DNA from: Streptomyces sp. T12
GTDB taxonomy: Bacteria; Actinomycetota; Actinomycetes; Streptomycetales; Streptomycetaceae
DNA: 64,000 bases
NCBI RefSeq assembly: GCF_028736035.1
Contig: NZ_CP117866.1
Location: forward strand, 10,023,001-10,087,000
Reading direction: 5' to 3'
Shown here: positions 1 to 64,000 of the stretch, in pieces
How positions within the stretch are numbered: position 1 is the first letter of the stretch
How the letters are laid out: every line of letters starts with the position of its first letter
Notes under the pieces: model-generated
Seen by the model: the letters and a program-made list of their open reading frames with translations, nothing else
Database searches by the model: none
What the model was told of the DNA's origin: nothing
Program-made: the position numbers and the translations under genes

Positions 1-553
1 TCAGGATGCGGGGATGGCCGGCCAGGACCGAAGTCGTGTCGGCCGCGTGGACGAACCCGGCGCGTTCGAAGTTCTTCCGGAGCCCGGCGTACGCCATCGT
101 CAGATCGACCCTGGCATCACCGTTGTCGAGGGGGTACGCCTCGATCATCGGCGCGCCCCGCTCGCGGGCGAAGTCGACCGCGCCGGCGATGAGGGCGTGG
201 GTGATCCCCTGCTTTCGGTGGCCGGGGCGTACGCGGACGCACCACAGCGACCAGACCGGCAGGTCGTCGACGTGCGGGATCTTCCGGTTGCGCGCGAAGG
301 ACGTCGCCGAGCGCGGCGCCACGGCGGCCCAGCCGACCGGCTCGTCCCCGTCGTAGGCGAGCACCCCCGGCGGGGGATCGGCACGGCACAGGTCGGCGAC
401 GTACTCACCGCGGGCCGGCCCGCGCAGCTCCTTGTTCACCTTGGACGGGATCCGGTAGCTCAGGCAGTAACACACGCTCGCCTGGGGCGACTTCGGGCCC
501 AGCACCGCACGGACGTCCTCGAAGACCGAAGCCGGACGCACATCGATGGCCAT
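1..553 (-). CDS. GNAT family N-acetyltransferase (3' end outside window)
   Basis: The frame starts with ATG at 553 and stays open to the window edge, so 184 codons are visible and the C-terminus is missing. The motif VRPGHRKQGI at about residues 107-116 matches the acetyl-CoA pyrophosphate-binding loop (R-x-x-x-G) of GCN5-related acetyltransferases, followed by a helix rich in Ala and Arg. The N-terminal half holds a Cys-x-Cys and an EPVGWAAVAPRS strand typical of this fold. The family transfers acetyl groups to amines on proteins or small molecules; the substrate cannot be read from the sequence. It is followed downstream on the same strand by nothing visible, and is read away from the phosphoribosyltransferase at 602. 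Confidence 0.85.
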   Translation of the reverse strand, partial: MAIDVRPASVFEDVRAVLGPKSPQASVCYCLSYRIPSKVNKELRGPARGEYVADLCRADPPPGVLAYDGDEPVGWAAVAPRSATSFARNRKIPHVDDLPVWSLWCVRVRPGHRKQGITHALIAGAVDFARERGAPMIEAYPLDNGDARVDLTMAYAGLRKNFERAGFVHAADTTSVLAGHPRIL

Positions 554-601
554 GGCCCCACGATGTCACGCGGCCGGGCGCACCGCCCCGTCGTTCGTCC
601 G

Positions 602-1255
602 TCACGCCGTGGCGTGGAACGTGTGCAGGGTGTCCGCGACCTCGGTATCGGAGACCTGGCCGAAGTCCTCGTACCACTCACCGACCGCGTGCAGGGACGG
701 CGGCTGCACCAGGCACACGAGGTCGTCGCACTCGGTGCGCAGGGCGGCCGTCGTCCGTGGGCTGCCGACGGGGACCGCCAGGATCAGCCGGTCCGGACCG
801 TGGCGGCGCAGGTAGCGCAGTGCCGCCGTGACGGTGAGGCCGGTGGTCAGGCCGTCGTCGACGAGGACGACCGTGCGGCCGCCCACGGACGGGGTCGGAC
901 GGCGGCCGCGGTAGACGTACTCGCGGCGGTGCAGCTCGCCCCGTTCGCTCGCGACGACATCGCCGAGCCGGTCCTCGGACAGATGCATCATGGCCAGGCT
1001 CTGCCGGTCGTACAGCGGCGGATCGTCGGCGACGATCGCGCCGATCGCCGTCTCCGGACGGATCGGGGTGCTGATCTCGCGTGCGACCAGCACGTCCAGC
1101 GGAGCGTGCAGCGCGCGGGCCACCTCCGCGGCGACGGGCACGCCGCCGCTCGGCAGGGCCAGCACGAGCGGATTGATCAGATCGCCGGAGTCGGCCCACT
1201 CGACCAGCCGCAGGGCGAGTTCCCGTCCGGCGTGAGTACGGTCGCGGAATGACAC
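602..1255 (-). CDS. phosphoribosyltransferase (paralogue 1)
   Basis: A 217-residue protein starting with GTG at 1255, chosen because GGGAGGA lies 6 bases upstream; an upstream in-frame ATG at 1366 has no such site. A PRPP-binding loop (VLVDDGLTTGLT, about residues 130-141) has the two acidic residues and the T-T-G-x-T turn of type I phosphoribosyltransferases. An N-terminal LPSGGVPVAAEVAR segment (35-47) is typical of the stand-alone phosphoribosyltransferase family common in Streptomyces. The base or other acceptor is unknown. It is closely similar in plan to the protein at 5942-6583 (shared LPxGGVxVAxEIAR, VGEWYxDFGQ). The family is sometimes fused to dienelactone-hydrolase domains; here it is single-domain. 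Confidence 0.88.
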   Translation of the reverse strand: MSFRDRTHAGRELALRLVEWADSGDLINPLVLALPSGGVPVAAEVARALHAPLDVLVAREISTPIRPETAIGAIVADDPPLYDRQSLAMMHLSEDRLGDVVASERGELHRREYVYRGRRPTPSVGGRTVVLVDDGLTTGLTVTAALRYLRRHGPDRLILAVPVGSPRTTAALRTECDDLVCLVQPPSLHAVGEWYEDFGQVSDTEVADTLHTFHATA

Positions 1256-1404
1256 GGCGGTCCTCCCTCGAGGTCGGCGCAGCCCGCCGAGTTCCCGGCG
1301 TGGGGCAGGGCGAAACGGGCCACGGCCGTCGGCGACCAGGGGTGTGCCCGCGCGCCGGGCCGGCATCGCGTGTGGCCCGCGCCCGGATGGGTACTGCGGC
1401 GCGC

Positions 1405-1857
1405 ATGACTGGCATCGAACTCACGAGCTCCGCGTTCGAGGATCACGCGATGATCCCGCGTCGTCACGCCTTGGAGGGGCAGAACGTCTCTCCGCCCCTG
1501 ACCTGGTCCGGCGTGCCCGACGAGGCGGTGGAGCTGGCCCTGCTGTGCGAGGACCCGGACGCGCCGTCGGGGACCTTCGTCCACTGGCTGGTCACCGGCA
1601 TCGATCCGCACGCGGACGGGCTCGCGGCGGGCAAGACGACGCCGGGCAGCCACCCGCACAGGAACGGTTACGGAGAATCCGGGTGGGGCGGTCCGCTGCC
1701 CCCGGTCGGCGACGACGCGCACCGGTACTACTTCCGCCTCTACGCTCTCCCGGGCCCCGTCTCCGTCCCGGAGGCGGCCACGTCGGACGAGGCACACCAG
1801 GTGCTCGACCGGCAGCAGCTGGCCACCGGAACGCTTGTAGGCCTCTACCAACGCTGA
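1405..1857 (+). CDS. YbhB/YbcL (PEBP-like, Raf kinase inhibitor-like) protein
   Basis: A 150-residue cytoplasmic protein of the phosphatidylethanolamine-binding family. The anion-binding pocket motifs are present: DPDAP at residues 50-54, FVHW at 58-61, and GPLPPVGDDAHRYYF at about 96-110. Length matches the bacterial family. The ATG at 1405 begins just before the conserved IELTSSAF strand; an in-frame ATG 18 bases earlier is possible and the ribosome binding site is weak for both. The bacterial role is unclear (small-ligand binding is assumed). It diverges from the phosphoribosyltransferase at 602, and the 149-bp gap should hold both promoters. Confidence 0.88.
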   Translation: MTGIELTSSAFEDHAMIPRRHALEGQNVSPPLTWSGVPDEAVELALLCEDPDAPSGTFVHWLVTGIDPHADGLAAGKTTPGSHPHRNGYGESGWGGPLPPVGDDAHRYYFRLYALPGPVSVPEAATSDEAHQVLDRQQLATGTLVGLYQR

Positions 1858-1957
1858 CGCCGCCGCACCCCGGCCGGTCACGAGCCGCGCGACGGACTGG
1901 CCGGTCCGGCCGGTACGCCGGGCTGCGTTTGCGCCGCGCAGAGCGCATGGTGGTGGC

Positions 1958-2233
1958 ATGAGCACGCGTCCCCCAGTGGTGGTGCAGCCGCCCGCGTCGG
2001 ACGGCGGGCGTCAGGTGACGATCCGCGGTGAGCCGACCGGCATCGCGTACAGCCTGTTCGACGTGCTGGACCTGGTGCACCGCGCGGGCCTGCCCGGCGA
2101 GGACCGGGCCGTCGACGACCCCGAGCTGATCGAGTGGCTCGGCGGCGGACCGTACGACTGGAACGGCCCGGACACGCCCGGCACGCCGGATGCACCCGAC
2201 ACGCCCGACACACCCGATGCGGCGAACGGGTGA
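1958..2233 (+). CDS. small hypothetical protein with Pro-Asp-Thr repeat tail
   Basis: A 91-residue acidic protein. The first 68 residues are well-mixed sequence (VTIRGEPTGIAYSLFDVLDLVHRAGL) that looks like a conserved actinobacterial hypothetical family. The last 20 residues are a low-complexity tail built of P-D-T/A-P units from a 9-bp DNA repeat at about 2167-2218. No membrane or secretion signal. I do not recognise a function. The start ATG is followed by a normal Streptomyces N-terminus (STRPPVVV). It runs in the same direction as the PEBP gene, 100 bases downstream. Confidence 0.65.
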   Translation: MSTRPPVVVQPPASDGGRQVTIRGEPTGIAYSLFDVLDLVHRAGLPGEDRAVDDPELIEWLGGGPYDWNGPDTPGTPDAPDTPDTPDAANG

Positions 2234-2358
2234 ACGCAGGCGGCACCCGCGTACGGCGCGGACGCCACCCTCGGATGTCCGAGGTTCCCGTCGGAGCGCC
2301 GCTGACCTTGACTGGCAGCGGCAAGTCCGAACGGAACCACGACATCACGGGGACACAC

Positions 2359-2691
2359 ATGAACCGCAGGAAGAGCATCTTCGCAGCCGGCCTGGCCACC
2401 ACCGTCTCGGCCCTGGCCCTCACCCTCGGCGGCATGGCCGCCCCCGCACAGGCCGCGGGGACCGTCGACTGTGACGGCTGGGTGCACAACAACAACCCGG
2501 ACCACGGCATCGCGGGCTGCCAGAACAACACCGATCGCACCGTCACCTTCCGCGCCGAGGTCGTCTGCGGCTGGGCGCCGGACGTCTCCGGCCAGTGGGT
2601 GACGCTGGCGCCGGGGCAGTACAGCGAGTCCTCGGGCGTCTGTGCCGTCTACAGCTCGGGTGTCGGCAGCGTGGGCTGGACCATCCAGTAG
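2359..2691 (+). CDS. small secreted protein with four cysteines
   Basis: A 110-residue protein. The ATG at 2359 follows GGGGA by 5 bases and begins a classical Sec signal peptide (MNRRKS, hydrophobic core, then APAQAA cleavage region near residue 34). The mature part of about 77 residues holds four cysteines that could form two disulfides, and ends in GWTIQ. It is likely exported. I do not recognise a family with certainty; small cysteine-paired secreted proteins are common in Streptomyces. The gene converges with the GH115 gene, with only 3 bases between the two stops. Confidence 0.75.
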   Translation: MNRRKSIFAAGLATTVSALALTLGGMAAPAQAAGTVDCDGWVHNNNPDHGIAGCQNNTDRTVTFRAEVVCGWAPDVSGQWVTLAPGQYSESSGVCAVYSSGVGSVGWTIQ

Positions 2692-2694
2692 CGG

Positions 2695-5664
2695 CTACCG
2701 GCCCGGTGCCCGATCCGGGTCGGGACGGAACACCGGGTGGTAGCTCTCCGGCGGCGCCAGATAGCTGACGGGCAGCCCGCCGGTGTCGATGACGATCTGG
2801 TCGACGGCGATGCCCGGGTCGACCATGAAGATCCGCAGGACGTGCTCACCCGGCTCGTCCACCGTCACCATGGCGGTCAGCTTCTCGACGCCGTCCTCCA
2901 CGTTGCGGGCCCAGGCGTCGCCCCGGTTGCCGGTGGCGACGGCCTGGCCCGCGAGGACGGTGGCCGGCCGGTCGTCGAGCGCGACGGCCAGCCGGCGGTG
3001 GCCGCGCTCGTCGAGGGACGGCAGCCGGAAGACGGTGACGGGGAAGGTGCCCGCACCGCCGAAGCGCACCCGGTAGCTCAACTCAGGCGCCCTGGTGGCG
3101 AAGTCGGCGGTGACCGGGGCCGCCGTCGACGGCACGGCCTCCAGGGCGCCCGTACGGCGGCCCAGCCCGCGCACCACACGCCAGCGCGCCCCGCCGCGCG
3201 CCACCCGCTGATCGGTGTGTACGGCGTCGATCGAGACGTACCCGTGGGCCTCCACGAACCCACGGGCCCGCCGGCGCGCCCGCTCCCCGTCGTTGACCAC
3301 CCGCAACAGCACCTCGACCCGCTGCCCCGCCCCGCTGACGGCGACCGTGGCGTCGTGCGTCCCCTCCGGCATCCGCGCCCAGTCGAGCTCCACCCACACC
3401 CGGGTCTGCTCGGTCAGAGAGCCGCCCGCCGTGCTGAGCAGCACCCAGGGGTGGCTCGCCTCGGCCGACCAGTCCAGCGGCAGGAAGCCGGTGTTGAAGA
3501 CGTCGAGGAAACGTCTGTCCCGGGTGTAGGAGGAGAAGGACAGCGGGCGCTCCGTCCCGGTCTCGTTGCCCTCGGCAGCCACACCGAGCCCGGCGGTCTC
3601 CTGCCGGGCGACCCGGGTGACGGCGGGACGGCCGGGCGCCTTCGGGATCTGGGAGGGATACGGGTTGACGATGCCGTCCCACTTACCGCCCGCCACCTCG
3701 GTGTTGTACCGCTTGGTGAGCGCCGCTTCCTCGGCATGGGCCGCCTCCGCCAGGTCGGCGAAGCGGTTGGTCCCGGCCCCGCGTCCCTGCCGGACGGCGA
3801 GCGCGTTGCGGTCCGCCCAGTAGTACTTCAGGTTCATCAAGTACGCGCCGTGCACCGGGTATTCGACCAGTTCGAAGAAGGCGTCCCGGTACTGCTCGGG
3901 CACCTCGGCCCGCACCGCCCGTACCCGCGTGAGCAACTCCTCGTACGCGGCCGTCCGCCGGCCCGCCTCGTCACCGTGGTGGACCACGGAGAACACCCCG
4001 CGGTCGATGAACTCCGGACGCCGCTCCGCCGCGAGCCGGTAGTACTCGGTACGGATCGCGGCGATCTCCCGGCCGTACCGCCGCCCGAACTGCCGCCCGG
4101 CCCACTCGGCGAGGAAGTCCTCGACGCCGTCGGCGTCCCACCGGTCCACGTCCCAGGCCATGTCCATGGAGAAGGACAGACCGGTCTCGATCGACTTGAC
4201 GTCACCGACGTTGAAGATCCACATGCGGTCGACGCCGTGCTCGTACACCCGCCGCAACTCCTGCCAGACCTTGGCGAGTTGGGTGGTGTCCAGCCACAGA
4301 TAGCTCTTCGGGCGGCCCCAGTAGGACAGGTGGTAGTAGATGCCGTTGCCGCCCGCACGGCTGCGCTCGGCGTCGTTCGGCAGTTGGCGCATGTTGCCGT
4401 GGTTGTCGTCCGGCCAGATCAGCGTGACGTCCTCGGGGACCCGGACGCCCGCGTTGTACAGCTCCAGGACCTCCTTGTACGGGATGAAGATCTGCGGCTC
4501 GACGGCCGCGCCGACCTCCTCGGCCAGGATGCGGCGCTGGTCGGCGATGATGTCGTTCATCACCGCGACCTTCTCGGGAACGGTCGTGGCGTACTTGGTC
4601 TCCAGCGCGCTGTCGTGCAGGCCGCGCATGCCGATCGTCCAACTGCTCTCGTACGAGGCGTTCTGTCTCGCCCGGGCTCTCCAGTAGTCGGAGATGACAC
4701 CGGGATTCACCGTGTAGTCGTACACCGGCAGGCTTCCGTCCGCGCCGCGATGCTCCTCCGCCCACGGCGCCCACTCGTGGACGCCGTTGCGCAGCAGTGC
4801 CTCGGGGTGGCTGGAGCCGACGACGATGCCGTAGCGGTCGGCGAGTTCGGGGTTCTCGCGGTGCTTGTTGAAAAAGTCGGAGTACGGATGCATCGCCGGC
4901 CACAGGTAGTTGGCCTTGAGGCGCAGCAGCAGCTCGAAGACGCGCTGGTAGGTCTCGGGGCCGATGTTCTTGTCCGGCTCCTGGGTGCGGTGGGACCAAG
5001 TGGTCAGGTTCTGCTCGTCGTTGATGAAGATGCCCCGGTAACGCACCGACGGCTCGTAACGCTTGAGCGGCCCCGCGGGCACCGCCACCGAGTCACGGCG
5101 GGGGACGGGGACGTCGGCCCACCAGTACCAGGGGGAGACCCCGATGCGCTCCGAGGTGTCGTAGATGCCGTAGACCGTGCCGCGCCGGTCGCTGCCCGCG
5201 ATCACCAGAGCCCGCTCCACCCCGGGCAGCGGACGCTCCACCACCTGCGTCACCGACGCCTCCCAGCGGCCCTTCACCCGCGAGACGTCCAGGCGTCCCT
5301 GTGCCACGAGCCGGTCGAGGACCGGGCTGGCGCCGAGGGTGCCCACCAGGACCAGGCCCGCGGCGCCCGTCTCCGGGAGGGTGTGCCTCAGCTCGGGCCG
5401 GACACCGCTGACCCGTTCGACGTCCGCCTGGAGATCGCCGGCCGCGCGGATCACCGCGGGGTCGTCCGCCGCGTCGACGTACAGCTCGACGGCGCCTCCG
5501 CCCCGCACCAGCGGGAAGTCGGGCCTTTGCGACGCGGCCCGGGCGGGGGCGGCCGCGGGGAGGACGCCGGGCAGCAGCGGGGCCGCTCCGGCAGCGGCCA
5601 GCCCCCGCAGGAACGCCTTGCGGGACCAGGGCTGGGACGGGCGGGGCGATTCGCGGTGCGGCAC
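2695..5664 (-). CDS. secreted glycoside hydrolase family 115 (xylan alpha-1,2-glucuronidase type)
   Basis: A 989-residue protein. The start GTG at 5664 is chosen because GGAAAGGA lies 8 bases upstream and because the product then opens with a Tat signal (SRKAFLRGLAAAGAAPLL, twin-arginine variant R-K, followed by ALA-rich cleavage region). The body carries GH115 hallmarks: YGIYDTSERIGVSPWYWWADVPV, RYRGIFINDEQ, LKANYLWPAMHP, and a VTLIWPDDNHGNMRQLP segment. The C-terminal domain is beta-rich, as usual for the family. GH115 enzymes remove glucuronic or methylglucuronic acid side chains from glucuronoxylan, so the likely role is extracellular hemicellulose breakdown. A LacI-type operator half lies upstream (5802-5813). 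Confidence 0.92.
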   Translation of the reverse strand: MPHRESPRPSQPWSRKAFLRGLAAAGAAPLLPGVLPAAAPARAASQRPDFPLVRGGGAVELYVDAADDPAVIRAAGDLQADVERVSGVRPELRHTLPETGAAGLVLVGTLGASPVLDRLVAQGRLDVSRVKGRWEASVTQVVERPLPGVERALVIAGSDRRGTVYGIYDTSERIGVSPWYWWADVPVPRRDSVAVPAGPLKRYEPSVRYRGIFINDEQNLTTWSHRTQEPDKNIGPETYQRVFELLLRLKANYLWPAMHPYSDFFNKHRENPELADRYGIVVGSSHPEALLRNGVHEWAPWAEEHRGADGSLPVYDYTVNPGVISDYWRARARQNASYESSWTIGMRGLHDSALETKYATTVPEKVAVMNDIIADQRRILAEEVGAAVEPQIFIPYKEVLELYNAGVRVPEDVTLIWPDDNHGNMRQLPNDAERSRAGGNGIYYHLSYWGRPKSYLWLDTTQLAKVWQELRRVYEHGVDRMWIFNVGDVKSIETGLSFSMDMAWDVDRWDADGVEDFLAEWAGRQFGRRYGREIAAIRTEYYRLAAERRPEFIDRGVFSVVHHGDEAGRRTAAYEELLTRVRAVRAEVPEQYRDAFFELVEYPVHGAYLMNLKYYWADRNALAVRQGRGAGTNRFADLAEAAHAEEAALTKRYNTEVAGGKWDGIVNPYPSQIPKAPGRPAVTRVARQETAGLGVAAEGNETGTERPLSFSSYTRDRRFLDVFNTGFLPLDWSAEASHPWVLLSTAGGSLTEQTRVWVELDWARMPEGTHDATVAVSGAGQRVEVLLRVVNDGERARRRARGFVEAHGYVSIDAVHTDQRVARGGARWRVVRGLGRRTGALEAVPSTAAPVTADFATRAPELSYRVRFGGAGTFPVTVFRLPSLDERGHRRLAVALDDRPATVLAGQAVATGNRGDAWARNVEDGVEKLTAMVTVDEPGEHVLRIFMVDPGIAVDQIVIDTGGLPVSYLAPPESYHPVFRPDPDRAPGR

Positions 5665-5801
5665 GAGACGCTTCCTTTCCGCGCATGACTGACAGACATG
5701 GCAGGACATGACTGAACGGGGCGTGGTGCGAGGGGACGAACGTGAGCGTGCGTGCGTTTGCGTGGCCAGGCCAGGAGGCAAGGGCTAGAGAGGAGGGGCT
5801 A

Positions 5802-5813
5802 GAAAGCGCTTGC
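5802..5813. promoter_or_regulatory. candidate LacI-family operator upstream of the GH115 gene
   Basis: GAAAGCGCTTGC contains the perfect 8-bp palindrome AAGCGCTT at 5804-5811, with a matching G/C pair one step outside. LacI-family repressors of polysaccharide genes in Streptomyces bind palindromes with a central GC step like this. It sits 138 bases upstream of the GH115 start and 128 bases upstream of the divergent phosphoribosyltransferase. No LacI gene is adjacent, so the regulator would be encoded elsewhere. Confidence 0.45.
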
Positions 5814-5941
5814 CATCCGGAACCCTAGGCCAGTCCTGTCCGGGCGGTCCAGACCCCTGCGGCGCCGGAAGCCGGGCGAGGCCCCTGGTGTGTCCGTTGC
5901 CGGAGGGCGGGGTACGCGGCGACGGACGGAAGGGGAAGCCC

Positions 5942-6583
5942 ATGCAGTTCCGTGACCGCAAGGAGGCCGGGCAGGAGCTGGCGGAGCAGCTGCGCATCCG
6001 GCAGGACAAGGGCACCCTTCCGCATCCCGTGATCCTCGCGCTGCCGCGCGGTGGCGTCGCGGTCGCCCGGGAGATCGCGCGGGCCCTGGAGGCCCCGCTG
6101 GACGTGCTCGTCGTACGCAAGATCGGGGCCCCGTTCCACGAGGAGTTCGGGGTCGGCGCGCTCGCGGGCGACGGCCCTCCGCTCTTCGACGAGGCGACGC
6201 TGTACCGGCTGGGGCTGAGCGAGGCCGACCTGGCGCCGGTGGTGGAGCGGGAGCGCAAGGAGCTGCGGCGGCGCGAGGAACGCTATCGGCGGGGCCGGCC
6301 GGCTCCCCAGCTGCGCGGCCGTACCGCCGTCGTCGTCGACGACGGTGTCGCGACCGGCTCGACCGCACGCGCCGCCCTGCGCGCCGTGCGCCAGCAGGAG
6401 CCGGGGCGTCTGGTCCTCGCCGTGCCGGTCTGCGCACCGGAGGCGGCCGAGGAACTGCGCCGGTTGGTCGACGAGTTCGTCTGCCTGCACCAGCCGAGGC
6501 TGTTCAGCGCGGTCGGCGAGTGGTACCAGGACTTCGGCCAGCTGACCGACGCCGATGTGCTGGAGGCGTTGCGCGGCGAGTGA
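5942..6583 (+). CDS. phosphoribosyltransferase (paralogue 2)
   Basis: A 213-residue protein starting with ATG at 5942, preceded by GGAAGGGGAAG. The PRPP loop VVVDDGVATGST lies at about residues 131-142; the N-terminal segment LPRGGVAVAREIARALEAPLDVLVVRKIG is the strand-helix start of the fold. It shares the order and spacing of all motifs with the protein at 602-1255, including the C-terminal VGEWYQDFGQ and LVCLHQP/FVCLHQP segments, so the two are paralogues. The nucleobase or other acceptor is not known. It diverges from the GH115 gene. Confidence 0.9.
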   Translation: MQFRDRKEAGQELAEQLRIRQDKGTLPHPVILALPRGGVAVAREIARALEAPLDVLVVRKIGAPFHEEFGVGALAGDGPPLFDEATLYRLGLSEADLAPVVERERKELRRREERYRRGRPAPQLRGRTAVVVDDGVATGSTARAALRAVRQQEPGRLVLAVPVCAPEAAEELRRLVDEFVCLHQPRLFSAVGEWYQDFGQLTDADVLEALRGE

Positions 6584-6610
6584 GGGAGAGGGGGGGAGAA
6601 GGGGCAGCCG

Positions 6611-7735
6611 TCATCGGGTGGCTCGGGCGGCGGGCTTCGTCAGGGTGAGCGCGCCGTCCGCCTCCAGGGCAAGGTGGACGCCGGGGCTGATGCGGTCGAG
6701 GGTGCTGTGCAGCCAGCCGCGGTCCTCGGGCGGGGCGGGCTCCAGGCGCATGCGGCGGGCGATCAGGGGCACCATCCGCAGCTCGGTGAGTTCGCCCGTG
6801 TCCGCCGCGACCGTCACGAGGTGGGCGATGCGGAGATCGTCGCGGTACTGCTCGTATCCGGGGATGCCTTCGTAGTCGTCGACGAAGTCGCCGCAGCCGT
6901 GCAGGATCAGCCGGTCCCGGTAGACCTCGATGGGCCGGGGGTGGTGCGAGGAGTGGCCGTGGACGACGTCGGCGCCGCCGTCGACCAGGGCGTGCGCGAA
7001 GCGGCGCTGTTCACGGGGGACGAGGTAGCCCCAGTTGGAGCCCCAGTGCACGGATACGACTACGAGGTCGCCGGACCGCTTCACCCGCCGTATGTGCCGT
7101 ACCGCGGCGGCGGCCGTGGCGGGCGACAGCTCGGGCACGTAGGCGACGCCGGGCAGGTCCGCCGTCGCGGCCCAGTCCGCGGGGATGCCGCTGTCGTCGG
7201 CACCGAGGGCGAACACGAGCATGCGGCCGCCGTGCGGGAGCGGGAGCGCCACGGGCGCATACGCCTCCTCGGTGTTCCGCCCCGCGCCCGCGGTCCGCAG
7301 ACCCGCCCCGTGCAGCACGTCGAGCGTCTCCTGCAGGCCCGCGCGGCCGAAGTCCTGCACATGGTTGTTGGCCAGGACGCAGACATCGGGCCTGGCCACC
7401 GTGAGGGCGGGCAGGTTGGCCGGATGCATGCGGTAGTGGACCGCCTTGCCGGGCGCGAACGCGTCGCTGCGCGTGACGGCCGTCTCCAGGTTGACGATCC
7501 GGACGTCCGGGGCGCTCGCCTCCAGCAGCCGCAGCGCCTCGCCCCACGGCCAGGACGGGTCGACCGGCGCCGGGATGGGGCCGTTGACCGCCTCCGCCAT
7601 GCTCACGTAGGACCGGGCGTCCGTGACGTATCCCTCCCGCAGCACCGGGTCACCGGGCCGGGCCAGGATCTGGTCGACGCCGCGTCCGAGCATCACGTCG
7701 CCACAGACGAACAGCGTCACTGTGCCGCCGCTCAT
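6611..7735 (-). CDS. CapA family metallophosphoesterase-like protein (poly-gamma-glutamate synthesis type)
   Basis: A 374-residue protein with the ordered motifs of the CapA/PgsA family: [10 protein letters not shown] near the N-terminus (about 12-21), NLETAVT (about 86), [10 protein letters not shown] (about 122-131), [11 protein letters not shown] (about 226) and [16 protein letters not shown] (about 252). These supply the metal-binding His and Asp of a calcineurin-like fold. No signal peptide is visible. The family is named for a part in poly-gamma-glutamate capsule making, but many actinobacterial members stand alone, as here, and their substrate is unknown. It converges with the phosphoribosyltransferase at 5942. 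Confidence 0.88.
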
Positions 7736-8213
7736 GTCTCAACGGTACGAGGTCGTGGTGGGGCGGGGATCGCGTCGCCGGCCAGGGCCGTTCGGCGTGC
7801 GGGGGGGGCGAGCGGTGGTGGTGCAGGCCGCAGATCTCGTCGCGGGGTGTGGCGGCGCGTGGTGCGCGTCGGTGGCGCCTCGGGCGCGAGGGCGCTGTGC
7901 GGGCCGCCGCCGAGGCGCAGCCGGTCGCCAGGCCCGGCGCGGGCATGGTGGCCGGGATCCCGGGGCCTGTCGCTCTCCTGTGTCTCCTGTGTCGCCTGTG
8001 TCGCCGGGATGCCGGTGGTGCCCGGGGCGTGCCGCGCGCCGGACCTCCCGGCCGCGACCGGACCCGTCGACCCGCAGGTCACCACCTCGCACCGCCCCGG
8101 CAGGCGCACCCGATGTCCCCGGCGCCCGCCGCGATACGGAGCCCCCCACGCGGGTACCCCGCACCTGCGATGCCGGGCGCGGGAGACCGCCGGCCGAAGC
8201 GCGGGAGGCTGCC
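7736..8213. other. 478-bp gene-free region between capA-like gene and rtcB
   Basis: No convincing gene on either strand; open frames here have no start signal or family resemblance. It contains an approximately 9-bp tandem repeat (CTCCTGTGT-like, about four units, 7974-8006) and the 18-bp element at 8143-8160 shared with the archease upstream region. It should contain divergent promoters for the capA-like gene and rtcB. Confidence 0.6.
8143..8160 (+). promoter_or_regulatory. 18-bp element upstream of rtcB, identical to one upstream of archease
   Basis: The sequence CCCCCACGCGGGTACCCC ends 53 bases before the rtcB start codon. Exactly the same 18 bases, in the same orientation relative to the gene, lie upstream of the archease gene (10593-10610, minus strand). 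A further TACGG occurs 3 bases before it in both places. GGGTAC inside the element resembles the -10 box of Streptomyces SigB-type promoters, so it may be a promoter core or a binding site of a shared regulator. Confidence 0.6.
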
Positions 8214-9626
8214 ATGGAACTGGTCGAGGAAGCTCCCCACCGCTTCCGTATCGACCCGCACGGCCCGATGCGGGTGCCGGGCGTGGTGTTCGCGTCCCGG
8301 AAGCTGCTGCACGACGCCGAGAAGTCACTGGAGCAGGTGGTCAACGTGGCCACGCTGCCGGGCATCGTCAGCGCGTCGTACGCCATGCCCGACATCCACT
8401 GGGGCTACGGCTTCCCCATCGGCGGCGTCGCGGCGACCGACGTGGCCGACGGCGGTGTCGTCTCGCCCGGCGGGGTCGGCTTCGACATCTCCTGCGGCGT
8501 ACGGCTGCTCGCCGCCGACACCGATCAGCAGGGGCTGGAGTCCGCGCTGACCGAGGTGATGGACGGCCTCGACCGGGCCATCCCGCGCGGCGCCGGGCCC
8601 GGCGGGGTGTGGCACCTGAGCGGCCCCGGGCAGCTGGAGCGGATCCTGCGGGGCGGCTCGCGGTACGCGGTGGGGGAGGGGCACGGCGAGGGGCGCGATC
8701 TGACGCGCTGCGAGGACGGCGGGGCGGTCGCCGACGCCGACGTGGACCAGGTGAGCGCGCGGGCGCGAGAGCGCGGGTTCGGGCAGGTCGGAAGCCTCGG
8801 GTCCGCCAACCACTTCCTGGAGGTGCAGCGCGTCGACGAGGTGTACGACGAGACGGCCGCCGCCGCGTTCGGGATCGCCGTCGGCCAGGTGTGCGTGATG
8901 ATCCACTGCGGTTCCCGCGGCCTCGGTCACCAGATCTGCACCGATCACGTCCGGCTGATGGACCGCGCGATGACCCGCTACGGCATCAAGGTCCCCGACC
9001 GCCAACTGGCCTGCACGCCGGTCGAGTCGCCGGAGGGCCAGAGGTACCTCGGCGCGATGGCGGCCGCGGCCAACTATGGTCGCGCCAACCGCCAGTTGCT
9101 GTCCGACGCGACCCGCGAGGTCTTCCGCCGTGCCGCGGGCATCCGGTTGTCCCTGGTGTACGACGTCTCCCACAACCTCGCCAAGATCGAGACCCACCAG
9201 GTGGCCGGAAAAGGCCGCACCCTCTGCGTCCACCGCAAGGGCGCCACCCGCGCCTTCCCGCCCGGCCATCCTGACCTGCCCGACGACCTGCGCGAGGTCG
9301 GCCAGCCGGTGCTGATCCCGGGGACGATGGGCACCGCCTCCTACGTCCTGGTCGGTGTGGCGGGCGGAGACGCGTTCTCCTCCACCTGTCACGGCGCGGG
9401 CCGCGTCCTCAGCCGCCACCGGGCCGCTCGCGCGGTGGGCGGCCGTGAACTGCGGGCCCGGCTGGAGTCGGCGGGCATAGCGGTACGCCCGCGGTCGCTG
9501 CGCAGCCTCGCGGAGGAGACGCCCGAGGCGTACAAGGACGTGAGCGAGGTGGTGGCCGCGAGCGAGGGGGCACGGCTGTGCCGGACGGTGGCTCGGCTGG
9601 TGCCGCTGGGGGTGGTGAAGGGCTGA
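8214..9626 (+). CDS. rtcB: RtcB family RNA-splicing ligase
   Basis: A 470-residue protein starting with ATG at 8214, with GGGAGG 7 bases upstream. RtcB joins RNA ends with a 2',3'-cyclic phosphate or 3'-phosphate to 5'-OH ends using GTP and Mn2+, acting in tRNA and rRNA repair in the cytoplasm. Seen in the sequence: [15 protein letters not shown] (about 57-71), the metal-ligand Cys94 in [21 protein letters not shown] (about 230), [12 protein letters not shown] (about 317), [10 protein letters not shown] and [12 protein letters not shown] (about 391), which carries the histidine that accepts GMP. Length is normal. Archease, its activating partner, is encoded 436 bases away on the other strand, converging. 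No RtcR-type (CARF plus sigma-54) regulator is nearby. Confidence 0.96.
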
Positions 9627-9780
9627 GGGGGAGGGGACGGCGGGCGGTCGTACGGCCGTAAGCCTCGCGCACCGGCCCGTGGACCCGTACGCCTCACACC
9701 CCCAGACTCACGCCACCGGCGACCGGCCATGGCCGTCGGTCACCGGGTGACGGCGGTGGGCCACTGGCCACGGCTACCGG

Positions 9781-10020
9781 CTACCGGCTGACGGCGGTCG
9801 GCGACCGGCCACGGCGGTCGGCGACCGGCCACGGCGGTCGGCCAACGGTGATCGGCGACCGGCCATGGCTACCGGCTCACGGCGGTCGGCCACGGGCCAT
9901 GGCGGTCGGCCACTGGCCGCGGCCACCGGCCAACGGTGATCGGCCACTGGCCGCGGCGACCGGCCAACGGTGATCGGCCACTGGCCGCGGCGACCGGCCA
10001 ACGGTGATCGGCGACCGGCC
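9781..10020. repeat. tandem repeat array between rtcB and archease
   Basis: About 240 bp of interlocking repeats fill most of the 436-bp gap between the two converging genes. Two exact copies of a 20-bp unit (ACGGCGGTCGGCGACCGGCC) run from 9791 to 9830. Two exact copies of a 34-bp unit run from 9939 to 10006, with a near copy just before at about 9907-9938 and half copies at 9840 and 10007. The units are rich in GGCC palindromes and CGACCGG. There are no unique spacers, so this is not a CRISPR. Open frames through it are low-complexity and unlikely to be translated. Confidence 0.85.
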
Positions 10021-10062
10021 ATGGCGACCGGCCACGCCGACCAGCCAGAGCCACCCCCCGCC

Positions 10063-10518
10063 TCACACGTCCACAGTCACCGCGCACGACCACCCGTACG
10101 GATCCGGCCCGATGTGCAGCCCGTGCCAGGAGACGCCCTTCGGGGAGGCGCCGGTGATCTCCACGTCCGTCAGTTCGACGAGTGCGAGGCGCACGTCGAG
10201 GTCGCCGTCCGTGGGGTCGGCCTCCAGGTCGACGGGCACGCGGCCGTCCACGTCGAGGCGGAAGACGACCTCGTCGAGGAGCGCCGTCAGCAGGCCCTCG
10301 TCGCTGTCCTGTTCGAGCCGTACCCGCTCCACCGAGGTGGGCCGTACCGCCGTGACGTCCGCGAAGCACTCCACCATGCCCAGCGCGGCCTCGACCAGAC
10401 AGCGCTCCCGGCTCACCCCCCACGCCTCGACGCGGACGTCGGCCGTGTGCGGGACCGCCCGGTGGCCGCTGCCGCCGCGCCGCCGTGTCTGGATGTCGTC
10501 GTCGGTGTCGCCGACCAT
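10063..10518 (-). CDS. archease (RtcB cofactor)
   Basis: A 151-residue protein. ATG at 10518 is preferred over GTG at 10524 because GAGGTGA lies 6 bases upstream of the ATG. Archease speeds guanylylation and turnover of the RtcB RNA ligase. Family features: HTADVRVEAWG near residue 24 (metal-binding His and Asp), ECFADVTAVRP, a central D-V-D-G-R-V-P-V-D-L-E strand, and DVEITGASPKGVSWHGLHI towards the C-terminus with the conserved Asp, Lys and His. Length fits bacterial archeases. It faces rtcB and shares an 18-bp upstream element with it, which supports joint action. Confidence 0.93.
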   Translation of the reverse strand: MVGDTDDDIQTRRRGGSGHRAVPHTADVRVEAWGVSRERCLVEAALGMVECFADVTAVRPTSVERVRLEQDSDEGLLTALLDEVVFRLDVDGRVPVDLEADPTDGDLDVRLALVELTDVEITGASPKGVSWHGLHIGPDPYGWSCAVTVDV

Positions 10519-10592
10519 GTGCACTCACCTCTGATCCGCTCGGCCGGCCAGGCCCGGGAGCCGTCTCCCCCGCGAGGGGAGATACATCGATA

Positions 10593-10610
10593 GGGGTACC
10601 CGCGTGGGGG
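10593..10610 (-). promoter_or_regulatory. 18-bp element upstream of archease, identical to one upstream of rtcB
   Basis: Read on the minus strand this is CCCCCACGCGGGTACCCC, identical to 8143-8160. It ends 74 bases before the archease ATG. TACGG again lies 3 bases before it. The GGTACC core is self-complementary, so on the plus strand it could also serve the divergent PPOX-type gene at 10643, which starts only 32 bases away. Confidence 0.6.
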
Positions 10611-10642
10611 CACCCGTACCGCTGAGGCCGAAGGAGCGGACA

Positions 10643-11083
10643 GTGCCGGACATGGAGGAGGACGAGGCGCGTCGTCGGTTCGCCGCTGCCCGGGTGGCAC
10701 GGCTGGCGACGGTCGACCCGGTGGGACGCCCGCACCTGGTGCCGGTGGTGTTCGCCCGGCGCGGCGACCGGATCGTCACCGCCGTCGACCGCAAGCCGAA
10801 GCGCTCCGAGCGGCTCGGGCGGCTGCGCAACATCGCCGGGCACCCGGCGGTCAGCCTGCTCGTGGACGCGTACGACGACGACTGGGACCGCCTGTGGTGG
10901 GTCCGGGCCGACGGCGACGCCCGGATGCTGCTGCCGGACGCGTCCGACGAGACGACGCGCGACGAGTACGCCGTCGCGGTCGGCCTGCTGCGGCAGAAGT
11001 ACCCCCAGTACCGGCGACAGCCCCCGGCCGGCCCGGCGATCGTGATCACCGTGGTGCGCTGGAGCGGCTGGCGGGCCTCGTAG
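10643..11083 (+). CDS. PPOX-class F420-dependent oxidoreductase (Rv0121 type)
   Basis: A 146-residue split beta-barrel protein. GTG at 10643 is chosen because AAGGAG lies exactly 6 bases upstream. Motifs of the pyridoxine-oxidase-like flavin/F420 fold: ARVARLATVDPVGRPHLVPVVFA (about 17-39), a basic KPKRSERLGRLRNIAGHPAVSLLVDAYD stretch that binds the cofactor phosphate, and DDWDRLWWVRADGDARML. The C-terminal PAIVITVVRWSGWRA fits the TIGR03668 group. It likely reduces an unknown substrate with F420H2. It diverges from archease, with a 124-bp gap that holds the shared 18-bp element. Confidence 0.88.
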   Translation: MPDMEEDEARRRFAAARVARLATVDPVGRPHLVPVVFARRGDRIVTAVDRKPKRSERLGRLRNIAGHPAVSLLVDAYDDDWDRLWWVRADGDARMLLPDASDETTRDEYAVAVGLLRQKYPQYRRQPPAGPAIVITVVRWSGWRAS

Positions 11084-11116
11084 ATCGGCGCATGGGCGCG
11101 CCCGCAAAGCCACCGT

Positions 11117-11143
11117 TGCAGACCCATTCGCTGCAGACCCATT
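11117..11143. repeat. 12-bp direct repeat upstream of the glucarate operon
   Basis: TGCAGACCCATT occurs twice, at 11117-11128 and 11132-11143, with a period of 15 bases. It lies between the PPOX-type gene and the large palindrome at 11175. It may be a second regulator site or a chance slippage product. Confidence 0.5.
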
Positions 11144-11174
11144 GACCCTTGACCATCCACGAACATAATCTCCG

Positions 11175-11207
11175 TCCTCATATGTAGACCACGTCTTCAT
11201 ATGAGGA
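11175..11207. promoter_or_regulatory. 33-bp near-perfect palindromic operator upstream of the glucarate operon
   Basis: Outer arms TCCTCATATG (11175-11184) and CATATGAGGA (11198-11207) are exact reverse complements. Inside them AGAC and GTCT (11186-11189 and 11193-11196) are also paired, around a CAC centre. Only one base pair and the 3-base centre break the symmetry. It lies 53 bases upstream of the permease ATG, a position where a bound repressor would block transcription. The AT-rich CATATG steps stand out in this GC-rich DNA. Confidence 0.8.
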
Positions 11208-11260
11208 CCCCGTTCGTCGGGGTGAACGTAAGCGGCCGACGTTCGAAGGAGAACCGCGCT

Positions 11261-12598
11261 ATGCCGCTCGTGGTGGTCGGGGTCAGTGTTCTGGTCCTGC
11301 TCGTACTGATGACCAAGCTCAGGCTGAACGGCTTCGCCGCCCTTCTCGTGGTGGCCGTGGGCGTCGGCCTGGTGCAGGGGATCGGACTGGAGGAGATCCC
11401 GGACGTCCTCGCCGAGGGCATCGGCGACCAGATCGGCGACACCATGCTCACCATCGGGCTCGGTGCCATGGTCGGCCGGGTGATGGGGGACTCCGGCGCC
11501 GCCCAGCGGATCGCCGGCCGGCTCCTCGATCTGTGCGGGCCGCGCTGGGTGCAGGTGGCCATGGTGCTGACGGCCATGCTCATCGGCGTGACGATGTTCT
11601 ACGAGGTGGCCTTCGTGATCATCGTGCCGATCGCGTTCACCCTCGTCCGGGTCACCCGGTCGAACCTGCTGTGGGTGGGGCTGCCCATGTCGATCGCCCT
11701 GTCCACCATGCACAGCTTCCTGCCGCCGCACCCCGGCCCCACCGCGGTGGCCGCCACCTTCCACGCCTCCGTCGGACTCACCCTGTTCTACGGCCTGTTC
11801 ATCGCCGTCCCCGCCGGCGCGCTCATCGCCCTGCTGTGGCCGCGCCTGCCCTTCGTCCGGGCGATGAACCCCGATGTCCCCAAGGGCCTGGTGAGCGAGC
11901 GCGTCTTCGAAGAGCAAGAGATGCCCGGCCTCGGCTGGTCGCTGTCCGTGGCCCTGCTGCCCGTGGTGCTGATCGCCGGGGCGGCGGTGACGGACCTGGC
12001 CGCCTCCGGAGACAGCGGCCTGCTGCACCTCATCGCCTTCGTCGGCTCCGCGCCGATCGCCCTGCTGCTCACCCTGCTCGTGGCGATCTGGGCGTTCGGC
12101 CCGCGCGTCGGCCGCAGCCTGGCCGAGGTCAGCGCCTCGTGCAAGGAGGCCGCCCAGGCGATGGCGATGATCCTGCTCGTCATCGGTGCGGGCGGTGCCT
12201 TCAAGAACGTCCTCGTCGAGGGCGGCATATCGGACTACATCAAGGACGCGACCGACGGCTGGTCCATCTCCCCGATCCTCCTCGCCTGGCTGATCGCGGC
12301 CGTCCTGCGTGTGGCCCTCGGCTCCGCGACGGTCGCCGTCGTCACGGCCTCCGGCGTGGCGCTGCCCCTGCTCGCGGGCAGCGGCGTCCACCCCGAGGTG
12401 ATGGTCCTCGCCGTGTCCTGCGGCTCGATCGCCTTCTCCCACGTCAACGACCCGGGATTCTGGATGTTCAAGGAGTACTTCAACCTGTCCGTCCTGGACG
12501 CGATCAAGGCACGCACGACGTACACGACCGTGCTGGCGATCCTCGGTCTGGGTGGCGTACTGGTGCTGGAACAAGTCCTGGACGCCCTGAACATCTGA
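11261..12598 (+). CDS. GntP family sugar-acid permease
   Basis: A 445-residue integral membrane protein. ATG at 11261 is chosen because GAAGGAG lies 9 bases upstream and the product then opens directly with a membrane segment ([16 protein letters not shown]). Roughly 11-13 hydrophobic segments are visible. Family motifs: [55 protein letters not shown] and [18 protein letters not shown] near the C-terminus, all typical of gluconate/H+ symporters. GntP members take up gluconate, glucarate or similar acids. The next gene encodes glucarate dehydratase 56 bases downstream, so glucarate or galactarate is the likely substrate here. Confidence 0.93.
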
Positions 12599-12654
12599 CC
12601 CGCTGCGCCCCTCCCCACCCCGTCGTCACTCCCGAGAAGGGCACCGGCCCCGCA

Positions 12655-13983
12655 ATGAGCCAACCCGTCGTCACGAAGTTCGCCGTCCATCCGGTCGCCG
12701 GCCGCGACTCCATGCTGCTGAACCTCTCCGGCGCGCACGCCCCGTACTTCACCCGCAACGTCGTCGTCATCGAGGACTCCGAAGGGCGTACGGGCCTCGG
12801 CGAGGTGCCGGGCGGGGAGAAGATCACGCGGACCCTGCGCGACGCCGAGTCCCTGGTCGTCGGCGCACGGGTGGGCGACTACAAGCGCGTCCTGCGCGCG
12901 ATCGAGGCGACCTTCGCCGAACGTGACGCGGGCGGTCGCGGCGCCCAGACCTTCGACCTGCGCACGACGGTCCACGCGGTCACCGCCGTCGAGTCCGCCC
13001 TCCTGGACCTGCTGGGGCAGCACCTGGAGGTCCCGGTCGCCGCCCTGCTGGGCGACGGCAAACAGCGTGATGCCGTACGGGTCCTCGGCTACCTCTTCTA
13101 CGTCGGCGACCCGGACCGGACCGACCTGGACTACGTCCGCGAACCCGACTCGGACGTCGCGTGGTACCGCGTCCGGCACGAGGAGGCGCTGACCCCCGAG
13201 GCGATCGTCCGGCAGGCCGAGGCCGCCTACGACCACTACGGCTTCCGTGACTTCAAGCTCAAGGGCGGCGTCCTGGCGGGCGCGGAGGAGGTCAAGGCCG
13301 TCACCGCGCTCAAGGAACGCTTCCCCGACGCGCGGATCACCCTCGACCCCAACGGCGCCTGGTCCCTGCGCGAGGCCGTCGAGCTGTGCCGCCCCCTCGT
13401 CGGCACGCTCGCCTACGCCGAGGACCCCTGCGGGGCGGAGGGCGGCTACTCGGGCCGCGAGATCCTCGCCGAGTTCCGCCGGGCCACCGGGCTGCCCACG
13501 GCGACCAACATGATCGCCACGGACTGGCGCCAGCTGGCCCACGCCCTGGCCCTGCAGTCGGTGTCCATCCCGCTCGCCGACCCGCACTTCTGGACCATGC
13601 AGGGCTCGGTGCGCGTCGCCCAGCTGTGCAACGCCATGGGGCTGACCTGGGGATGTCACTCCAACAACCACTTCGACATCTCCCTGGCGATGATGGCGCA
13701 CTGCGGAGCGGCGGCCCCGGGCGAGTACAACGCCCTGGACACGCACTGGATCTGGCAGGAGGGACGGGAACGGCTCACCGTCGAGCCACCGAGGATCACC
13801 GGCGGCGAGGTCGCGGTGCCGGACACGCCCGGACTGGGGGTCCGGCTGGACCGGGACCGGCTCCTGGCGGCGCAGGAGCTGTACGAGGAGAAGGCGCTGG
13901 CGGGCCGGGACGACGCCGTCGGGATGCAGTACCTGATCGACGGCTGGACCTTCGACGCGAAGCGGCCCTGTCTGGTGCGCTGA
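12655..13983 (+). CDS. gudD: glucarate dehydratase
   Basis: A 442-residue enolase-superfamily enzyme that converts D-glucarate (and often L-idarate) to 5-dehydro-4-deoxyglucarate. The diagnostic residues are in place: K201-x-K203 in [11 protein letters not shown]231 and N233 in LDPNGAW, AEDPCG for the next metal ligands, ATNMIATDW, and H339 in [10 protein letters not shown], matching the catalytic His position of the E. coli enzyme. N-terminal [28 protein letters not shown] closes the active site as in the family. It follows the GntP permease in one operon. The aldolase or second dehydratase needed next in the pathway is not in the window. Confidence 0.95.
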
Positions 13984-14014
13984 GCCGGGCTTCGGGCCGC
14001 CGCCGGCAGCGCCG

Positions 14015-14827
14015 TCAGAGGGCGAAGACGCGGCGGGCGTTGCCGCGCAGGAACAGCTCCCGCGTCTCCTCGTCCAGATTCAGGGCGTCCAGGTGCTCCA
14101 GGGCCCGACTCGGCGTGATCATGGGGTAGTTGGAGCCGAACAGCACCTTGTGACGGCCCCGGCCGCGCAGGTACTCCACCAGTTCCGGCGGATAGCGGCG
14201 GACGGTGTAGGCGCTGGTGTCGATGTACACGTTCTCGTGCTTGTCGGCGACCGCGATCATCTCCGTCGTCCACGGGTAGCCGATGTGCCCGCACACGATC
14301 GTGAGCTCGGGGAAGTCCAGCGCGACCTGGTCGATGTACGGGATGGGCCGCCCGGTCTCCGACGGCCGCAGCGGGCCCGTGTGCCCGACCTGGGTGCAGA
14401 ACGGCACGCCGAGGTCCACACAGGCCGCGTACAGGGGGTAGTACAGCCGGTCGGTGGGCGGCAGCCCCCACAGCCACGGGATGATGCGCAGCGCCACGAA
14501 GCCCAACTCCCCGACGGCGCGCCGAAGTTCCCGTACCGCCGCCATGGGCCGGGCGAGATCGGCGCCCGCGACGCCGCGCAGCCGCCCGCCCGACCGCTCG
14601 ACGAAGGCGGCCACCTCGTCGTTGTCGATCAGTGGGCCCTGCGGCCCGTACCAGGCGGCCGCGAGGCCGACCTCCACGTCCGCGGCCGCCAGCGCCGCCA
14701 CCGTGACCTCGACGGGCAACGGCTTGTCGAGCCGCTCCATGCCGGTCCACCGGCGCAGCGACTCGAACATCTCGTGGTGGGAGTGGCGCAGCGTCGGATG
14801 CTGCATCCAGGCGTCGATGACGGGCAC
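14015..14827 (-). CDS. amidohydrolase-related protein (amidohydrolase 2 family)
   Basis: A 270-residue TIM-barrel hydrolase of the PF04909 type. Visible motifs: VIDAWMQHPT at the N-terminus, ALRIIPWLWGLPPTDR, VGHTGPLRPSE, TIVCGHIGYPWTTEMI, NVYIDTSAY and VLFGSNYPM. The usual N-terminal metal motif H-x-H is replaced by W-M-Q-H, and the usual Asp in GSDYP is Asn here, so metal binding may be altered or lost. Relatives act on lactones, decarboxylate aromatic acids, or are uncharacterised. It diverges from the MarR gene at 14997 across a perfect palindrome and is probably its target. It converges with gudD. Confidence 0.82.
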   Translation of the reverse strand: MPVIDAWMQHPTLRHSHHEMFESLRRWTGMERLDKPLPVEVTVAALAAADVEVGLAAAWYGPQGPLIDNDEVAAFVERSGGRLRGVAGADLARPMAAVRELRRAVGELGFVALRIIPWLWGLPPTDRLYYPLYAACVDLGVPFCTQVGHTGPLRPSETGRPIPYIDQVALDFPELTIVCGHIGYPWTTEMIAVADKHENVYIDTSAYTVRRYPPELVEYLRGRGRHKVLFGSNYPMITPSRALEHLDALNLDEETRELFLRGNARRVFAL

Positions 14828-14937
14828 GGTGGGCCGCCTCTCTGTGGTCGGGGAGGGGCAGGGTGCGTCGCGCTCGGTGCCCCGCGGGCCAGGGCCAGGG
14901 CTGGGGCCAGGTCGAGGGACTCGTACACACCGGCCCC

Positions 14938-14959
14938 CTCACTTCACTAGTGAAGTGAG
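14938..14959. promoter_or_regulatory. perfect 22-bp palindrome between amidohydrolase and MarR genes
   Basis: The half-site CTCACTTCACT is followed directly by its exact reverse complement AGTGAAGTGAG. It lies 110 bases upstream of the amidohydrolase start and 37 bases upstream of the MarR start. MarR-family dimers bind palindromes of this size in the promoter region they share with a divergent target gene, so this is very likely the operator of the MarR protein at 14997. Confidence 0.85.
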
Positions 14960-14996
14960 AATGGCGCCGCCCCGTGACGTCTGTCAACATCGGTCC

Positions 14997-15425
14997 ATGC
15001 CCGAGCCCGATCAGCGTCTGTTCTTCCTGCTCCAGCGGGCGGCCCACCAGCTGCGCACCGCCTCCGACCGGCGCCTGCTGGCCGCCGCCGGGATCACCAC
15101 GGCCCAGCTCGGCGCGCTGTTCGCGGTCCGCGACGAGCCGGGCATCACCCAGCAGCAGCTGGCCCGCACCCTGGGCCTGCGCGAGTCCGCCGTCACCGGG
15201 CTGGTCGGCCGGCTCACCGTGGCCGGTCTGGTCGTCAAGCGGGCGCATCCGCGCGAACACCGGGCGGTGGTGCTGGAGTTGACCGGCGACGGGGCCGCCG
15301 CGCTCGACGCCGCGCAGCCGGAGGTCGACCGGTTCAACGCGGAGGCGCGGACGCTGCTCGGCGAGGACGGATTCGCGCAGGCCTCGGCGGCGATGTGCGC
15401 CCTGGCGTACTGGGAGTGCCCCTGA
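14997..15425 (+). CDS. MarR family transcriptional regulator
   Basis: A 142-residue winged-helix protein. Helix-turn-helix region ITQQQLARTLGLRESAVTGLVGRLTVAGLVVKRAHPREHRAVVLELT (about residues 57-103) shows the recognition helix and the D/E-x-R-wing of MarR. N-terminal RLFFLLQRAAHQLRTASDRRLLAAAGIT is the dimer helix. The ATG at 14997 has only a weak ribosome site. MarR proteins usually repress divergent genes and let go when a phenolic or similar ligand binds. The palindrome at 14938-14959 and the divergent amidohydrolase are the likely operator and target. Confidence 0.92.
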   Translation: MPEPDQRLFFLLQRAAHQLRTASDRRLLAAAGITTAQLGALFAVRDEPGITQQQLARTLGLRESAVTGLVGRLTVAGLVVKRAHPREHRAVVLELTGDGAAALDAAQPEVDRFNAEARTLLGEDGFAQASAAMCALAYWECP

Positions 15426-15495
15426 CGGGGACGGAGGCCGGGCTTTCGTGTCGTCCGGTCGTCCGGTTCCGTGCTCCCGCCCCTATCGTGAGGCC

Positions 15496-15963
15496 ATGTA
15501 CTCGACGCGGGTCTCCCGGCACGTCAACGCCGCACGCGCGGCCGTGTACCGGGCTCTGCTGGACGCGGACGCCATCGCCAAGTGGCGGGTGCCGGACGGT
15601 ATGACCGGGCATGTGCACGAGTTCGACGGCCGGGAGGGCGGGGCGTTCCGGGTCTCGCTCACCTACGACGTGCCGACCGGCACGGGCAAGTCAGACGCGC
15701 ACACCGACACGTACCACGGTCACTTCGTGAAGCTCGTGCCGGACGAGCAGGTCGTCGAGGAGGTCGAGTTCGAGACCGACGACCCCGCGCTGCGCGGCAC
15801 GATGAGGATGACCACCACCCTCACCGACGCGGACGGCGGCGGCACGGACGTCCTCGTGGTGCACGAGGGGATCCCCGACGTCGTTCCCGCCGATGACAAC
15901 GAGACCGGTACCCGGATGGCGCTCGCCAACCTCGCCCGGCTGGTCGAGCCCGGAGCGCGGTGA
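15496..15963 (+). CDS. SRPBCC (AHSA1-like) family protein
   Basis: A 155-residue protein of the START/Bet v1-like fold. The pattern RVSRHVNAARAAVYRALLDADAIAKWRVPDGMTGHVHEFDGREGGAFRVSLTY is the classical AHSA1 N-terminal strand-helix, and the C-terminal NETGTRMALANLARLVE is the long closing helix. The ATG at 15496 is preceded by GTGAGG. Such proteins bind hydrophobic ligands or act as toxin-resistance and heat-shock-linked factors; no specific ligand can be read. It follows the MarR gene by 70 bases in the same direction and may be read with it. Confidence 0.85.
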   Translation: MYSTRVSRHVNAARAAVYRALLDADAIAKWRVPDGMTGHVHEFDGREGGAFRVSLTYDVPTGTGKSDAHTDTYHGHFVKLVPDEQVVEEVEFETDDPALRGTMRMTTTLTDADGGGTDVLVVHEGIPDVVPADDNETGTRMALANLARLVEPGAR

Positions 15964-16064
15964 CCGTTTTCGGAAAGCTGATCGGCAACCTCTGAGCGTT
16001 CGGCGGCGACTGTCGGCCGAGGGGGCTTCCCGATGCCTCCCCGAGACCGAACGAGAGTCACCGC

Positions 16065-17111
16065 ATGAGCACCGGAGCAACGCCGCGCAGGCGCAGTCAG
16101 CACCGCAAGAGAACCGACAACCGCCGCCGTCCCCTGCTGATCGGCGCGCTGACGATCACCCTGGTAGCGGCCGCCGTACTGGTCGGCGGCCTGCTGACGA
16201 CGACGCCCGACTCGGGATCGGACACCGTGAGGAGCGAGAGCTCGACGCTCCGGGAGGCGAGCGGCGCCTTCCCGTCCGTCTCCTCGACCGCCACCTCGGC
16301 GTCCCCGTCCCCTGCCGAGCCGTCGCCGTCTCCCTCCGCCTCGAAGGCGTCGGCCTCGCCCCGCAAGAGCGCCGCGGCCGCCGCGAAGCCGACCGGCGCC
16401 GCCGACTCCCCGACCGGCTCCGGCTCCTGGCCCACCCCCGCCGCCGACCGCCCGGTGACCGCCACCATCGAGGTCTCCGGCAGCTACGACGGCGGCCTCA
16501 AGCGCTTCCACGGCTCCGGAGCCCTCGGCAGCGATGGCCAGGACGAGGACCAGGGCCCGCTCTTCGAACTCGCCGACGGAGCCACCCTGCAGAACGTGAT
16601 CCTGGGCGCCCCGGCCGCCGACGGCGTGCACTGCCTGGGCAGTTGCACCCTGCGGAACGTGTGGTGGCAGGACGTGGGCGAGGACGCGGCGACCTTCAAG
16701 GGCACGTCGGCGTCGGCGACGTACCTCGTGACCGGCGGTGGCGCGCGGCACGCCGACGACAAGGTCTTCCAGCACAACGGCGCCGGGACGCTCACCATCA
16801 GGAACTTCCAGGTGTCGGACTTCGGCAAGCTCTACCGCTCGTGCGGCAACTGCGACACCCAGTACGAACGCCACGTCGTCATCAGCGATGTCCGGGTGAC
16901 CGGCCCCGGCAACGCCCTCGCCGGAATCAACACCAACTACGGCGACACGGCGACCCTTTCGGGTGTGCGGATCGTCGGCGACGGCGGCCGGGACATCACC
17001 GTCTGCGCCCGCTTCCAGGGCAACGACTCCGGCGCCGAGCCCAGCGAGACCGGCAGCGGCCCGGACGGCACGCACTGCCGTTACAGCTCGTCGGACGTCA
17101 CCTATACGTGA
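16065..17111 (+). CDS. pectate lyase, polysaccharide lyase family 3, membrane-anchored or secreted
   Basis: A 348-residue protein. After a basic N-terminus (RRRSQHRKRTDNRRR) one hydrophobic segment (PLLIGALTITLVAAAVLVGGLL, about 23-44) serves as signal or anchor. A Ser/Pro/Ala linker runs to about residue 125. The catalytic domain follows: TATIEVSGSYDGGLKRFHGSG, DQGPLFELADGATLQNVILG, ADGVHCLGSCTLRNVWWQDVGEDAATFKG, KVFQHNGAGTLTIRNFQVSDFGKLYRSCGNCD. This is the PL3 parallel beta-helix with its conserved Asp, Lys and Cys residues. It cleaves pectate by beta-elimination outside the cell. Confidence 0.92.
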   Translation: MSTGATPRRRSQHRKRTDNRRRPLLIGALTITLVAAAVLVGGLLTTTPDSGSDTVRSESSTLREASGAFPSVSSTATSASPSPAEPSPSPSASKASASPRKSAAAAAKPTGAADSPTGSGSWPTPAADRPVTATIEVSGSYDGGLKRFHGSGALGSDGQDEDQGPLFELADGATLQNVILGAPAADGVHCLGSCTLRNVWWQDVGEDAATFKGTSASATYLVTGGGARHADDKVFQHNGAGTLTIRNFQVSDFGKLYRSCGNCDTQYERHVVISDVRVTGPGNALAGINTNYGDTATLSGVRIVGDGGRDITVCARFQGNDSGAEPSETGSGPDGTHCRYSSSDVTYT

Positions 17112-17164
17112 TCTTTGCCTGGGGTTCGCCGGGCGTATGAAAGCGCTCGCTTCCATGGGTGCGT

Positions 17165-18061
17165 ATGGACACCGAACTGCTGTCAGGGCTGCGCGTCGAC
17201 TACACCGATCAGGACGATCCCGTGCTGATCCGGCCCGACGGCAGCCCGGTGGACACCTGGCGCGAGAACTACCCCTACCAGCAGCGCATGGAGCGCCCGG
17301 AGTACGAGTGGCACAAGCGGCTGCAGCAGATCGAACTGCTGAAGCTGCAGCGCTGGATCAAGGAGACCGGCCGTCGTCTCGTCATCGTCTTCGAAGGACG
17401 GGACGCGGCCGGCAAGGGCGGCACCATCAAGCGCTTCACGGAGCACCTCAACCCGCGCGGCGCCCGGGTGGTGGCGCTGGAGAAGCCGACCGAACGTGAG
17501 CGCGGGCAGTGGTACTTCCAGCGGTACGTCGAGCATCTGCCGACCGCCGGCGAGATCGTGCTGTTCGACCGGTCCTGGTACAACCGGGCCGGTGTGGAGC
17601 GTGTGATGGGCTTCTGCACGGACGACGAGTACCGGCGCTTCATGCGGCAGGCGCCCGCCTTCGAGCGGATGCTGGTGGACGACGGTGTCGACCTGATCAA
17701 GTTCTGGTTCTCGGTGTCCCAGGGCGAGCAGCGCACCCGGTTCACCATCCGCCAGGTCGATCCCGTACGGCAGTGGAAGCTCAGCCCCATGGACCTGGCG
17801 TCGCTGGACCGCTGGGAGGACTACACCGCTGCCAAGGTCGCCATGTTCCGCGAGACGGACACCGAGCACGCGCCCTGGACGGTGGTGAAGAGCAACGACA
17901 AGAAGCGGGCCCGCGTCGAGGCCATGCGCAGCGTGCTGGCCCGCTTCGACTACACCGACAAGGACGAGGAGGTCGTCGGCACCCCCGACCCCCGGATCAT
18001 CGGCGCGGCCGCGGGCCTGCTGGAGGCGGGCGAGGACGACTCCGAGCAGGCGGGAAGGTGA
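17165..18061 (+). CDS. ppk2: polyphosphate kinase 2 family protein
   Basis: A 298-residue P-loop kinase that uses polyphosphate to phosphorylate a nucleoside diphosphate or monophosphate. Walker A FEGRDAAGKGGTIKR lies at about residues 76-90, Walker B-like EIVLFDRSWYNRAGVERVMGF at about 132, lid segment QGEQRTRFTIRQVDPVRQWKLSPMD at about 180, and APWTVVKSNDKKRARVEAM near 240. The ATG at 17165 is used; a GTG two codons earlier (17159) is possible. One-domain length fits PPK2 class I. Which nucleotide is used cannot be read. It lies alone between the pectate lyase and a convergent luciferase-like gene. Confidence 0.93.
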   Translation: MDTELLSGLRVDYTDQDDPVLIRPDGSPVDTWRENYPYQQRMERPEYEWHKRLQQIELLKLQRWIKETGRRLVIVFEGRDAAGKGGTIKRFTEHLNPRGARVVALEKPTERERGQWYFQRYVEHLPTAGEIVLFDRSWYNRAGVERVMGFCTDDEYRRFMRQAPAFERMLVDDGVDLIKFWFSVSQGEQRTRFTIRQVDPVRQWKLSPMDLASLDRWEDYTAAKVAMFRETDTEHAPWTVVKSNDKKRARVEAMRSVLARFDYTDKDEEVVGTPDPRIIGAAAGLLEAGEDDSEQAGR

Positions 18062-18070
18062 CGCCAGGCC

Positions 18071-18454
18071 CTAGCCGCGGGGCAGCACCGTGACGCGGCG
18101 GAAGTTGCACTCGTTCCCTGCCGGGCGACCGGCAGGGGAGGGCCGGTTCTGATGGGCCTTGAGCGCGGCGCTGACCAGGCTCATCAGCAGATCCACGTCC
18201 GTGTCGCAGTCGAGATGGACGGTCACCCAGCCAGAGCCGGGGACCAGTCGGATCGCGGTCGACTCCTGGAGGTCGTCGTGGAACCGCCGGATGGCCGACA
18301 CCGTCAGATGCAGGTCCACGTCCCGGTCGGAGTGGAAGTGCACGATCTCGCTGTGGACGGAGCGCAGTGCCCGTCCTGCGCCGCAACTGGCCGGGCCCGA
18401 GCTGAGGTCGGGCCAGACTTCCAGTCGTTCCATGGCGCGTTGGGCCGGTGTCAT
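18071..18454 (-). CDS. luciferase-domain (DUF5519-like) protein
   Basis: A 127-residue protein with the Streptomyces pattern PAQRAMERLEVWPDLSSGPASCGAGRALRSVHSEIVHFHSDRDVDLHLT, then VSAIRRFHDD, a SGWVTVHLDCDTDVDLLMSLVSAALKAHQ helix and a polar tail. This matches the small conserved family annotated as luciferase-like, which has no proven enzymatic role in bacteria. It is cytoplasmic. Length is normal for the family. It converges with ppk2, with 9 bases between the stops. Confidence 0.75.
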   Translation of the reverse strand: MTPAQRAMERLEVWPDLSSGPASCGAGRALRSVHSEIVHFHSDRDVDLHLTVSAIRRFHDDLQESTAIRLVPGSGWVTVHLDCDTDVDLLMSLVSAALKAHQNRPSPAGRPAGNECNFRRVTVLPRG

Positions 18455-18560
18455 GACCCCATAGTCACCCGATCACCGCGCCGCAACCAGAGGTTGAGCA
18501 CTTCGTAACCGGGGCGTGAGGTGTCTGACAGGGCCCCGCGGCCGGCCGTGAGTACGGCGT

Positions 18561-19481
18561 CTACTCCGGCGGCGTCGGTGTGTCGTGTGTGCGGTACATC
18601 GCCTGCACGTCCAGCTCCAGCTGGACCGTGGGACCGACGACCGCGATCCCGCGGGCCAGCATGCTGCGCCAGTTCAGGGTGAAGTCCTCCCGGTGCAGCT
18701 CCGCCTTGGCCAGCGCCGCGCACCGCAACTCCTCGCCGTAGCCGCCGTTGACGGACCCCAGATAGGTGGTGTCCAGCTCCACCGAGCGGCTCACTCCGTG
18801 CATGGTGAGCGAGCCGTGCAGGGTCCACTTGGCGCCGCCGCGGTAGGCGAACCGCGTGCTGGTGAAGTCGATGTACGGGTAGCGCTCGACGTTCAGGAAG
18901 TCGGCCGAACGCAGATGGTTGTCCCGGGTGTTGTTGCCCGTGGTGATGCTGGAGGCGTCGATGCGCACCGACACGTGGGACTCGGCCATGTCGGGCGCCA
19001 CCCGGATGCCGCCCGTGAACCGCTCGAAGCGGCCGTGGACGTGGGCCATGCCGACGTGCTTGGCGATGAACCGGATCGCCGTGTGCGGCGGGTCGAACAG
19101 CCAGGTGCCGGGCGCCGGCAGTTCCAGCTGCCGGGCCGACGTCAGCTGGACGCGTGTGGCGGGCAGCGGCGGACCGGCGACGACGTCCAGGGTCTCCCGG
19201 TGCGGTGTCAGGCCCTCGGCCGTCACCATCAGGCTGTAGCGGCCCGGGGGCAGCGTGGCGAGGAAGAGGCCGTACGGGTCCGTCGTACCGGACGCCACGA
19301 CCTGGTGCGAGTCCAGTGCGGTCACGGTCACGTCGGCGCCGCGCATCGGCAGTCCCACCGGGTCCACGACCTCGCGGCCCACGACGCCCGCACCGGCCGG
19401 CACGGGCAACGGGACACCTGGCGCCCCTCGGGAGCGTCGACTCCCTCGGGAGTTTCGACTCCAGAGCAGACCGAGGGGCAT
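18561..19481 (-). CDS. YceI family protein with N-terminal carboxypeptidase-regulatory-like domain
   Basis: A 306-residue two-domain protein. ATG at 19481 is chosen because AGAAAGG lies 8 bases upstream. Residues about 35-95 (VVGREVVDPVGLPMRGADVTVTALDSHQVVASGTTDPYGLFLATLPPGRYSLMVTAEG) form a beta-sandwich of the carboxypeptidase-regulatory-like kind. Residues about 105-300 form a YceI lipocalin-like barrel: PGTWLFDPPHTAIRFIAKHVGMAHVHGRFERFTGGI, SSITTGNNTRDNHLRSADFLNVERYPYIDF, LTMHGVSRSVEL. YceI proteins bind isoprenoid or other lipids. No clear signal peptide follows the short basic N-terminus. Confidence 0.88.
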   Translation of the reverse strand: MPLGLLWSRNSRGSRRSRGAPGVPLPVPAGAGVVGREVVDPVGLPMRGADVTVTALDSHQVVASGTTDPYGLFLATLPPGRYSLMVTAEGLTPHRETLDVVAGPPLPATRVQLTSARQLELPAPGTWLFDPPHTAIRFIAKHVGMAHVHGRFERFTGGIRVAPDMAESHVSVRIDASSITTGNNTRDNHLRSADFLNVERYPYIDFTSTRFAYRGGAKWTLHGSLTMHGVSRSVELDTTYLGSVNGGYGEELRCAALAKAELHREDFTLNWRSMLARGIAVVGPTVQLELDVQAMYRTHDTPTPPE

Positions 19482-19541
19482 GGCGATCACCTTTCTTCTT
19501 TCTTCCGGCGTGGGGGGATCTTCGAGCGTGGGGGGGGGAGG

Positions 19542-20624
19542 TCAGTGGGCGGCCGCGGTCGGCGGTGCGCCCTCGTACGCCGCCCGCAGCAGGGCGAGCA
19601 CGCCGTCGGCCGTGACCGGGCGGGGGTTGGCGTACGCCTGGCCCGCGGTCTGCGCGGCGGCGGTCGCCAAGTCGGCTTCGCCGAGGCCCAGTTCGGCGAG
19701 GGAGCGGGGCGCGCCCAGGCGTCCGGCCAGTTCCCACAGGGCGGTCGGCGCATCGGGCGCGTCCAGGGCGCGGGCCACCGCCGCGACCGCGTCCGGGGCG
19801 GCGGGCGCGTTGTGGGCCAGGGCGTACGGCAGCACCACCGTGTGCGTCTCGGCGTGCGGCAGCCCGAAACTGCCGCCCAGGACGTGGCAGAGCTTGTGGT
19901 GCAGGCCCATGGTGGTGGCGCCCAGACAGGACCCGCACAGCCAGGCCCCGTACAGCGCGCGACCGCGGGCCTCCAGGCACGTCGGCTCCTCGGCCACGTC
20001 CGCAAGCGCCCGCGCCATCGCCCGTACGCCCTCCTCGGCCATCAGCGCGATCAGGGGCGAGGTGTCGGGGGCGTACAGGGCCTCGACGGCATGCGCGACG
20101 GCGTTGATCCCGCTGGTCACGGAGAGCGGTACGGGCAGGGACAGGGTGAGCTCGGGGTCGTAGACGACGCTGCGGGGCAGCACCTTCGGGTCGCGGCCGG
20201 TGCGCTTGACGCCGTGCTCGGTCAGGCCCCAGACCGGGGTCATCTCCGAGCCGGAGTAGGTGGACGGCACCGCGATCAGCGGCAGGCCGGTGCGCAGCGC
20301 GATCGCCTTGCCCAGCCCGACCGACGAGCCGCCGCCGACCGCCACGCACCCGTCGGCCCCGGCCGCGCGAGCCGCCTGGACGGCCACGTCGGCGACCTCG
20401 ACGGGCACGTGCATCCGGGCCCGGTCGTGCACCCCGACGCACACCGGGCCGAGCGCGTCCGCGACCGCCCGCGCGGTGTCCGCGCCCCGCGTCCCGCACA
20501 CCACGAGCACCCGCCGCAGCCCGAGCCGCCCGGCCTCGTCCGGCGTCGCGGACACCGCCGCGCCGGGCCGGAAGACAACCCGCACGGGCCGGGCCTCGTA
20601 GGAGAAGTCGAGGACGTCCTTCAC
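19542..20624 (-). CDS. maleylacetate reductase
   Basis: A 360-residue iron-containing-alcohol-dehydrogenase-fold enzyme that reduces maleylacetate to 3-oxoadipate with NAD(P)H. The GTG at 20624 overlaps the dioxygenase stop in a GTGA arrangement, showing translational coupling. Motifs: VAVGGGSSVGLGKAIAL (about 97-113, nucleotide loop), PLIAVPSTYSGSEMTPVWGLT, RSVVYDPELTLSLPVPLSVTSGINAVAHAVEALYA, and the metal-site region MGLHHKLCHVLGGSFGLPHAETHTVVLPYALAHN (about 237-270). The presence of a hydroxyquinol-type dioxygenase and FAD monooxygenase upstream fixes its pathway: resorcinol or hydroxyquinol to 3-oxoadipate. Confidence 0.93.
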   Translation of the reverse strand: MKDVLDFSYEARPVRVVFRPGAAVSATPDEAGRLGLRRVLVVCGTRGADTARAVADALGPVCVGVHDRARMHVPVEVADVAVQAARAAGADGCVAVGGGSSVGLGKAIALRTGLPLIAVPSTYSGSEMTPVWGLTEHGVKRTGRDPKVLPRSVVYDPELTLSLPVPLSVTSGINAVAHAVEALYAPDTSPLIALMAEEGVRAMARALADVAEEPTCLEARGRALYGAWLCGSCLGATTMGLHHKLCHVLGGSFGLPHAETHTVVLPYALAHNAPAAPDAVAAVARALDAPDAPTALWELAGRLGAPRSLAELGLGEADLATAAAQTAGQAYANPRPVTADGVLALLRAAYEGAPPTAAAH

Positions 20625-21481
20625 GCGCGCTCCAGTACGAGGTCGAAGCGGGCGCGCCGGAAGGGGTTCGCCACGCCGAACTCCCGTGCCGCCGACGGGT
20701 CGTCGACCGAGGCGAAGTCCGTGACAAGGCCCGGCTTGACGGCGAACACCGCGTCCGAGTCCAAATAGTCGCTCCCCGCCACGAAGATGTGCGTGGTCAC
20801 CGGGGCGTGCCCCTCGGCCGAGGCGATGAAGTGGATGTGCGCGGGCCGGTAGGGGTGCCGTCCGGCGGCCCGCAGCAGCCCGCCGACCGGCCCGTCCGTC
20901 GGGATGGGGTACGGGCTCGGCACACACGTACGGAACCAGAACCGGCCCTCGTCGTCCGCGGTGAACAGGCCGCGCCCGTTGCCCGGCGGTTGCACGTCGG
21001 GCTGCTGCACGTCGTAGAAGCCGTTCCCGTCGGCCTGCCACACGTCGACGACCGCGCCGGGCAGCGGGCCGCCGTCCCGGGACAGCACCCGCCCGCTCAC
21101 CACGCACGGCTCGCCGCCGCCCACCAGGTCGATGTTCGCGCCGAGCTCGCGCACCGGCGAGGCGGTCATGTGGAACGGGCCCAGCACGGTCGATTCGGTG
21201 GCGCCGGGGCCCTGTCGCTCGTTGATGGTCTCCACGAGCATCGACAGTCCGAGCACGTCCGAGAGCAGGATGAACTCCTGCCGGGTGTCCGTGCAGGCCT
21301 GCCCGGTCGCCGTCAGGAAGCCGATCGCCCGCTCCCACTCCTCCTGCGTCAGCCGCGTCTCGCGCGCGAAGGCGTGCAGATGCCGGACCAGCCCCGTCAG
21401 CAGCTCCCGCAGCCGCGGATCGTCCGTGCCGCGCAGACTGGCGACCACCTCGTCCGTGACCCTCGCGTCGTCGCCGCCCAT
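20621..21481 (-). CDS. intradiol ring-cleavage dioxygenase (hydroxyquinol 1,2-dioxygenase type)
   Basis: A 286-residue non-haem Fe(III) dioxygenase. ATG at 21481 is chosen because GAAGGAG lies 5 bases upstream; an ATG at 21505, one base after the stop of the monooxygenase, is an alternative. The N-terminal dimer helix domain (LRELLTGLVRHLHAFARETRLTQEEWERAIGFLTATGQ) is followed by FVLSDVLGLSMLVE-like sequence and the catalytic core: VDVWQADGNGFYDVQQP with a Tyr ligand, FRTCVPSPYPIPTDGPVG with the second Tyr, and RPAHIHFIASAEGHAPVTTHIFVAGSDYLDSDAVF with the His ligands. It cleaves hydroxyquinol to maleylacetate, the substrate of the next gene. Confidence 0.93.
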   Translation of the reverse strand: MGGDDARVTDEVVASLRGTDDPRLRELLTGLVRHLHAFARETRLTQEEWERAIGFLTATGQACTDTRQEFILLSDVLGLSMLVETINERQGPGATESTVLGPFHMTASPVRELGANIDLVGGGEPCVVSGRVLSRDGGPLPGAVVDVWQADGNGFYDVQQPDVQPPGNGRGLFTADDEGRFWFRTCVPSPYPIPTDGPVGGLLRAAGRHPYRPAHIHFIASAEGHAPVTTHIFVAGSDYLDSDAVFAVKPGLVTDFASVDDPSAAREFGVANPFRRARFDLVLERA

Positions 21482-21506
21482 GCCGGCTCCTTCCTGGGCG
21501 CTCATC

Positions 21507-23246
21507 TCAACCGTGCCCGAGAATCCGCCGCAGCGCCCCCGTGAGCAACCGTTCGGCGTCCTCGGGCGCGTCGGCGTGCCGGAACGCCACATAGCCGTCG
21601 GGGCGTACGAGGAGGGCGCCCCCGTCGGAGATCTCGCTCAGGTCCGCCCAGTCGCCGTACGGGTCCTCGTACTCCTGGCCCGGTCCGACGACGACCGTGG
21701 CGATGTCGAGGGGCTGGGCCTCGGCGGCCCGCAGCCACACCTCGCCGCCGATGCCGGTGAGCAGCGTGAAGCGGCCCTTGCCGACGGTGTCGAGGGTGGA
21801 CAGGGTCCGGGTCCCGGAGGTGATCCAGGCGTGCGGGAGCTTGGCGCCGGGACGGGAGGTGGGCTGGTGGTGCAGCTCGGCGTCGCGGGAGAAGCCGGGG
21901 TCGGGCGTGCCGTCGGGGACGACCGCGGCGGAGGCGTAGCGCTGGTTGAGGTCGACGCCGTGCGCGTTGAACTCGTACACCTTGAAGGCGATGGCCTCGC
22001 GCAGCGCGGCCCGTTGCTTGGCGGCGGCCTCGGTGGCGTCCTTGCGGGCGGCGATGTTGGCCCACAGCTGCTCGGGCGTCTGCGGCGAGAGCCCGTCGAG
22101 CGCCTCGAAGATCGGTGCGGTCTCGGCGATGGACTTGTTGGCGCGGGTCACGATCTGCCTGCCGACCGGCGCGCGCTCCACGGTGTAGGTGTCGAGGAGC
22201 TCGGGCGTGGCGACGCCGTCGAGGACGAGCTTCAGCTTCCAGGCCAGGTTGTAGGAGTCCTGGATGGAGGTGTTGGAGCCGAGCCCGTTGGACGGCGGGT
22301 GGCGGTGCACGGCGTCACCGGCGCAGAAGACACGGCCGCGCGCATACGTCTCGGCGTACATCTCGTTGACCGTCCACGCCGAGGACGACTTGATGGTCAC
22401 CGGTATCTCGTCGTCGCCGACCAGCTGCCGTATGACGGACAGGGCGTACTCCTCGGTGAGGTCGGGGGCGCCCGCGCTCACGTCGTAGCCCCAGACGATC
22501 AGCCACTCGTTCCAGGGGCGCACGCAGCGGACCAGCCCCGCACCGATACCGCCGACCGTGGCGCCGGGCGCCAGCACCCAGTAGAGGGTGGAGGGCCGGT
22601 GCGCGGTGTACTTGCTCAGATCCGCGTCGAAGACGATGTTGACGCTGCCCGCGACCCCCATCTGACCGCCCATCGGCAGTCCGGCGTCCTCGGCGACCTT
22701 GGACCGGCCGCCGTCGGCGCCGATCAGGTACTTGGCACGGATGGTGTACTCGTCGCCGCGCAGCCGGTCCTCTACGGTGACCGTGACGCCGGCCTCGTCC
22801 TGGACGAAAGACTTGTAGACCGTGCTGAAGCGGAAGTCGGTGCCGCGGGCGATCGCCGCGTTCACCAGCACCGGCTCCATCAGGTGCTGCGGCATGTCGC
22901 ACATGCGGGTCGGACTGGCCACGTCGTGCGCGGCCTGCACGAGCGGGTCGTTGCCCCAGGAACGCACCCGGCCGAGCTCCTCACCGGCCAGGCTGGTGCA
23001 GAAGGTCGTGTTGCCCATCAGGTGCTGCGGCGTCGCCTTGGCGATCACCTCGTCCTCCACACCCAGGTCGCGCAGCACCTCCATGGTGCGCTGGTTGGTG
23101 ATGTGCGCGCGGGGCGTGTCGGCGAGGCTCGCGTACCGGGTGACGACCATGTTGCGCACGCCGTAGGTGCTCAGGGCGAGCGCGGCCGACGCGCCCGCCG
23201 GGCCGCTGCCCACGATCAGTACGTCGGTCTCGACAACGGTGTGCAC
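21507..23246 (-). CDS. FAD-dependent aromatic hydroxylase (probable resorcinol hydroxylase)
   Basis: A 579-residue group A flavin monooxygenase. GTG at 23246 is preferred because GGAG lies about 10 bases upstream; GTG at 23273 also keeps frame. FAD motifs: DVLIVGSGPAGASAALALSTYGVRNMVV at the N-terminus, the DG motif YLIGADGGRSKVAEDAG, and the GD motif GRVFCAGDAVHRHPPSNGLGSNTSIQDSYNLAWKLKLVL. A thioredoxin-like C-terminal domain (PHAWITSGTRTLSTLDTVGKGRFTLLTGIGG) is typical of phenol hydroxylase-like members. With the two genes downstream it most likely makes hydroxyquinol from resorcinol or a substituted phenol. Gap to the dioxygenase is 1-25 bases. Confidence 0.9.
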   Translation of the reverse strand: MHTVVETDVLIVGSGPAGASAALALSTYGVRNMVVTRYASLADTPRAHITNQRTMEVLRDLGVEDEVIAKATPQHLMGNTTFCTSLAGEELGRVRSWGNDPLVQAAHDVASPTRMCDMPQHLMEPVLVNAAIARGTDFRFSTVYKSFVQDEAGVTVTVEDRLRGDEYTIRAKYLIGADGGRSKVAEDAGLPMGGQMGVAGSVNIVFDADLSKYTAHRPSTLYWVLAPGATVGGIGAGLVRCVRPWNEWLIVWGYDVSAGAPDLTEEYALSVIRQLVGDDEIPVTIKSSSAWTVNEMYAETYARGRVFCAGDAVHRHPPSNGLGSNTSIQDSYNLAWKLKLVLDGVATPELLDTYTVERAPVGRQIVTRANKSIAETAPIFEALDGLSPQTPEQLWANIAARKDATEAAAKQRAALREAIAFKVYEFNAHGVDLNQRYASAAVVPDGTPDPGFSRDAELHHQPTSRPGAKLPHAWITSGTRTLSTLDTVGKGRFTLLTGIGGEVWLRAAEAQPLDIATVVVGPGQEYEDPYGDWADLSEISDGGALLVRPDGYVAFRHADAPEDAERLLTGALRRILGHG

Positions 23247-23342
23247 GACAGAACGCTCCAGGAGATGAGGCACGAGAACGGGCCGGAGACGAGAACGGAC
23301 TCCGACCTTTCAAGATCATGGAGCGGTCCGGCCGCTTATGGG

Positions 23343-23359
23343 TGTCTCAATACGAGACA
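23343..23359. promoter_or_regulatory. candidate activator binding site between hydroxylase operon and GAF/Fis regulator
   Basis: TGTCTC and GAGACA are exact reverse complements separated by AATAC, giving a 17-bp inverted repeat. It lies 96 bases upstream of the hydroxylase start and 48 bases upstream of the regulator start. Fis-type helix-turn-helix regulators of aromatic pathways bind such spaced palindromes upstream of their target promoter, so this is the likely target of the regulator at 23408. Confidence 0.65.
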
Positions 23360-23407
23360 GCCCGCTGTCGCTCCCCGCGGGACGCCCCCGATACGGTGAA
23401 CAGCGCC

Positions 23408-25183
23408 ATGACCACCGCCGAACATCCTCCTGCCCTCGCCCCCCTCCGCCATGCGCGCGAGCGGTTCCTGACGGGGCGCCCGCTCCCGGACGGCGTACCG
23501 GACGACGTCGTCGCGGCCTGGCGACGCGCCCGTTTCTTCGGGGTACGGCCCGATCTCGAAGGCCCGGTACGGGAGTTGGCCCACCCCGTCGACTCGCCCC
23601 TGCTGGAGGCGGCGCGTCCCGTGCTCACCCGTATCGCCCAGGCCCTGGACGCCGGACGGTCGGCGCTCGTGCTCACCGACGAACGGCTGAGGGTGCTGTG
23701 GTCGGCCGGCAGCGCGCCCGGCGACGACACGTGCGGCGACCTGTCCGAGCGGCAGGTCGGCCACAACAGCGCCGCGCTCGCCCTGCGCACCCGGCGCCGG
23801 GCCGAGGTGCACGGTCCCGAGCACTTCCTCGACATGTGGCAGGACGTCTCCGCGGTCAGCGTGCCGCTGCTCTCCCCGGAGACGGGACAGGCGCTCGGCA
23901 CCGTGACGGTCGCCTCCGGCCTGTGCGCCGGCTGCCGCCCGCACCCCGGCGCCGCCCTCGCCGAGGCGGCCGCCACGGCGGTGGAGGCGGAACTGCGGGC
24001 ACGCGCGCGTACCGCGGAACGGGTCCTGCTCGACGCATACGAGCGGGCCGTGCGGGGGCGCGAGCGGGCGGTCGTCGCGCTGGACGGCCGTAACCGCCTG
24101 GTCAGCGAGGCGGCGGCACGCCTGGCCTCGCCGCAGGTGCTGGAGGCTTTGGAGCGGGGCGTGCGGGCGTGGGGGAGGGGAAGCGGGACGGGAAGCGGGA
24201 GGGCGGCCGGTGAGTCGTACGAGATCTCGCTGCCCGAGGACGCCGGGTGCACCGTCGAGATCACTCCGGTACGGCATGAGGGCCGCGCTCTCGGCCTGGT
24301 CGCCGTGCTCGCGCCACGTCCCGTGGAGTCGGCACCGGCGCTGCCCCGTCCGGGGAGCGCGTCGGTGGGGAGGTCGGTGCCGTGGCGGCACGCCGTCGCG
24401 CAGGCCACGGCCCTGGCCCGTACCGCGGGACCCCTGCTCGTCGTGGGCGAACGGGGCACGGGCAAGACCACGCTCGCTCTCGAACTGCTCGACGGCACGG
24501 CTCCGTTGGTCGTGGACGCCGCCGAATCACCCGAACTCGGCCTCGGGGTCCCCCCGGCCGAAGGCTGGGGGAGGGCCGGTGACCGCCCGCTGCTCCTGCG
24601 CCACGCCGAACGGCTGGCCCAGCCGGACATCGCCGCCCTCAACTCCCTCCTCGACGAACGCCCCGACGTCCACCTGGTCGCCACCTACACTCCCGGCCCC
24701 GCGCCGGGCCCCTGCCTGCAGCGGCTCCTCGACACCCTCGCGGCCCGCTCGGTGACCCTGCCCGCCCTGCGGGAACGCCCCGAGGACATCAGGGAGTTGC
24801 TCCCCGCCCTCGCGCCCGCTCCGGCCCCCGGCAGCCCGCCGCTGACCTGGACCTTGGACGCGCTGCGGGCGCTGGAGCAGCACCCCTGGCCCGGGAACGT
24901 CACCGAACTCGCCCACCTTGTGAGGGCGTTGGCGAGTCAGCGGCGGATCTGCGGACCCGTTCGGCGCGGCGAACTGCCGGATCCCGTTCGGGAGGGACCC
25001 GCGGGACGCAACCTCAGCCCGATGGAGCTCGCCGAGCGGGCGGCGATCCTGGAGGCGCTGCGGCGCCACGGCGGCAACAAGGCGCGCGCCGCGGCGGCGT
25101 TGGGGATCGCCCGGGCCACCCTCTACCGGAAGCTGCGGGGGTACCAGGGGCGGGATGCCTCGATCACCCAGAAGCTGCCCTGA
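23408..25183 (+). CDS. GAF/AAA+/Fis-type transcriptional regulator without sigma-54 contact motif
   Basis: A 591-residue AcoR-like regulator. Residues about 60-200 form a GAF sensor domain (GHNSAALALRTRRRAEVHGPEHFLDMWQDVSAVSVPL). Residues 347-355 hold a Walker A (GERGTGKTT). LPALRERPEDI (451-461) and HPWPGNVTEL (492-501) are the usual late AAA+ motifs. A Fis-type helix-turn-helix lies at 548-577. The GAFTGA loop that touches sigma-54 is absent, and Walker B is degenerate (PLLLRHAE in place of xxLFLDE). Streptomyces lacks sigma-54, so it must act on ordinary RNA polymerase. It diverges from the hydroxyquinol operon and is probably its aromatic-responsive activator. An in-frame GTG at 23396 is an alternative start. 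Confidence 0.88.
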   Translation: MTTAEHPPALAPLRHARERFLTGRPLPDGVPDDVVAAWRRARFFGVRPDLEGPVRELAHPVDSPLLEAARPVLTRIAQALDAGRSALVLTDERLRVLWSAGSAPGDDTCGDLSERQVGHNSAALALRTRRRAEVHGPEHFLDMWQDVSAVSVPLLSPETGQALGTVTVASGLCAGCRPHPGAALAEAAATAVEAELRARARTAERVLLDAYERAVRGRERAVVALDGRNRLVSEAAARLASPQVLEALERGVRAWGRGSGTGSGRAAGESYEISLPEDAGCTVEITPVRHEGRALGLVAVLAPRPVESAPALPRPGSASVGRSVPWRHAVAQATALARTAGPLLVVGERGTGKTTLALELLDGTAPLVVDAAESPELGLGVPPAEGWGRAGDRPLLLRHAERLAQPDIAALNSLLDERPDVHLVATYTPGPAPGPCLQRLLDTLAARSVTLPALRERPEDIRELLPALAPAPAPGSPPLTWTLDALRALEQHPWPGNVTELAHLVRALASQRRICGPVRRGELPDPVREGPAGRNLSPMELAERAAILEALRRHGGNKARAAAALGIARATLYRKLRGYQGRDASITQKLP

Positions 25184-25250
25184 TCGCCCCGCAGCCTTGA
25201 CCACCTCGAAGCCCTGCGGGCCTTGTCGTGGTCCGGTTCACCTGTGGGCC

Positions 25251-25835
25251 TCAGCGCGCCCCCGTCCAGTTGTGCGCCACGTCGACCACGACCCGGCCGG
25301 TCGTCACCCACACCCGGAACGGCAGCCGTGCCCGGACGCCGAGCCCGATCTGCGTGTCCCCTTCGAAGCTGCCGGCGAACCGTGCGTCCCGGAAGGTGCG
25401 GTAGCCCGTGAGATCCACGCCCTTCAGGCGCTGACCGGCCCGCACGGGATACGTGGGCTCGCCGGTGTCGATGTCATAGGCGGGGGCGGCCACCCGCACC
25501 TCGAGGACGGCTCCGCCGCCGACGGGGATGTAGTTGCCCGAACCGTCCTGGTAGAGGCGGCTGACGTACCTGACGGAATAGCCGAGGCTGCTGGTGCCCG
25601 CGCCGGGGACGTCGACGACCATGCGGTCGAAGCAGTCGTGCCGGCCGGTCCTGATGTTCGTCACGGACTCCGACGTCGCGGCGGAGCGGGTCTTGGCCAG
25701 ACTGCCCCAGCCGGTGGGGCAGGCCGTGGTCTGGGTGGTGGTGGCCGTCGTGGCGTCGGCCGGGACCGCCGCCACACCCAGCGTGGCGGCCATGAGCGCG
25801 ATTGTCGTCGCCCATGCGGTTCTGTTTCGTCCCAT
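25251..25835 (-). CDS. secreted AMIN-like domain protein
   Basis: A 194-residue exported protein. ATG at 25835 is chosen because AGGGGA lies upstream and because it opens a Sec signal peptide (MGRNRTAWATTIALMAATLGVAAVPADATT, cleavage near residue 28). A Thr-rich stretch follows, then CPTGWGS and HDCFDRMVVDVPGAGTSSLGYSVRYVSRLYQDGSG, two cysteines that could pair, and VLEVRVAAPAYD; these match the AMIN-like beta domain common in actinobacterial lipoproteins and secreted proteins. The role may be in cell-wall binding. No lipobox is visible. It converges with the GAF/Fis regulator. Confidence 0.8.
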   Translation of the reverse strand: MGRNRTAWATTIALMAATLGVAAVPADATTATTTQTTACPTGWGSLAKTRSAATSESVTNIRTGRHDCFDRMVVDVPGAGTSSLGYSVRYVSRLYQDGSGNYIPVGGGAVLEVRVAAPAYDIDTGEPTYPVRAGQRLKGVDLTGYRTFRDARFAGSFEGDTQIGLGVRARLPFRVWVTTGRVVVDVAHNWTGAR

Positions 25836-26032
25836 TTCATCCCCTGGAAGGGTGGTGTGTCTGATATTAGGCAAGACATTCGGGTCGGCGGAATGGTTGC
25901 ACCGTTGCGGAGTTCGTTGGTCCGGGCTGTACAACGAGCGGCGGCTCGCTCGGGAACCCGTACCGGACCCGGGACGTTCCACGAAGGACGGCTGCTGCTC
26001 AGGGGGCCGTAGCGCGCGTACCAGGGGGCGAT

Positions 26033-27199
26033 GTGACGCGGTTGATCGTCATGGGCGGCGGGATCGCCGGTGCCGGAGCGGCTCTTGCCCTGCACAAGGC
26101 CGGATTCGACGTCGCCGTGTACGAGGCGCACCCCGACTCCGCCGAGGACATAGGCGCCTTCCTCACGCTCGCGAGCAACGGCATGCGCGCCCTGGCGCAG
26201 GTCGACGCCTCGGCGGCGGTCACCGGGATCGGGTTCCCCCTGACCTTGATGCGAGTCCTCGACGACACGGGCGCCGAGGTGGCCCAGGTGCCGCTCGGCG
26301 AGGCCGGCACCCCGCACCTTCGGTACCGGTGCCTGCGACGAGGGGACCTCAACGCCGCCCTGCAGGCCGAGGTCGAGCGCCGGGGCATCCCCCTCCGGCA
26401 CGGCGCCCGCCTCGTGTCCGTCGAGGACGGCCCGGACGGCGTCACCGCCCACTTCGCCGACGGCAGCACGGCGACCGGCGACCTCCTCATCGGGGCCGAC
26501 GGCCTGAACTCCACCGTCCGCCGGCTCATCGCCCCCGAGGCACGCCCGGGGTACGCCGGACAGTACGTCTTCTACGGCTACACCGCCGCCGCACCCGGAT
26601 CCGGCGACGGCGAGACCATCACCATGGTGCGCGGCAGCACCGTCGCCTTCGGGTACGCGGTGTCGCCGGAGGGGGAGACGTACTGGTTCGCGCGCGTCTC
26701 CGACGCCCCCTTGGCCGCGGACGCCATCGCGCACGGCACCCCGGCCCAGTGGCGCGACCTGCTGCTGCCGCTGCTCCGCAAGGACTCCACCCCCGCAGCG
26801 GACCTCGTCGCGGGCACCCCCGACCACCTCATGGTCACCAACGCCACCGAACTCCCCACCGGGACACCTTGGCGCTCCGCCCGGACCCTGGTCATCGGCG
26901 ACGCGGCCCACGCCGCGTCCCCCGCCACCGGGCAGGGCGCCTCGATGGCGCTGGAGGACGCCGTCGTCCTCGCCAAGTCCCTGCGCGACGCGCCGGACAC
27001 CGACGCCGCGCTCACCCTCTACGAGACACTCCGCCGCCCCCGCGTGGAACACAACATCACCGTCAGCGGCAACATCTCCCGCGGCGCCCACACCCCCTCG
27101 GTCCCCGGCCCCCGAGGCGCGAGTGCGAACCGGCCGGGCGACGACGAGCTCATACGGCACCTGGAGTGGGGCACCGACCTCTGGCAACTCGCGCCGTGA
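26033..27199 (+). CDS. FAD-dependent monooxygenase
   Basis: A 388-residue flavoprotein of the salicylate-hydroxylase/tetracycline-hydroxylase type. GTG at 26033 follows a G-rich ribosome site. FAD motifs: LIVMGGGIAGAGAALALHKAGFDVAVYEAH at the N-terminus, LLIGADGLNSTVRRLIAPEARPGYAG (DG motif, about 153-178), and TLVIGDAAHAASPATGQGASMALEDAVVLAKSL (GD motif, about 284-316). It hydroxylates an unknown aromatic or polyketide-like substrate using NAD(P)H and oxygen. It stands alone, divergent from the secreted AMIN-like gene and upstream of the molybdenum hydroxylase genes. Confidence 0.9.
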   Translation: MTRLIVMGGGIAGAGAALALHKAGFDVAVYEAHPDSAEDIGAFLTLASNGMRALAQVDASAAVTGIGFPLTLMRVLDDTGAEVAQVPLGEAGTPHLRYRCLRRGDLNAALQAEVERRGIPLRHGARLVSVEDGPDGVTAHFADGSTATGDLLIGADGLNSTVRRLIAPEARPGYAGQYVFYGYTAAAPGSGDGETITMVRGSTVAFGYAVSPEGETYWFARVSDAPLAADAIAHGTPAQWRDLLLPLLRKDSTPAADLVAGTPDHLMVTNATELPTGTPWRSARTLVIGDAAHAASPATGQGASMALEDAVVLAKSLRDAPDTDAALTLYETLRRPRVEHNITVSGNISRGAHTPSVPGPRGASANRPGDDELIRHLEWGTDLWQLAP

Positions 27200-27339
27200 A
27201 TCGACGCGTAAATCGACGCCGCAAATCGGCGCCGTGACGCGACGCGGTAATCGATGGAACGACCAACCGACGCAACCCCGGAGCGCACCGGCCCCTCATA
27301 CAGGTCGAACCAGCCCGGGTTCGCGGAGAGGAGCGCCTG

Positions 27340-29469
27340 TTGCCCCGTCAGTTGTCCCGCCGCCAGTTCGTGGTCTACTCGCTCGCGGCGACCACCCTGA
27401 CCGTCGCTGCCCCGCTCGGCTGCGACGGCTCGACCGCGGAAGGCGCCGAGGAAACCACGGACGGCGGCCGCAGGTCGTCCGACGTCCTGGTGACCGGCAC
27501 CGACGGGGAGATGCTGGTCCTGGAGGTCACCCCGGCCAACAGGGTCGTCGTACGGCTGCCGCGCGTCGAGGTCGGCCAGGGCGTCACCACCGCCGTCGCC
27601 ATGATGATCGCCGAGGAGCTGGACGCCCGGCTCGCCGACGTGGACATCCCGCTCGCGGACGCCCGCAGCGAGGGCAACCAGTTCACCGGCGGCTCCAGTT
27701 CGGTCAGCTCGCTGTACGGACCGGCCCGGCAACTGGCCGCCACCGCCCGCGCCAAGCTCATCACCGCCGCCGCCCGGCGCTGGCACGTCCCCGCGCGAAC
27801 CCTGCGCACCCGGGGCACCAGAGTCTTCGCCCCGGACGGACGCACCGCCACCTTCGGATCGCTCACCAAGAGCGCCGCCCGGATCACCCGGCCCACCGTG
27901 TCGACCCAGCCCAAACCGGCGTCCAGGCATCAGGTGATCGGACGGCCGACGACCCGCATCGACGCCCGCGACATCATCACCGGCAAGGCGAAGTACACCG
28001 GAGACCTCACGGCGGCCGGCGCGAAGCCGACGGTCGTGGCCCGGCCGCCGACCATCGGCGGGAAGGTCGTCTCGGTCGACTCCCGGGCCGCCCGCGCCCT
28101 GCCCGGTGTCCACGCGGTCGTCCAGATCGACGGCGGTGTCGCCGTGGTCGCGGAGACCTTCCACCACGCCTTCCAGGCCCGGGACGCCCTCCGGATCAAG
28201 TGGGCGCCGGGCCCACTGGCGGACCTCTCCGACGCCCAGATCCGCTCCCGGCTGCGCGCCGCGGTCCCGAAGCTTCAGACCCCGCCGCGCGGATCCGAGC
28301 AGACCGAGGCCGAGTTCGCGTTCGCCTTCGTCAGCCACGCGCCGATGGAGGTGCTCACAGCCGTCGCGGACGTACGTGAACAGCGGGCCGAGATCTGGTT
28401 CTCCTCCCAGACGCCGCAGTCGGCGCGCGAGGAGATCGCCTCGGCGACCGGTCTGCCGGTGTCGAAGGTCCGGGTCCATGTCCTGCACGGCGGCGGCTCG
28501 TTCGGGCGCCGCCTGAACTACGACGCCGCGATCGAGGCGGCCCTGATCTCCAAGAAGGCAGGCCGGCCGGTGAAGCTGATGTGGAGCCGGGCCGACGACA
28601 TCCGGCACGGCAGGATGCGCCCGGCCACCCACCACCGGATCCGGGCCAGCCATGCCCAGGGCAGGGTGGTGGCCTTCGCCCACGCGACGGCCTCGGTCAA
28701 CGAGTCCTTCGAGAAGCAGGGTCTGTCCACTCAAGGCGGCGTGCGCTCCACCGTACGCGCCCCCGCGGCGGCCCCCCTCCCCAGCGACAGCGGCCTCTAC
28801 AACTTCGGCCGCCTCTCCGGCGACTCGGGCTCGGTCGACCTCGCGATCCCCCTGGGCGCCTGGCGCTCGGTGGACTCCGGCACCGTGCGCACCGCCGAGG
28901 AGATCGTCGTCGACGAGGTCGCCCGCAGCCTCGGCGAGGACCCGGTCGCCTTCCGCCGTACGACACTGCGGAGCAAGGCCGTCAAGGCCGTACTGGACAA
29001 GGTCGCGACCGCCGGGAAGTGGGGCCGGACCATGCCGCCGGGGCACGCCCAGGGTGTCGCCGTCCACGAGGAGTACGGCTCCTGCGTGGCCTGCCTCGTC
29101 GAGATCGACGCCGTCGATCCGAAGAACCCCCGGGTGACCAAGGTCGTGATGGCCGCCGACGTGGGAACGGCCGTCAACCCGCGCGGCCTGGAGGCCCAGC
29201 TCATGGGCACCGCCGTCGACGGGATCTCCACCATCCTGAGCGCCGGCCTGCACATCGACCGGGGCGCCGTCCGCGAGAGCAGCTTCGCCGACTTCCACTA
29301 CGCCCGCCAGCGGCACGCCCCCCAGCGCTTCGAGGCGCACATCATGCCCTCCCGGCGCGACCCCGGCGGAGCCGGCGAACTCGGCGTCCCCGCCGCGGCC
29401 GGTGCCGTCGCCAACGCCTACGCCCGGGCGACCGGCACCAAGCCGCGCCGCTTCCCCCTCGACTTCTGA
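27340..29469 (+). CDS. molybdopterin-binding subunit of a xanthine-dehydrogenase-family hydroxylase (IorB/aldehyde dehydrogenase type)
   Basis: A 709-residue large subunit. The start is TTG at 27340, 10 or so bases after GAGAGGAG; no better ATG/GTG fits the signal. Residues 5-28 form a Tat signal (SRRQFVVYSLAATTLTVAAPLGC) with a possible lipobox Cys28. Two copies of the molybdenum-binding region occur: VEVGQGVTTAVAMMIAEEL at the front and RVHVLHGGGSFGRRLNYDAAIEAALI in the middle. FVSHAPMEVLTAVADV and the late GGAGELGVPAAAGAVANAYARA (active-site Glu region) complete the family. This two-subunit type oxidises N-heterocycles or aldehydes at the cell surface. The small [2Fe-2S] subunit follows 40 bases downstream; no FAD-subunit gene is present. 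Confidence 0.9.
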   Translation: MPRQLSRRQFVVYSLAATTLTVAAPLGCDGSTAEGAEETTDGGRRSSDVLVTGTDGEMLVLEVTPANRVVVRLPRVEVGQGVTTAVAMMIAEELDARLADVDIPLADARSEGNQFTGGSSSVSSLYGPARQLAATARAKLITAAARRWHVPARTLRTRGTRVFAPDGRTATFGSLTKSAARITRPTVSTQPKPASRHQVIGRPTTRIDARDIITGKAKYTGDLTAAGAKPTVVARPPTIGGKVVSVDSRAARALPGVHAVVQIDGGVAVVAETFHHAFQARDALRIKWAPGPLADLSDAQIRSRLRAAVPKLQTPPRGSEQTEAEFAFAFVSHAPMEVLTAVADVREQRAEIWFSSQTPQSAREEIASATGLPVSKVRVHVLHGGGSFGRRLNYDAAIEAALISKKAGRPVKLMWSRADDIRHGRMRPATHHRIRASHAQGRVVAFAHATASVNESFEKQGLSTQGGVRSTVRAPAAAPLPSDSGLYNFGRLSGDSGSVDLAIPLGAWRSVDSGTVRTAEEIVVDEVARSLGEDPVAFRRTTLRSKAVKAVLDKVATAGKWGRTMPPGHAQGVAVHEEYGSCVACLVEIDAVDPKNPRVTKVVMAADVGTAVNPRGLEAQLMGTAVDGISTILSAGLHIDRGAVRESSFADFHYARQRHAPQRFEAHIMPSRRDPGGAGELGVPAAAGAVANAYARATGTKPRRFPLDF

Positions 29470-29509
29470 GTCACCTTCGACTGCTGAGCCACCTTTCGAG
29501 AAGGTACCG

Positions 29510-29965
29510 ATGCCCTCCTACTCCTTCACCCTCAACGGCGAGCGCGTCACCGTCGAGGCACCCGCCGACATGCCTCTGCTGTGGGTGCTGCGCGACCTGC
29601 TGAACGTCACCGGTCCCAAGTACGGCTGCGGCGTGGGCGCCTGCCGCGCCTGCACCAGCCATCTCGACGGCGACGAGATCCAGCCCTGCGTCGTACCGGT
29701 CGCCGACTGCGCCGGCCGCAAGGTCACCACCATCGAGGGCCTGGCCGACGGCGACAAGCTCCACCCCGTCCAACAGGCCTGGCTCGACTGCGACGTCGCC
29801 CAGTGCGGCTTCTGCCAGCCGGGCCAGATCATGGCCACGGCCGCCCTTCTGAAGAAGACGCCCCGGCCGACGGACGCCGACATCGACCGGATCGAGAACG
29901 TCTGCCGCTGCGGCACCTACTCCCGGATCCGCGAGGCGATCAAGAAGGCGGCCGCCGACAGTTGA
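29510..29965 (+). CDS. (2Fe-2S)-binding small subunit of a molybdenum hydroxylase (IorA/CoxS type)
   Basis: A 151-residue electron-transfer subunit with two [2Fe-2S] clusters. The N-terminal plant-ferredoxin fold carries GPKYGCGVGACRACTSHLDG and a further Cys in IQPCVVP. The C-terminal four-helix part carries CDVAQCGFCQPGQIMATAALL and ENVCRCGTYSRIREAI. GAGAAGG lies 5 bases before the ATG. It passes electrons from the molybdenum subunit at 27340 to an outside acceptor. Its own Tat signal is absent, so it would be exported bound to the large subunit. The stop codon lies inside a 15-bp tandem repeat (29954-30013). Confidence 0.93.
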   Translation: MPSYSFTLNGERVTVEAPADMPLLWVLRDLLNVTGPKYGCGVGACRACTSHLDGDEIQPCVVPVADCAGRKVTTIEGLADGDKLHPVQQAWLDCDVAQCGFCQPGQIMATAALLKKTPRPTDADIDRIENVCRCGTYSRIREAIKKAAADS

Positions 29966-30013
29966 CCAGCCGACAGTTGACCAGCCGAGAGTTCAGCAGC
30001 GGACAGTCGACCA
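29954..30013. repeat. 15-bp tandem repeat over the end of the (2Fe-2S) subunit gene
   Basis: Four units of 15 bp: two exact copies of GCCGACAGTTGACCA (29954-29968, 29969-29983) and two degenerate copies (29984-29998, 29999-30013). The first copy contains the stop codon of the small-subunit gene, so the repeat begins within the coding end and continues into the gap before the fructosamine kinase gene. Confidence 0.85.
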
Positions 30014-30055
30014 AGTGACTTCAGTACGGCCGAAGGCCGCCGTACCCTGATCGCC

Positions 30056-30922
30056 GTGCACAACTCCTGCGAGGGCCCTGGCGCCACGGCGACGCGGTTC
30101 ACCGGGCTCGCGGTGACCGGCGAGCGACAGCTCTCCGGGGCGCTCGCCGAAGTCACCCTCGACGGTGGCCGAGTGGTGATGGTCAAGCGAGGCGACGGCC
30201 CCCGCGCCGCACAGGCGGAGGCGGCGGGACTGCGCTGGCTGGCCGACGCCCACGCCGTCCGCATCCCGGCCGTGCACGGCCACGACGGGCAGTGGCTGGT
30301 CACCGACCGTGTGGCGACCGGCCGGCCCGGCGCCGACGCGGCGGAACACCTCGGCAGCGACCTGGCCGCCCTGCACGCGGCGGGCGCACCCGCGTTCGGC
30401 GCCCCACCTCCCGGCGGCCCCGAGGAGGCGTACATCGGGCTCGCCCCGATGCGCAACGTCACCGGCCCCGACTGGCCCCGCTGGTACGCCGAGCACCGGG
30501 TGCTGCCGTATCTGCGCCGCGCGGTCGACGACGGCACGGTCCGCAGCGCGGAGGCCCCCGTGATCGAGCGGGTCTGCGAGCGGCTCCCCGAACTGGCGGG
30601 CCCCGCCGAGCCGCCCGCCCGGCTGCACGGCGACCTCTGGAACGGCAACGTCCTGTGGGGCGCCGACGGGCACGCCTGGCTGATCGACCCGGCCGCGCAC
30701 GGCGGCTACCGCGAGACCGACCTGGCCATGCTCCACCTCTTCGGCTGCCCCCACCTGGACCGGATCCTGGACGGCTACCAGCGGACGGCCCCCCTGGCCG
30801 AGGGCTGGGCCGACCGCATCGCCCTGCACCAGCTCTTCCCGCTCCTGGTGCACGCCGTGCTCTTCGGCCGCGGCTACGCGGAACAGGCCCTCACGGCGGC
30901 CAGGGCGGCCTTGACGAGGTGA
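30056..30922 (+). CDS. fructosamine kinase family protein
   Basis: A 288-residue kinase of the fructosamine/ketosamine-3-kinase and aminoglycoside-phosphotransferase fold. GTG at 30056 is the start; the ribosome site is weak. Visible: the ATP-lysine strand VVMVKRGDGPRAAQAEAAGLRWL, VTDRVATGRPG hinge, the catalytic loop RLHGDLWNGNVLW (about 190-202) and the metal motif AWLIDPAAHGGYRETDLAMLHLFG. Family members phosphorylate sugar-modified amines so that the sugar can leave, a protein-repair function. It follows the molybdenum hydroxylase genes but is probably independent. Confidence 0.9.
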   Translation: MHNSCEGPGATATRFTGLAVTGERQLSGALAEVTLDGGRVVMVKRGDGPRAAQAEAAGLRWLADAHAVRIPAVHGHDGQWLVTDRVATGRPGADAAEHLGSDLAALHAAGAPAFGAPPPGGPEEAYIGLAPMRNVTGPDWPRWYAEHRVLPYLRRAVDDGTVRSAEAPVIERVCERLPELAGPAEPPARLHGDLWNGNVLWGADGHAWLIDPAAHGGYRETDLAMLHLFGCPHLDRILDGYQRTAPLAEGWADRIALHQLFPLLVHAVLFGRGYAEQALTAARAALTR

Positions 30923-30993
30923 CCCGCCCGGGCGCCGCGAACCTGTTGACGCACGGACCATTGACTGGACGCCGAAAGCTCCTGACACTGGCG

Positions 30994-31007
30994 TGACTAC
31001 GTAGTCA
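30994..31007. promoter_or_regulatory. LacI-family operator, copy 1
   Basis: TGACTACGTAGTCA is a perfect 14-bp palindrome with the central CG step typical of LacI-family operators. An identical copy lies 44 bases downstream. It lies 77 bases before the LacI-type gene at 31084. Confidence 0.88.
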
Positions 31008-31037
31008 AAGCAGCGGCGGCACGGCTGTTGCCTTCAC

Positions 31038-31051
31038 TGACTACGTAGTCA
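31038..31051. promoter_or_regulatory. LacI-family operator, copy 2
   Basis: An exact second copy of TGACTACGTAGTCA, 44 bases (about four helical turns) from the first, so both could be bound on one DNA face. It ends 32 bases before the LacI start, which suggests that the regulator represses itself and the sugar operon behind it. Confidence 0.88.
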
Positions 31052-31083
31052 AGAGCCGATGACGCCACCTTCCGGGAGCCCCT

Positions 31084-32154
31084 ATGGCGACGACCCCGTC
31101 CGAAGGAACCCCCGGCGGGTCGGTGCGTCGCCGCCGGGGCCCCGGGATGACCGAGGTCGCCCGTGCCGCCGGTGTCTCCCAGAAGACGGTGTCGCGGGTC
31201 GTCAACGGCGAGCCGCATGTCAGCCCGGAGGTGCGCGACCGCGTGCTGCGGGTCATACAGGAGCTGGACTACCGCCCGAACAACACGGCGCGCGCCCTGC
31301 TCCTCGGCCGCTACCGGCGCATCGGAGTCGTCTCGCTGGGCACCGCCCTGTACGGCCCGTCGACGCTGCTCATCGCGCTGGAGCGGGCGATGCAGCGGGC
31401 GGGGTACTCGTTCGCCCTGGCCAGCACCCTGGAAGGGCAGAGAGTGTCCGTCGCCGTCGAGGCACTGCTGGAGCAGGGCGTCGACGGGATCGTGCTGTCC
31501 GAGCCCATCGATGAAGGCACCCCGCTCAGACTCGGCGCGGACGTGCCCGTGGTCAGCCTCGGTGAGGGCGTCGAACTCACCGACGGCTTGGGCGCGGTCG
31601 TCGGCGCCGACGGGGTCGATGCCGCCCGGATCGCCACCGAGCATCTGCTCGCCCTCGGCCACCGCACCGTCTGGCACATCCCCGGCCCGCAGAACTGGTG
31701 GGCCGCCCGGGACCGCCTCCGGGGCTGGCGCGAGGCCCTCGCCGCCGCCGGCGCCCCCGAACCGCCGCTCGCCCCGGAGGGCGACTGGAGCCCGGCCGCC
31801 GGATACGCGGCCGGCCGACAGCTGGCCCGACTGGCCGACGTCACCGCCGTGTTCGCCGCCAACGACGACATGGCGATCGGCGCCCTGCACGCCTTCGCCG
31901 AGTCGGGTCGCGACGTCCCCGGCGACGTCAGCGTCATCGGCTACGACGACATCCCCGCCGCCGCCTACCTCGCCCCGCCCCTGACCACCGTCCGGCAGAA
32001 CTTCACCGCCGTCGCCGACCGCGCCGTCGACCACCTGATCGCCCTGATCGAGGGCCGCCCCGTACCGGCCGATCCCACCGAACCGGAACCGGCCGTCGAG
32101 TTGACCGTACGGTCCTCCACCGGCCCCGCCCGCAGTCCCCTGTCGCACGACTGA
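31084..32154 (+). CDS. LacI family transcriptional regulator of the sugar operon
   Basis: A 356-residue repressor. Helix-turn-helix GMTEVARAAGVSQKTVSRVVNGEPHVSPEVRDRVLRVIQELDYRPNNTARALL lies at about residues 20-74, including the hinge helix. The sugar-binding core follows (IGVVSLGTALYGPSTLLIALERAMQRAGYSFALAST, AVFAANDDMAIGALHAFAESGRDVPGDVSVIGYDDIPAAAYLAPPLTTVRQ). It is the first gene of an operon with an ABC importer and a GH42 beta-galactosidase, so a galactoside or its hydrolysis product is the likely inducer. Twin perfect operators lie just upstream. Confidence 0.95.
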   Translation: MATTPSEGTPGGSVRRRRGPGMTEVARAAGVSQKTVSRVVNGEPHVSPEVRDRVLRVIQELDYRPNNTARALLLGRYRRIGVVSLGTALYGPSTLLIALERAMQRAGYSFALASTLEGQRVSVAVEALLEQGVDGIVLSEPIDEGTPLRLGADVPVVSLGEGVELTDGLGAVVGADGVDAARIATEHLLALGHRTVWHIPGPQNWWAARDRLRGWREALAAAGAPEPPLAPEGDWSPAAGYAAGRQLARLADVTAVFAANDDMAIGALHAFAESGRDVPGDVSVIGYDDIPAAAYLAPPLTTVRQNFTAVADRAVDHLIALIEGRPVPADPTEPEPAVELTVRSSTGPARSPLSHD

Positions 32155-32249
32155 CCCCGCCCGCACCACCCCCGTCGCGATCCGCGTGCGCCGCCCGGGA
32201 CGGCCGCCGCACGCCCACCCCCGTAGCCGCACCACGTGAGGAGTCACGT

Positions 32250-33590
32250 GTGTACACCCCACCCCACCCCAATCGCCGCGCCCTGCTGCGCGGTGCCCTC
32301 GGCCTCGGCACGGCCGCCGCACTCACCGCCTGCGCGGGCGGCAGCGCCACCGTCCGCACTTCCGGTGAGATCACCCTCGCCCTGTGGACCCACGACCCGG
32401 GCTACGAGGCCTTCTTCGAGAAGGGCATCCCGCAGGCCGACCGCCGCACCGACTTCCGCTACCACCTGAAGGTCACCCGCGCCGGAGCCCCCGACATCGT
32501 CACCAAACTCCTCGCCCAGGCCGTCGCCGGGCGCGGCACACCCGATCTGGTGGGCTTCGAGATCGGCAGCTTCCCGCGCATGCTGCGCGGCGACATCGCC
32601 GAACGGCTGCTGTACGACCTCACCGACGACATCGCCGCCGTACCCGGTCTGAAGGCCGACCTGCTGCCCGCCCGCACGGCCCCCTTCAGCAAGGACGGCC
32701 GGGTCTACGCCCTCGACTCGGACACCCCGATGGTCGTCTACTTCTACCGCGACGACCTCTTCGACCGGTACAACCTGCCCAAGCAGACGGTGACTTGGGA
32801 GGAGTTCGCCGACCTGGGCGCCCGCGTCCATCAGGAGCACGGCGCGTCGATGTGCGTCGTCTCCACCGCGGGCAGCGACGCCGGCCAGGTCGTGCAGTCC
32901 TTCCAGATGCTGCTCTACCAGCGCGGCGGCGCCTTCTTCGACGCCGACCAGAACCTCGTCCTCGACTCACCGGAGGCCGAGGATGTCCTGCGCTTCCTGT
33001 GCGACGGGCTGCGCAGCGGCTTCGTCATCGACGTCTCCGACTACTACGGGGCCGCGATGCAGACCGCCCTGAAGCAGGACAGGGTCATCGGACTGCCCAT
33101 GGCCATCTGGTACAAGAACTACGGCCTGGTCCCCAACGTGCCCGAGCAGAAAGGGAAATGGCGGGTCAAGGCACTGCCCCGGTTCGCAAGGGGCGGCGCG
33201 GCCACGGCCGCCGTGGGCGGCACCGGCTTCGGCGTCATCAAGGACAAGGCCAACACACAGGCGACCAGGGAGTTCCTGTTCAACACCTGGCTCACCCATG
33301 ACGGCCAGGTCCGTCGCTTCACCGAGACCGGCTACCTGCCCACACGCCGCTCGGTCTACGACGACCCCCGCCTGAGCGCCGCCCGGGACGACTTCTGCGG
33401 CGGACAGCGGCTCTTCCCCCTCTACCGCGAACTGCTGCCCCAGGTGCCCCCGTTCCACCAGAGCCCCGACCAGTCGATCCTCTACGACGTGCTCGCCGGC
33501 AATCTCCTGCGCGCCTACCACGGCGATCTGAGCCCACGCCAGGCCCTGAAGCAGACCGCAGCCGACTTCCGCGACCAGGCCGGCCGCTAG
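32250..33590 (+). CDS. ABC transporter sugar-binding lipoprotein
   Basis: A 446-residue extracellular solute-binding protein. GTG at 32250 is chosen because GAGGAG lies 6 bases upstream. NRRALLRGALGLGTAAALTACAGG gives a twin-arginine-containing signal with lipobox Cys28, so the mature protein is a membrane-anchored lipoprotein. The body has the family 1 pattern: ITLALWTHDPGYEAFFEKGIPQ, GTPDLVGFEIGSFPRML, DTPMVVYFYRDDLFDRYNLPKQTVTWEEFADLG, LPMAIWYKNYGLVPNV. It delivers a sugar, probably a galacto-oligosaccharide, to the two permeases downstream. No ATPase gene is in the operon; a shared MsiK-type ATPase would be expected elsewhere, as is usual in Streptomyces. Confidence 0.95.
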   Translation: MYTPPHPNRRALLRGALGLGTAAALTACAGGSATVRTSGEITLALWTHDPGYEAFFEKGIPQADRRTDFRYHLKVTRAGAPDIVTKLLAQAVAGRGTPDLVGFEIGSFPRMLRGDIAERLLYDLTDDIAAVPGLKADLLPARTAPFSKDGRVYALDSDTPMVVYFYRDDLFDRYNLPKQTVTWEEFADLGARVHQEHGASMCVVSTAGSDAGQVVQSFQMLLYQRGGAFFDADQNLVLDSPEAEDVLRFLCDGLRSGFVIDVSDYYGAAMQTALKQDRVIGLPMAIWYKNYGLVPNVPEQKGKWRVKALPRFARGGAATAAVGGTGFGVIKDKANTQATREFLFNTWLTHDGQVRRFTETGYLPTRRSVYDDPRLSAARDDFCGGQRLFPLYRELLPQVPPFHQSPDQSILYDVLAGNLLRAYHGDLSPRQALKQTAADFRDQAGR

Positions 33591-33602
33591 GAGGAGCCCA
33601 CC

Positions 33603-34541
33603 ATGACCACCGCCATAGCCGGCCCGCCCCGCTCGACCGGTGACCGAGCCGACGAGGCCGACACAGCCCGCCGCCCGAAGAGCTCCTGGGCGCCGTACCT
33701 CTTCATCTCGCCCTTCTATCTCCTCTACATCCTGTTCATGCTGGTCCCCATCGTGGTCTCGCTCTGGCTGAGCCTCACCGAATGGGTCGGCCTCGGCACC
33801 CCGCACTGGGTGGGCCTGCGCAACTACCGGCTCCTCGCCACCGACATCAGCTTCCATCGGGCCCTCGGCAACACGGCCGTCTTCGTGCTCGTCGCGGTCT
33901 GCGTCGTCGTGCCCCTCGCGCTGCTCATCGCCCAGGCCCTCAACACCCGGGGCCTGCGCGTCAGGGACCTGTGGCGCACGGCGTACTTCGTGCCCGTCGT
34001 CGTCTCCCCGATCCTCGTCGCGCTCATCTTCGGCCTGGTCTTCGACCGGCAGTTCGGCCTCGCGAACTCGGTGCTGCGCGCCCTGTTCGGCACCGGCGGC
34101 GTCGACTGGCTGGGCGATCCGAGCCTGGCCAAGGCGAGCATCGCGCTGGTGATGCTGTGGCGCTGGACCGGCTACCTCACGGTCTTCTTCCTCGCCGGAC
34201 TGCAGAACGTGCCGAGGGAGTTGTACGAGGCCGCCGCCCTCGACGGCGCCGGACGGCTGCGCACGTTTTCCACCGTCACCCTGCCCGCGCTGAAACCGGT
34301 GACCGCGTTCGTCGTCGTCACCTCCTTCATCGGCGCGGCCCAGATCTTCGAGGAGCCGTATCTGCTCACCGGTGGCGGACCGGCCGAATCCACCCTCTCG
34401 GTCACGATGTTCATCTACCGGGCCGCCTTCCAGCGCCAGCAGTTCGGCTACGCGGCCGCCGCGGCCGTCGTGCTCTTCGTCCTCGTCTTCGGGCTGAGCC
34501 GGCTCGTCAACCGTCTCCTCGGCATCGGGAGGGCGTCCTGA
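33603..34541 (+). CDS. sugar ABC transporter permease (MalF-like)
   Basis: A 312-residue inner-membrane protein with about six membrane spans, starting with ATG at 33603 behind TAGGAGGAG. The EAA loop that contacts the ATPase is visible as RELYEAAALDGAGRLRTFSTVTLPALKPV (about 202-230). N-terminal APYLFISPFYLLYILFMLVPIVVSLWLSL is the first span. It starts 12 bases after the binding-protein stop and overlaps the next permease gene by one base (TGATG), showing tight coupling. Confidence 0.95.
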   Translation: MTTAIAGPPRSTGDRADEADTARRPKSSWAPYLFISPFYLLYILFMLVPIVVSLWLSLTEWVGLGTPHWVGLRNYRLLATDISFHRALGNTAVFVLVAVCVVVPLALLIAQALNTRGLRVRDLWRTAYFVPVVVSPILVALIFGLVFDRQFGLANSVLRALFGTGGVDWLGDPSLAKASIALVMLWRWTGYLTVFFLAGLQNVPRELYEAAALDGAGRLRTFSTVTLPALKPVTAFVVVTSFIGAAQIFEEPYLLTGGGPAESTLSVTMFIYRAAFQRQQFGYAAAAAVVLFVLVFGLSRLVNRLLGIGRAS

Positions 34542-35356
34542 TGCGCACCCGCCTGCCGCTGTACGGCGTCCTGGTCCTGCTGTTGCTGGCCTTTCTCGCC
34601 CCGCTCCTGTGGGCCCTGAGCGGCTCGTTCAAACCGCGCGGCGACATCTTCGCCTACCCGCCGCGGCTGATCCCCGACCCGTTCACCCTCGACAACTACC
34701 AGCGCTTGTTCTCCGGACAGCCGTTCTGGCGCTGGTTCCTGATGAGCACGGTCGTCGCCCTGGCCGCCACTGCTGTGTCCGTCTTCGTCTGTGCCCTGGC
34801 CGGCTACGGCTTCGCCAAGTTCCGCTTCGCCGGCAGGAAGCTGCTCTTCGGCGTGATGTTCAGCTCGCTGTCCATCCCGTTCGCGGTGATCCTCGTGCCG
34901 CTCTTCGTGATGCTGGTCAAGACCGGGCTGGGCAGCCCGTGGTTCGCGCTGATCGTGCCGTGGGTGGCGCCCGCGTTCGGGATCTTCATGATGCAGCAGT
35001 ACATCGTGCAGTCCATCCCGGACTCCGTGCTGGAGGCCGCCCGCATCGACGGGGCCGGCGAGTTCGGCATCTTCCGGACCATCGTGCTGCCCCTGCTGCG
35101 CCCCGCGCTCGGTGCGCTGGCCGTCTGGCAGTTCCTGCAGAGCTACAACAGCTTCCTGTGGCCGCTGGTGCTGGTCTCCGACAGCTCCCAGTACACCCTG
35201 CCGCTCGGCCTGCAGACCCTGTTCGTGTCGGAACAACGGCAGTACGACCTCGTCCTCGCCGGAGCGGTCATCGCCGTGGTCCCCGCCGTCGCACTGTTCG
35301 TCCTGCTGCGCAAACAGCTCCTCGAAGGCCTGTCCACGGGCGCCGTCAAGGGCTGA
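34541..35356 (+). CDS. sugar ABC transporter permease (MalG-like)
   Basis: A 271-residue membrane protein with about six spans. The EAA loop is SIPDSVLEAARIDGAGEFGIFRTIVLPLLRPALGAL (about 162-197). SGSFKPRGDIFAYPPRLIPDPFTLDNYQRLF is the usual first outside loop of MalG-like proteins. The start ATG shares its A with the stop of the upstream permease gene. With the binding protein at 32250 and the permease at 33603 it forms the importer of the GH42 operon. Confidence 0.95.
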   Translation: MRTRLPLYGVLVLLLLAFLAPLLWALSGSFKPRGDIFAYPPRLIPDPFTLDNYQRLFSGQPFWRWFLMSTVVALAATAVSVFVCALAGYGFAKFRFAGRKLLFGVMFSSLSIPFAVILVPLFVMLVKTGLGSPWFALIVPWVAPAFGIFMMQQYIVQSIPDSVLEAARIDGAGEFGIFRTIVLPLLRPALGALAVWQFLQSYNSFLWPLVLVSDSSQYTLPLGLQTLFVSEQRQYDLVLAGAVIAVVPAVALFVLLRKQLLEGLSTGAVKG

Positions 35357-35385
35357 CGCTCACTCAACCACCGTATGGGAGAAGG

Positions 35386-37443
35386 ATGTTCGAGCTTCCA
35401 CCCCGGGTCCTCTTCGGCGCCGCCTACTACCACGAGTACCAGCCGTACGAACGACTCAAGGACGACCTCGACCTGATGGCCGAGGCTCGCTTCACCGTGA
35501 TCCGGGTCGGCGAGTCCGTCTGGTCGACCTGGGAGCCGGAGAATGGTCGGTTCGACCTCGACTGGCTGCAACCGGTGCTGGACGGCGCCCACGAGCGCGG
35601 CATCTCCGTCATCCTCGGGACACCGACGTACGCGGTGCCGCCGTGGCTGGCCCGGCAGTACCCGGAGATCGCGGGGGAGTACCGCACCGGCGAGCGCCAC
35701 GGCTGGGGTGCCCGGCAGGAGGTCGACTTCACCCACCCGGCGTTCCGCTTCCACGCCGAGCGGGTCATCCGCAAGATCGTCGGCCGCTACGCCGACCACC
35801 CGGCCGTCATCGGCTTCCAGGTCGACAACGAACCCGGCCTGCACCTCTTCCACAACCACGGCGTCTTCCAGCGCTTCGTCGACCATCTGCGCGACAGGTA
35901 CGGGGACGTCGAGACCCTCAACCGTGAGTGGGGCCTCGTCTACTGGTCGCACCGGCTGTCGACCTGGGCCGACCTGTGGACGCCCGACGGCAACGCCCAG
36001 CCCCAGTACGACCTGGCGTGGCGGCGCTTCCAAGCCGGGCTCACCACCGAGTTCATCGCCTGGCAGGCCGAGATCGTGCGCGAGTACGCCCGCCCCGGCC
36101 AGTCCGTCACCACCTGCATCTCCTACGACCGCCAGGGCGTCGAGGACGACAAGCTGACCGAGCGGCTCGACGTCACCGCGGGCAACCCGTACTACACGAT
36201 GCAGGACGCCCTCGCCCTGCCCGACCGGAACCGCTCCGGCCAGGACTGGACGACCAACGGCACCTGGGCGCTGTACCGCAGCGCCGACCGCATGTACTCC
36301 TCACGCCAGGAACCCTTCCTGGTGACGGAGACCAACGCGCAGGCCATCGGCGGACCGTGGAACAACCGCCCCGCCTACGACGGCCAGTACCGCCAGGCCG
36401 CCTGGGCGCTCATCTCGCGCGGCGCCTCGATGATCGAGTACTGGCACTGGCACACCCTGCACTTCGGCGCCGAGACCTACTGGGGCGGCATCCTCCCGCA
36501 CAACGGCCGGCCCGGCCGCGTCTACCGGGAACTCGCCCAGCTGGGAGGGGAGTTGGAGAGGGCGGGTGACTTGGTGGCGTCCCTCACGCCGGACGCCGAT
36601 GTCGCCTTCCTGTACGACGGCCCCAGTAAATGGGCGCTCCAGGCGCAGCCACCGCTGGCCACGTCCGACGGGGGTCCGGACAAGCGGTCGTACGAGACCG
36701 TCTTCGACGCCTTCTACCGGGGCGCCTTCGACGCCGGCCTCCAGTCCCGCATCCTCCACCCCGGCCAACTCCCCGACGCCGAACTGCCCTCGGTCCTGGT
36801 CGTCCCGGCCTACTACGCCGCCGACGACACCACCCTGGACCGGCTGAAGGCCTACGCCGAGCAGGGCGGCCACCTGGTGCTCGGGCCCCGCACGGCCTAC
36901 GGCGACCTTCAGGCGCGGGCCCGTACCGACGTCCAGCCCGCGCGCCTGGCCGACGCGGCCGGGGTGACGTACGACGAGTTCAGCAACCTGGACGCCCCGC
37001 TGCCCGTGACCGGCGCGGGCGGCCTCGCCCTGCCGCCCGGGGCTCGAGCCCTGCACTGGGCCGACGGCCTGCGGCGGCAGGGCGCCGAGGAGTTGGCGGC
37101 GTACGAGCACCCGCACTTCGGCCGCTGGCCCGCCGCCACCACCCATCGGCACGGCGCCGGCCGCATCACCTACGTCGGCACCGTCCCGGACCCGGCCTTC
37201 GCCAAGGCGCTGCTCCAGTGGGCGGCTCCGGCCGACGACCCCTGGCGGCCCGGTCACCCGAGCATCACCTCGACCACGGCCGCCTCGCGCGACGGCCGCC
37301 GGGTCCGCTTCCTGCACAACTGGTCGTGGGAGCAGGTGACCGTACCCGTGCCGCAGGGCGTACGCGACGTGCTGTCCGGAGCTGTGCACGCCGCCGAAGT
37401 ACCCCTCGGGCCCTGGGATGTGAAGGTCCTTCAGGACGAGTGA
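35386..37443 (+). CDS. GH42 beta-galactosidase
   Basis: A 685-residue cytoplasmic glycosidase, starting with ATG at 35386 directly behind GGGAGAAGG. The TIM barrel carries LFGAAYYHEYQPYERLKDDLDLMAEARFTVIRVGESVWSTWEP at the front, the acid/base Glu in VIGFQVDNEPGLH (about residue 149) and the nucleophile Glu in PFLVTETNAQAIGGPW (about residue 315). IEYWHWHTLHFGAETYWGGILPHNG forms the substrate subsite. The trimerisation domain (SVLVVPAYYAADDTTLDRLKAYAEQGGHLVLGPRTAYGD) and a C-terminal beta domain complete it. No signal peptide, so it hydrolyses imported beta-galactosides. It is the last gene of the operon. Confidence 0.95.
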   Translation: MFELPPRVLFGAAYYHEYQPYERLKDDLDLMAEARFTVIRVGESVWSTWEPENGRFDLDWLQPVLDGAHERGISVILGTPTYAVPPWLARQYPEIAGEYRTGERHGWGARQEVDFTHPAFRFHAERVIRKIVGRYADHPAVIGFQVDNEPGLHLFHNHGVFQRFVDHLRDRYGDVETLNREWGLVYWSHRLSTWADLWTPDGNAQPQYDLAWRRFQAGLTTEFIAWQAEIVREYARPGQSVTTCISYDRQGVEDDKLTERLDVTAGNPYYTMQDALALPDRNRSGQDWTTNGTWALYRSADRMYSSRQEPFLVTETNAQAIGGPWNNRPAYDGQYRQAAWALISRGASMIEYWHWHTLHFGAETYWGGILPHNGRPGRVYRELAQLGGELERAGDLVASLTPDADVAFLYDGPSKWALQAQPPLATSDGGPDKRSYETVFDAFYRGAFDAGLQSRILHPGQLPDAELPSVLVVPAYYAADDTTLDRLKAYAEQGGHLVLGPRTAYGDLQARARTDVQPARLADAAGVTYDEFSNLDAPLPVTGAGGLALPPGARALHWADGLRRQGAEELAAYEHPHFGRWPAATTHRHGAGRITYVGTVPDPAFAKALLQWAAPADDPWRPGHPSITSTTAASRDGRRVRFLHNWSWEQVTVPVPQGVRDVLSGAVHAAEVPLGPWDVKVLQDE

Positions 37444-37444
37444 C

Positions 37445-38314
37445 TCAGTCGGTGCCGCGCACGGGACGGCCCGTGAACGCGTCCAGCAGGATCCGGTCGC
37501 CGAGTGGGCGGTCCAGCTTGACCGTCACCTTCTTGGCGAGCAGTTGGAGCGTGCAGGGGCCGTCCCCCGTCCCGACGATGTAGCCGGACAGGACCACGCT
37601 GCCGTCCGTCTCCAGCACGTCCACGGCGGGTCCGTCGTCGCATGCCCCGTGGTGGGCCAGTACGGTGACGGACCGGCCGTCCGCGGCCACCTCCACCAGC
37701 TTGTTGAGTTCCCACAGATCGTCGCTGACCTGGTCGACCGGTCCGATGGGCGCCTCGGGCGGCTTCGAGGCGTTGAGGGCGACCTGCTTGAGCGGGGTGT
37801 CATAGCCCTTGAGGGTGAACAGCCAGACCGGGACGGTGGCCGGGCCGCGGCTGGTGGCCAGCGTCGTCTCGCTCAGCTTCGCCCCGGTCACGGTGAGGCG
37901 TGGCGCCGGTGAGTCGTTGTTGTCCAGCTTCTCGTACGCCTCCCGCGCGCCCATGAGCGGCAGTGTGAGCGAGTCACCGTCCTGCCAAGTCACCTTCGCG
38001 TCCCTTTTCGGGGTCTCGGGGAGGTCGCCGCGCAGTACGAAGTTCTCGCTGATGTACGCCTCCTTGTCGGCCTCGTTGTGGAAGGCGCCCTCGGGCAGTT
38101 GCACCGGGTCCGCCATCGGGTAGTAGCCCTCGCGCCAGATCTCGGCAGCCGGTGAACCGTCCCAGGCCTTGGCCACCTTGAGGGCGCGGGGCCTGGTGTC
38201 CGGCGCCGGTTCGGATTCGCCCGAGCCTGCCGCGCCCGAGCCCGCGCCGCAGCCGGCGGCGAGCAGGCCGAGCGCGGTGAGCAACTGAACGGTGCGTGAG
38301 GTGGACGTGCGCAT
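37445..38314 (-). CDS. hypothetical lipoprotein
   Basis: A 289-residue protein with a lipoprotein signal: MRTSTSRTVQLLTALGLLAAGC, lipobox L-A-A-G-C22. A short Gly/Ser/Pro linker follows, then a beta-rich region (APRLTVTGAKLSETTLATSRGPATVPVWLFTLKGYDTPLKQVALNASKPPEAP) and a second part with two cysteines (HHGACDDGPAVDVLETDGSVVLSGYIVGTGDGPCTLQLLAKKVTVKLDRPLGDRILLDAFTGRPV). The family is widespread in Streptomyces but I do not know its function. The gene converges with GH42 with one base between the stops (TGA C TCA). Confidence 0.8.
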   Translation of the reverse strand: MRTSTSRTVQLLTALGLLAAGCGAGSGAAGSGESEPAPDTRPRALKVAKAWDGSPAAEIWREGYYPMADPVQLPEGAFHNEADKEAYISENFVLRGDLPETPKRDAKVTWQDGDSLTLPLMGAREAYEKLDNNDSPAPRLTVTGAKLSETTLATSRGPATVPVWLFTLKGYDTPLKQVALNASKPPEAPIGPVDQVSDDLWELNKLVEVAADGRSVTVLAHHGACDDGPAVDVLETDGSVVLSGYIVGTGDGPCTLQLLAKKVTVKLDRPLGDRILLDAFTGRPVRGTD

Positions 38315-38408
38315 GGATCCCCCTGAACGGACTGCGACGGGCGCGGCATCAGGGACGGTGCCGGGGCCGTCCCGACACTGTGACGCACGGAGGGCGCGCC
38401 GCGTTCGG

Positions 38409-39245
38409 TCACACCAGCGACTGGGTGCCGACGACGGCGAGCAGCTCCAGCTTCTCGGCCGCCTCGGTGCCCGGTTCGGCCGAGTACACGAGGATGCGCA
38501 GGTCGTTGCCCTCGACGCGGAGCAGGTCGCAGTCCAGTGTCAGCAGGCCCACCTGCGGATGCTCGATCGTCTTGCGGGAGGCCTCGAGCCGGCCGACGAC
38601 GCCCGCGTCCCACAGCTGAGCGAACCGCTCGCTGCTCGCGCGCAACTCGCCGATCAGGCGCCGCAGTCGACGGTCCGCGGGATACCTGGCAGCGGTCGCG
38701 CGCAGCTCGGCGACCATGCCGACCTCGAAGGCGCGCTGTTCCTCGGGTGTGTGCCGGACCCGGCTCGGCGCACCGAGGAAACAGCGCCATGCCCCGTTGC
38801 GCTCGAAGCCGCGCCGGCCCTGGGGGTCGCCCATCAGCGCCGCGTACATCGGGTTGGCCACCAGCAGGGTGTGGGCCGCGTCGGTGACGCCGACGGGGGT
38901 GTCCACCAGCCGGTCCAGCAGCCGCTGGACACTGGGTGTGAGGTACGCGGGCACGGTGTCGGGGCCCGGTGCCGCCAGCCCGGCGAGCCGGAACAGATAG
39001 GCCCGCTCGTCCGCCGACAGACGCAGTGCCCGGGCCAGGGCTTCGACGACCTGCCCGGAGGGGCCGGCCGACCTGCCCTGTTCGAGGCGGGTGACGTAGT
39101 CGACCGATATCCCCGCCAGCAGGGCCAGCTCCTCGCGCCTGAGCCCGGCCGCACGCCGGTGTCCGCCGACGGGCAGCCCGGCTGTCTGCGGGGCGACCCG
39201 GTCGCGCCAGCGGCGCAGCGCCCGTCCCAGTTCCGTCGCCGTCAT
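38409..39245 (-). CDS. helix-turn-helix regulator with MmyB-like ligand domain
   Basis: A 278-residue regulator. ATG at 39245 opens TATELGRALRRWRDRVAPQTAGLP, followed by a Xre-type helix-turn-helix RREELALLAGISVDYVTRLEQGRSAGPSGQVVEALARALRLSADERAYLFRLAGL (about 35-92). The C-terminal MmyB-like PAS-related domain shows VGVTDAAHTLLVANPMYAALMGDP, RNGAWRCFLGAPSRVRHTPEEQ, and HPQVGLLTLDCDLLRVEGNDLRILVYSAEPGTEAAEKLELL. It diverges from the short-chain dehydrogenase gene at 39348, a very common pairing, and probably controls it. Confidence 0.92.
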   Translation of the reverse strand: MTATELGRALRRWRDRVAPQTAGLPVGGHRRAAGLRREELALLAGISVDYVTRLEQGRSAGPSGQVVEALARALRLSADERAYLFRLAGLAAPGPDTVPAYLTPSVQRLLDRLVDTPVGVTDAAHTLLVANPMYAALMGDPQGRRGFERNGAWRCFLGAPSRVRHTPEEQRAFEVGMVAELRATAARYPADRRLRRLIGELRASSERFAQLWDAGVVGRLEASRKTIEHPQVGLLTLDCDLLRVEGNDLRILVYSAEPGTEAAEKLELLAVVGTQSLV

Positions 39246-39347
39246 GCCCTCCAGTGAACACGGCCGTTCGCGGATGTGCCTGGTACTGGGAGTCCCAGGA
39301 AGAAGGGTCTCCTGGCTGCCCGGCCGGCCGCACGGCACCGTGGAGGC

Positions 39348-40055
39348 ATGACGACCACACTGATCACCGGAGCCAACAAGGGGCTGGGCTTCGAGTCCGC
39401 CCGCCGGCTCGTCGCCGCAGGCCACACCGTCTACCTCGGCGCCAGGGACGCCGAGCGGGGCCGCCGCGCCGCAGAACGGCTCGGCGCACGGTACGTCCAA
39501 CTCGACGTCACCGACGACAGCTCCGTCCAGGCCGCCGTAAAGACCGTCGAGGCCGACGGCGGGCTCGACGTCCTCGTCAACAACGCGGGCATCGAATACC
39601 GGGACGAGCACAACGGCGTGCCCGGTGCCGCGGACCTGACCGCCGACGGCATGCGGACGCTGTTCGAGACGAACGTCTTCGGAGTCGTCCGCGTCACCCA
39701 CGCCTTCCTGCCGCTGCTGCAGAAGTCGGCCGCGCCGGTCGTGGTCAACGTCAGTAGCGGCCTCGGCTCGGCCGCCCACGTCTGCGACCCGGATCACCCC
39801 GCGTACCACTACCCGGGCGTCGCGTATCCCGCCTCGAAGGCCACCGTGAACATGATCACCGTGCAGTACGCGAAGGCGTTCCTGAACATGCGCATCAACG
39901 CCGTCGAACCCGGCTTTACCGCCACGGACCTCAACGGGCGCAGCGGCACCCAGACCGTGGAGGAAGGCGCCGAGATCATCGTCCGTATGGCACAGATCGG
40001 TCCCGACGGCCCGACCGGCGGCTATGTCGACGTCAACGGGCCGCTGCCCTGGTGA
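39348..40055 (+). CDS. short-chain dehydrogenase/reductase
   Basis: A 235-residue NAD(P)-dependent oxidoreductase, starting with ATG at 39348 behind GTGGAGG. Classical SDR motifs: TLITGANKGLGFESARRL (TGxxxGxG cofactor loop), DVLVNNAGIEY (NNAG), VVVNVSSGLGS with the catalytic Ser, and YPASKATVNM with the Tyr-x-x-x-Lys pair (about residue 162). C-terminal VEPGFTATDLNG matches carbonyl-reductase-like members. The substrate is unknown. It diverges from the MmyB-type regulator at 38409, which is the probable controller. Confidence 0.93.
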   Translation: MTTTLITGANKGLGFESARRLVAAGHTVYLGARDAERGRRAAERLGARYVQLDVTDDSSVQAAVKTVEADGGLDVLVNNAGIEYRDEHNGVPGAADLTADGMRTLFETNVFGVVRVTHAFLPLLQKSAAPVVVNVSSGLGSAAHVCDPDHPAYHYPGVAYPASKATVNMITVQYAKAFLNMRINAVEPGFTATDLNGRSGTQTVEEGAEIIVRMAQIGPDGPTGGYVDVNGPLPW

Positions 40056-40091
40056 CGCCCGCTGCCTCGACGCTCTGGCGCCGCGCCCCTC

Positions 40092-41285
40092 TCAGATGAC
40101 GGCGTCCGCGCGCAGGGCCTCGATCTCCACGCCGGTACGGCCGAGTTCGGCGAGGATCGCCTCGGTGTGCTCGCCCACCGCCGGCACCGGCTCCATGCGC
40201 GCGGGCAGTCTTGCGAGGTCGGCCGGCGGCAGCAGGGCCTGCACCGTCGCGCCACCGGGCACGGCCACGTCGCGCCAGCGGTCGCGGGCGGCGAGGACCG
40301 GGTGGTTCAGGAACGCGGCGACGTCGTTGACCCCGGCGCAGGCGATGTTGACGGACTCCAGGTCCTTGAGGATCTCCTCGGCGCCGGAGCGGGCGCAGCG
40401 CTCGGCGACGACGGCGTTGAGCTCGTCGCGGTGCGCCACGCGGGCGGAGCTTGTCGCGAATCGCGGGTCGTCGGTCAGCTCGGGCCGGCCGAGGAACTCC
40501 GCGCACAGGACGGCCCATTCGCGCTCGTTCTGGATGGAGAACAGCACCTGATTCCCGTCTGCGGCCGTGAAAGCACCGTACGGCGCGAGGGTGGGGTGCT
40601 GGGTGCCCAGACGCTGGGGCTGGGTGCCGCCGTATTGCGTGTAATAGGCGGGCTGGCCCATCCACTCCGCCAGCGCCTCGAACAGGGACACCTCCACCGG
40701 GTGGGCCGTACCCGTGGTGGCGCGGGTGAACAGGGCGGTGAGGATGCCGCTGTAGGCGTACATCCCGGCGGCGATGTCGGCGACGGAGATGCCGACCCGC
40801 GCGGTCTCGTCGGGGGTCCCGGTCAGCGACACCAGCCCGGTCTGGCACTGCACCAGCAGGTCGTACGACTTGCGGTCGGCCCACGGCCCGGACGTGCCGT
40901 ACCCGGAGATCGTGCACGGGATCAGCCGCGGCCACCGCTCGCCGAGGGCCTCGACACCCAGCCCGAGGCGGTCGGCGGCGCCCGGCGCCAGGTTCTGCAC
41001 GAACACGTCCGCGTCGTCGAGGAGTCGGTGCAGGATCTCGCGGCCCCGGGGATCCTTGAGGTCCAGCGTGAGGGACTCCTTGGACCGGTTGAGCCACACG
41101 AAATAGCTGGAGTGACCGTGCACCGTCGTGTCGTACCGGCGGGCGAAGTCGCCGTCCCCGGGCCGCTCGACCTTGATCACACGCGCCCCGAGGTCGGCGA
41201 GCTGCCGGGTGGCGTACGGGGCCGCCACGGCCTGCTCCAGGCTGACGACGGTGATGCCGGACAGGGGAAGGTGTGGCGCGCTCAT
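40092..41285 (-). CDS. CaiB/BaiF family CoA transferase (class III)
   Basis: A 397-residue enzyme that moves CoA between carboxylic acids. ATG at 41285 opens LPLSGITVVSLEQAVAAPYATRQLADLGARVIKVERPGDGDFAR, the family start; ATG at 41294 is an alternative. Other signs: NRSKESLTLDLKDPRGREIL, DVFVQNLAPGAADRLGLG with the catalytic Asp region nearby, SYDLLVQCQTGLVSLTG (Asp169-type nucleophile region), VEVSLFEALAEWMGQPA. The CoA donor and acceptor cannot be read. It follows the MarR gene at 41380 on the same strand by 94 bases and is probably controlled by it. Confidence 0.92.
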   Translation of the reverse strand: MSAPHLPLSGITVVSLEQAVAAPYATRQLADLGARVIKVERPGDGDFARRYDTTVHGHSSYFVWLNRSKESLTLDLKDPRGREILHRLLDDADVFVQNLAPGAADRLGLGVEALGERWPRLIPCTISGYGTSGPWADRKSYDLLVQCQTGLVSLTGTPDETARVGISVADIAAGMYAYSGILTALFTRATTGTAHPVEVSLFEALAEWMGQPAYYTQYGGTQPQRLGTQHPTLAPYGAFTAADGNQVLFSIQNEREWAVLCAEFLGRPELTDDPRFATSSARVAHRDELNAVVAERCARSGAEEILKDLESVNIACAGVNDVAAFLNHPVLAARDRWRDVAVPGGATVQALLPPADLARLPARMEPVPAVGEHTEAILAELGRTGVEIEALRADAVI

Positions 41286-41379
41286 AGGGGCCATGTGTAC
41301 GGGCACAACGGAGATCGCGTCAATGGACGCATGTCAGTGCATGTATGGGGCATGCGGGTTGTGCTTGGGGTGCCCGACC

Positions 41380-41838
41380 TCAGACGGGTGCGCGGAGTGT
41401 CTCCACGGCCCGGACCAGTGGGGCCAGTTCGGGGTTCTTCGCGGCTTCGTCGAGGGCTTCGCGCAGGGCTGTGTCGTTGGTGGGGCGGGCTTTTTCGAGG
41501 AGGTTGAGGCCTGCTTCGGTGACGTCGGTGTAGATGCCGCGGCGGTCGGTGGGGCAGAGGTAGCGGGAGAGCAGGCCGCGGTCTTCCAGGCGGGTGACGA
41601 GCCGGGTGGTGGCGCTCTGGCTGAGGACGACGGCGTCGGCGACCTGTTTCATCTGCAGATGTCCGCCTTCGCCGTCGTGCTGGCGGCTGAGTACGTCGAG
41701 CAGGGAGTACTCGCGCACGCTCAGGTCGTGTCCGGTCTGCAGGGCGCGCTCGATGTGCGCCTCGATCCTCCCGTGCAGCAGGGAGAGGGCGCACCAGCCC
41801 TGGGCGAGGGCGGTGAGCGCGGGGTCCGTGGCGGTCAT
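41380..41838 (-). CDS. MarR family transcriptional regulator
   Basis: A 152-residue winged-helix regulator. ATG at 41838 follows AAAGGAC at about 10 bases. LSVREYSLLDVLSRQHDGEGGHLQMKQVADAVVLSQSATTRLVTRLEDRGLLSRYLCPTDRRGIYTDVTEAGLNLLEKA holds the DNA-binding helices and the wing with D-x-R. It is followed by the CoA transferase gene and divergent from the small gene at 42035 across a gap with a 10-bp tandem repeat. The ligand is unknown; aromatic acids or CoA-linked compounds would fit the neighbour. Confidence 0.9.
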   Translation of the reverse strand: MTATDPALTALAQGWCALSLLHGRIEAHIERALQTGHDLSVREYSLLDVLSRQHDGEGGHLQMKQVADAVVLSQSATTRLVTRLEDRGLLSRYLCPTDRRGIYTDVTEAGLNLLEKARPTNDTALREALDEAAKNPELAPLVRAVETLRAPV

Positions 41839-41935
41839 GGCGCCGGTGTCCTTTGTCCCGAGGTGAATGACACCCAGGATAGGCCATACGTGAAATTTCC
41901 AGCGAATGCGTGTAGAGCGCGCCTGCAAGCATTGG

Positions 41936-41978
41936 GCGACGCCCCGCGACGCCCCGCGACGCCCCGCGACGCCCCGCG
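41936..41978. repeat. 10-bp tandem repeat between MarR gene and ADP-ribosylation/crystallin J1-like gene
   Basis: The unit GCCCCGCGAC is repeated exactly three times (41941-41970) with partial copies on both sides, about 4.3 copies in all. The period of 10 bp is close to one helical turn. It lies between the start codons of two divergent genes, so it is in promoter space. Confidence 0.9.
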
Positions 41979-42034
41979 GAACTCCATGAAACTCCGTGGC
42001 CGTCGCGCTCGCGGCATGGGTATCGTCCGATCCC

Positions 42035-42388
42035 ATGATCAGCCCGCCCCCGACCACCACCCTGTGGCGACCCACCGGCCCCAAGGAGCTGGACCTGGTT
42101 CGCGCACTCAACTGGCGCGCCTGGCCGCCGCGGTTGCCCGAGCAGCCGATCTTCTACCCGGTGCTCAACGAGGACTACGCGGTGAAGATCGCCCGGGACT
42201 GGAACGTCAAGCACGACGGCGCCGGCTTCGTGACCCGGTTCGAGGTCGAGTCGGAGTTCCTGCGCCGGTACCCCGTCCAGCAGGCGGGCGGCGAGACGAT
42301 CCTCGAGCTGTGGGTGCCCGCCGAGGAGCTCGACGAGTTCAACGCCCACATCGTCGGCGCGATCGAGGTCGTGCACGAGTTCCGGTGA
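42035..42388 (+). CDS. ADP-ribosylation/crystallin J1-like small protein
   Basis: A 117-residue protein. ATG at 42035 is chosen because the next residues (ISPPPTTTLWRPTGPKELDLVRALNWRAWPPRLPEQPIFYPVLNEDYAVKIARDWNVKHDGAGFVTRFEVE) match the conserved Streptomyces family start; a frame extension to 41996 has no signal. The family is usually annotated as ADP-ribosylation/crystallin J1, but it is far shorter than real ADP-ribosylglycohydrolases and lacks their Asp motifs, so the name is only a label. Function is unknown. It diverges from the MarR gene. Confidence 0.8.
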   Translation: MISPPPTTTLWRPTGPKELDLVRALNWRAWPPRLPEQPIFYPVLNEDYAVKIARDWNVKHDGAGFVTRFEVESEFLRRYPVQQAGGETILELWVPAEELDEFNAHIVGAIEVVHEFR

Positions 42389-42419
42389 CGGCGGCCGCCT
42401 GCTGGGGCAGAGGCCTGTC

Positions 42420-43412
42420 CTAGGGCCGGGCCAGGTGCCGCATCGCCAGTGCCAGCCCCAGCCTGAACCGGCCCTGCGGCGTGCGCAGCGGCCAGCCCAG
42501 CAGGTGCTCGGCGTGTGCCAGCCGCTCCTGGAGGGTGGAGTGGTGGACGTTGATCTCCGCTGCCGCCGCCCGCAGGCTCACCGTCGAGGCGACGGCGTGC
42601 AGCGTGGCGAGCAGCCAGGGCGCGGCCGCCGCGGCCCCCTCCAGGGCCTGTACGTCGGGCGGCGGCTCGGCGCCCGGTACGACCAGGTCGGCGAGGAGGG
42701 CGACATCGCCCAACTCGTCCGCGTGCACGACGCCCGGACCCGGGTCCTGCGCGGTGCCCTCGGCCGTGAACCGCAGTGCGATGCGGGCCTGCGACCAGGA
42801 GCGCGGCAGGTCGAGCACCGGGACGGCGGGACCCACCCCGACGCGGCCGGCCGGCGGCTCGGCGTCCGGGAGCGCCGCGACGACGCGGGGGCGGCCTTCC
42901 AGCGGGGCGAGGGCACGGGCCGGAGCGGCGGGGTCGAGCCCCAGGCGGCGGGCCGCGTGCAGCCGGGCCGCTTCCGGGGCCGTGGCGTCGAGGACGGTCT
43001 CGACCAGCGCGGGATCATCCGCCGGCGCCCGCCCGCGCGTTCGGTCGAGAACGAGCCGTATCGCCCCGGCGGCCCGCTCCAGGATCACCGCGTCGACGAC
43101 GCTCGGCTCCGCCTCCTGAGCCCGCTCCAGCCACAGCGCCGGAGCACCGCCCGGCGTCAGCGCGGCGGAGGGCCAGGCGGCATCCGGTGGCAGGTCGCTC
43201 GCCCGCCGCGTCCCGTCGACCTCGACCCGGACATGCACCCGGCGGTCCACGTCCACCAGCCGCGCCGGCACCCCGGCCAACACGGCGGCGCCGCGCACCA
43301 GCGCCTCCAGCCCGGCCCGTGACTCGGCGAGCCGATCGAAGTAGGCGATGACCCGGACCGCGGCGCCGGCATCCGGATCCAATGCGGTCAGACGTCCGGC
43401 CAGCTCTTTCAT
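42420..43412 (-). CDS. PucR-like helix-turn-helix regulator
   Basis: A 330-residue regulator. ATG at 43412 opens KELAGRLTALDPDAGAAVRVIAYFDRLAESRAGLEALVRGAAVLAGVPARLVD, a sensor domain start. The centre is Ala/Arg-rich without a clear motif. The C-terminal PucR helix-turn-helix ATVSLRAAAAEINVHHSTLQERLAHAEHLLGWPLRTPQGRFRLGLALAMRHL (about 275-327) is well preserved. PucR-like proteins respond to purines, amines or amino acids. No target is obvious; the alpha/beta hydrolase upstream on the same strand (43667) is a candidate. Confidence 0.85.
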   Translation of the reverse strand: MKELAGRLTALDPDAGAAVRVIAYFDRLAESRAGLEALVRGAAVLAGVPARLVDVDRRVHVRVEVDGTRRASDLPPDAAWPSAALTPGGAPALWLERAQEAEPSVVDAVILERAAGAIRLVLDRTRGRAPADDPALVETVLDATAPEAARLHAARRLGLDPAAPARALAPLEGRPRVVAALPDAEPPAGRVGVGPAVPVLDLPRSWSQARIALRFTAEGTAQDPGPGVVHADELGDVALLADLVVPGAEPPPDVQALEGAAAAAPWLLATLHAVASTVSLRAAAAEINVHHSTLQERLAHAEHLLGWPLRTPQGRFRLGLALAMRHLARP

Positions 43413-43532
43413 AGGCCCATGGTGCGGTATGGCGTCAAGCGGCGGGGAGCCCGCGCACGGTGGCCGACCCCAGGGGTGCGGGGCCCTGTCGATATGCGGC
43501 TCCGCCGCGTGGGCGCGACAGGCCACCTGCCA

Positions 43533-43580
43533 CCCGCACCCGAACCCGCACCCGAACCCGCACCCGAACCCGCACCCGCA
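43533..43580. repeat. 12-bp tandem repeat
   Basis: Three exact copies of CCCGAACCCGCA (43539-43574), with the half unit CCCGCA on both sides. It lies in the 254-bp gap between the PucR-like gene and the alpha/beta hydrolase gene. Confidence 0.9.
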
Positions 43581-43647
43581 AAGCCACAGAACCCGGCAGA
43601 CGAGCAGGCGCAACGCAGCCCCCGCTGCCGTGCCGCCCGGGCCCCCG

Positions 43648-43661
43648 CCCCCCCCCCCCCC
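43648..43661. repeat. run of 14 cytosines just past the alpha/beta hydrolase stop
   Basis: Fourteen C in a row end 5 bases before the stop codon of the minus-strand hydrolase gene (43667). Such a homopolymer is prone to slippage and sequencing error; it lies outside the coding region. Confidence 0.85.
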
Positions 43662-43666
43662 GCGTT

Positions 43667-44641
43667 TCAGCTGCCCAGCAGCCTCTTCAGCCACGCCAGA
43701 TGCGCCGCCCGGCACGCCTGCGACAGTGCCGCCTGAGGTGCGAAGCCGTCGAAGCCGTGGAAGCCGCCGGGCCACACGTGCAGCTCGGCCACCCCGCCGG
43801 CCTGCCACAGCCGAGAGGCGTAGGCGACGACCTCGTCGCGGAACGTCTCCGCCGAGCCGACGTCCAGGAAGGCCGGGGGGAGCCCGGACAGGTCCTCGGC
43901 GCGGGCCGGTGCCGCGTACGCCGGCACGTCGGGGCCGCCACGGCGTTCGCCGAGCAGCGCCGTCCAGCCGGTCTCGTTGGCCGTACGGTCCCAGACGCCG
44001 AGGCCCGCCATCTGGTGCACGGACGGCGTGTCGTTGCGGTCGTCCAGCATCGGGCACATCAGCAGCTGGCCGATCAGCTCCGGGCCCCCGCGGTCCCGGG
44101 TCAGCAGCGCCAGCGCCGCGGACAGCCCGCCGCCCGCGCTGGCACCGGCGACGACGATCCGCTGCGGGTCGCCGTCGAGCTCGGCGGCGTGCTTCGCCGT
44201 CCACTCCAGACCGGCGTACACGTCCTCGATCTGCGCCGGGTACGGGTCCTCGGGCGCGAGCCGGTACTCCACGGACACCACGACCGCGTCCAGCTCCTTC
44301 GCCCAGGCCAGGGCCACGTCGACGCCGACGCGGTTGTTGCCGATGACCAGGCCGCCGCCGTGCACGTGGTAGATCACCGGCCGCGGGCCCGCCTCGGCCG
44401 GGGCGGCCGGACGGCAGATCAGCAGGGAGATCTCCGGCGCGCCCTCGGGACCCGGCACCACCCGGTCCTCGACCTCGAAGAAGCCGTCCATGGTCAGATC
44501 CAGCTGGGCCAGCATCTGGATCCCCGGACCCTGGCGGATGTCGGCTATCTCGTCCATCGTGAGGCCGGGCGAGATCACGTCCCTGATGAGCTCCAGGGCG
44601 GCGGCGAGCTCGGGGTCGAACGGGGGCGGAACCTGGGTCAT
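43667..44641 (-). CDS. alpha/beta hydrolase (hormone-sensitive lipase family esterase)
   Basis: A 324-residue esterase. The oxyanion motif HVHGGGLVIGN (about 91-101), the nucleophile elbow GASAGGGLSAALALL (Ser about residue 165), the acid DVGSAETFRDEV, and the His in WPGGFHGFDGF are all present, the order of the HSL family. N-terminal cap helices precede them (PPFDPELAAALELIRDVISPGLTMDEI). No signal peptide, so it acts on esters in the cytoplasm. It lies upstream of the PucR-like gene on the same strand. Confidence 0.93.
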   Translation of the reverse strand: MTQVPPPFDPELAAALELIRDVISPGLTMDEIADIRQGPGIQMLAQLDLTMDGFFEVEDRVVPGPEGAPEISLLICRPAAPAEAGPRPVIYHVHGGGLVIGNNRVGVDVALAWAKELDAVVVSVEYRLAPEDPYPAQIEDVYAGLEWTAKHAAELDGDPQRIVVAGASAGGGLSAALALLTRDRGGPELIGQLLMCPMLDDRNDTPSVHQMAGLGVWDRTANETGWTALLGERRGGPDVPAYAAPARAEDLSGLPPAFLDVGSAETFRDEVVAYASRLWQAGGVAELHVWPGGFHGFDGFAPQAALSQACRAAHLAWLKRLLGS

Positions 44642-44719
44642 GGCTTCTCCTCACACGGGGGCACGTGGATGCCCGGCGGCTCTGTCGTCATGATCCGCGT
44701 ACCGGCCCGGACCGGGGGG

Positions 44720-44875
44720 CCGCCGTTCGGCGGAACCTGCCCGCCGTACGGCGGGTGGCAACTGTGCGACCTGGAGCTTGCCATGACATGACCTGCTGTT
44801 CACCTGCCGTAGGTGGAAGTCACCCCCAGCGGCGACAACCCTGTCAAGGCCCCACCTGCACCAGGAGTACTACCA
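44720..44875 (+). promoter_or_regulatory. structured leader region upstream of the TerC gene
   Basis: Two GC hairpin-forming palindromes occur: CCGCCGTTCGGCGG at 44720-44733 and the perfect CCCGCCGTACGGCGGG at 44740-44755. Further on, AGGTG at 44811 can pair either with CACCT at 44801-44805 or, extended, with CCACCT at 44852-44857, just before the ribosome site CAGGAG (44862-44867). The pairings exclude each other. Some TerC genes are controlled by the manganese-sensing yybP-ykoY riboswitch, but its conserved bases are not seen here. Confidence 0.4.
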
Positions 44876-45841
44876 GTGAACGTCTCCCTCTCCGTCTGGC
44901 TGCTGACCGTCGTCGCCCTGTGCGCGCTCGTCGCCGTGGACTTCCTCATCGGTCGCAAACCCCACGACGTCTCCATCCGGGAGGCGGGGACGTGGACGGT
45001 CGTCTGGATCGTCCTGGCCTGTCTGTTCGGCCTCGGTCTGTTCATCTACGGGGGTGGCAAGCCGACGGGCGAGTTCTTCGCCGGGTACATCACCGAGAAG
45101 TCGCTCAGTGTCGACAACCTCTTCGTCTTCGTCCTGATCATGGGGAAGTTCGCGGTGCCCTCGCAGTACCAGCAGCGCGTGCTGATGGTCGGCGTGATCA
45201 TGGCCCTCGTGCTGCGCGCCGGTTTCATCGCGGCCGGCGCGGCGATCATCTCCACGTTCTCCTGGGTGTTCTACCTCTTCGGCGCCTTCCTGATCTGGAC
45301 CGCCTGGAAGCTGGTCCAGGACGCCCGCAAGGACGAGCACGAGGAGGAGTACCAGGAGAACAAGCTGCTGAAGATGGCGGAGGAGCGCTTCGGCGTGGCC
45401 GACCGCTACCACGGCACCAAGCTGTTCATCACCGAGAACGGCAAGCGGATCATGACCCCGATGCTGGTCGTGATGCTCGCGATCGGCTCCACCGACGTCC
45501 TGTTCGCGCTCGACTCCATCCCGGCCATCTACGGGCTGACGCAGGACCCGTACATCGTCTTCACGGCCAACGCTTTCGCCCTGATGGGTCTGAGGCAGCT
45601 GTACTTCCTCATCGGCGGCCTGCTGAAGAAGCTGGTCCACCTCAGCTACGGCCTGTCGATCATCCTCGGTTTCATCGGCGTCAAGCTGGTGCTGCACGCG
45701 CTGCACGAGTCCGGCGTCCACGTCCCCGAGATCAGCATCCCCTTCTCGCTCGGCTTCATCGTGCTCGTCCTGGCGGTCACGACGGTGACCAGCCTGCGTG
45801 CTTCGAAGAAGCAGGAGCAGGCAGAGGCGGAACGCGTGTGA
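44876..45841 (+). CDS. TerC family integral membrane protein
   Basis: A 321-residue protein with about eight or nine membrane spans. GTG at 44876 is chosen because CAGGAG lies 8 bases upstream; an earlier frame start has no membrane sense. Family motifs: VDFLIGRKPHDVS, ITEKSLSVDNLFVFVLIMGKFAVP (acidic E-K-S-L-S-x-D-N-L-F motif in the membrane), and LAIGSTDVLFALDSIPAIYGLTQDPYIVFTANAFALMGLRQLYF. A charged loop (QDARKDEHEEEYQENKLLKMAEE) separates two halves. TerC proteins are tied to tellurite resistance and metal (Mn or Ca) export. Its last 65 bases overlap the MFS gene on the other strand. Confidence 0.94.
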   Translation: MNVSLSVWLLTVVALCALVAVDFLIGRKPHDVSIREAGTWTVVWIVLACLFGLGLFIYGGGKPTGEFFAGYITEKSLSVDNLFVFVLIMGKFAVPSQYQQRVLMVGVIMALVLRAGFIAAGAAIISTFSWVFYLFGAFLIWTAWKLVQDARKDEHEEEYQENKLLKMAEERFGVADRYHGTKLFITENGKRIMTPMLVVMLAIGSTDVLFALDSIPAIYGLTQDPYIVFTANAFALMGLRQLYFLIGGLLKKLVHLSYGLSIILGFIGVKLVLHALHESGVHVPEISIPFSLGFIVLVLAVTTVTSLRASKKQEQAEAERV

Positions 45842-47006
45842 GCACATGGCGGGCGAGCGCCACGGCGGTGAGCGTCGCGACCAGCACGCACACGCCGGTC
45901 CACCCGAAGCGGCCGTAGGCGCGGGCGCCGAGCCAGGAGCCGACCGTGCCACCGAGGTAGGCGCAGGTCATGTACGCGGTGTTGAGGCGGCTGCGGGCGT
46001 CCGCGCCGAGGCCGTAGATCCGCACCTGGTTGGCGACCATCCCGGACTGCATGCCGATGTCGAGCAGCAGCGTGCCGACGACCAGCGCGGTCAGCCCGGG
46101 CGCCCCGCCCAGGCCGCCGAACGCCAGCACCACCGCCGACACACCGACCACGACGAAGCACCACAGGTTGACCCGGTCCGGCCCCCGGCGGTCCACCAGC
46201 CGACCCGCGACCGGCGTGCACAGCATCGTCGCGGCGTTGACGAGGGCCAGCAGCCCGGCCGCTTTCGCGCTCATGCCGTACACCGGGCCCGTGAGCAGCA
46301 GCGCCACCCCGGTCCACACCGCGCAGAACCCGGCGAACACCGTCGCCTGGTACAGGCAGGAGCGGCGCAGCTCGGGCTCGGTGCGCAGCAGCCGCAGCGG
46401 TGCGGCGAGCAGGGCCGGGTAGGGCGCCGCGGCGGCCCGGGGCAGTGCGGGCAGCAGGCGGGCCAGCAGGGCGGCGACCGTGAGGGAGAGCGCGGCGGCG
46501 AGGACGTACGGCGCCCGCCAGCCCAGCCAGTCGCCGAGGGCGCCGCCGACCGCGCGGGACAGCAGCATGCCGGCGAGGGCGCCGCTGAGCAGGGTGCCGC
46601 TGACGACGCCGCGCCGCTCGGCGGGCACCATACCGGCCGCCAGCGGGCCGGCGAGCGGGGCGATCACCGTGGCCGTGCCGACGAGGGCGCTCGCGGCGGC
46701 CAGCGGCATCAGCGCCTGCGCCGTACTCGCGGCGAGCAGGGCGAGGCCGGTCGAGGTGAGGAGGGTGACGAGCAGCCGGCGGGGGCGCAACCGGTCGCCG
46801 AGCGGGACGAGCAGGAAGATGCCGGCCGCGTAGCCGAACTGGGTCGCGGTGACCACCGTGGCGGCCGCGGCGGGGGAGACACCCAGCCCCGAGGCCACCA
46901 ACGGGCCGATCGCCTGCGGGAAGTAGACATTGCCCACGGCGACGCCGCACGCGAAGGCGAGCAGCGTGATCGCGAAGGTAGTCTGCCGGTGGTGGTGATC
47001 CGTCAT
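45777..47006 (-). CDS. MFS transporter (drug exporter type)
   Basis: A 409-residue membrane protein with 12 predicted spans. ATG at 47006 opens TDHHHRQTTFAITLLAFACGVAVGNVYFPQAIGPLV. The loop 2-3 motif GDRLRPRRLLV and the MFS signature AERRGVVSGTLLSGALAGMLLSRAVGGALGDWLGWR (motif C-like of exporters) are visible. YhhS/YgaY-like exporters have this plan. The last 65 coding bases overlap the terC gene end to end. It diverges from the ArsR-type regulator at 47063, a probable controller. Confidence 0.92.
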   Translation of the reverse strand: MTDHHHRQTTFAITLLAFACGVAVGNVYFPQAIGPLVASGLGVSPAAAATVVTATQFGYAAGIFLLVPLGDRLRPRRLLVTLLTSTGLALLAASTAQALMPLAAASALVGTATVIAPLAGPLAAGMVPAERRGVVSGTLLSGALAGMLLSRAVGGALGDWLGWRAPYVLAAALSLTVAALLARLLPALPRAAAAPYPALLAAPLRLLRTEPELRRSCLYQATVFAGFCAVWTGVALLLTGPVYGMSAKAAGLLALVNAATMLCTPVAGRLVDRRGPDRVNLWCFVVVGVSAVVLAFGGLGGAPGLTALVVGTLLLDIGMQSGMVANQVRIYGLGADARSRLNTAYMTCAYLGGTVGSWLGARAYGRFGWTGVCVLVATLTAVALARHVLTRVPPLPAPASSKHAGWSPS

Positions 47007-47062
47007 ACGCCGAAGTCCACGCCGGCGACGACCGGTTGCCAAAGGATGTAGCCCGGGGCTTA

Positions 47063-48043
47063 ATGATCAGCTTCCTGCTCGACGTCGACGACCTCGCGGA
47101 CACCCGGTTCGCGATCTCACCGTTGCGCGAGGTCATGGGCAGCCTGCGGGCCCTGCGCGCCCCCGCTCTCTTCCCCCTGCACACCTCGTGGCGCCGCTCG
47201 GTGCTCGATCGTCTCGCCCCCGCCGACGCCCGGCTGCTGCGGGCCCTGGTGGGACAGAACCTGACCCTGCCCGACTTCCTGACCCCGCGCCCGACGACCT
47301 TCGCGCCCGCGCTGGAGGCCCAGCTCGCCTTCGTACGCGCGACGCCACCGGATCTCGTACGACGCGACCTGCTCACGACCCATGCCCCGCACCCCCTCCC
47401 GGACGCCCTGCGGCAGATCACCGCACCCGGCGACGCCCCCGTGGCGGAGCTGCTGGAGGAACTGTGCGAACTCCTGCTCCGATACTGGGAGTTGGCCATA
47501 CGGCCGGACTGGCCAAGGATGCGGCTGGTACTGGAGGCCGACATCACCCACCGCGCCCGGCAGCTGGCCACGGGCGGCACCCACCTGCTCTTCTCCGACC
47601 TGCACCGCAACGTGCGCTGGCGCGACGGCGTCCTGCGCGTCGACCAGATGATCGGCCGGCACGAGGTGGACGGATCGGGGCGCGGGCTGCGCCTGGTGCC
47701 GTCCCTGTTCGCGCACAAACCCGCGCCCCCGGTCAGCGCCGAGGAACCCCCGATGCTCGCCTATCCCAGCCGGGGCGCCGCGACCCTGTGGGAACCGGAG
47801 CCCGAGCCCGACACCTCCGCCCTCACCGCACTGCTCGGCGCACCCCGCACCACCGTCCTGCGGCTGCTCGCCGAACCGCTGCCCACGGTCGAGGTCGCCC
47901 GCCGCCTCGGCGTGACGCCCAGCGCGGTCTCCCAGCACCTGAAGGTGCTGCACGCGACGGGACTCGTCACCCGGGCCCGGGACGGACGGCGGGTGCTGTA
48001 CCGGCGCACCGCACTCGGGGACCAACTCGCCGGCCGGGGTTGA
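47063..48043 (+). CDS. ArsR family regulator with long N-terminal ligand domain
   Basis: A 326-residue regulator. ATG at 47063 opens MISFLLDVDDLADTRFAISPLREVMGSLRALRAP, the family start. The large N-terminal part is a conserved actinobacterial domain of unknown ligand. The C-terminal winged helix (TALLGAPRTTVLRLLAEPLPTVEVARRLGVTPSAVSQHLKVLHATGLVTRARDGRRVLYRRTALGDQL, about 258-323) is ArsR-type, with no metal-binding CxC. It diverges from the MFS exporter with a 56-bp gap and most likely controls it in response to the exported compound. Confidence 0.9.
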   Translation: MISFLLDVDDLADTRFAISPLREVMGSLRALRAPALFPLHTSWRRSVLDRLAPADARLLRALVGQNLTLPDFLTPRPTTFAPALEAQLAFVRATPPDLVRRDLLTTHAPHPLPDALRQITAPGDAPVAELLEELCELLLRYWELAIRPDWPRMRLVLEADITHRARQLATGGTHLLFSDLHRNVRWRDGVLRVDQMIGRHEVDGSGRGLRLVPSLFAHKPAPPVSAEEPPMLAYPSRGAATLWEPEPEPDTSALTALLGAPRTTVLRLLAEPLPTVEVARRLGVTPSAVSQHLKVLHATGLVTRARDGRRVLYRRTALGDQLAGRG

Positions 48044-48070
48044 CTTCGAGAGCGCTCGAAGTTCTAGCGT
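48040..48070 (+). promoter_or_regulatory. MerR-type promoter with 19-bp spacer before the LLM oxidoreductase
   Basis: TTGACT at 48040-48045 (-35) and TAGCGT at 48065-48070 (-10) are separated by 19 bases, longer than the usual 17. The spacer carries an inverted repeat, ACTTCGAG (48043-48050) and CTCGAAGT (48055-48062). A long spacer with a palindrome inside is the mark of promoters activated by MerR-family proteins, which twist the DNA to realign the boxes. No merR gene is adjacent. Confidence 0.75.
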
Positions 48071-48111
48071 CGTCAGGGTCGGTGCAAGGCCCCGGTGAAC
48101 GGAGACAGGAC

Positions 48112-48993
48112 ATGCGGGTCGGCGTGCACATCAATCGGTTCGACCATCCCGGAGGCGGCCCCGCGCTCGGCGGCGAACTCGCCGCGGCGGGCGCCGCCGC
48201 CGAGGCGGCCGGCGTGAGCTGGCTGTCGGTGATGGACCACTACTTCCAGATGGAGTTCAACGACCGCGCCGAGGACCCGATGCTGGAGGCCTACACGACC
48301 CTCGGCTACCTCGCCGCCCACACCTCCACGGTCCGCCTCGGCGCCCTGGTGACCGGCGTGACCTACCGCCACCCCGGCCTGCTCGCCAAGATCGTCACCT
48401 CGCTCGACGTGCTGTCCGGCGGCCGGGCCGCCCTCGGGATCGGTGCCGCCTGGTACGGCCGGGAGCACGAGGGGCTCGGCGTGCCGTTCCCGCCGGTCGC
48501 CGAGCGCTTCGAGCGACTGGAGGAGACCCTGCGGATCTGCCTCCAGATGTGGGACCCGCAGGCCGAGGGCCCGTTCGAGGGCGAGCACTACCGGCTGGCC
48601 GAGACCCTGTGCGTGCCCGCGCCGGTCAGCGCCCCGCACCCCGAGATCATGATCGGCGGGGGCGGGGAGAAGAAGACGCTCCGGCTGGTGGCCCGCTACG
48701 GCGACGCGTGCAACCTGTTCACCACCTCTCCGGAGGAGGTCGGGCACAAGCTCGACGTGCTGCGCGGCCATTGCGACACCGAAGGGCGCGACTACGACGA
48801 GATCCGCAAGACCGTCCTCTACATGGGCGACGCGGCCGCCGAGGGCGACCTCGACGCCTTCACCCGGGACATCGCGGGCTACTCGAAACTCGGCATCGAC
48901 ACGGTGATCCTCGGCCCGCGCACCGGCGAACCGGCGGCGTTCATCGAGAACTTCGCGGCTCCCGCCGTGCAGCGGCTGGCCGGGCTCGACTGA
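48112..48993 (+). CDS. LLM-class (luciferase-like) F420-dependent oxidoreductase
   Basis: A 293-residue TIM-barrel oxidoreductase, starting with ATG at 48112 behind GGAGACAGGAC. Motifs: RVGVHINRFDHPGG, AEAAGVSWLSVMDHYFQMEFNDRAEDPMLEAYTTLGYLAAHTSTVRLGALVTGVTYRHPGLLAKIVTSLDVLSGGRAALGIGAAW, HPEIMIGGGGEKKTLRLVARYGDACNLF. These fit F420-linked luciferase-family members (group with TIGR03560-like proteins). The substrate is unknown. It lies behind a MerR-type promoter, which suggests induction by a reactive or electrophilic compound. The stop codon lies in a 16-bp palindrome. Confidence 0.92.
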   Translation: MRVGVHINRFDHPGGGPALGGELAAAGAAAEAAGVSWLSVMDHYFQMEFNDRAEDPMLEAYTTLGYLAAHTSTVRLGALVTGVTYRHPGLLAKIVTSLDVLSGGRAALGIGAAWYGREHEGLGVPFPPVAERFERLEETLRICLQMWDPQAEGPFEGEHYRLAETLCVPAPVSAPHPEIMIGGGGEKKTLRLVARYGDACNLFTTSPEEVGHKLDVLRGHCDTEGRDYDEIRKTVLYMGDAAAEGDLDAFTRDIAGYSKLGIDTVILGPRTGEPAAFIENFAAPAVQRLAGLD

Positions 48994-49006
48994 GCCGCGC
49001 GGCTCA
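48991..49006. terminator. bidirectional hairpin containing both stop codons
   Basis: TGAGCCGCGCGGCTCA is a perfect 16-bp palindrome. Its first three bases are the stop of the LLM gene and its last three, read on the minus strand, are the stop of the convergent small Cys-rich gene. It has no U-tract, so whether it terminates is uncertain. Confidence 0.5.
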
Positions 49007-49258
49007 TCGGCACGGCGCGCTCGACCGGGCGTCGGCGCTGGCGCTGGCGTTGGCGCTGGCGCTGGCGTCGGCCGGGCGGCTGCGCGAGACGATCCGCATC
49101 CCGCGGGCGTCGAGCACCCGGACCTGCAACGAGCCGCAGCCGCACCGCGTCCACACCGTGCTGCCCGCCGCGGTGCTGTGCCGGGAGACCACCTGGAAGG
49201 GCTCGGCCCCGTCGGGCCACCCGCAGTGCGGGCAGGCGGTGCCGGTCGTGCTGGACAT
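49004..49258 (-). CDS. small Cys-rich (zinc-ribbon-like) conserved protein
   Basis: An 84-residue protein. ATG at 49258 is chosen because GAGGAG lies 5-6 bases upstream; a longer frame to 49375 has no such site. Four cysteines in two pairs (ACPHCGWPDGAEPFQ and WTRCGCGSLQVRV) suggest a small zinc ribbon. VVSRHSTAAGSTVWTRCGCGS is strongly patterned and looks conserved in Streptomyces. The C-terminal tail ASASANASASADA is low complexity, encoded by a 6-bp repeat. Function unknown; nucleic-acid or protein binding is possible. It diverges from the LysR gene. Confidence 0.75.
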   Translation of the reverse strand: MSSTTGTACPHCGWPDGAEPFQVVSRHSTAAGSTVWTRCGCGSLQVRVLDARGMRIVSRSRPADASASANASASADARSSAPCR

Positions 49259-49373
49259 GGCGACTCCTCGTACCTCGTGGCTGGTTGACCGTCGCGACAC
49301 GACCAAGGGTGCGGTGCGGCCTTCGTACACGTCCAGGTTGACTTTCCGGACCTGACCTTGAAGCGTGGGCTTC

Positions 49374-50279
49374 ATGATTGACCTGCGCCGACTGCACGTC
49401 CTCCGGGCGGTCGCCCACTACGGCACGGTCACCGCGGCCGCCCGCGCCCTGCACTTCACGCCCTCCGCCGCCTCCCAGCAGATCCGGCAGCTGGCCCGCG
49501 ATCTCGGCGTCGACCTGCTGGAACCGCAGGGCCGCGGGGTGCGCCTCACCGCGGCCGCCGAGAGTCTGCTCGCACACGCGGACGCGATCCAGGCCCGCTG
49601 GGAGGCGGCCGAGCTCGACCTGCGCGCCGAGTACAGCGCTCCCGCCGGACAGCTGCGCGTCAGCGGCTTTCCCATGGCCGTGTCGGTGCTGCTGGCGCCG
49701 ATGGCCGTACGGCTGCGGGAGCGGCATCCGCGGCTGAGCGTACGGATCCAGGAGACGGGGGTGCCGGAGAGCTTCGACCTGCTCTTCGAGGGGGAGGCCG
49801 ACCTGGCCGTGGTCGAGGTCACCCCGCACAACCCGCCGCTGAGCGACGCGCGCTTCGACCAGCAGCCGCTGCTGGACGACCCGTACGACCTCGTCGTCCC
49901 CGACGACCATCCGCTCGCCGCCCGCGGACGCGTCGACCTCGCGGAGGCGGCCCACGAGGACTGGATCGCGCCGGTGCCGGAGAGTCCCTGTCGCCCGCAC
50001 GTGATGTCGGCGTGCGGGGCGGCCGGGTTCACCCCCGACGTGATCCATCACGCGCTGGACTGGAACGTCACCGCGCACCTGGTCGCCCACCGGCTCGGCG
50101 TCGCCCTGATCCCACGGCTGGCCCAGCTGACGCCTCACCTGCCGATCACGCGGGTGCGCTGCGCGGGCGACCCACATCGCAAGGTACTCACCTGCACCCG
50201 CCGAGGCTGCCGGGAACGCCCGGCGGTGAAGGCAGCGCTGGGGGAGCTGCGGGAGCTTGCGGTCACGGCGGTTGCGTGA
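49374..50279 (+). CDS. LysR family transcriptional regulator
   Basis: A 301-residue regulator. ATG at 49374 opens IDLRRLHVLRAVAHYGTVTAAARALHFTPSAASQQIRQLARDLGVDLLEPQGRGVRLTAAAESLLAHADAI, the winged helix and linker helix. The effector domain follows (GQLRVSGFPMAVSVLLAPMAVRLRERHPRLSVRIQE, ADLAVVE, PLLDDPYDLVVPDDHPLAARGRVDLAEAAHEDWIAP). A short gap of 115 bases separates it from the divergent small Cys-rich gene. Its target is unknown. Its stop is followed within two bases by an 18-bp minisatellite. Confidence 0.93.
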   Translation: MIDLRRLHVLRAVAHYGTVTAAARALHFTPSAASQQIRQLARDLGVDLLEPQGRGVRLTAAAESLLAHADAIQARWEAAELDLRAEYSAPAGQLRVSGFPMAVSVLLAPMAVRLRERHPRLSVRIQETGVPESFDLLFEGEADLAVVEVTPHNPPLSDARFDQQPLLDDPYDLVVPDDHPLAARGRVDLAEAAHEDWIAPVPESPCRPHVMSACGAAGFTPDVIHHALDWNVTAHLVAHRLGVALIPRLAQLTPHLPITRVRCAGDPHRKVLTCTRRGCRERPAVKAALGELRELAVTAVA

Positions 50280-50280
50280 C

Positions 50281-50650
50281 GTGAAGGGGTGGCTGGGCGT
50301 GTAGCGGGGTGGTTGGCGTGCAGTGGGTTGCTTGGCACGCGGCGGGGCCTGGTGTGCGGCGGGTTGCCTGGGCGAAGGGGGGGCTGGGCATGAGGGGGTG
50401 CGGTGCCTGGGCGTGCAGCGGGGTGCGTGGCGTGAAGCGGGTTGCCTGGCGCGAAGCGGCGGCTGGGGCATGAAGCGGGTGCGTGGCGTGCGGCGGGGCC
50501 TCGCATGAAGCGGTGGCCTGGCGTGCAGCGGGTGCCTGGTGCGAAGGGGTGGCCGGGCTTGAAGCGGGCGCCTGGCGTTGCAGTGGTGGCCTGGCATGGA
50601 GCGGTGGTCTGGCGTGAATCGGTCGCTTGGCGTGAAGCCGTGGTCCGACA
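50281..50650. repeat. 18-bp minisatellite, about 20 degenerate copies
   Basis: Consensus CGTGAAGCGGGTGCCTGG, unit length 16-23 and mostly 17-19 bp, about 20 units over 370 bp, fills the gap after the LysR gene. Near-exact units occur at about 50521-50556. Because 18 is a multiple of three, several frames stay open through it and would give hexapeptide repeats, but none has a good start signal or ordinary codon use. The 423-bp gap 50280-50702 holds nothing else except the hairpin at 50657. Confidence 0.85.
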
Positions 50651-50656
50651 CGGAGA

Positions 50657-50683
50657 GAGGCCGGAGCTCTGGGCTCCGGCCTC
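50657..50683. terminator. hairpin terminator between LysR and FMN reductase genes
   Basis: GAGGCCGGAG (50657-50666) and CTCCGGCCTC (50674-50683) form a perfect 10-bp stem with a 7-base loop. It lies 19 bases past the stop of the minus-strand FMN reductase gene, so it can end that transcript and, being symmetrical, the LysR transcript too. Confidence 0.75.
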
Positions 50684-50702
50684 GTGGGGGCCTCCGGTCC
50701 GA

Positions 50703-51266
50703 TCAGGCGGCGGCTGCCTCACCCGCGTGCCCGTGGACGCGGGCGATGACCTCGGTCAGCTGGGCGGCGACCTCGGCGTCGTCGACCGGGTGCGTCTCGG
50801 CGAAGCGGGTCACCGAGCCGGGGATGGAGAGCTTGACGTCCTCCAGTACCTTGGCGCCGGCCACACCCAGGGACTTGCGGGTCTCGTCCTGCGCCCACAC
50901 GCCACCGAACTGGCCGAAGGCGGTGCCGACCACGGCGGCCGGCTTGCCGCCGAAGGCGCCGGCGCCGTACGGGCGGGACAGCCAGTCGATGGCGTTCTTC
51001 AGCACGGCCGGGATGGTGCCGTTGTACTCGGGGGAGAAGAGCAGGAACGCGTCGGAGGCCAGCGCGGCCTCGCGCAGCTTGGTGGCGGCGGCGGGGACGC
51101 TGCCCTCGACGTCGATGTCCTCGTTGTAGAACGGGACGTCGGCCAGGCCCTCGAAGAGCACGACCTCAGCGCCCTCGGGAGCGAGCTTGACGGCCGCCTC
51201 GGCGAGCTGACGGTTGTGCGAACCGGCGCGAAGGCTGCCGACGAGCGCGAGGATGCGAACAGACAT
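50703..51266 (-). CDS. NADPH-dependent FMN reductase family protein
   Basis: A 187-residue flavodoxin-fold oxidoreductase. ATG at 51266 follows TTGGAG by 5 bases. Motifs: ILALVGSLRAGSHNRQLAEAAVKLAP (phosphate loop GSLRxxSxNR), FYNEDID, DAFLLFSPEYNGTIPAVLKNAIDWLSRP (SPEYNG flavin motif) and KPAAVVGTAFGQFGGVWAQ. It reduces FMN, quinones or azo compounds with NADPH. It diverges from the TetR gene at 51386, with two palindromic operators in the 119-bp gap. Confidence 0.94.
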   Translation of the reverse strand: MSVRILALVGSLRAGSHNRQLAEAAVKLAPEGAEVVLFEGLADVPFYNEDIDVEGSVPAAATKLREAALASDAFLLFSPEYNGTIPAVLKNAIDWLSRPYGAGAFGGKPAAVVGTAFGQFGGVWAQDETRKSLGVAGAKVLEDVKLSIPGSVTRFAETHPVDDAEVAAQLTEVIARVHGHAGEAAAA

Positions 51267-51305
51267 ACGAACTCCAAGGGTGCTGAAACACTGCCGTAAG
51301 GAACC

Positions 51306-51317
51306 GGACCGAGGTCC
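51306..51317. promoter_or_regulatory. TetR-type operator, copy 1
   Basis: GGACCGAGGTCC, arms GGACC and GGTCC, an inverted repeat one mismatch short of perfect. It lies 39 bases upstream of the FMN reductase start. A perfect version is 37 bases further on. Confidence 0.75.
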
Positions 51318-51342
51318 GCTTAACGTTTCTAGCACCCTAACC

Positions 51343-51354
51343 GGACCGCGGTCC
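51343..51354. promoter_or_regulatory. TetR-type operator, copy 2
   Basis: GGACCGCGGTCC is a perfect 12-bp palindrome, 31 bases upstream of the TetR start. With copy 1 it gives two sites in the shared promoter region, fitting autorepression of the TetR gene and repression of the FMN reductase. Confidence 0.8.
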
Positions 51355-51385
51355 AGTTTCATTCCCGATGCTTTACGCTGGCTTC

Positions 51386-52042
51386 ATGTCCGCCGCCCTG
51401 CCCCCTTTCCCGCAGCCTCAGGAGCCCATCGACAAGCCTCAGTTGCTGGAGGTCGGTTCCGCCGCCGAAGAGCCCTGCCTGCGCGCCGACGCGGCCCGCA
51501 ACCGTGCCCGGCTGCTGGAGGCCGCCGCCCGGCTGATCGCGGAGCACGGCGCGGCCGGGGTCACCATGGAGGCGGTGGCCGCGGAGGCCGGCGTGGGCAA
51601 GGGGACGGTCTTCCGCCGCTTCGGCGACCGCACCGGTCTGCTGACGGCGTTGCTGGACCACTCCGCGAGGAATCTGCAGGCCGCTTTCCTCGGCGGCCCG
51701 CCGCCGCTGGGCCCCGGGGCACCCCCGGTGGAGCGCCTGCGGGCGTTCGGCGTGGCGGTGCTGTACCGCGCGGCCGAGCAACTGGACCTGCAACTGGCCG
51801 CCCAGCCGGAGCCGACCCGCCGCTACTCCCATCCCTCGGTCCGGGCGCTGCATACCCACGTCACGGTGCTGCTGCGGCAGACCGTGCCGGACGCCGACTG
51901 CGATCTCCTCGCCCAGACGCTCATGGCGTACCTCGACCCCGCCCTGATCAACCACCTGACCAGGCAGTGCGGTATGCCCATGGAGCGGCTGGAGAGGGGC
52001 TGGCTCGACCTGGTCGACCGCGTGACACACGCCGGGGTGTGA
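51386..52042 (+). CDS. TetR family transcriptional regulator
   Basis: A 218-residue regulator. ATG at 51386 is used; an in-frame ATG at 51368 is possible. The helix-turn-helix RNRARLLEAAARLIAEHGAAGVTMEAVAAEAGVGKGTVFRRFGDRTGLLTALLDHSARNLQAAF (about 45-107) is canonical. The ligand domain is helical and unlike its neighbours. The two operators at 51306 and 51343 and the divergent FMN reductase gene suggest that it is a repressor released by a quinone, disulfide stressor or similar small molecule. Confidence 0.93.
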   Translation: MSAALPPFPQPQEPIDKPQLLEVGSAAEEPCLRADAARNRARLLEAAARLIAEHGAAGVTMEAVAAEAGVGKGTVFRRFGDRTGLLTALLDHSARNLQAAFLGGPPPLGPGAPPVERLRAFGVAVLYRAAEQLDLQLAAQPEPTRRYSHPSVRALHTHVTVLLRQTVPDADCDLLAQTLMAYLDPALINHLTRQCGMPMERLERGWLDLVDRVTHAGV

Positions 52043-52099
52043 GCACGGGGAGACCCTGAGTGAGCCCCGCTCACAGGTTCTGCAAAGATGCCGTACGTC

Positions 52100-53134
52100 A
52101 TGGTGCAGATACCGAAAACGCCCGCGCCCGCTCCCCCCGCACCGCGCTCGGTACCCACGAGCGCTGATGTGGCCCGCCTCGCCGGCGTCTCGCGCGCGAC
52201 CGTCTCCTACGTCCTGAACAACACCAGCGCCGTCCGGATCAGCGAACCCACCCGCCGTCGCGTCCACGAGGCCGCGAAGGAACTCGGCTACGTCCCGCAC
52301 GCGGCCGCCCGCAGCCTGCGCGCCGGGCACAGCCGCATGGTCCTGATGCCCGCGCCGAGCTTCCCCGTCGGCCCGCTCTACAGCCGTTTCCTCAGCGACC
52401 TCCAGCTGGCGCTCGGTCGCCTCGACTACACGGTCGTGCAGTACGGCAGCGTCGGCCTGCACGGCGACGAGGCCGCCCGCGCCTGGGCCGAGCTGCGCCC
52501 CGTCGCCGTACTGGTCTCGGGCTCCGGCCTCGGCCCGAAGGGCGTGACGGTGCTCCATCGCTCCGGCGCCCGGGCCGTGGTCTCGCTCGGCCCCGAGTCC
52601 GTCGAAGGTGCCCACGCCCTGCTGATGGACTACGAGGCCGTGGGCCACTGCGCGGGCAGCCACCTGTACGACCGCGGCCGGCGCCGGATCGGCGTCGTCG
52701 TGCCCGAGGAGGACGGCCTGGAGTCCTTCTCCGCGCCCCGCCTCGAAGGCGTGCGCCGGGCCCTGCACGGCACGGACGCCACCGTGACCGAGCTGCCCCT
52801 CGCCTACACGGAGGAGTCCGCCGCGCGGCTCGCCGCCCGCTGGCGCGCCCTCGGCCTCGACGCCGTGTTCGCCTACAACGACGAGTACGCGATGCTGCTG
52901 ATGCGCGCCCTGCAGGACGAGGGCGTCCGCGTCCCCGCCGACACAGCCGTCATCGGCGCCGACGACCTGATGCTCGGACGGCTGCTGCGGCCTAGGCTGA
53001 GCACCGTGCACATCGAGCTGCCGTCCGGCCGCGAACTCGCGGAACTGGTCGACCGCGCGGTGCGCAACCCCGGCGCCGCACCCGAGACACACAAGGTGCT
53101 GGGAGCGACGGTGGTGCACCGCGAATCCAGCTGA
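52100..53134 (+). CDS. LacI family transcriptional regulator (of the pobA operon)
   Basis: A 344-residue regulator; ATG at 52100 or 52088 are both possible. Helix-turn-helix TSADVARLAGVSRATVSYVLNNTSAVRISEPTRRRVHEAAKELGYVPHAAARSLRAG (about 22-78) is LacI-type. The ligand domain ends with DAVFAYNDEYAMLLMRALQDEGVRVPADTAVIGADDLMLGRLLRPRLSTVHIELPSG. It is followed 18 bases downstream by pobA and then an aldehyde dehydrogenase, so it likely senses 4-hydroxybenzoate or a related aromatic rather than a sugar. LacI control of pobA is unusual. Confidence 0.92.
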   Translation: MVQIPKTPAPAPPAPRSVPTSADVARLAGVSRATVSYVLNNTSAVRISEPTRRRVHEAAKELGYVPHAAARSLRAGHSRMVLMPAPSFPVGPLYSRFLSDLQLALGRLDYTVVQYGSVGLHGDEAARAWAELRPVAVLVSGSGLGPKGVTVLHRSGARAVVSLGPESVEGAHALLMDYEAVGHCAGSHLYDRGRRRIGVVVPEEDGLESFSAPRLEGVRRALHGTDATVTELPLAYTEESAARLAARWRALGLDAVFAYNDEYAMLLMRALQDEGVRVPADTAVIGADDLMLGRLLRPRLSTVHIELPSGRELAELVDRAVRNPGAAPETHKVLGATVVHRESS

Positions 53135-53152
53135 ACCCAGGGGAGGCGGGAC

Positions 53153-54331
53153 ATGCGCACGACCGTCGGCATCATCGGAGGCGGCCCCGCCGGACTGCTG
53201 CTCGCCCGCCTGCTGCACCGCGCCGGCATCGACTGCGTCGTCCTGGAGAGCCGCACGCGGGAGTACGTCGAGCAGCGCCAGCGGGCCGGGATGCTGGAGC
53301 AGGGCACGGTCGACGCGTTGCGCGAGGCCGGCGCCGCCGAGCGGCTGACGGCCGAAGGCCTGGTCCACCAGGGCATCGAGCTGCGCTTCGACCGGGAACG
53401 CCACCACATCGACTTCCCGGCCCTCACCGGCGGCCGTACGGTGACGATCTACGCCCAGACCGAGATCGTGAAGGACCTCGTCGCGCTGCAACTCGCCGAC
53501 GGGCCACCGCTGTTGTTCGAGGCCGAGGCGCTCGCCGTCGAGAAGCCGGAGAGCGCGACGCCCGTCGTACGGTTCCTGCACGAGGGCCGCGAGCAGACGC
53601 TGACCTGCGCGTGGGTGGCCGGCTGCGACGGCTTCCACGGCATCTCCCGGGACGCGTTCCCGGCCGAGGTGAGCCGCTCCTACGGGCACGAGTATCCGTA
53701 CTCCTGGCTCGGGGTCCTGGCCGAAGTGCCGCCGTCCTGCGACGAGTTGATCTACGCACGCGGTGAGGGCGGCTTCGCGCTGCACAGCATGCGCTCGGCC
53801 TCGGTCTCCCGGCTCTACCTTCAGGTCCCCAACCACACCGACCCCGACGACTGGCCCGACGACCGTATCTGGGACGAACTCGCCGCCCGCTTCGCCATCG
53901 ACGCCGACTGGACCCTCAACCGCGGCCCCATCACCGCCAAGTCCGTGACCACGATGCGCAGTTACGTCCACGAACCGATGCGCCACGGACGGCTCCTGCT
54001 CGCCGGGGACGCCGCCCATATCGTCCCGCCGACCGGCGCCAAGGGCCTCAACCTCGCCGTGTCCGACGTACGGGTCCTGGCCCGCGGCTTCATCGAGCTG
54101 CACCGCACAGGGAACACACAACTTCTCGACAGGTACTCCGAGTTGTGCCTTCAGCGTGTGTGGCAGGCGAGCCGTTTCTCGGATGACATGACTAAGATGT
54201 TGCACGCTCAACCAGACGGGGATGCGTTCGACCACCGGATGCAGCTCGCACGTCTGCGCCGGATCACCGCATCCCGCCACGCGGCCGCCGAACTGGCGGC
54301 GAACTACTCGGGACTTCCGCTCCCCGCGTGA
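53153..54331 (+). CDS. pobA: 4-hydroxybenzoate 3-monooxygenase
   Basis: A 392-residue FAD enzyme that converts 4-hydroxybenzoate to protocatechuate with NAD(P)H and oxygen. FAD motifs: TVGIIGGGPAGLLLARLLHRAGIDCVVLESR, CAWVAGCDGFHGISRDAFP (DG), and GRLLLAGDAAHIVPPTGAKGLNLAVSDVRVLARG (GD). The pobA-specific stretches EQRQRAGMLEQGTVD, RHHIDFPALTGGRTVTIYAQTEIVKDLV, SYGHEYPYSWLGVLAE and GFALHSMRSASVSRLYLQVP are present. It starts 18 bases after the LacI gene and is followed 30 bases later by an aldehyde dehydrogenase, so the operon channels aromatic aldehydes to the beta-ketoadipate route. Confidence 0.96.
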   Translation: MRTTVGIIGGGPAGLLLARLLHRAGIDCVVLESRTREYVEQRQRAGMLEQGTVDALREAGAAERLTAEGLVHQGIELRFDRERHHIDFPALTGGRTVTIYAQTEIVKDLVALQLADGPPLLFEAEALAVEKPESATPVVRFLHEGREQTLTCAWVAGCDGFHGISRDAFPAEVSRSYGHEYPYSWLGVLAEVPPSCDELIYARGEGGFALHSMRSASVSRLYLQVPNHTDPDDWPDDRIWDELAARFAIDADWTLNRGPITAKSVTTMRSYVHEPMRHGRLLLAGDAAHIVPPTGAKGLNLAVSDVRVLARGFIELHRTGNTQLLDRYSELCLQRVWQASRFSDDMTKMLHAQPDGDAFDHRMQLARLRRITASRHAAAELAANYSGLPLPA

Positions 54332-54361
54332 GTCCCGCCGGTGATCGAACGGAGAGTCGCA

Positions 54362-55798
54362 ATGCCGTTGCTCGACCCGAAGGCCTGGCAGTCCAGCTCC
54401 CTGTCGGGAGGTGAGTACGCCGTCACCGAGCCCGCCACCGGCGACACGCTCGGCACCGTCACCCTGGCCGGCGCCGAGGACGTCGGCACGGCCGCCGAGG
54501 CCGCCCGCGCCGCCCAGGCCGAGTGGGCACGCCTCCCGCACTTCGTACGCGCCGCAGTGCTGCGCAAGGCCGGCGACCTGTTCGCCGCGCACGCCGACGA
54601 GCTGCGCGAGTGGCTCGTCCGCGAGTCCGGGTCGATCCCCGGCAAGGCCGACTTCGAGCTGCACGTCGCCGCCCAGGAGTGCTACGAGGCCGCCGCCCTC
54701 GCCTCCCGCCCGGCCGGGCAGGTCCTGCCCAGCGAGGCGCCCCGCCTGTCGTACACGCGCCGGGTCCCCGTCGGTGTCGTCGGCGTGATCTCCCCGTTCA
54801 ACGCCCCGCTGATCCTCTCCATCCGCTCCGTCGCCCCGGCCCTCGCGCTCGGCAACGCGGTCGTGCTGAAGCCGGACCCGCGCACGGCGGTGTGCGGCGG
54901 CCTGTCGCTGGCCGCGGTCTTCGCGGAGGCCGGTCTGCCCGAGGGGCTGCTGCACGTCCTGCCGGGCGGTCCGCAGGTGGGCCAGGCGCTGGTCGCCGAC
55001 CCGCGCGTGCCCGTCATCTCCTTCACCGGCTCCACCGCCGCGGGCCGGGCCGTCGGCGAGGCCGCGGGGCGTCATCTCAAGCGCGCGCACCTGGAGTTGG
55101 GCGGCAACTCCGCCCTGGTCGTGCTGGAGGACGCCGACATCGACGCGGTGATCTCCACGGCCGCCTGGGGGTCCTTCTTCCACCAGGGCCAGATCTGCAT
55201 GACGACCGGCCGCCACCTCGTCCATCAGTCCCTGTACGAGGAGTACGTCGAGCGGCTCGCGGCCAAGGCCGACTCCCTCGCCGTCGGCGACCCGCACCGC
55301 GCGGAGGTCCACCTCGGCCCGCTCATCGACTCGGGCCAGCTGGGCAAGGTGCACGGCCTGGTGGAGGCCAGCACCTCCCGGGGCGCCAAGCTCGCCGCGG
55401 GCGGCACCCACGAGCAGCTCTTCTACCGGCCGACCGTACTCGCCGGCGTCGACGACGAGACCCCCGCCTACGCCGAGGAGGTCTTCGGCCCCGTCGCGCC
55501 GGTACGCCCCTTCGCCACCGCCGACGAGGCCGCCGCCCTCGCCGCGGCCGGCTCCTACGGGCTCTCCCTCGGCATCGTCACGGGGGACGCCGCCCGCGGC
55601 CTCGACCTGGCCGAGCGGATCCCGACCGGCATCGTGCACATCAACGACCAGACCGTGAACGACGAGGCCGTCGCGCCCTTCGGTGGCATCGCCGCCTCCG
55701 GCACCGGGGCCCGGTTCGGCGGCGAGTCCAACCTGGAGGCGTTCACCGACGTGCGCTGGACGACGGTGCGCGGCGACGTGGCGGCGTACCCCTTCTAG
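54362..55798 (+). CDS. aldehyde dehydrogenase (benzaldehyde/vanillin type)
   Basis: A 478-residue NAD(P)-dependent enzyme, starting with ATG at 54362 behind CGGAGAG. Catalytic Glu lies in LELGGNSALVVLEDAD (about residue 244) and catalytic Cys in HQGQICMTTGRHLVH (about residue 279). Cofactor motif FTGSTAAGRAVGEAAGRHLKRAHL, and VGVISPFNAPLILSIRSVAPALALGNAVVLKPDPRTAVCGG fit aromatic aldehyde dehydrogenases. Being with pobA it probably oxidises 4-hydroxybenzaldehyde or vanillin-like aldehydes to the acids that PobA accepts. Confidence 0.94.
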   Translation: MPLLDPKAWQSSSLSGGEYAVTEPATGDTLGTVTLAGAEDVGTAAEAARAAQAEWARLPHFVRAAVLRKAGDLFAAHADELREWLVRESGSIPGKADFELHVAAQECYEAAALASRPAGQVLPSEAPRLSYTRRVPVGVVGVISPFNAPLILSIRSVAPALALGNAVVLKPDPRTAVCGGLSLAAVFAEAGLPEGLLHVLPGGPQVGQALVADPRVPVISFTGSTAAGRAVGEAAGRHLKRAHLELGGNSALVVLEDADIDAVISTAAWGSFFHQGQICMTTGRHLVHQSLYEEYVERLAAKADSLAVGDPHRAEVHLGPLIDSGQLGKVHGLVEASTSRGAKLAAGGTHEQLFYRPTVLAGVDDETPAYAEEVFGPVAPVRPFATADEAAALAAAGSYGLSLGIVTGDAARGLDLAERIPTGIVHINDQTVNDEAVAPFGGIAASGTGARFGGESNLEAFTDVRWTTVRGDVAAYPF

Positions 55799-55807
55799 AC
55801 CGGGGCT

Positions 55808-56194
<387 letters not shown>

Positions 56195-56314
56195 CGCGTA
56201 TTCCCTCTTCCTGGTGTCGGGGCGAAGCCGTCGGCGACAACACGACCGTACGGCGGCGTATTCCGCGCGCGTACCCGTGTGGCCAGGCCGCACACCACCC
56301 GTAAGACTGACCCC

Positions 56315-57748
56315 ATGACGGAAACGGATTCCATCGCGTACGACGTCGTGGTGCTCGGGGCCGGGCCCGTGGGGGAGAACGTCGCCGACCGCACCCGTGC
56401 GGCCGGCCTCTCCACCGCGGTCGTGGAGAGCGAGCTGGTCGGCGGCGAATGCTCGTACTGGGCGTGCATGCCCAGCAAGGCGCTGCTGCGCCCGGTCATC
56501 GCCCGCGCGGACGCCCGCCGCCTGCCGGGCCTCAGCCAGTCCGTACAGGGCCCCCTCGATACGGCCGCGGTCCTCGCCCGACGCGACGAGTACACCTCGC
56601 ACTGGAAGGACGACGGCCAGGTCGGGTGGCTGGACGCCATCGGCGCCGACCTCTACCGCGGCCACGGCCGCCTCACCGCGCCCCGCACGGTGGAGGTGAC
56701 CGGCCCCGACGGCGTACGGCACGTCCTGACCGCCCGGCACGCCGTGGCCGTCTGCACCGGCAGCGGCGCCCAGCTGCCCGGCCTGCCCGGACTCGCCGAG
56801 GTCAAGCCGTGGACCAGCCGCGAGGCCACCAGCGCGAAGGCCGCGCCCGGCCGGCTGGTGGTGGTCGGCGGCGGTGTGGTCGCCACCGAGATGGCCACCG
56901 CCTGGCAGGCGCTCGGCTCCCGGGTCACGCTCCTGGTCCGCGGCAAGGGCCTGCTGTCCCGCATGGAGCCCTTCGCCGGCGAACTGGTCGCCGAGGCGCT
57001 CACCGAGGCGGGCGTCGACGTCCGCACCGGCACCTCCGTCGAGGCGGTGACCCGGGAGAACGGCACGGTCGTGGTCGTCACCGACGGCGGCGACCGCATC
57101 GAGGCCGACGAGATCCTCTTCGCCACCGGACGTACCCCGCGCACCGACGACATCGGCCTGGAAGCCGTCGGCCTGGAACCCGGCTCCTGGCTGGAGGTCG
57201 ACGACAGCCTCCGCGTCACCGGCAGCGAATGGCTCTACGCGGTCGGCGACGTCAACCACCGCGCCCTCCTCACCCACCAGGGCAAGTACCAGGCCCGTAT
57301 CGCGGGCGCGGCCATCGCCGCCCGCGCCTCCGGCGTGCCCCTCCTGGAGTCGGACCCGTGGGGCGCCCACGCCGCGACGGCCGACCACGCCGCCGTGCCG
57401 CAGGTCGTCTTCACCGACCCCGAGGCGGCCGCCGTGGGCCTGTCCCTGGCGGAGGCCGAACAGGCCGGCCACCGCGTGCGCGCCGTAGACGTCGAGTTCT
57501 CCTCGGTCGCCGGTGCGGGCCTGTACGCCGAGGGCTACCGCGGCCGCGCCCGCATGGTCGTCGACGTGGAACGCGAGATCCTCCTCGGCGTCACCTTCGT
57601 CGGCCCCGGCGTCGGTGAACTCATCCACTCGGCGAGCATCGCCGTCGCCGGCCAGGTACCGGTCAGCAGGCTGTGGCACGCGGTTCCGTCGTATCCGACG
57701 ATCAGCGAGGTGTGGCTGCGGTTGCTGGAGTCGTACCGCGACAACTGA
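56315..57748 (+). CDS. FAD/NAD(P)-dependent disulfide oxidoreductase
   Basis: A 477-residue pyridine-nucleotide disulfide reductase of the dihydrolipoamide dehydrogenase/mercuric reductase plan. FAD motif DVVVLGAGPVGENVADRT (10-27); redox pair C46-x4-C51 in GGECSYWACMPSKALLRP, with SYWA in place of the usual VNVG; second Rossmann motif GRLVVVGGGVVATEMATAWQALGSRVTLLVRG; GRTPRTDDIGLEAVG; dimer domain PQVVFTDPEAAAVGLSLAEAEQ and LLGVTFVGPGVGELIHSASIAV. The usual C-terminal His-x-x-x-x-E is replaced by HAVPSYPTISE with His and Glu kept. The substrate is unknown. It is divergent from a thioredoxin. Confidence 0.92.
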   Translation: MTETDSIAYDVVVLGAGPVGENVADRTRAAGLSTAVVESELVGGECSYWACMPSKALLRPVIARADARRLPGLSQSVQGPLDTAAVLARRDEYTSHWKDDGQVGWLDAIGADLYRGHGRLTAPRTVEVTGPDGVRHVLTARHAVAVCTGSGAQLPGLPGLAEVKPWTSREATSAKAAPGRLVVVGGGVVATEMATAWQALGSRVTLLVRGKGLLSRMEPFAGELVAEALTEAGVDVRTGTSVEAVTRENGTVVVVTDGGDRIEADEILFATGRTPRTDDIGLEAVGLEPGSWLEVDDSLRVTGSEWLYAVGDVNHRALLTHQGKYQARIAGAAIAARASGVPLLESDPWGAHAATADHAAVPQVVFTDPEAAAVGLSLAEAEQAGHRVRAVDVEFSSVAGAGLYAEGYRGRARMVVDVEREILLGVTFVGPGVGELIHSASIAVAGQVPVSRLWHAVPSYPTISEVWLRLLESYRDN

Positions 57749-57755
57749 GCCCGCC

Positions 57756-59339
57756 TCATCCGGCCACCCACTCGAGGTAGTCATCGCTCCACAGATCCTC
57801 CTCGCAGTCCGGTAGCAGCAGGACCCGGTCCGGGCGCAGCGCCTCGATGGCGCCCACGTCGTGGGTGACCATGACGATCGCGCCCGGATACGTGCCCACC
57901 GCGGCCAGGACCTCGGCGCGGGAGGCCGGGTCCAGGTTGTTGGTCGGCTCGTCCAGGAGAAGGACGTTCGCGCCGGAGTGCACCAGGCCCGCCAGCGCCA
58001 GACGGGTCTTCTCACCGCCGGACAGGACACCGACGGGCTTGTCGGCGTCGTCACCTGTGAACAGGAACGATCCCAGGACACGCCGCACTTCGCCGTACGT
58101 CAGATGCGGGGCGGCGGACGCCAGCTGCGCACCCACGGTCAACTCCCCGTCCAGCGTGTCGTGTTCCTGGGCGAAGTAGCCCGGCCGGAACCCGTGCCCG
58201 TGGACCACCCGGCCGCCGTCCGGCCTGGCCTGACCGGCGAGGATGCGCAACAGGGTGGTCTTTCCGGCACCGTTGGGGCCGAGGACGACCAGGCGGCTGC
58301 CCCGGTCGACCGCCAGGTCCACGCCCCGCAGGACGCGATGGCCGCCGTACGACTTGGTCAGACTGATGGCGCCGAGCGGGATCCGGCCGCACGGCGCCGG
58401 TTCGGGCAGCCGGATCCTCGCCACCTTCGCGGTGCGGCGGACCGGTTCGAGGTCGGCGAGCATACGGTCGGCGCGGCGGGCCATGTTCCTCGCGGCCACG
58501 GCCGTCGACACGCGGGCGCGCATCTTCCCGGCCTGCGCGTGCAGCGACGCCGCCTTGCGCTCGGCGTTCGTCCGCTCGCGCGCCCTGCGCCGCTCGTCGG
58601 CCTCCCGCTGGGCGAGATAGACGTCCCAACCCGTGTTGTGGACGTCGATCGTGGCGCGCTGCGGATCCAGGTGGAAGACCCGGTTCACCGCGCCGGCGAG
58701 CAACGACGTGTCGTGGCTGATCAGCACGAGCCCGGCCTGATGGTTCGTCAGGAACGTGCGCAGCCAGGCGACCGAGTCCGCGTCCAGGTGGTTCGTCGGC
58801 TCGTCCAGCAGCAGGGTGCCGTGCTCCGCGAAGAGGATGCGGGCCAGCTCCACACGACGGCGCTGTCCGCCCGACAGTGCACCCAACGGCTGGTCCATCA
58901 GCCGGGCGGTAACCCCGAGACCCGCGGCCACCCGGGCCGCCTCGGCCTCCGCGGCGTAACCGCCGGCCGCCTGGAACCGGGCCTCGGCGCGCACGTAGGC
59001 GTTCATCGCGCGCTGCGTACCGTCGGCCATGGCCTCCTCGGCACGGCGCAGGGCGCGCACGGCTCCGTCGAGGCCCCGCGCGGACAGGATGCGGTCGGTG
59101 ACGGTGACCGTCGGGTCCGCGGCGCGCGAGTCCTGGGGCAGATGGCCGACCTCGCCGGTGCGGGTGACCGTCCCGGCGGCCGGGCGCACCGTGCCCGCCA
59201 GGGTGTTCAACAGGGTGGTCTTTCCAGCGCCGTTACGGCCGACCAGGCCGATGCGGTCGCCGGGGGAGATGTGGAAGGAGATGCCGGACAGCAGCAGACG
59301 CGCGCCGACGCGCACGTCGACACCACTTACGGTGATCAT
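57756..59339 (-). CDS. ABC-F family ATPase (ribosome protection / translation factor)
   Basis: A 527-residue soluble protein with two ABC domains and no membrane spans. ATG at 59339 follows CGGAG by 9 bases; an in-frame GTG lies at 59372. Domain 1: Walker A GLVGRNGAGKTTLLN, signature LSGGQRRRVELARILF, Walker B GTLLLDEPTNHLD. Domain 2: Walker A VLGPNGAGKTTLLR, signature LSGGEKTRLALAGLV, Walker B VLLLDEPTNNLD. The linker between them (about 235-310) is charged and helical (ERRRARERTNAERKAASLHAQAGKMRARVSTAVAAR), the part that reaches the ribosomal tRNA site in ABC-F proteins. Such proteins protect ribosomes from antibiotics or tune translation. A 7-codon leader ORF precedes it. Confidence 0.93.
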   Translation of the reverse strand: MITVSGVDVRVGARLLLSGISFHISPGDRIGLVGRNGAGKTTLLNTLAGTVRPAAGTVTRTGEVGHLPQDSRAADPTVTVTDRILSARGLDGAVRALRRAEEAMADGTQRAMNAYVRAEARFQAAGGYAAEAEAARVAAGLGVTARLMDQPLGALSGGQRRRVELARILFAEHGTLLLDEPTNHLDADSVAWLRTFLTNHQAGLVLISHDTSLLAGAVNRVFHLDPQRATIDVHNTGWDVYLAQREADERRRARERTNAERKAASLHAQAGKMRARVSTAVAARNMARRADRMLADLEPVRRTAKVARIRLPEPAPCGRIPLGAISLTKSYGGHRVLRGVDLAVDRGSRLVVLGPNGAGKTTLLRILAGQARPDGGRVVHGHGFRPGYFAQEHDTLDGELTVGAQLASAAPHLTYGEVRRVLGSFLFTGDDADKPVGVLSGGEKTRLALAGLVHSGANVLLLDEPTNNLDPASRAEVLAAVGTYPGAIVMVTHDVGAIEALRPDRVLLLPDCEEDLWSDDYLEWVAG

Positions 59340-59397
59340 GAGAAGACGCTCCGAACAAGCAAGAGGGCACACGGGTGGCGTGTAAGCGGGTCCTCAG

Positions 59398-59421
59398 CTA
59401 AGAAATTCGGGGCGTAGACAT
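59398..59421 (-). CDS. candidate 7-codon leader peptide upstream of the ABC-F gene
   Basis: ATG at 59421 opens a 7-residue frame, MSTPRIS, ending in TAG at 59398, 58 bases before the ABC-F start. A -10 box TAGCCT (59433-59428, minus strand) lies 6 bases before the ATG, so the transcript would start at the ATG itself, making this a leaderless ORF. Short ORFs of this kind before ABC-F resistance genes are known to control them through ribosome stalling. A weak stem (ACACG/CGTGT) follows. Translation is not shown. Confidence 0.45.
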   Translation of the reverse strand: MSTPRIS

Positions 59422-59427
59422 GCGGTC

Positions 59428-59433
59428 AGGCTA
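59428..59433 (-). promoter_or_regulatory. candidate -10 box of the ABC-F leader transcript
   Basis: TAGCCT read on the minus strand matches the Streptomyces vegetative -10 pattern (TAGRRT-like). The start of transcription expected 6-8 bases further falls on the leader ATG. A clear -35 is not seen. Confidence 0.4.
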
Positions 59434-59471
59434 ACGCGGGCGCCGTGTCGGACGCCTGCGATTTTTCTCCG

Positions 59472-60116
59472 TTACGGCAGCTCGAAGCCCAGCGCCTCGG
59501 CGGCCCGCGCCGGTGTCGGCCCTGCCCAGCGCTCCGCGATCGCCTGGTTCGAGGAGAGTGAGCGCAGCTCGGCCCGGTCCAGGTAGAGCACACCGTCGAG
59601 GTGGTCCGTCTCGTGCTGCACGATGCGGGCGGGCCACCCCGTGAACACCTCGTCGACCGCACGCCCGTGCTCGTCCTCGCCCGTCAGCCGCACCTCGCCG
59701 TGCCGGGCCACCACCGCCTGATAGCCCGGCACGCTCAGACAGCCCTCGAAGAACGCGGCGCGAGCGGCGCCGACGGGCTCGTACGACGGGTTCACCAGCA
59801 CCCGGAACGGCTGCGGCACCCGCCCGCGCGCCAGCCGCACCTCCTCCGGCACCGGTGCCGGGTCCTCGATCACCGCGATCCGCAGTGCTACGCCGACCTG
59901 CGGTGCGGCGAGGCCGACGCCCGGCGCCGCGTGCATGGTGACCCGGAGGGCCTCGACGAAGCGGGCCAGCAGCGCCGGGTCCAGCTGGCCGTCGAAGTGT
60001 TCGGCGCGGCGCCGCAGCACCGGGTCACCGGCCGCCACGATGGTCAACGGCCCATCGCTGGACAGGAGTTGCTCGACCTGCTCGGCCAGGGGTGCGCGAT
60101 CGCTCGGAGTTGCCAC
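59472..60116 (-). CDS. def: peptide deformylase
   Basis: A 214-residue metal enzyme that removes the formyl group from the N-terminal Met of new proteins. GTG at 60116 gives ATPSDRAPLAEQVEQLLSSDGPL; a longer frame to 60194 has no support. Motif I GVGLAAPQVG (66-75), motif II EGCLSVPG (124-131, Cys126 metal ligand) and motif III QHETDH (167-172, two His ligands, catalytic Glu169) are all intact. The C-terminal extension (RAELRSLSSNQAIAERWAGPTPARAAEALGFELP) is longer than in E. coli. It lies upstream of the ABC-F gene on the same strand, so two translation-linked genes are neighbours. Streptomyces usually have several def paralogues. Confidence 0.95.
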   Translation of the reverse strand: MATPSDRAPLAEQVEQLLSSDGPLTIVAAGDPVLRRRAEHFDGQLDPALLARFVEALRVTMHAAPGVGLAAPQVGVALRIAVIEDPAPVPEEVRLARGRVPQPFRVLVNPSYEPVGAARAAFFEGCLSVPGYQAVVARHGEVRLTGEDEHGRAVDEVFTGWPARIVQHETDHLDGVLYLDRAELRSLSSNQAIAERWAGPTPARAAEALGFELP

Positions 60117-60281
60117 CGCGCCAGCATGCCACGGCGCCCCCGCCACTCGCCGACTCACCTGTGACGCACGCCACTTAATGAGCCGGGAACTCAACGGCCC
60201 CTTCCCCCGACTACTGGACCGCTACAACAGACAAGAACGTCCCCACTCGCCTTTCCCCGCCCAGCCCCGGAGATGCCGCCG

Positions 60282-61682
60282 ATGTCCACCGCTCCCTCGA
60301 CGACCACCGAGGAGTCGACGCAGCCCGACGCCCCGGCGTCGGCGCCCCGCAGATGGGCACCACTGCGTCCGCTGATCCTGCGTCTGCACTTCTACGCCGG
60401 CGTGCTCGTCGCGCCGTTCCTGCTCGTCGCCGCGGCCACCGGCTTCCTCTACGCCGGTGCGTTCCAGGCCGAGAAGATCGTGTACGCCCACGAGATGACC
60501 GTCCGGGTAGGCGACGAGAAGCTGCCGATATCCGAGCAGGTCGCAGCCGTGCGCAAGGCCCACCCCGAGGGCACGGTCTCGGCGATACGGCCCTCCCCGG
60601 CGGACGACGCGTCCACCAGGGTCCTGCTGTCCGGCGTCAAGGGCGTGGACGCCGACCACACGCTCGCCGTGTTCGTCGACCCGTACACCGCGACGGTGCG
60701 CGGCGCCCTCGAACAGTACGGCTCGACCGGCGCGCTGCCCCTGCGTACCTGGATCGACGAGTTCCACCGCGACCTGCACCTCGGCGAGACCGGCCGCCTC
60801 TACAGCGAGCTCGCCGCGAGCTGGCTGTGGGTGATCGCGGGCGGCGGCCTGGTGCTGTGGTTCTCCCGCCGCCGCGCCCTGCGCAAGGTGCGCGGGAGCA
60901 GCGGGCGCCGCCGCACGCTCGGGCTGCACGGCACGGTCGGGGTCTGGGCCGCGGCCGGGTTCTTCTTCCTCTCGGCGACCGGCCTGACCTGGTCGGCGTA
61001 CGCCGGCGCCAACATCGACGAGCTGCGCACCTCGCTCGGCCAGGCCACCCCGTCCGTGTCGGCCACGGCGGGCGGCGACCACGCGGCTCACGGCGCCGCC
61101 GCGGGTACCGGCGGAAGCGGCGAGCACGGCGTCGGCCTCGACAAGGTGCTGGCGGCCGCGCGCGCCGAGGGCCTGGGCGATCCCGTGGAGATCGTTCCGC
61201 CCGCCGACGCCTCGTCCGCGTACGTGGTGAAGCAGGTGCAGCGCAGCTGGCCGACGAAGCAGGACTCGGCCGCGATCGACCCGTCCACCGGCGAGGTCAC
61301 CGACGTGCTGCGGTTCGCCGACCACCCGGTGCTCGCCAAGCTGACTCGCTGGGGCATCGACCTGCACACGGGCGTCCTCTTCGGCCTGGTCAACCAGATC
61401 GCCCTGATGCTGCTCGCGCTCTCGCTGATCCTGCTGATCGTGTGGGGCTACCGCATGTGGTGGCAGCGCGGTCGCGGCTCCGCGTTCGGTCGCCCCATCC
61501 CACGTGGCGCCTGGCAGCAGGTGCCTCCGCAGATCCTGGTCCCGCTGGTGGCGGTCGTCGCCGTACTCGGCTACTTCGTACCGCTGTTCGGCATCTCCCT
61601 GGCCGCGTTCATCGTCGTGGACGTCGTCCTCGGAGAGGCAGCGCATCGGCGGGGGAAGCGGACGCCCGCGGAAGTGAACTAG
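60282..61682 (+). CDS. PepSY-associated transmembrane protein
   Basis: A 466-residue membrane protein. ATG at 60282 is chosen because GGAGAT lies 9 bases upstream; ATG at 60273 is in frame. Spans: LRPLILRLHFYAGVLVAPFLLVAAATGFLYAG (about 28-57), ELAASWLWVIAGGGLVLWFSRRR, GVWAAAGFFFLSATGLTWSAYAG, LVNQIALMLLALSLILLIVWGYRMWW and two at the C-terminus. A PepSY domain lies outside between spans 1 and 2 (LPISEQVAAVRKAHPEGTVSAIRPS) and a second one later. A His/Gly loop (GGDHAAHGAAAGTGG) may bind metal. The DUF2318/PepSY_TM family is tied to iron-siderophore reduction; that role is inferred. Confidence 0.9.
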   Translation: MSTAPSTTTEESTQPDAPASAPRRWAPLRPLILRLHFYAGVLVAPFLLVAAATGFLYAGAFQAEKIVYAHEMTVRVGDEKLPISEQVAAVRKAHPEGTVSAIRPSPADDASTRVLLSGVKGVDADHTLAVFVDPYTATVRGALEQYGSTGALPLRTWIDEFHRDLHLGETGRLYSELAASWLWVIAGGGLVLWFSRRRALRKVRGSSGRRRTLGLHGTVGVWAAAGFFFLSATGLTWSAYAGANIDELRTSLGQATPSVSATAGGDHAAHGAAAGTGGSGEHGVGLDKVLAAARAEGLGDPVEIVPPADASSAYVVKQVQRSWPTKQDSAAIDPSTGEVTDVLRFADHPVLAKLTRWGIDLHTGVLFGLVNQIALMLLALSLILLIVWGYRMWWQRGRGSAFGRPIPRGAWQQVPPQILVPLVAVVAVLGYFVPLFGISLAAFIVVDVVLGEAAHRRGKRTPAEVN

Positions 61683-61694
61683 AGGGATGAAGGA

Positions 61695-61729
61695 CTTGGG
61701 GCCCGGTTCCGGGGGAACCGGGCCCCAAG
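61695..61729 (+). terminator. strong hairpin terminator after the PepSY gene
   Basis: A perfect 16-bp stem: CTTGGGGCCCGGTTCC at 61695-61710 and its exact complement at 61714-61729, with a 3-base loop. It lies 12 bases after the stop of the PepSY gene and also faces the end of the minus-strand TPR gene, so it probably ends both transcripts. Confidence 0.9.
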
Positions 61730-61764
61730 CATTGCTTTGCTCGATGGCTCGATAGGTCGATGGC

Positions 61765-62112
61765 TCAGAGCTGCTCGAAGTCACCCGCCAGCGCCGAGGC
61801 GAGGCGCAGGTGCGGCTCGGCCTCCTCGTCCCGCCCCTGCCGTTGCAGCGTGCGGCCCAGCATCAGCCGGGCGTAGTGCTCGACGGGGTCGTGCTCGACG
61901 ATGACGCGCAACTCGCCCTCCGCCCGCCGCAGTTGGGCCGAGTGGTAGTAGGCGCGCGCCAGCAACAGCCGCACTCCGGTCTGCCGCGGCGCCTCCTCGA
62001 CCAGCTTGCCGAGGACGCGCGCGGCGGCGGCGTAGTCCTTGGCGTCGAAGAACATCTGCGCGCGCTCCCAGCGCTCGGCCGGTGTTCCGTGGTCGTAGTA
62101 CGTCGTGTCCAC
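61765..62112 (-). CDS. small tetratricopeptide repeat protein
   Basis: A 115-residue helical protein. GTG at 62112 follows GAAGGAGGG. Three TPR-like helix pairs are visible: PAERWERAQMFFDAKDYAAAARVLGKLVEEAP, TGVRLLLARAYYHSAQLRRAEGELRVIVEHDP, VEHYARLMLGRTLQRQGRDEEAEPHLRLASAL. TPR modules bind other proteins. It is a conserved small Streptomyces protein without known partner. It lies 64 bases after the MarR-like pair on the same strand. Confidence 0.88.
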   Translation of the reverse strand: MDTTYYDHGTPAERWERAQMFFDAKDYAAAARVLGKLVEEAPRQTGVRLLLARAYYHSAQLRRAEGELRVIVEHDPVEHYARLMLGRTLQRQGRDEEAEPHLRLASALAGDFEQL

Positions 62113-62176
62113 TCGTGCCCTCCTTCGACTTCGACGCCGTCAACGGAGGGCAGTCGTTCAATATTCCACTACTTCC

Positions 62177-62623
62177 TCAGCCGGCCATGGCGGCGAGTTC
62201 GGCGTTGGCCCGCTCGGTGATGAGGGTCAGGACTCGCCCGGCGGCGGCCAGGTCCTCCGTCGGGATGCCGGCGTAGATCAGGGCGGAGATGGGGGCGGTC
62301 GCCGCGGAAGTCCTGTCGTACAGCTCCTGCCCGGCGTCCGTGATCCGCACCTGGGACGGCTCCTGAGGGCTCAGCAGCTCCGCGGCGATCAGCTCGTCGA
62401 CCACGGCCTCGGCCTCCGCGGCGTCGATCTTCAGCGCGCCGACGACACTGTCGATGATGCGGTCCCGCTCGGCCGGTCCGTCGGCGACGGCGGCGAGCCG
62501 GAGGGTGACGGACTGCTGGAATGTCGCGCCGTGGCGGGCCAGTACCTGCTCGAGAAGCGCGCGGCCGGCGTAGTGGGCCAGAGCTACGACTCGGGGGTCG
62601 ACCAGGGGAGTGGTGGTGGTCAT
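62177..62623 (-). CDS. MarR-like helical protein paired with a MarR regulator
   Basis: A 148-residue protein (MTTTTPLVDPRVVALAHYAGRALLEQVLARHGATFQQSVTLRLAAVADGPAERDRIIDSVVGALKIDAAEAEAVVDELIAAELLS). The plan is that of a winged helix of MarR size, with QVRITDAGQELYDRT as the wing, but the recognition helix is not typical. It overlaps the upstream MarR gene by 4 bases (ATGA), so the two are read and probably translated together. It may be a partner or a second regulator. Confidence 0.8.
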   Translation of the reverse strand: MTTTTPLVDPRVVALAHYAGRALLEQVLARHGATFQQSVTLRLAAVADGPAERDRIIDSVVGALKIDAAEAEAVVDELIAAELLSPQEPSQVRITDAGQELYDRTSAATAPISALIYAGIPTEDLAAAGRVLTLITERANAELAAMAG

Positions 62624-63111
62624 GTCTGCTCCTTGTCGGACTCGATGTCGGTGGCAAGCGGGTCAAGAGGTGCGTCGAGCAGGGTCGCGAGGTCGCGCGT
62701 CAACTCCCGGGTGCGCGCGCTGTCCAGGCCGCCGAGCGGCGCCAGCAGCTGCTGCAGGAGACCTTGGACCACCTTGATCGCCTGCCGGGTCCGCTCGCGG
62801 CCCTGCTCGGTCAGCGCCAGCTGCACCGCGCGTGGGTCGCGGGGATCCCGGGTGCGTTCGAGCAGGCCGGCGGTCTCCAGGGAGCGTGCCAGCTTGGAGA
62901 CGTAGAGGGGTTCGAGCCCGGTGTGGTCGGCGAGTCGCCGCTGGCTGGGGCGCTCTCCGCGGCGCTGCATGTCGTACAGCGAGGCCACCAGCGCGTACTG
63001 CGCGTGGGTGAGCCCCAGCGGGGTCACGGCCCGGTCGACCGCGACCCGCCACTTCGTGGACAGGCGCCACACCAGGAAACCGGGCGAGGCGTTCTCGGAA
63101 CCCTTGCTCAT
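62620..63111 (-). CDS. MarR family transcriptional regulator
   Basis: A 163-residue winged-helix regulator: FLVWRLSTKWRVAVDRAVTPLGLTHAQYALVASLYDMQRRGERPSQRRLADHTGLEPLYVSKLARSLETAGLLERTRDPRDPRAVQLALTEQGRER carries dimer helix, recognition helix and wing with D-x-R. The gene overlaps the next one by ATGA. A 15-bp perfect tandem repeat with an embedded ATGTAC palindrome lies 10 bases upstream of its start, a probable operator. It is divergent from the pirin gene, which may be its target. Confidence 0.93.
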   Translation of the reverse strand: MSKGSENASPGFLVWRLSTKWRVAVDRAVTPLGLTHAQYALVASLYDMQRRGERPSQRRLADHTGLEPLYVSKLARSLETAGLLERTRDPRDPRAVQLALTEQGRERTRQAIKVVQGLLQQLLAPLGGLDSARTRELTRDLATLLDAPLDPLATDIESDKEQT

Positions 63112-63121
63112 GGCCGATACA

Positions 63122-63151
63122 GTACATGGCTACTATGTACATGGCTACTAT
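63122..63151. promoter_or_regulatory. 15-bp tandem repeat with ATGTAC palindromes, MarR operator candidate
   Basis: GTACATGGCTACTAT is present twice in a row (63122-63136, 63137-63151). GTACAT (63122-63127) and ATGTAC (63135-63140) form an inverted repeat with a 7-base spacer. It lies just before the MarR start (63111) and 118 bases before the pirin gene. A and T are unusually frequent here. The stretch 63160-63216 also has several copies of GGAATGCA-like words. Confidence 0.7.
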
Positions 63152-63269
63152 TTTCGGGAACGCATGCGGGAATCCATGCGTGAATGCAACGGGAATGCAC
63201 CGGAATGCATCGAGACAGGCCCGGGTGACGGACTGACGAAGCGACCCCGGCGGGGCTAGTTTGGGCGAC

Positions 63270-64000
63270 ATGAGCAATCTTGATCGCGAGGCGGTGCCCG
63301 CCATCTGCGGCGGCCGCGGTTTCGTCGTGGCAGAGCCCGTACGCGAACTTCTCAGCCCTCGTCACGTCAAGCTCGGCGAGTCCACCGAAGTCCGTCGCCT
63401 GCTGCCCAACCTGGGGCGGCGCATGGTCGGCGCCTGGTGCTTCATCGATCACTACGGCCCCGACGACATCGCCGACGAGCCCGGGATGCAGGTGCCGCCG
63501 CACCCGCACATGGGCCTGCAGACGGTGAGCTGGCTGCACGAGGGCGAGGTCCTGCACCGCGACTCGACCGGGAGCCTCCAGACCATCCGCCCGCGTGAAC
63601 TGGGCCTGATGACCTCCGGCCGGGCGATCAGCCACTCGGAGGAGAGCCCGAAGTCCCACGCCCGCTTCCTGCACGGCGCCCAGCTCTGGGTCGCTCTCCC
63701 GGACAGCCACCGCCACACCGACCCGCGCTTCGAACACCACGCCGAACTGCCCGTCGTCACGGCGCCGGGCCTGCGGGCCACCCTGATCCTGGGCGGCCTC
63801 GACGGTGTGCGCTCACCCGGCACGACCTACACCCCGATCGTCGGCGCCGACCTGACCCTCGAGCGCGGCGCCGACGTACGCCTCCCGCTGGAGCCGGACT
63901 TCGAGTACGCCGTCCTGTCCATGTCCGGCGAGGCATACGTGGACGGCGTGCCGGTGCTGCCCGGCTCGATGCTCTACCTCGGCTGCGGCCGCACCGAACT
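63270..64000 (+). CDS. pirin family protein (3' end outside window)
   Basis: The first 243 codons of a bicupin protein. ATG at 63270 opens SNLDREAVPAICGGRGFVVAEPVRELLSPRHVKLGESTEVRRLLPNLGRRMVGAWCFIDHYGPDD. The N-terminal cupin holds the pirin metal-binding pattern PPHPHMGLQTVSWLHEGEVLHRDSTGS (His, His, His) and SGRAISHSEESP. The C-terminal cupin begins with YVLSMSGEAYVDGVPV-like sequence before the edge. Pirins act as metal-dependent quercetinases or as redox-sensing cofactors. It diverges from the MarR pair at 62620. Confidence 0.93.
   Translation, partial: MSNLDREAVPAICGGRGFVVAEPVRELLSPRHVKLGESTEVRRLLPNLGRRMVGAWCFIDHYGPDDIADEPGMQVPPHPHMGLQTVSWLHEGEVLHRDSTGSLQTIRPRELGLMTSGRAISHSEESPKSHARFLHGAQLWVALPDSHRHTDPRFEHHAELPVVTAPGLRATLILGGLDGVRSPGTTYTPIVGADLTLERGADVRLPLEPDFEYAVLSMSGEAYVDGVPVLPGSMLYLGCGRTE

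Follow-up and report, generated by a model that had tools for sequence, protein, structure and literature searches.

A bipartite sequence element precedes both rtcB, the gene for an RNA ligase, and the archease gene in Streptomyces sp. T12, and a shared control site (promoter or operator) for the two genes is a well-supported reading of it from sequence comparison. The genome holds two sites at up to two mismatches to an 18-mer common to both copies, a group of relatives conserves the element at each of the two genes, and some of them have it at the head of a gene pair that includes archease; these observations support the shared control proposed in an initial annotation of this DNA. Expression of the two genes is probably switched on jointly, and the factor responsible may be a sigma factor of the stress type. 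More specifically, we give a probability of roughly 0.57 to the reading that a promoter of the SigB type, with an atypical -35 box, is common to both genes.

Two Copies of an 18-mer and a Bipartite Element

In the window, that is, the whole stretch of 64,000 nucleotides that was analysed, the 18-mer CCCCCACGCGGGTACCCC occurs in two exact copies, one before rtcB at 8143–8160 on the plus strand and one before archease at 10593–10610 on the minus strand. The two genes converge: rtcB occupies 8214–9626 on the plus strand (470 aa; PF01139, E 6.7e-163), and archease occupies 10063–10524 on the minus strand (153 aa from GTG 10524, with ATG 10518 also possible; PF01951, E 1.5e-26). The copies are oriented alike relative to their own genes, the pentamer TACGG lies exactly 3 bases 5' of each, and the bases between the 18-mer and the start codon number 53 for rtcB (ATG 8214) and 68 for archease, or 74 with the alternative ATG. 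The initial annotation had described this orientation, the TACGG and a distance of 50–75 bases to the gene starts, and all three were confirmed at both sites.

How rare is such a pair? At up to three mismatches, the window contains two matches to the 18-mer, both exact, compared with a mean of 0.59 in shuffled sequence. At least two such matches arose in 14 of 100 window shuffles, a test that counts three-mismatch sites and therefore understates two exact copies. Throughout the 11.46 Mb genome, the same search gave 31 sites, namely the two exact copies, none with one or two mismatches, and 29 with three, a total at background level (the backwards control of the 18-mer gives 51).

The conserved unit is bipartite, CGRTAS-N14/15-GGGTAC, and TACGG falls mostly inside its 5' box, to which the TAC belongs. 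Before rtcB, the -35-like 5' box (CGATAC) lies at 8132–8137 and the -10-like 3' box (GGGTAC) at 8152–8157, both on the plus strand; before archease, the corresponding boxes lie on the minus strand at 10616–10621 (CGGTAC) and 10596–10601 (GGGTAC). The boxes were assigned from the sequence together with 19 rtcB and 17 archease sites of the window's group, the 3' box at rtcB by a pattern-free alignment of the 19 upstream regions. The spacer measures 14 bases in 18 of the 19 rtcB sites and 15 bases in 13 of the 17 archease sites, and at archease conservation extends to further columns, both within the spacer (T at -11, G at -10) and past the -10 box.

What the relatives conserve is not the exact 18-mer, since the spacers differ in the 12 that carry the element at both genes. 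Over the last nine spacer bases, the rtcB and archease copies agree at all nine in the window and at one to seven in these relatives, with locus L049 at the lower end (one of nine). The 18-mer identity between the copies is partly luck, for the most part a coincidence superimposed on a shared element that is itself real. Thus, of the earlier claim that the exact 18-mer is the shared unit, the two copies are real, whereas what the relatives keep is the boxes. A coding origin of the element was also rejected: the open frame of rtcB extends up to 7623, yet the box stands at -43 in L032 versus -62 in the window, an offset not divisible by three, which marks the element as noncoding.

Conservation of the Element in Relatives

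For rtcB, we sampled 80 loci from genome records, the majority of which bear the name Streptomyces; for archease, we sampled 60 loci from 295 genomes of the window's genus, 70 of which gave an archease match. Once identical upstream regions had been removed, 109 rtcB and 127 archease regions were left, and the bipartite pattern is present in 19 of the former and 17 of the latter. Close relatives keep CGRTAS and GGGTAC 14–15 bases apart, while the intervening bases drift. Among the 105 nonredundant loci with both regions, the element stands before both genes in 13, before rtcB alone in 6, before archease alone in 3 and before neither gene in 83, with 450 bases allowed for archease; the co-occurrence has a Fisher P of 9e-10, in which independence is overstated, as the loci are related.

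The columns of the boxes that are 100% conserved are partly so by construction, since the sites were selected by pattern and the search pattern required TA. In the pattern-free alignment of the 19 rtcB upstream regions, GGGTAC is among the best-kept columns, although it is not invariant and some relatives lack it; the same kind of alignment at archease (27 regions, several without the element) shows a less well-kept 3' box. The fixed form of the pattern occurs in the 38.5 kb of upstream windows 41 times on the right strand and 0 times on the wrong one, and elsewhere in the same loci 14 times in 1.26 Mb on both strands (in both counts, genomes sampled twice are counted twice).

Could the two copies have arisen by chance, or by recent duplication of one DNA stretch (gene conversion), and have no function? 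The window's copies, identical over 18 bases between flanks that differ, are what such an origin might leave, but 12 further loci also have the element before both genes, with spacers that differ, down to the single shared base of L049, and the upstream windows hold no wrong-strand occurrence. As a sole explanation, chance or duplication is refuted, and we find it scarcely credible in any form.

Conservation in sister species, on which the initial annotation had let its proposal depend, holds for close relatives but not for the genus at large. In the genus sample alone, the element is present at 8 of 60 archease and 6 of 39 rtcB regions and is thus a feature of part of the genus; that most of the sampled archease loci are without it speaks against our best explanation.

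The position of the element follows the transcription unit. Three of the 14 occurrences outside the upstream windows lie 401, 358 and 328 bases before archease (L034, L036 and L043, respectively), and in each of these loci a gene for a membrane-like protein of 85–101 residues stands directly 5' of archease, with the element ahead of that gene. The element thus appears to track the head of the transcription unit, before the pair formed by the small gene and archease. In four other loci (L037, L055, L059 and L083), the small gene is present and the fixed pattern found no element within 900 bases.

In the window, the archease copy sits in an upstream region shared with a divergent gene for a PNPOx-family protein (10643–11083, plus strand; PF01243, E 2.3e-13). 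It is conceivable that this copy really serves the PNPOx gene, or works in both directions, for PNPOx and archease alike, given its place within the PNPOx upstream region and the adjoining PNPOx genes in L031, L032, L035 and L038–L040. We regard this as improbable: four loci that gave no PNPOx match (L033, L041, L049 and L062) still have the element before archease.

Specificity of the Element

The initial annotation had suggested a search of Streptomyces genomes for the 26-base pattern made of TACGG, three bases and the 18-mer. Run over 295 genomes at up to two mismatches, it gave 10 matches in 7 genomes (backwards control, 1), and eight of these, in 5 genomes, lie at rtcB or archease. The other two are inside long frames, so the many unrelated genes that the annotation had named as the contrary outcome did not appear.

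The bipartite patterns were searched more widely. In 13 archease-bearing genomes, CGRTASN{14,15}GGGTACC gave 26 matches, 17 of them at rtcB or archease as assigned by position, with 69 in the backwards control. Among the nine others, five are in long high-GC3 frames and four lie outside, without such a frame just downstream. One of the five in-frame matches (L268) is also 110 bases before a gene for a DeoR-family regulator. In the window's own genome, SNRTASN{13,14}CGGGTACC gave four matches, two of which are the window's pair (backwards control, 13), and the looser CGRTASN{14,15}GGGTAY gave eight, two of them at rtcB and archease (backwards control, 14). None of these totals is enriched over its control, and the support consequently rests on where the matches lie.

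The six other own-genome matches of the looser form comprise four in long frames, one of which (L162) is in the window at 35658–35684, and two further sites, L156 and L157. L156 is a CsoR-type-looking site before a Trns_repr_metal (CsoR-like) gene. L157, CGGTAC-N15-GGGTAT at G000:C1:6978720-6978746, lies 15 bases before an HATPase_c_2 gene (148 aa, GC3 0.83), a family that includes RsbW-type anti-sigma factors. This site is a candidate lead toward the SigB reading but may be due to chance. The pair of rtcB and archease may thus belong to a small regulon. The second, divergent RtcB of the same genome (30.5% identical) is without the element.

A bolder proposal is that of a dedicated actinobacterial RNA-repair switch, in which one sigma factor or regulator would read CGRTAS-N14/15-GGGTAC at sites confined to rtcB, archease and perhaps the gene for the anti-sigma-like ATPase. 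Such a switch would replace RtcR and sigma-54, ligase and helper would rise together, and the second rtcB would stand outside it. We offer this tentatively and hold it to be rather unlikely.

A Promoter of the SigB Type or an Operator?

Could the element be a promoter for a stress sigma factor? In S. coelicolor, promoters of the SigB family (SigB, F, G, H, I, K, L, M and N) have a nearly invariant GGG and an A at position 5 of the -10 box, whereas the -35 box is less conserved (excerpts of PMC8346170). Both copies of the element have GGG at positions 1–3 and A at position 5, and GGGTAC itself is a -10 sequence common to the element and the family. Relatives carry GGGTAT (L170) and, without a conserved 5' box, GGGCAC (L054), both of which also occur among the published SigB-family promoters (PMC8346170, Table 2). 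Furthermore, the spacing of 13–15 bases, depending on register, fits the 12–15 given for the family in the same excerpts. The -35 box, on the other hand, differs: it is GTTT or GNNT in the family (excerpts of PMC8346170) and a conserved CGRTAS, or GRTAS in the other register, in the element. The earlier suggestion of stress-sigma control, with GGGTAC as a SigB-type -10 box, is plausible from the -10 box, the spacing and the relatives' variants, although the conserved -35 box is atypical.

The scores of a SigB matrix reflect this mixture. With a 14-base spacer, CGATAC and CGGTAC score -4.5 and -3.9 as -35 boxes; in the best register (GATACG and GGTACG, 13-base spacer), with G at position 1 and no T-run, they score 2.1 and 1.3. 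The total scores, 8.8 and 7.9, fall in the lower half of those of 24 known promoters (leave-one-out range, 5.4–15.0). Over all relatives, the mean z was 1.11 forward versus 0.40 reverse for the 109 rtcB regions and 0.67 versus 0.17 for the 127 archease regions, and the regions beating their shuffles numbered 32 forward and 19 reverse at rtcB and 29 and 9 at archease, under criteria that differ slightly between the strands. Taken over the whole set, the matrix weakly favours the SigB reading.

Some distant rtcB genes have near-canonical SigB-type sites, namely GTTTAC-N12-GGGAAA (L081), GTTTAT-N12-GGGAAA (L079) and GTTTGC-N12-GGGAAA (L076), with scores of 15.3–17.0. The strict form GTTT-N14-16-GGGTAY is not enriched genome-wide (15 matches versus 12 in the backwards control); a single repeated sequence accounts for five of the 15, and one is, letter for letter, the SCO3557p promoter published in PMC8346170, as given in its excerpts. 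The genome has eight SigBFG-family sigma genes above the cut-off, the nearest almost 1 Mb from the window.

Under the SigB-type reading, the two copies would be the core promoters of rtcB and archease, each formed by a -35-like CGRTAS and a -10 GGGTAC 14–15 bases apart. The -10 box would lie about 40–85 bases before the gene, or the element would stand before the small gene that precedes archease. The genes are convergent and could share no common transcript, yet they would still be co-expressed if the same alternative sigma factor reads both copies, and the -10 box suggests a member of the SigB/SigF family of stress or developmental sigma factors. RNA repair would then be induced under stress or in the course of development.

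The main rival is that the element is an operator for a dedicated RNA-repair transcription factor, either as a direct repeat, GRTAC...GGTAC, about two helical turns apart or as an inverted repeat, and that real -35 and -10 boxes may overlap it. A broad SigB regulon alone would not explain CGRTAS at both genes, and the extra conserved columns at archease exceed what a bare promoter needs. Both features, the atypical -35 box kept at the two genes and the added archease columns, would suit an operator, as would the 17 of 26 strict matches in 13 genomes that fall at the two genes. However, the spacing of the boxes differs by one base between the genes, the right half of GGGTACCC varies among relatives, which have GGGTACTGC, GGGTACCGC, GGGTATCCC and GGGTACTCC, and this leaves no strict palindrome, and no regulator gene is present among the identified neighbours (PRTase, PGA_cap, PNPOx and GntP). 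The left arm of an inverted repeat is not conserved at rtcB either; a CsoR-type inverted repeat, with a left arm complementary to GGGTAC at a fixed distance, was rejected on this ground. We judge the operator to be a possible but distinctly less probable reading, and we retain the SigB-type promoter with an atypical -35 box as the more likely one.

If real, this promoter would link RNA ligation in Streptomyces, where tRNA cleavage is reportedly under developmental regulation, as described by Haiser and colleagues in 2008, to a programme of stress or development. The element also bears on the regulation of RtcB and archease in bacteria without RtcR, and it offers a testable 26-base site in named species, for example S. 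cyaneus (L031), S. viridochromogenes (L033) and S. bicolor (L035). A literature search, with most subscription papers outside its scope, found no paper joining rtcB, Streptomyces and sigB; the papers joining rtcB, archease and Streptomyces concern, in the parts available, Clp1-family evolution and rRNA-processing domains.

Comparison with Known Control Systems

The neighbourhood of rtcB invites a comparison with the dormancy regulon. A phosphoribosyltransferase gene (5888–6580) and a PGA_cap gene (6611–7735) precede rtcB, and the PNPOx gene also belongs to the neighbourhood. The DosR regulon of M. tuberculosis includes an RtcB (Rv2631) and a phosphoribosyltransferase (Rv0571c) (excerpts of PMC5309233). 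Does the response regulator OsdR, then, control rtcB and its neighbours through the element, as a DevR/OsdR dormancy box? The Pfam families of the neighbourhood do resemble DosR-regulon gene kinds, but the published box, AGGGCCGATCGGCCCT, is unlike the element (excerpts of PMC5069765). A weight matrix built from the 25 different sites in Table 1 of PMC5069765, as available in excerpt, was run in both orientations over all upstream regions. At rtcB, 0 of 109 regions score at least 9 (about 3.6 expected; known sites score at least 11.6), and an OsdR/DevR box was rejected there. At archease, 7 of 127 do so versus about 4.2 expected, which is not clearly above expectation, and two of the seven, from L106 and L189, score within the range spanned by known OsdR sites. 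For the two regions of the window, the scores are 3.6 and 3.7. Control by OsdR through the element is accordingly very improbable. Separately, a weaker OsdR-like site (score 10.7) lies at 7784–7799, before PGA_cap. The likeness to the DevR/OsdR regulon thus lies in RtcB as a regulon gene of M. tuberculosis (excerpts of PMC5309233) and in the kinds of neighbouring genes, whereas the OsdR box was not found before rtcB or in the window's archease region.

The SigB-family promoters share with the element the -10 box and the spacing discussed above; unlike them, the element came to light at two genes, and a broad regulon did not emerge. The RtcR/sigma-54 system of rtcBA (excerpts of PMC7790460) is alike in purpose, as both it and the putative control site would provide dedicated transcriptional control of the RtcB ligase. 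That RtcR and sigma-54 cannot apply here, as the initial annotation had held, agrees with the profiles PF06956 (RtcR) and PF04552 (sigma-54), which gave 0 matches in the genome and both match in the E. coli control. Unlike in the rtcBA system, as described in those excerpts, the partner of the ligase gene here is archease, in a convergent and separate unit.

Elsewhere in the Streptomyces sp. T12 genome, a third candidate copy of the bipartite element found before rtcB and archease, CGGTAC-N15-GGGTAT, lies at G000:C1:6978720-6978746 (L157:1501-1527), with 15 bases separating it from a HATPase_c_2 gene, which we take to be of an anti-sigma-like kind. Judged from sequence, it is possible that this site marks an extra regulon member or that it arose by chance. 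The same genome encodes another, divergent RtcB (30.5% identity; G000:C1:6185550-6186656, locus L288), and a search for the element at this second gene found it absent. Upstream of three more distant rtcB genes (L047, L052 and L060), we observed a shared motif, GGTAAC(C/T)CCG followed by GGGCTG, which differs from the element.

Archease is patchy in the genus, as only 70 of the 295 sampled genomes contained a match, 3 of these being weak or partial. Directly 5' of archease in seven relatives' loci (L034, L036, L037, L043, L055, L059 and L083) is a gene for a small membrane-like protein, whose length is about 85–101 aa at L034, L036 and L043; the L034 protein matched no Pfam family. In the window, rtcB and archease converge, and the stretch that separates them carries an imperfect, GC-rich tandem array (9715-10047), the units of which resemble CGGCCACCGGCCACGG, with periods of, for example, 20, 34 and 88 bases.

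A single neighbourhood of the window groups two phosphoribosyltransferase-domain proteins (605-1366 and 5888-6580), a PGA_cap protein (6611-7735), RtcB (8214-9626) and a PNPOx protein (10643-11083). The DosR regulon of M. tuberculosis, according to PMC5309233, includes RtcB and a phosphoribosyltransferase.
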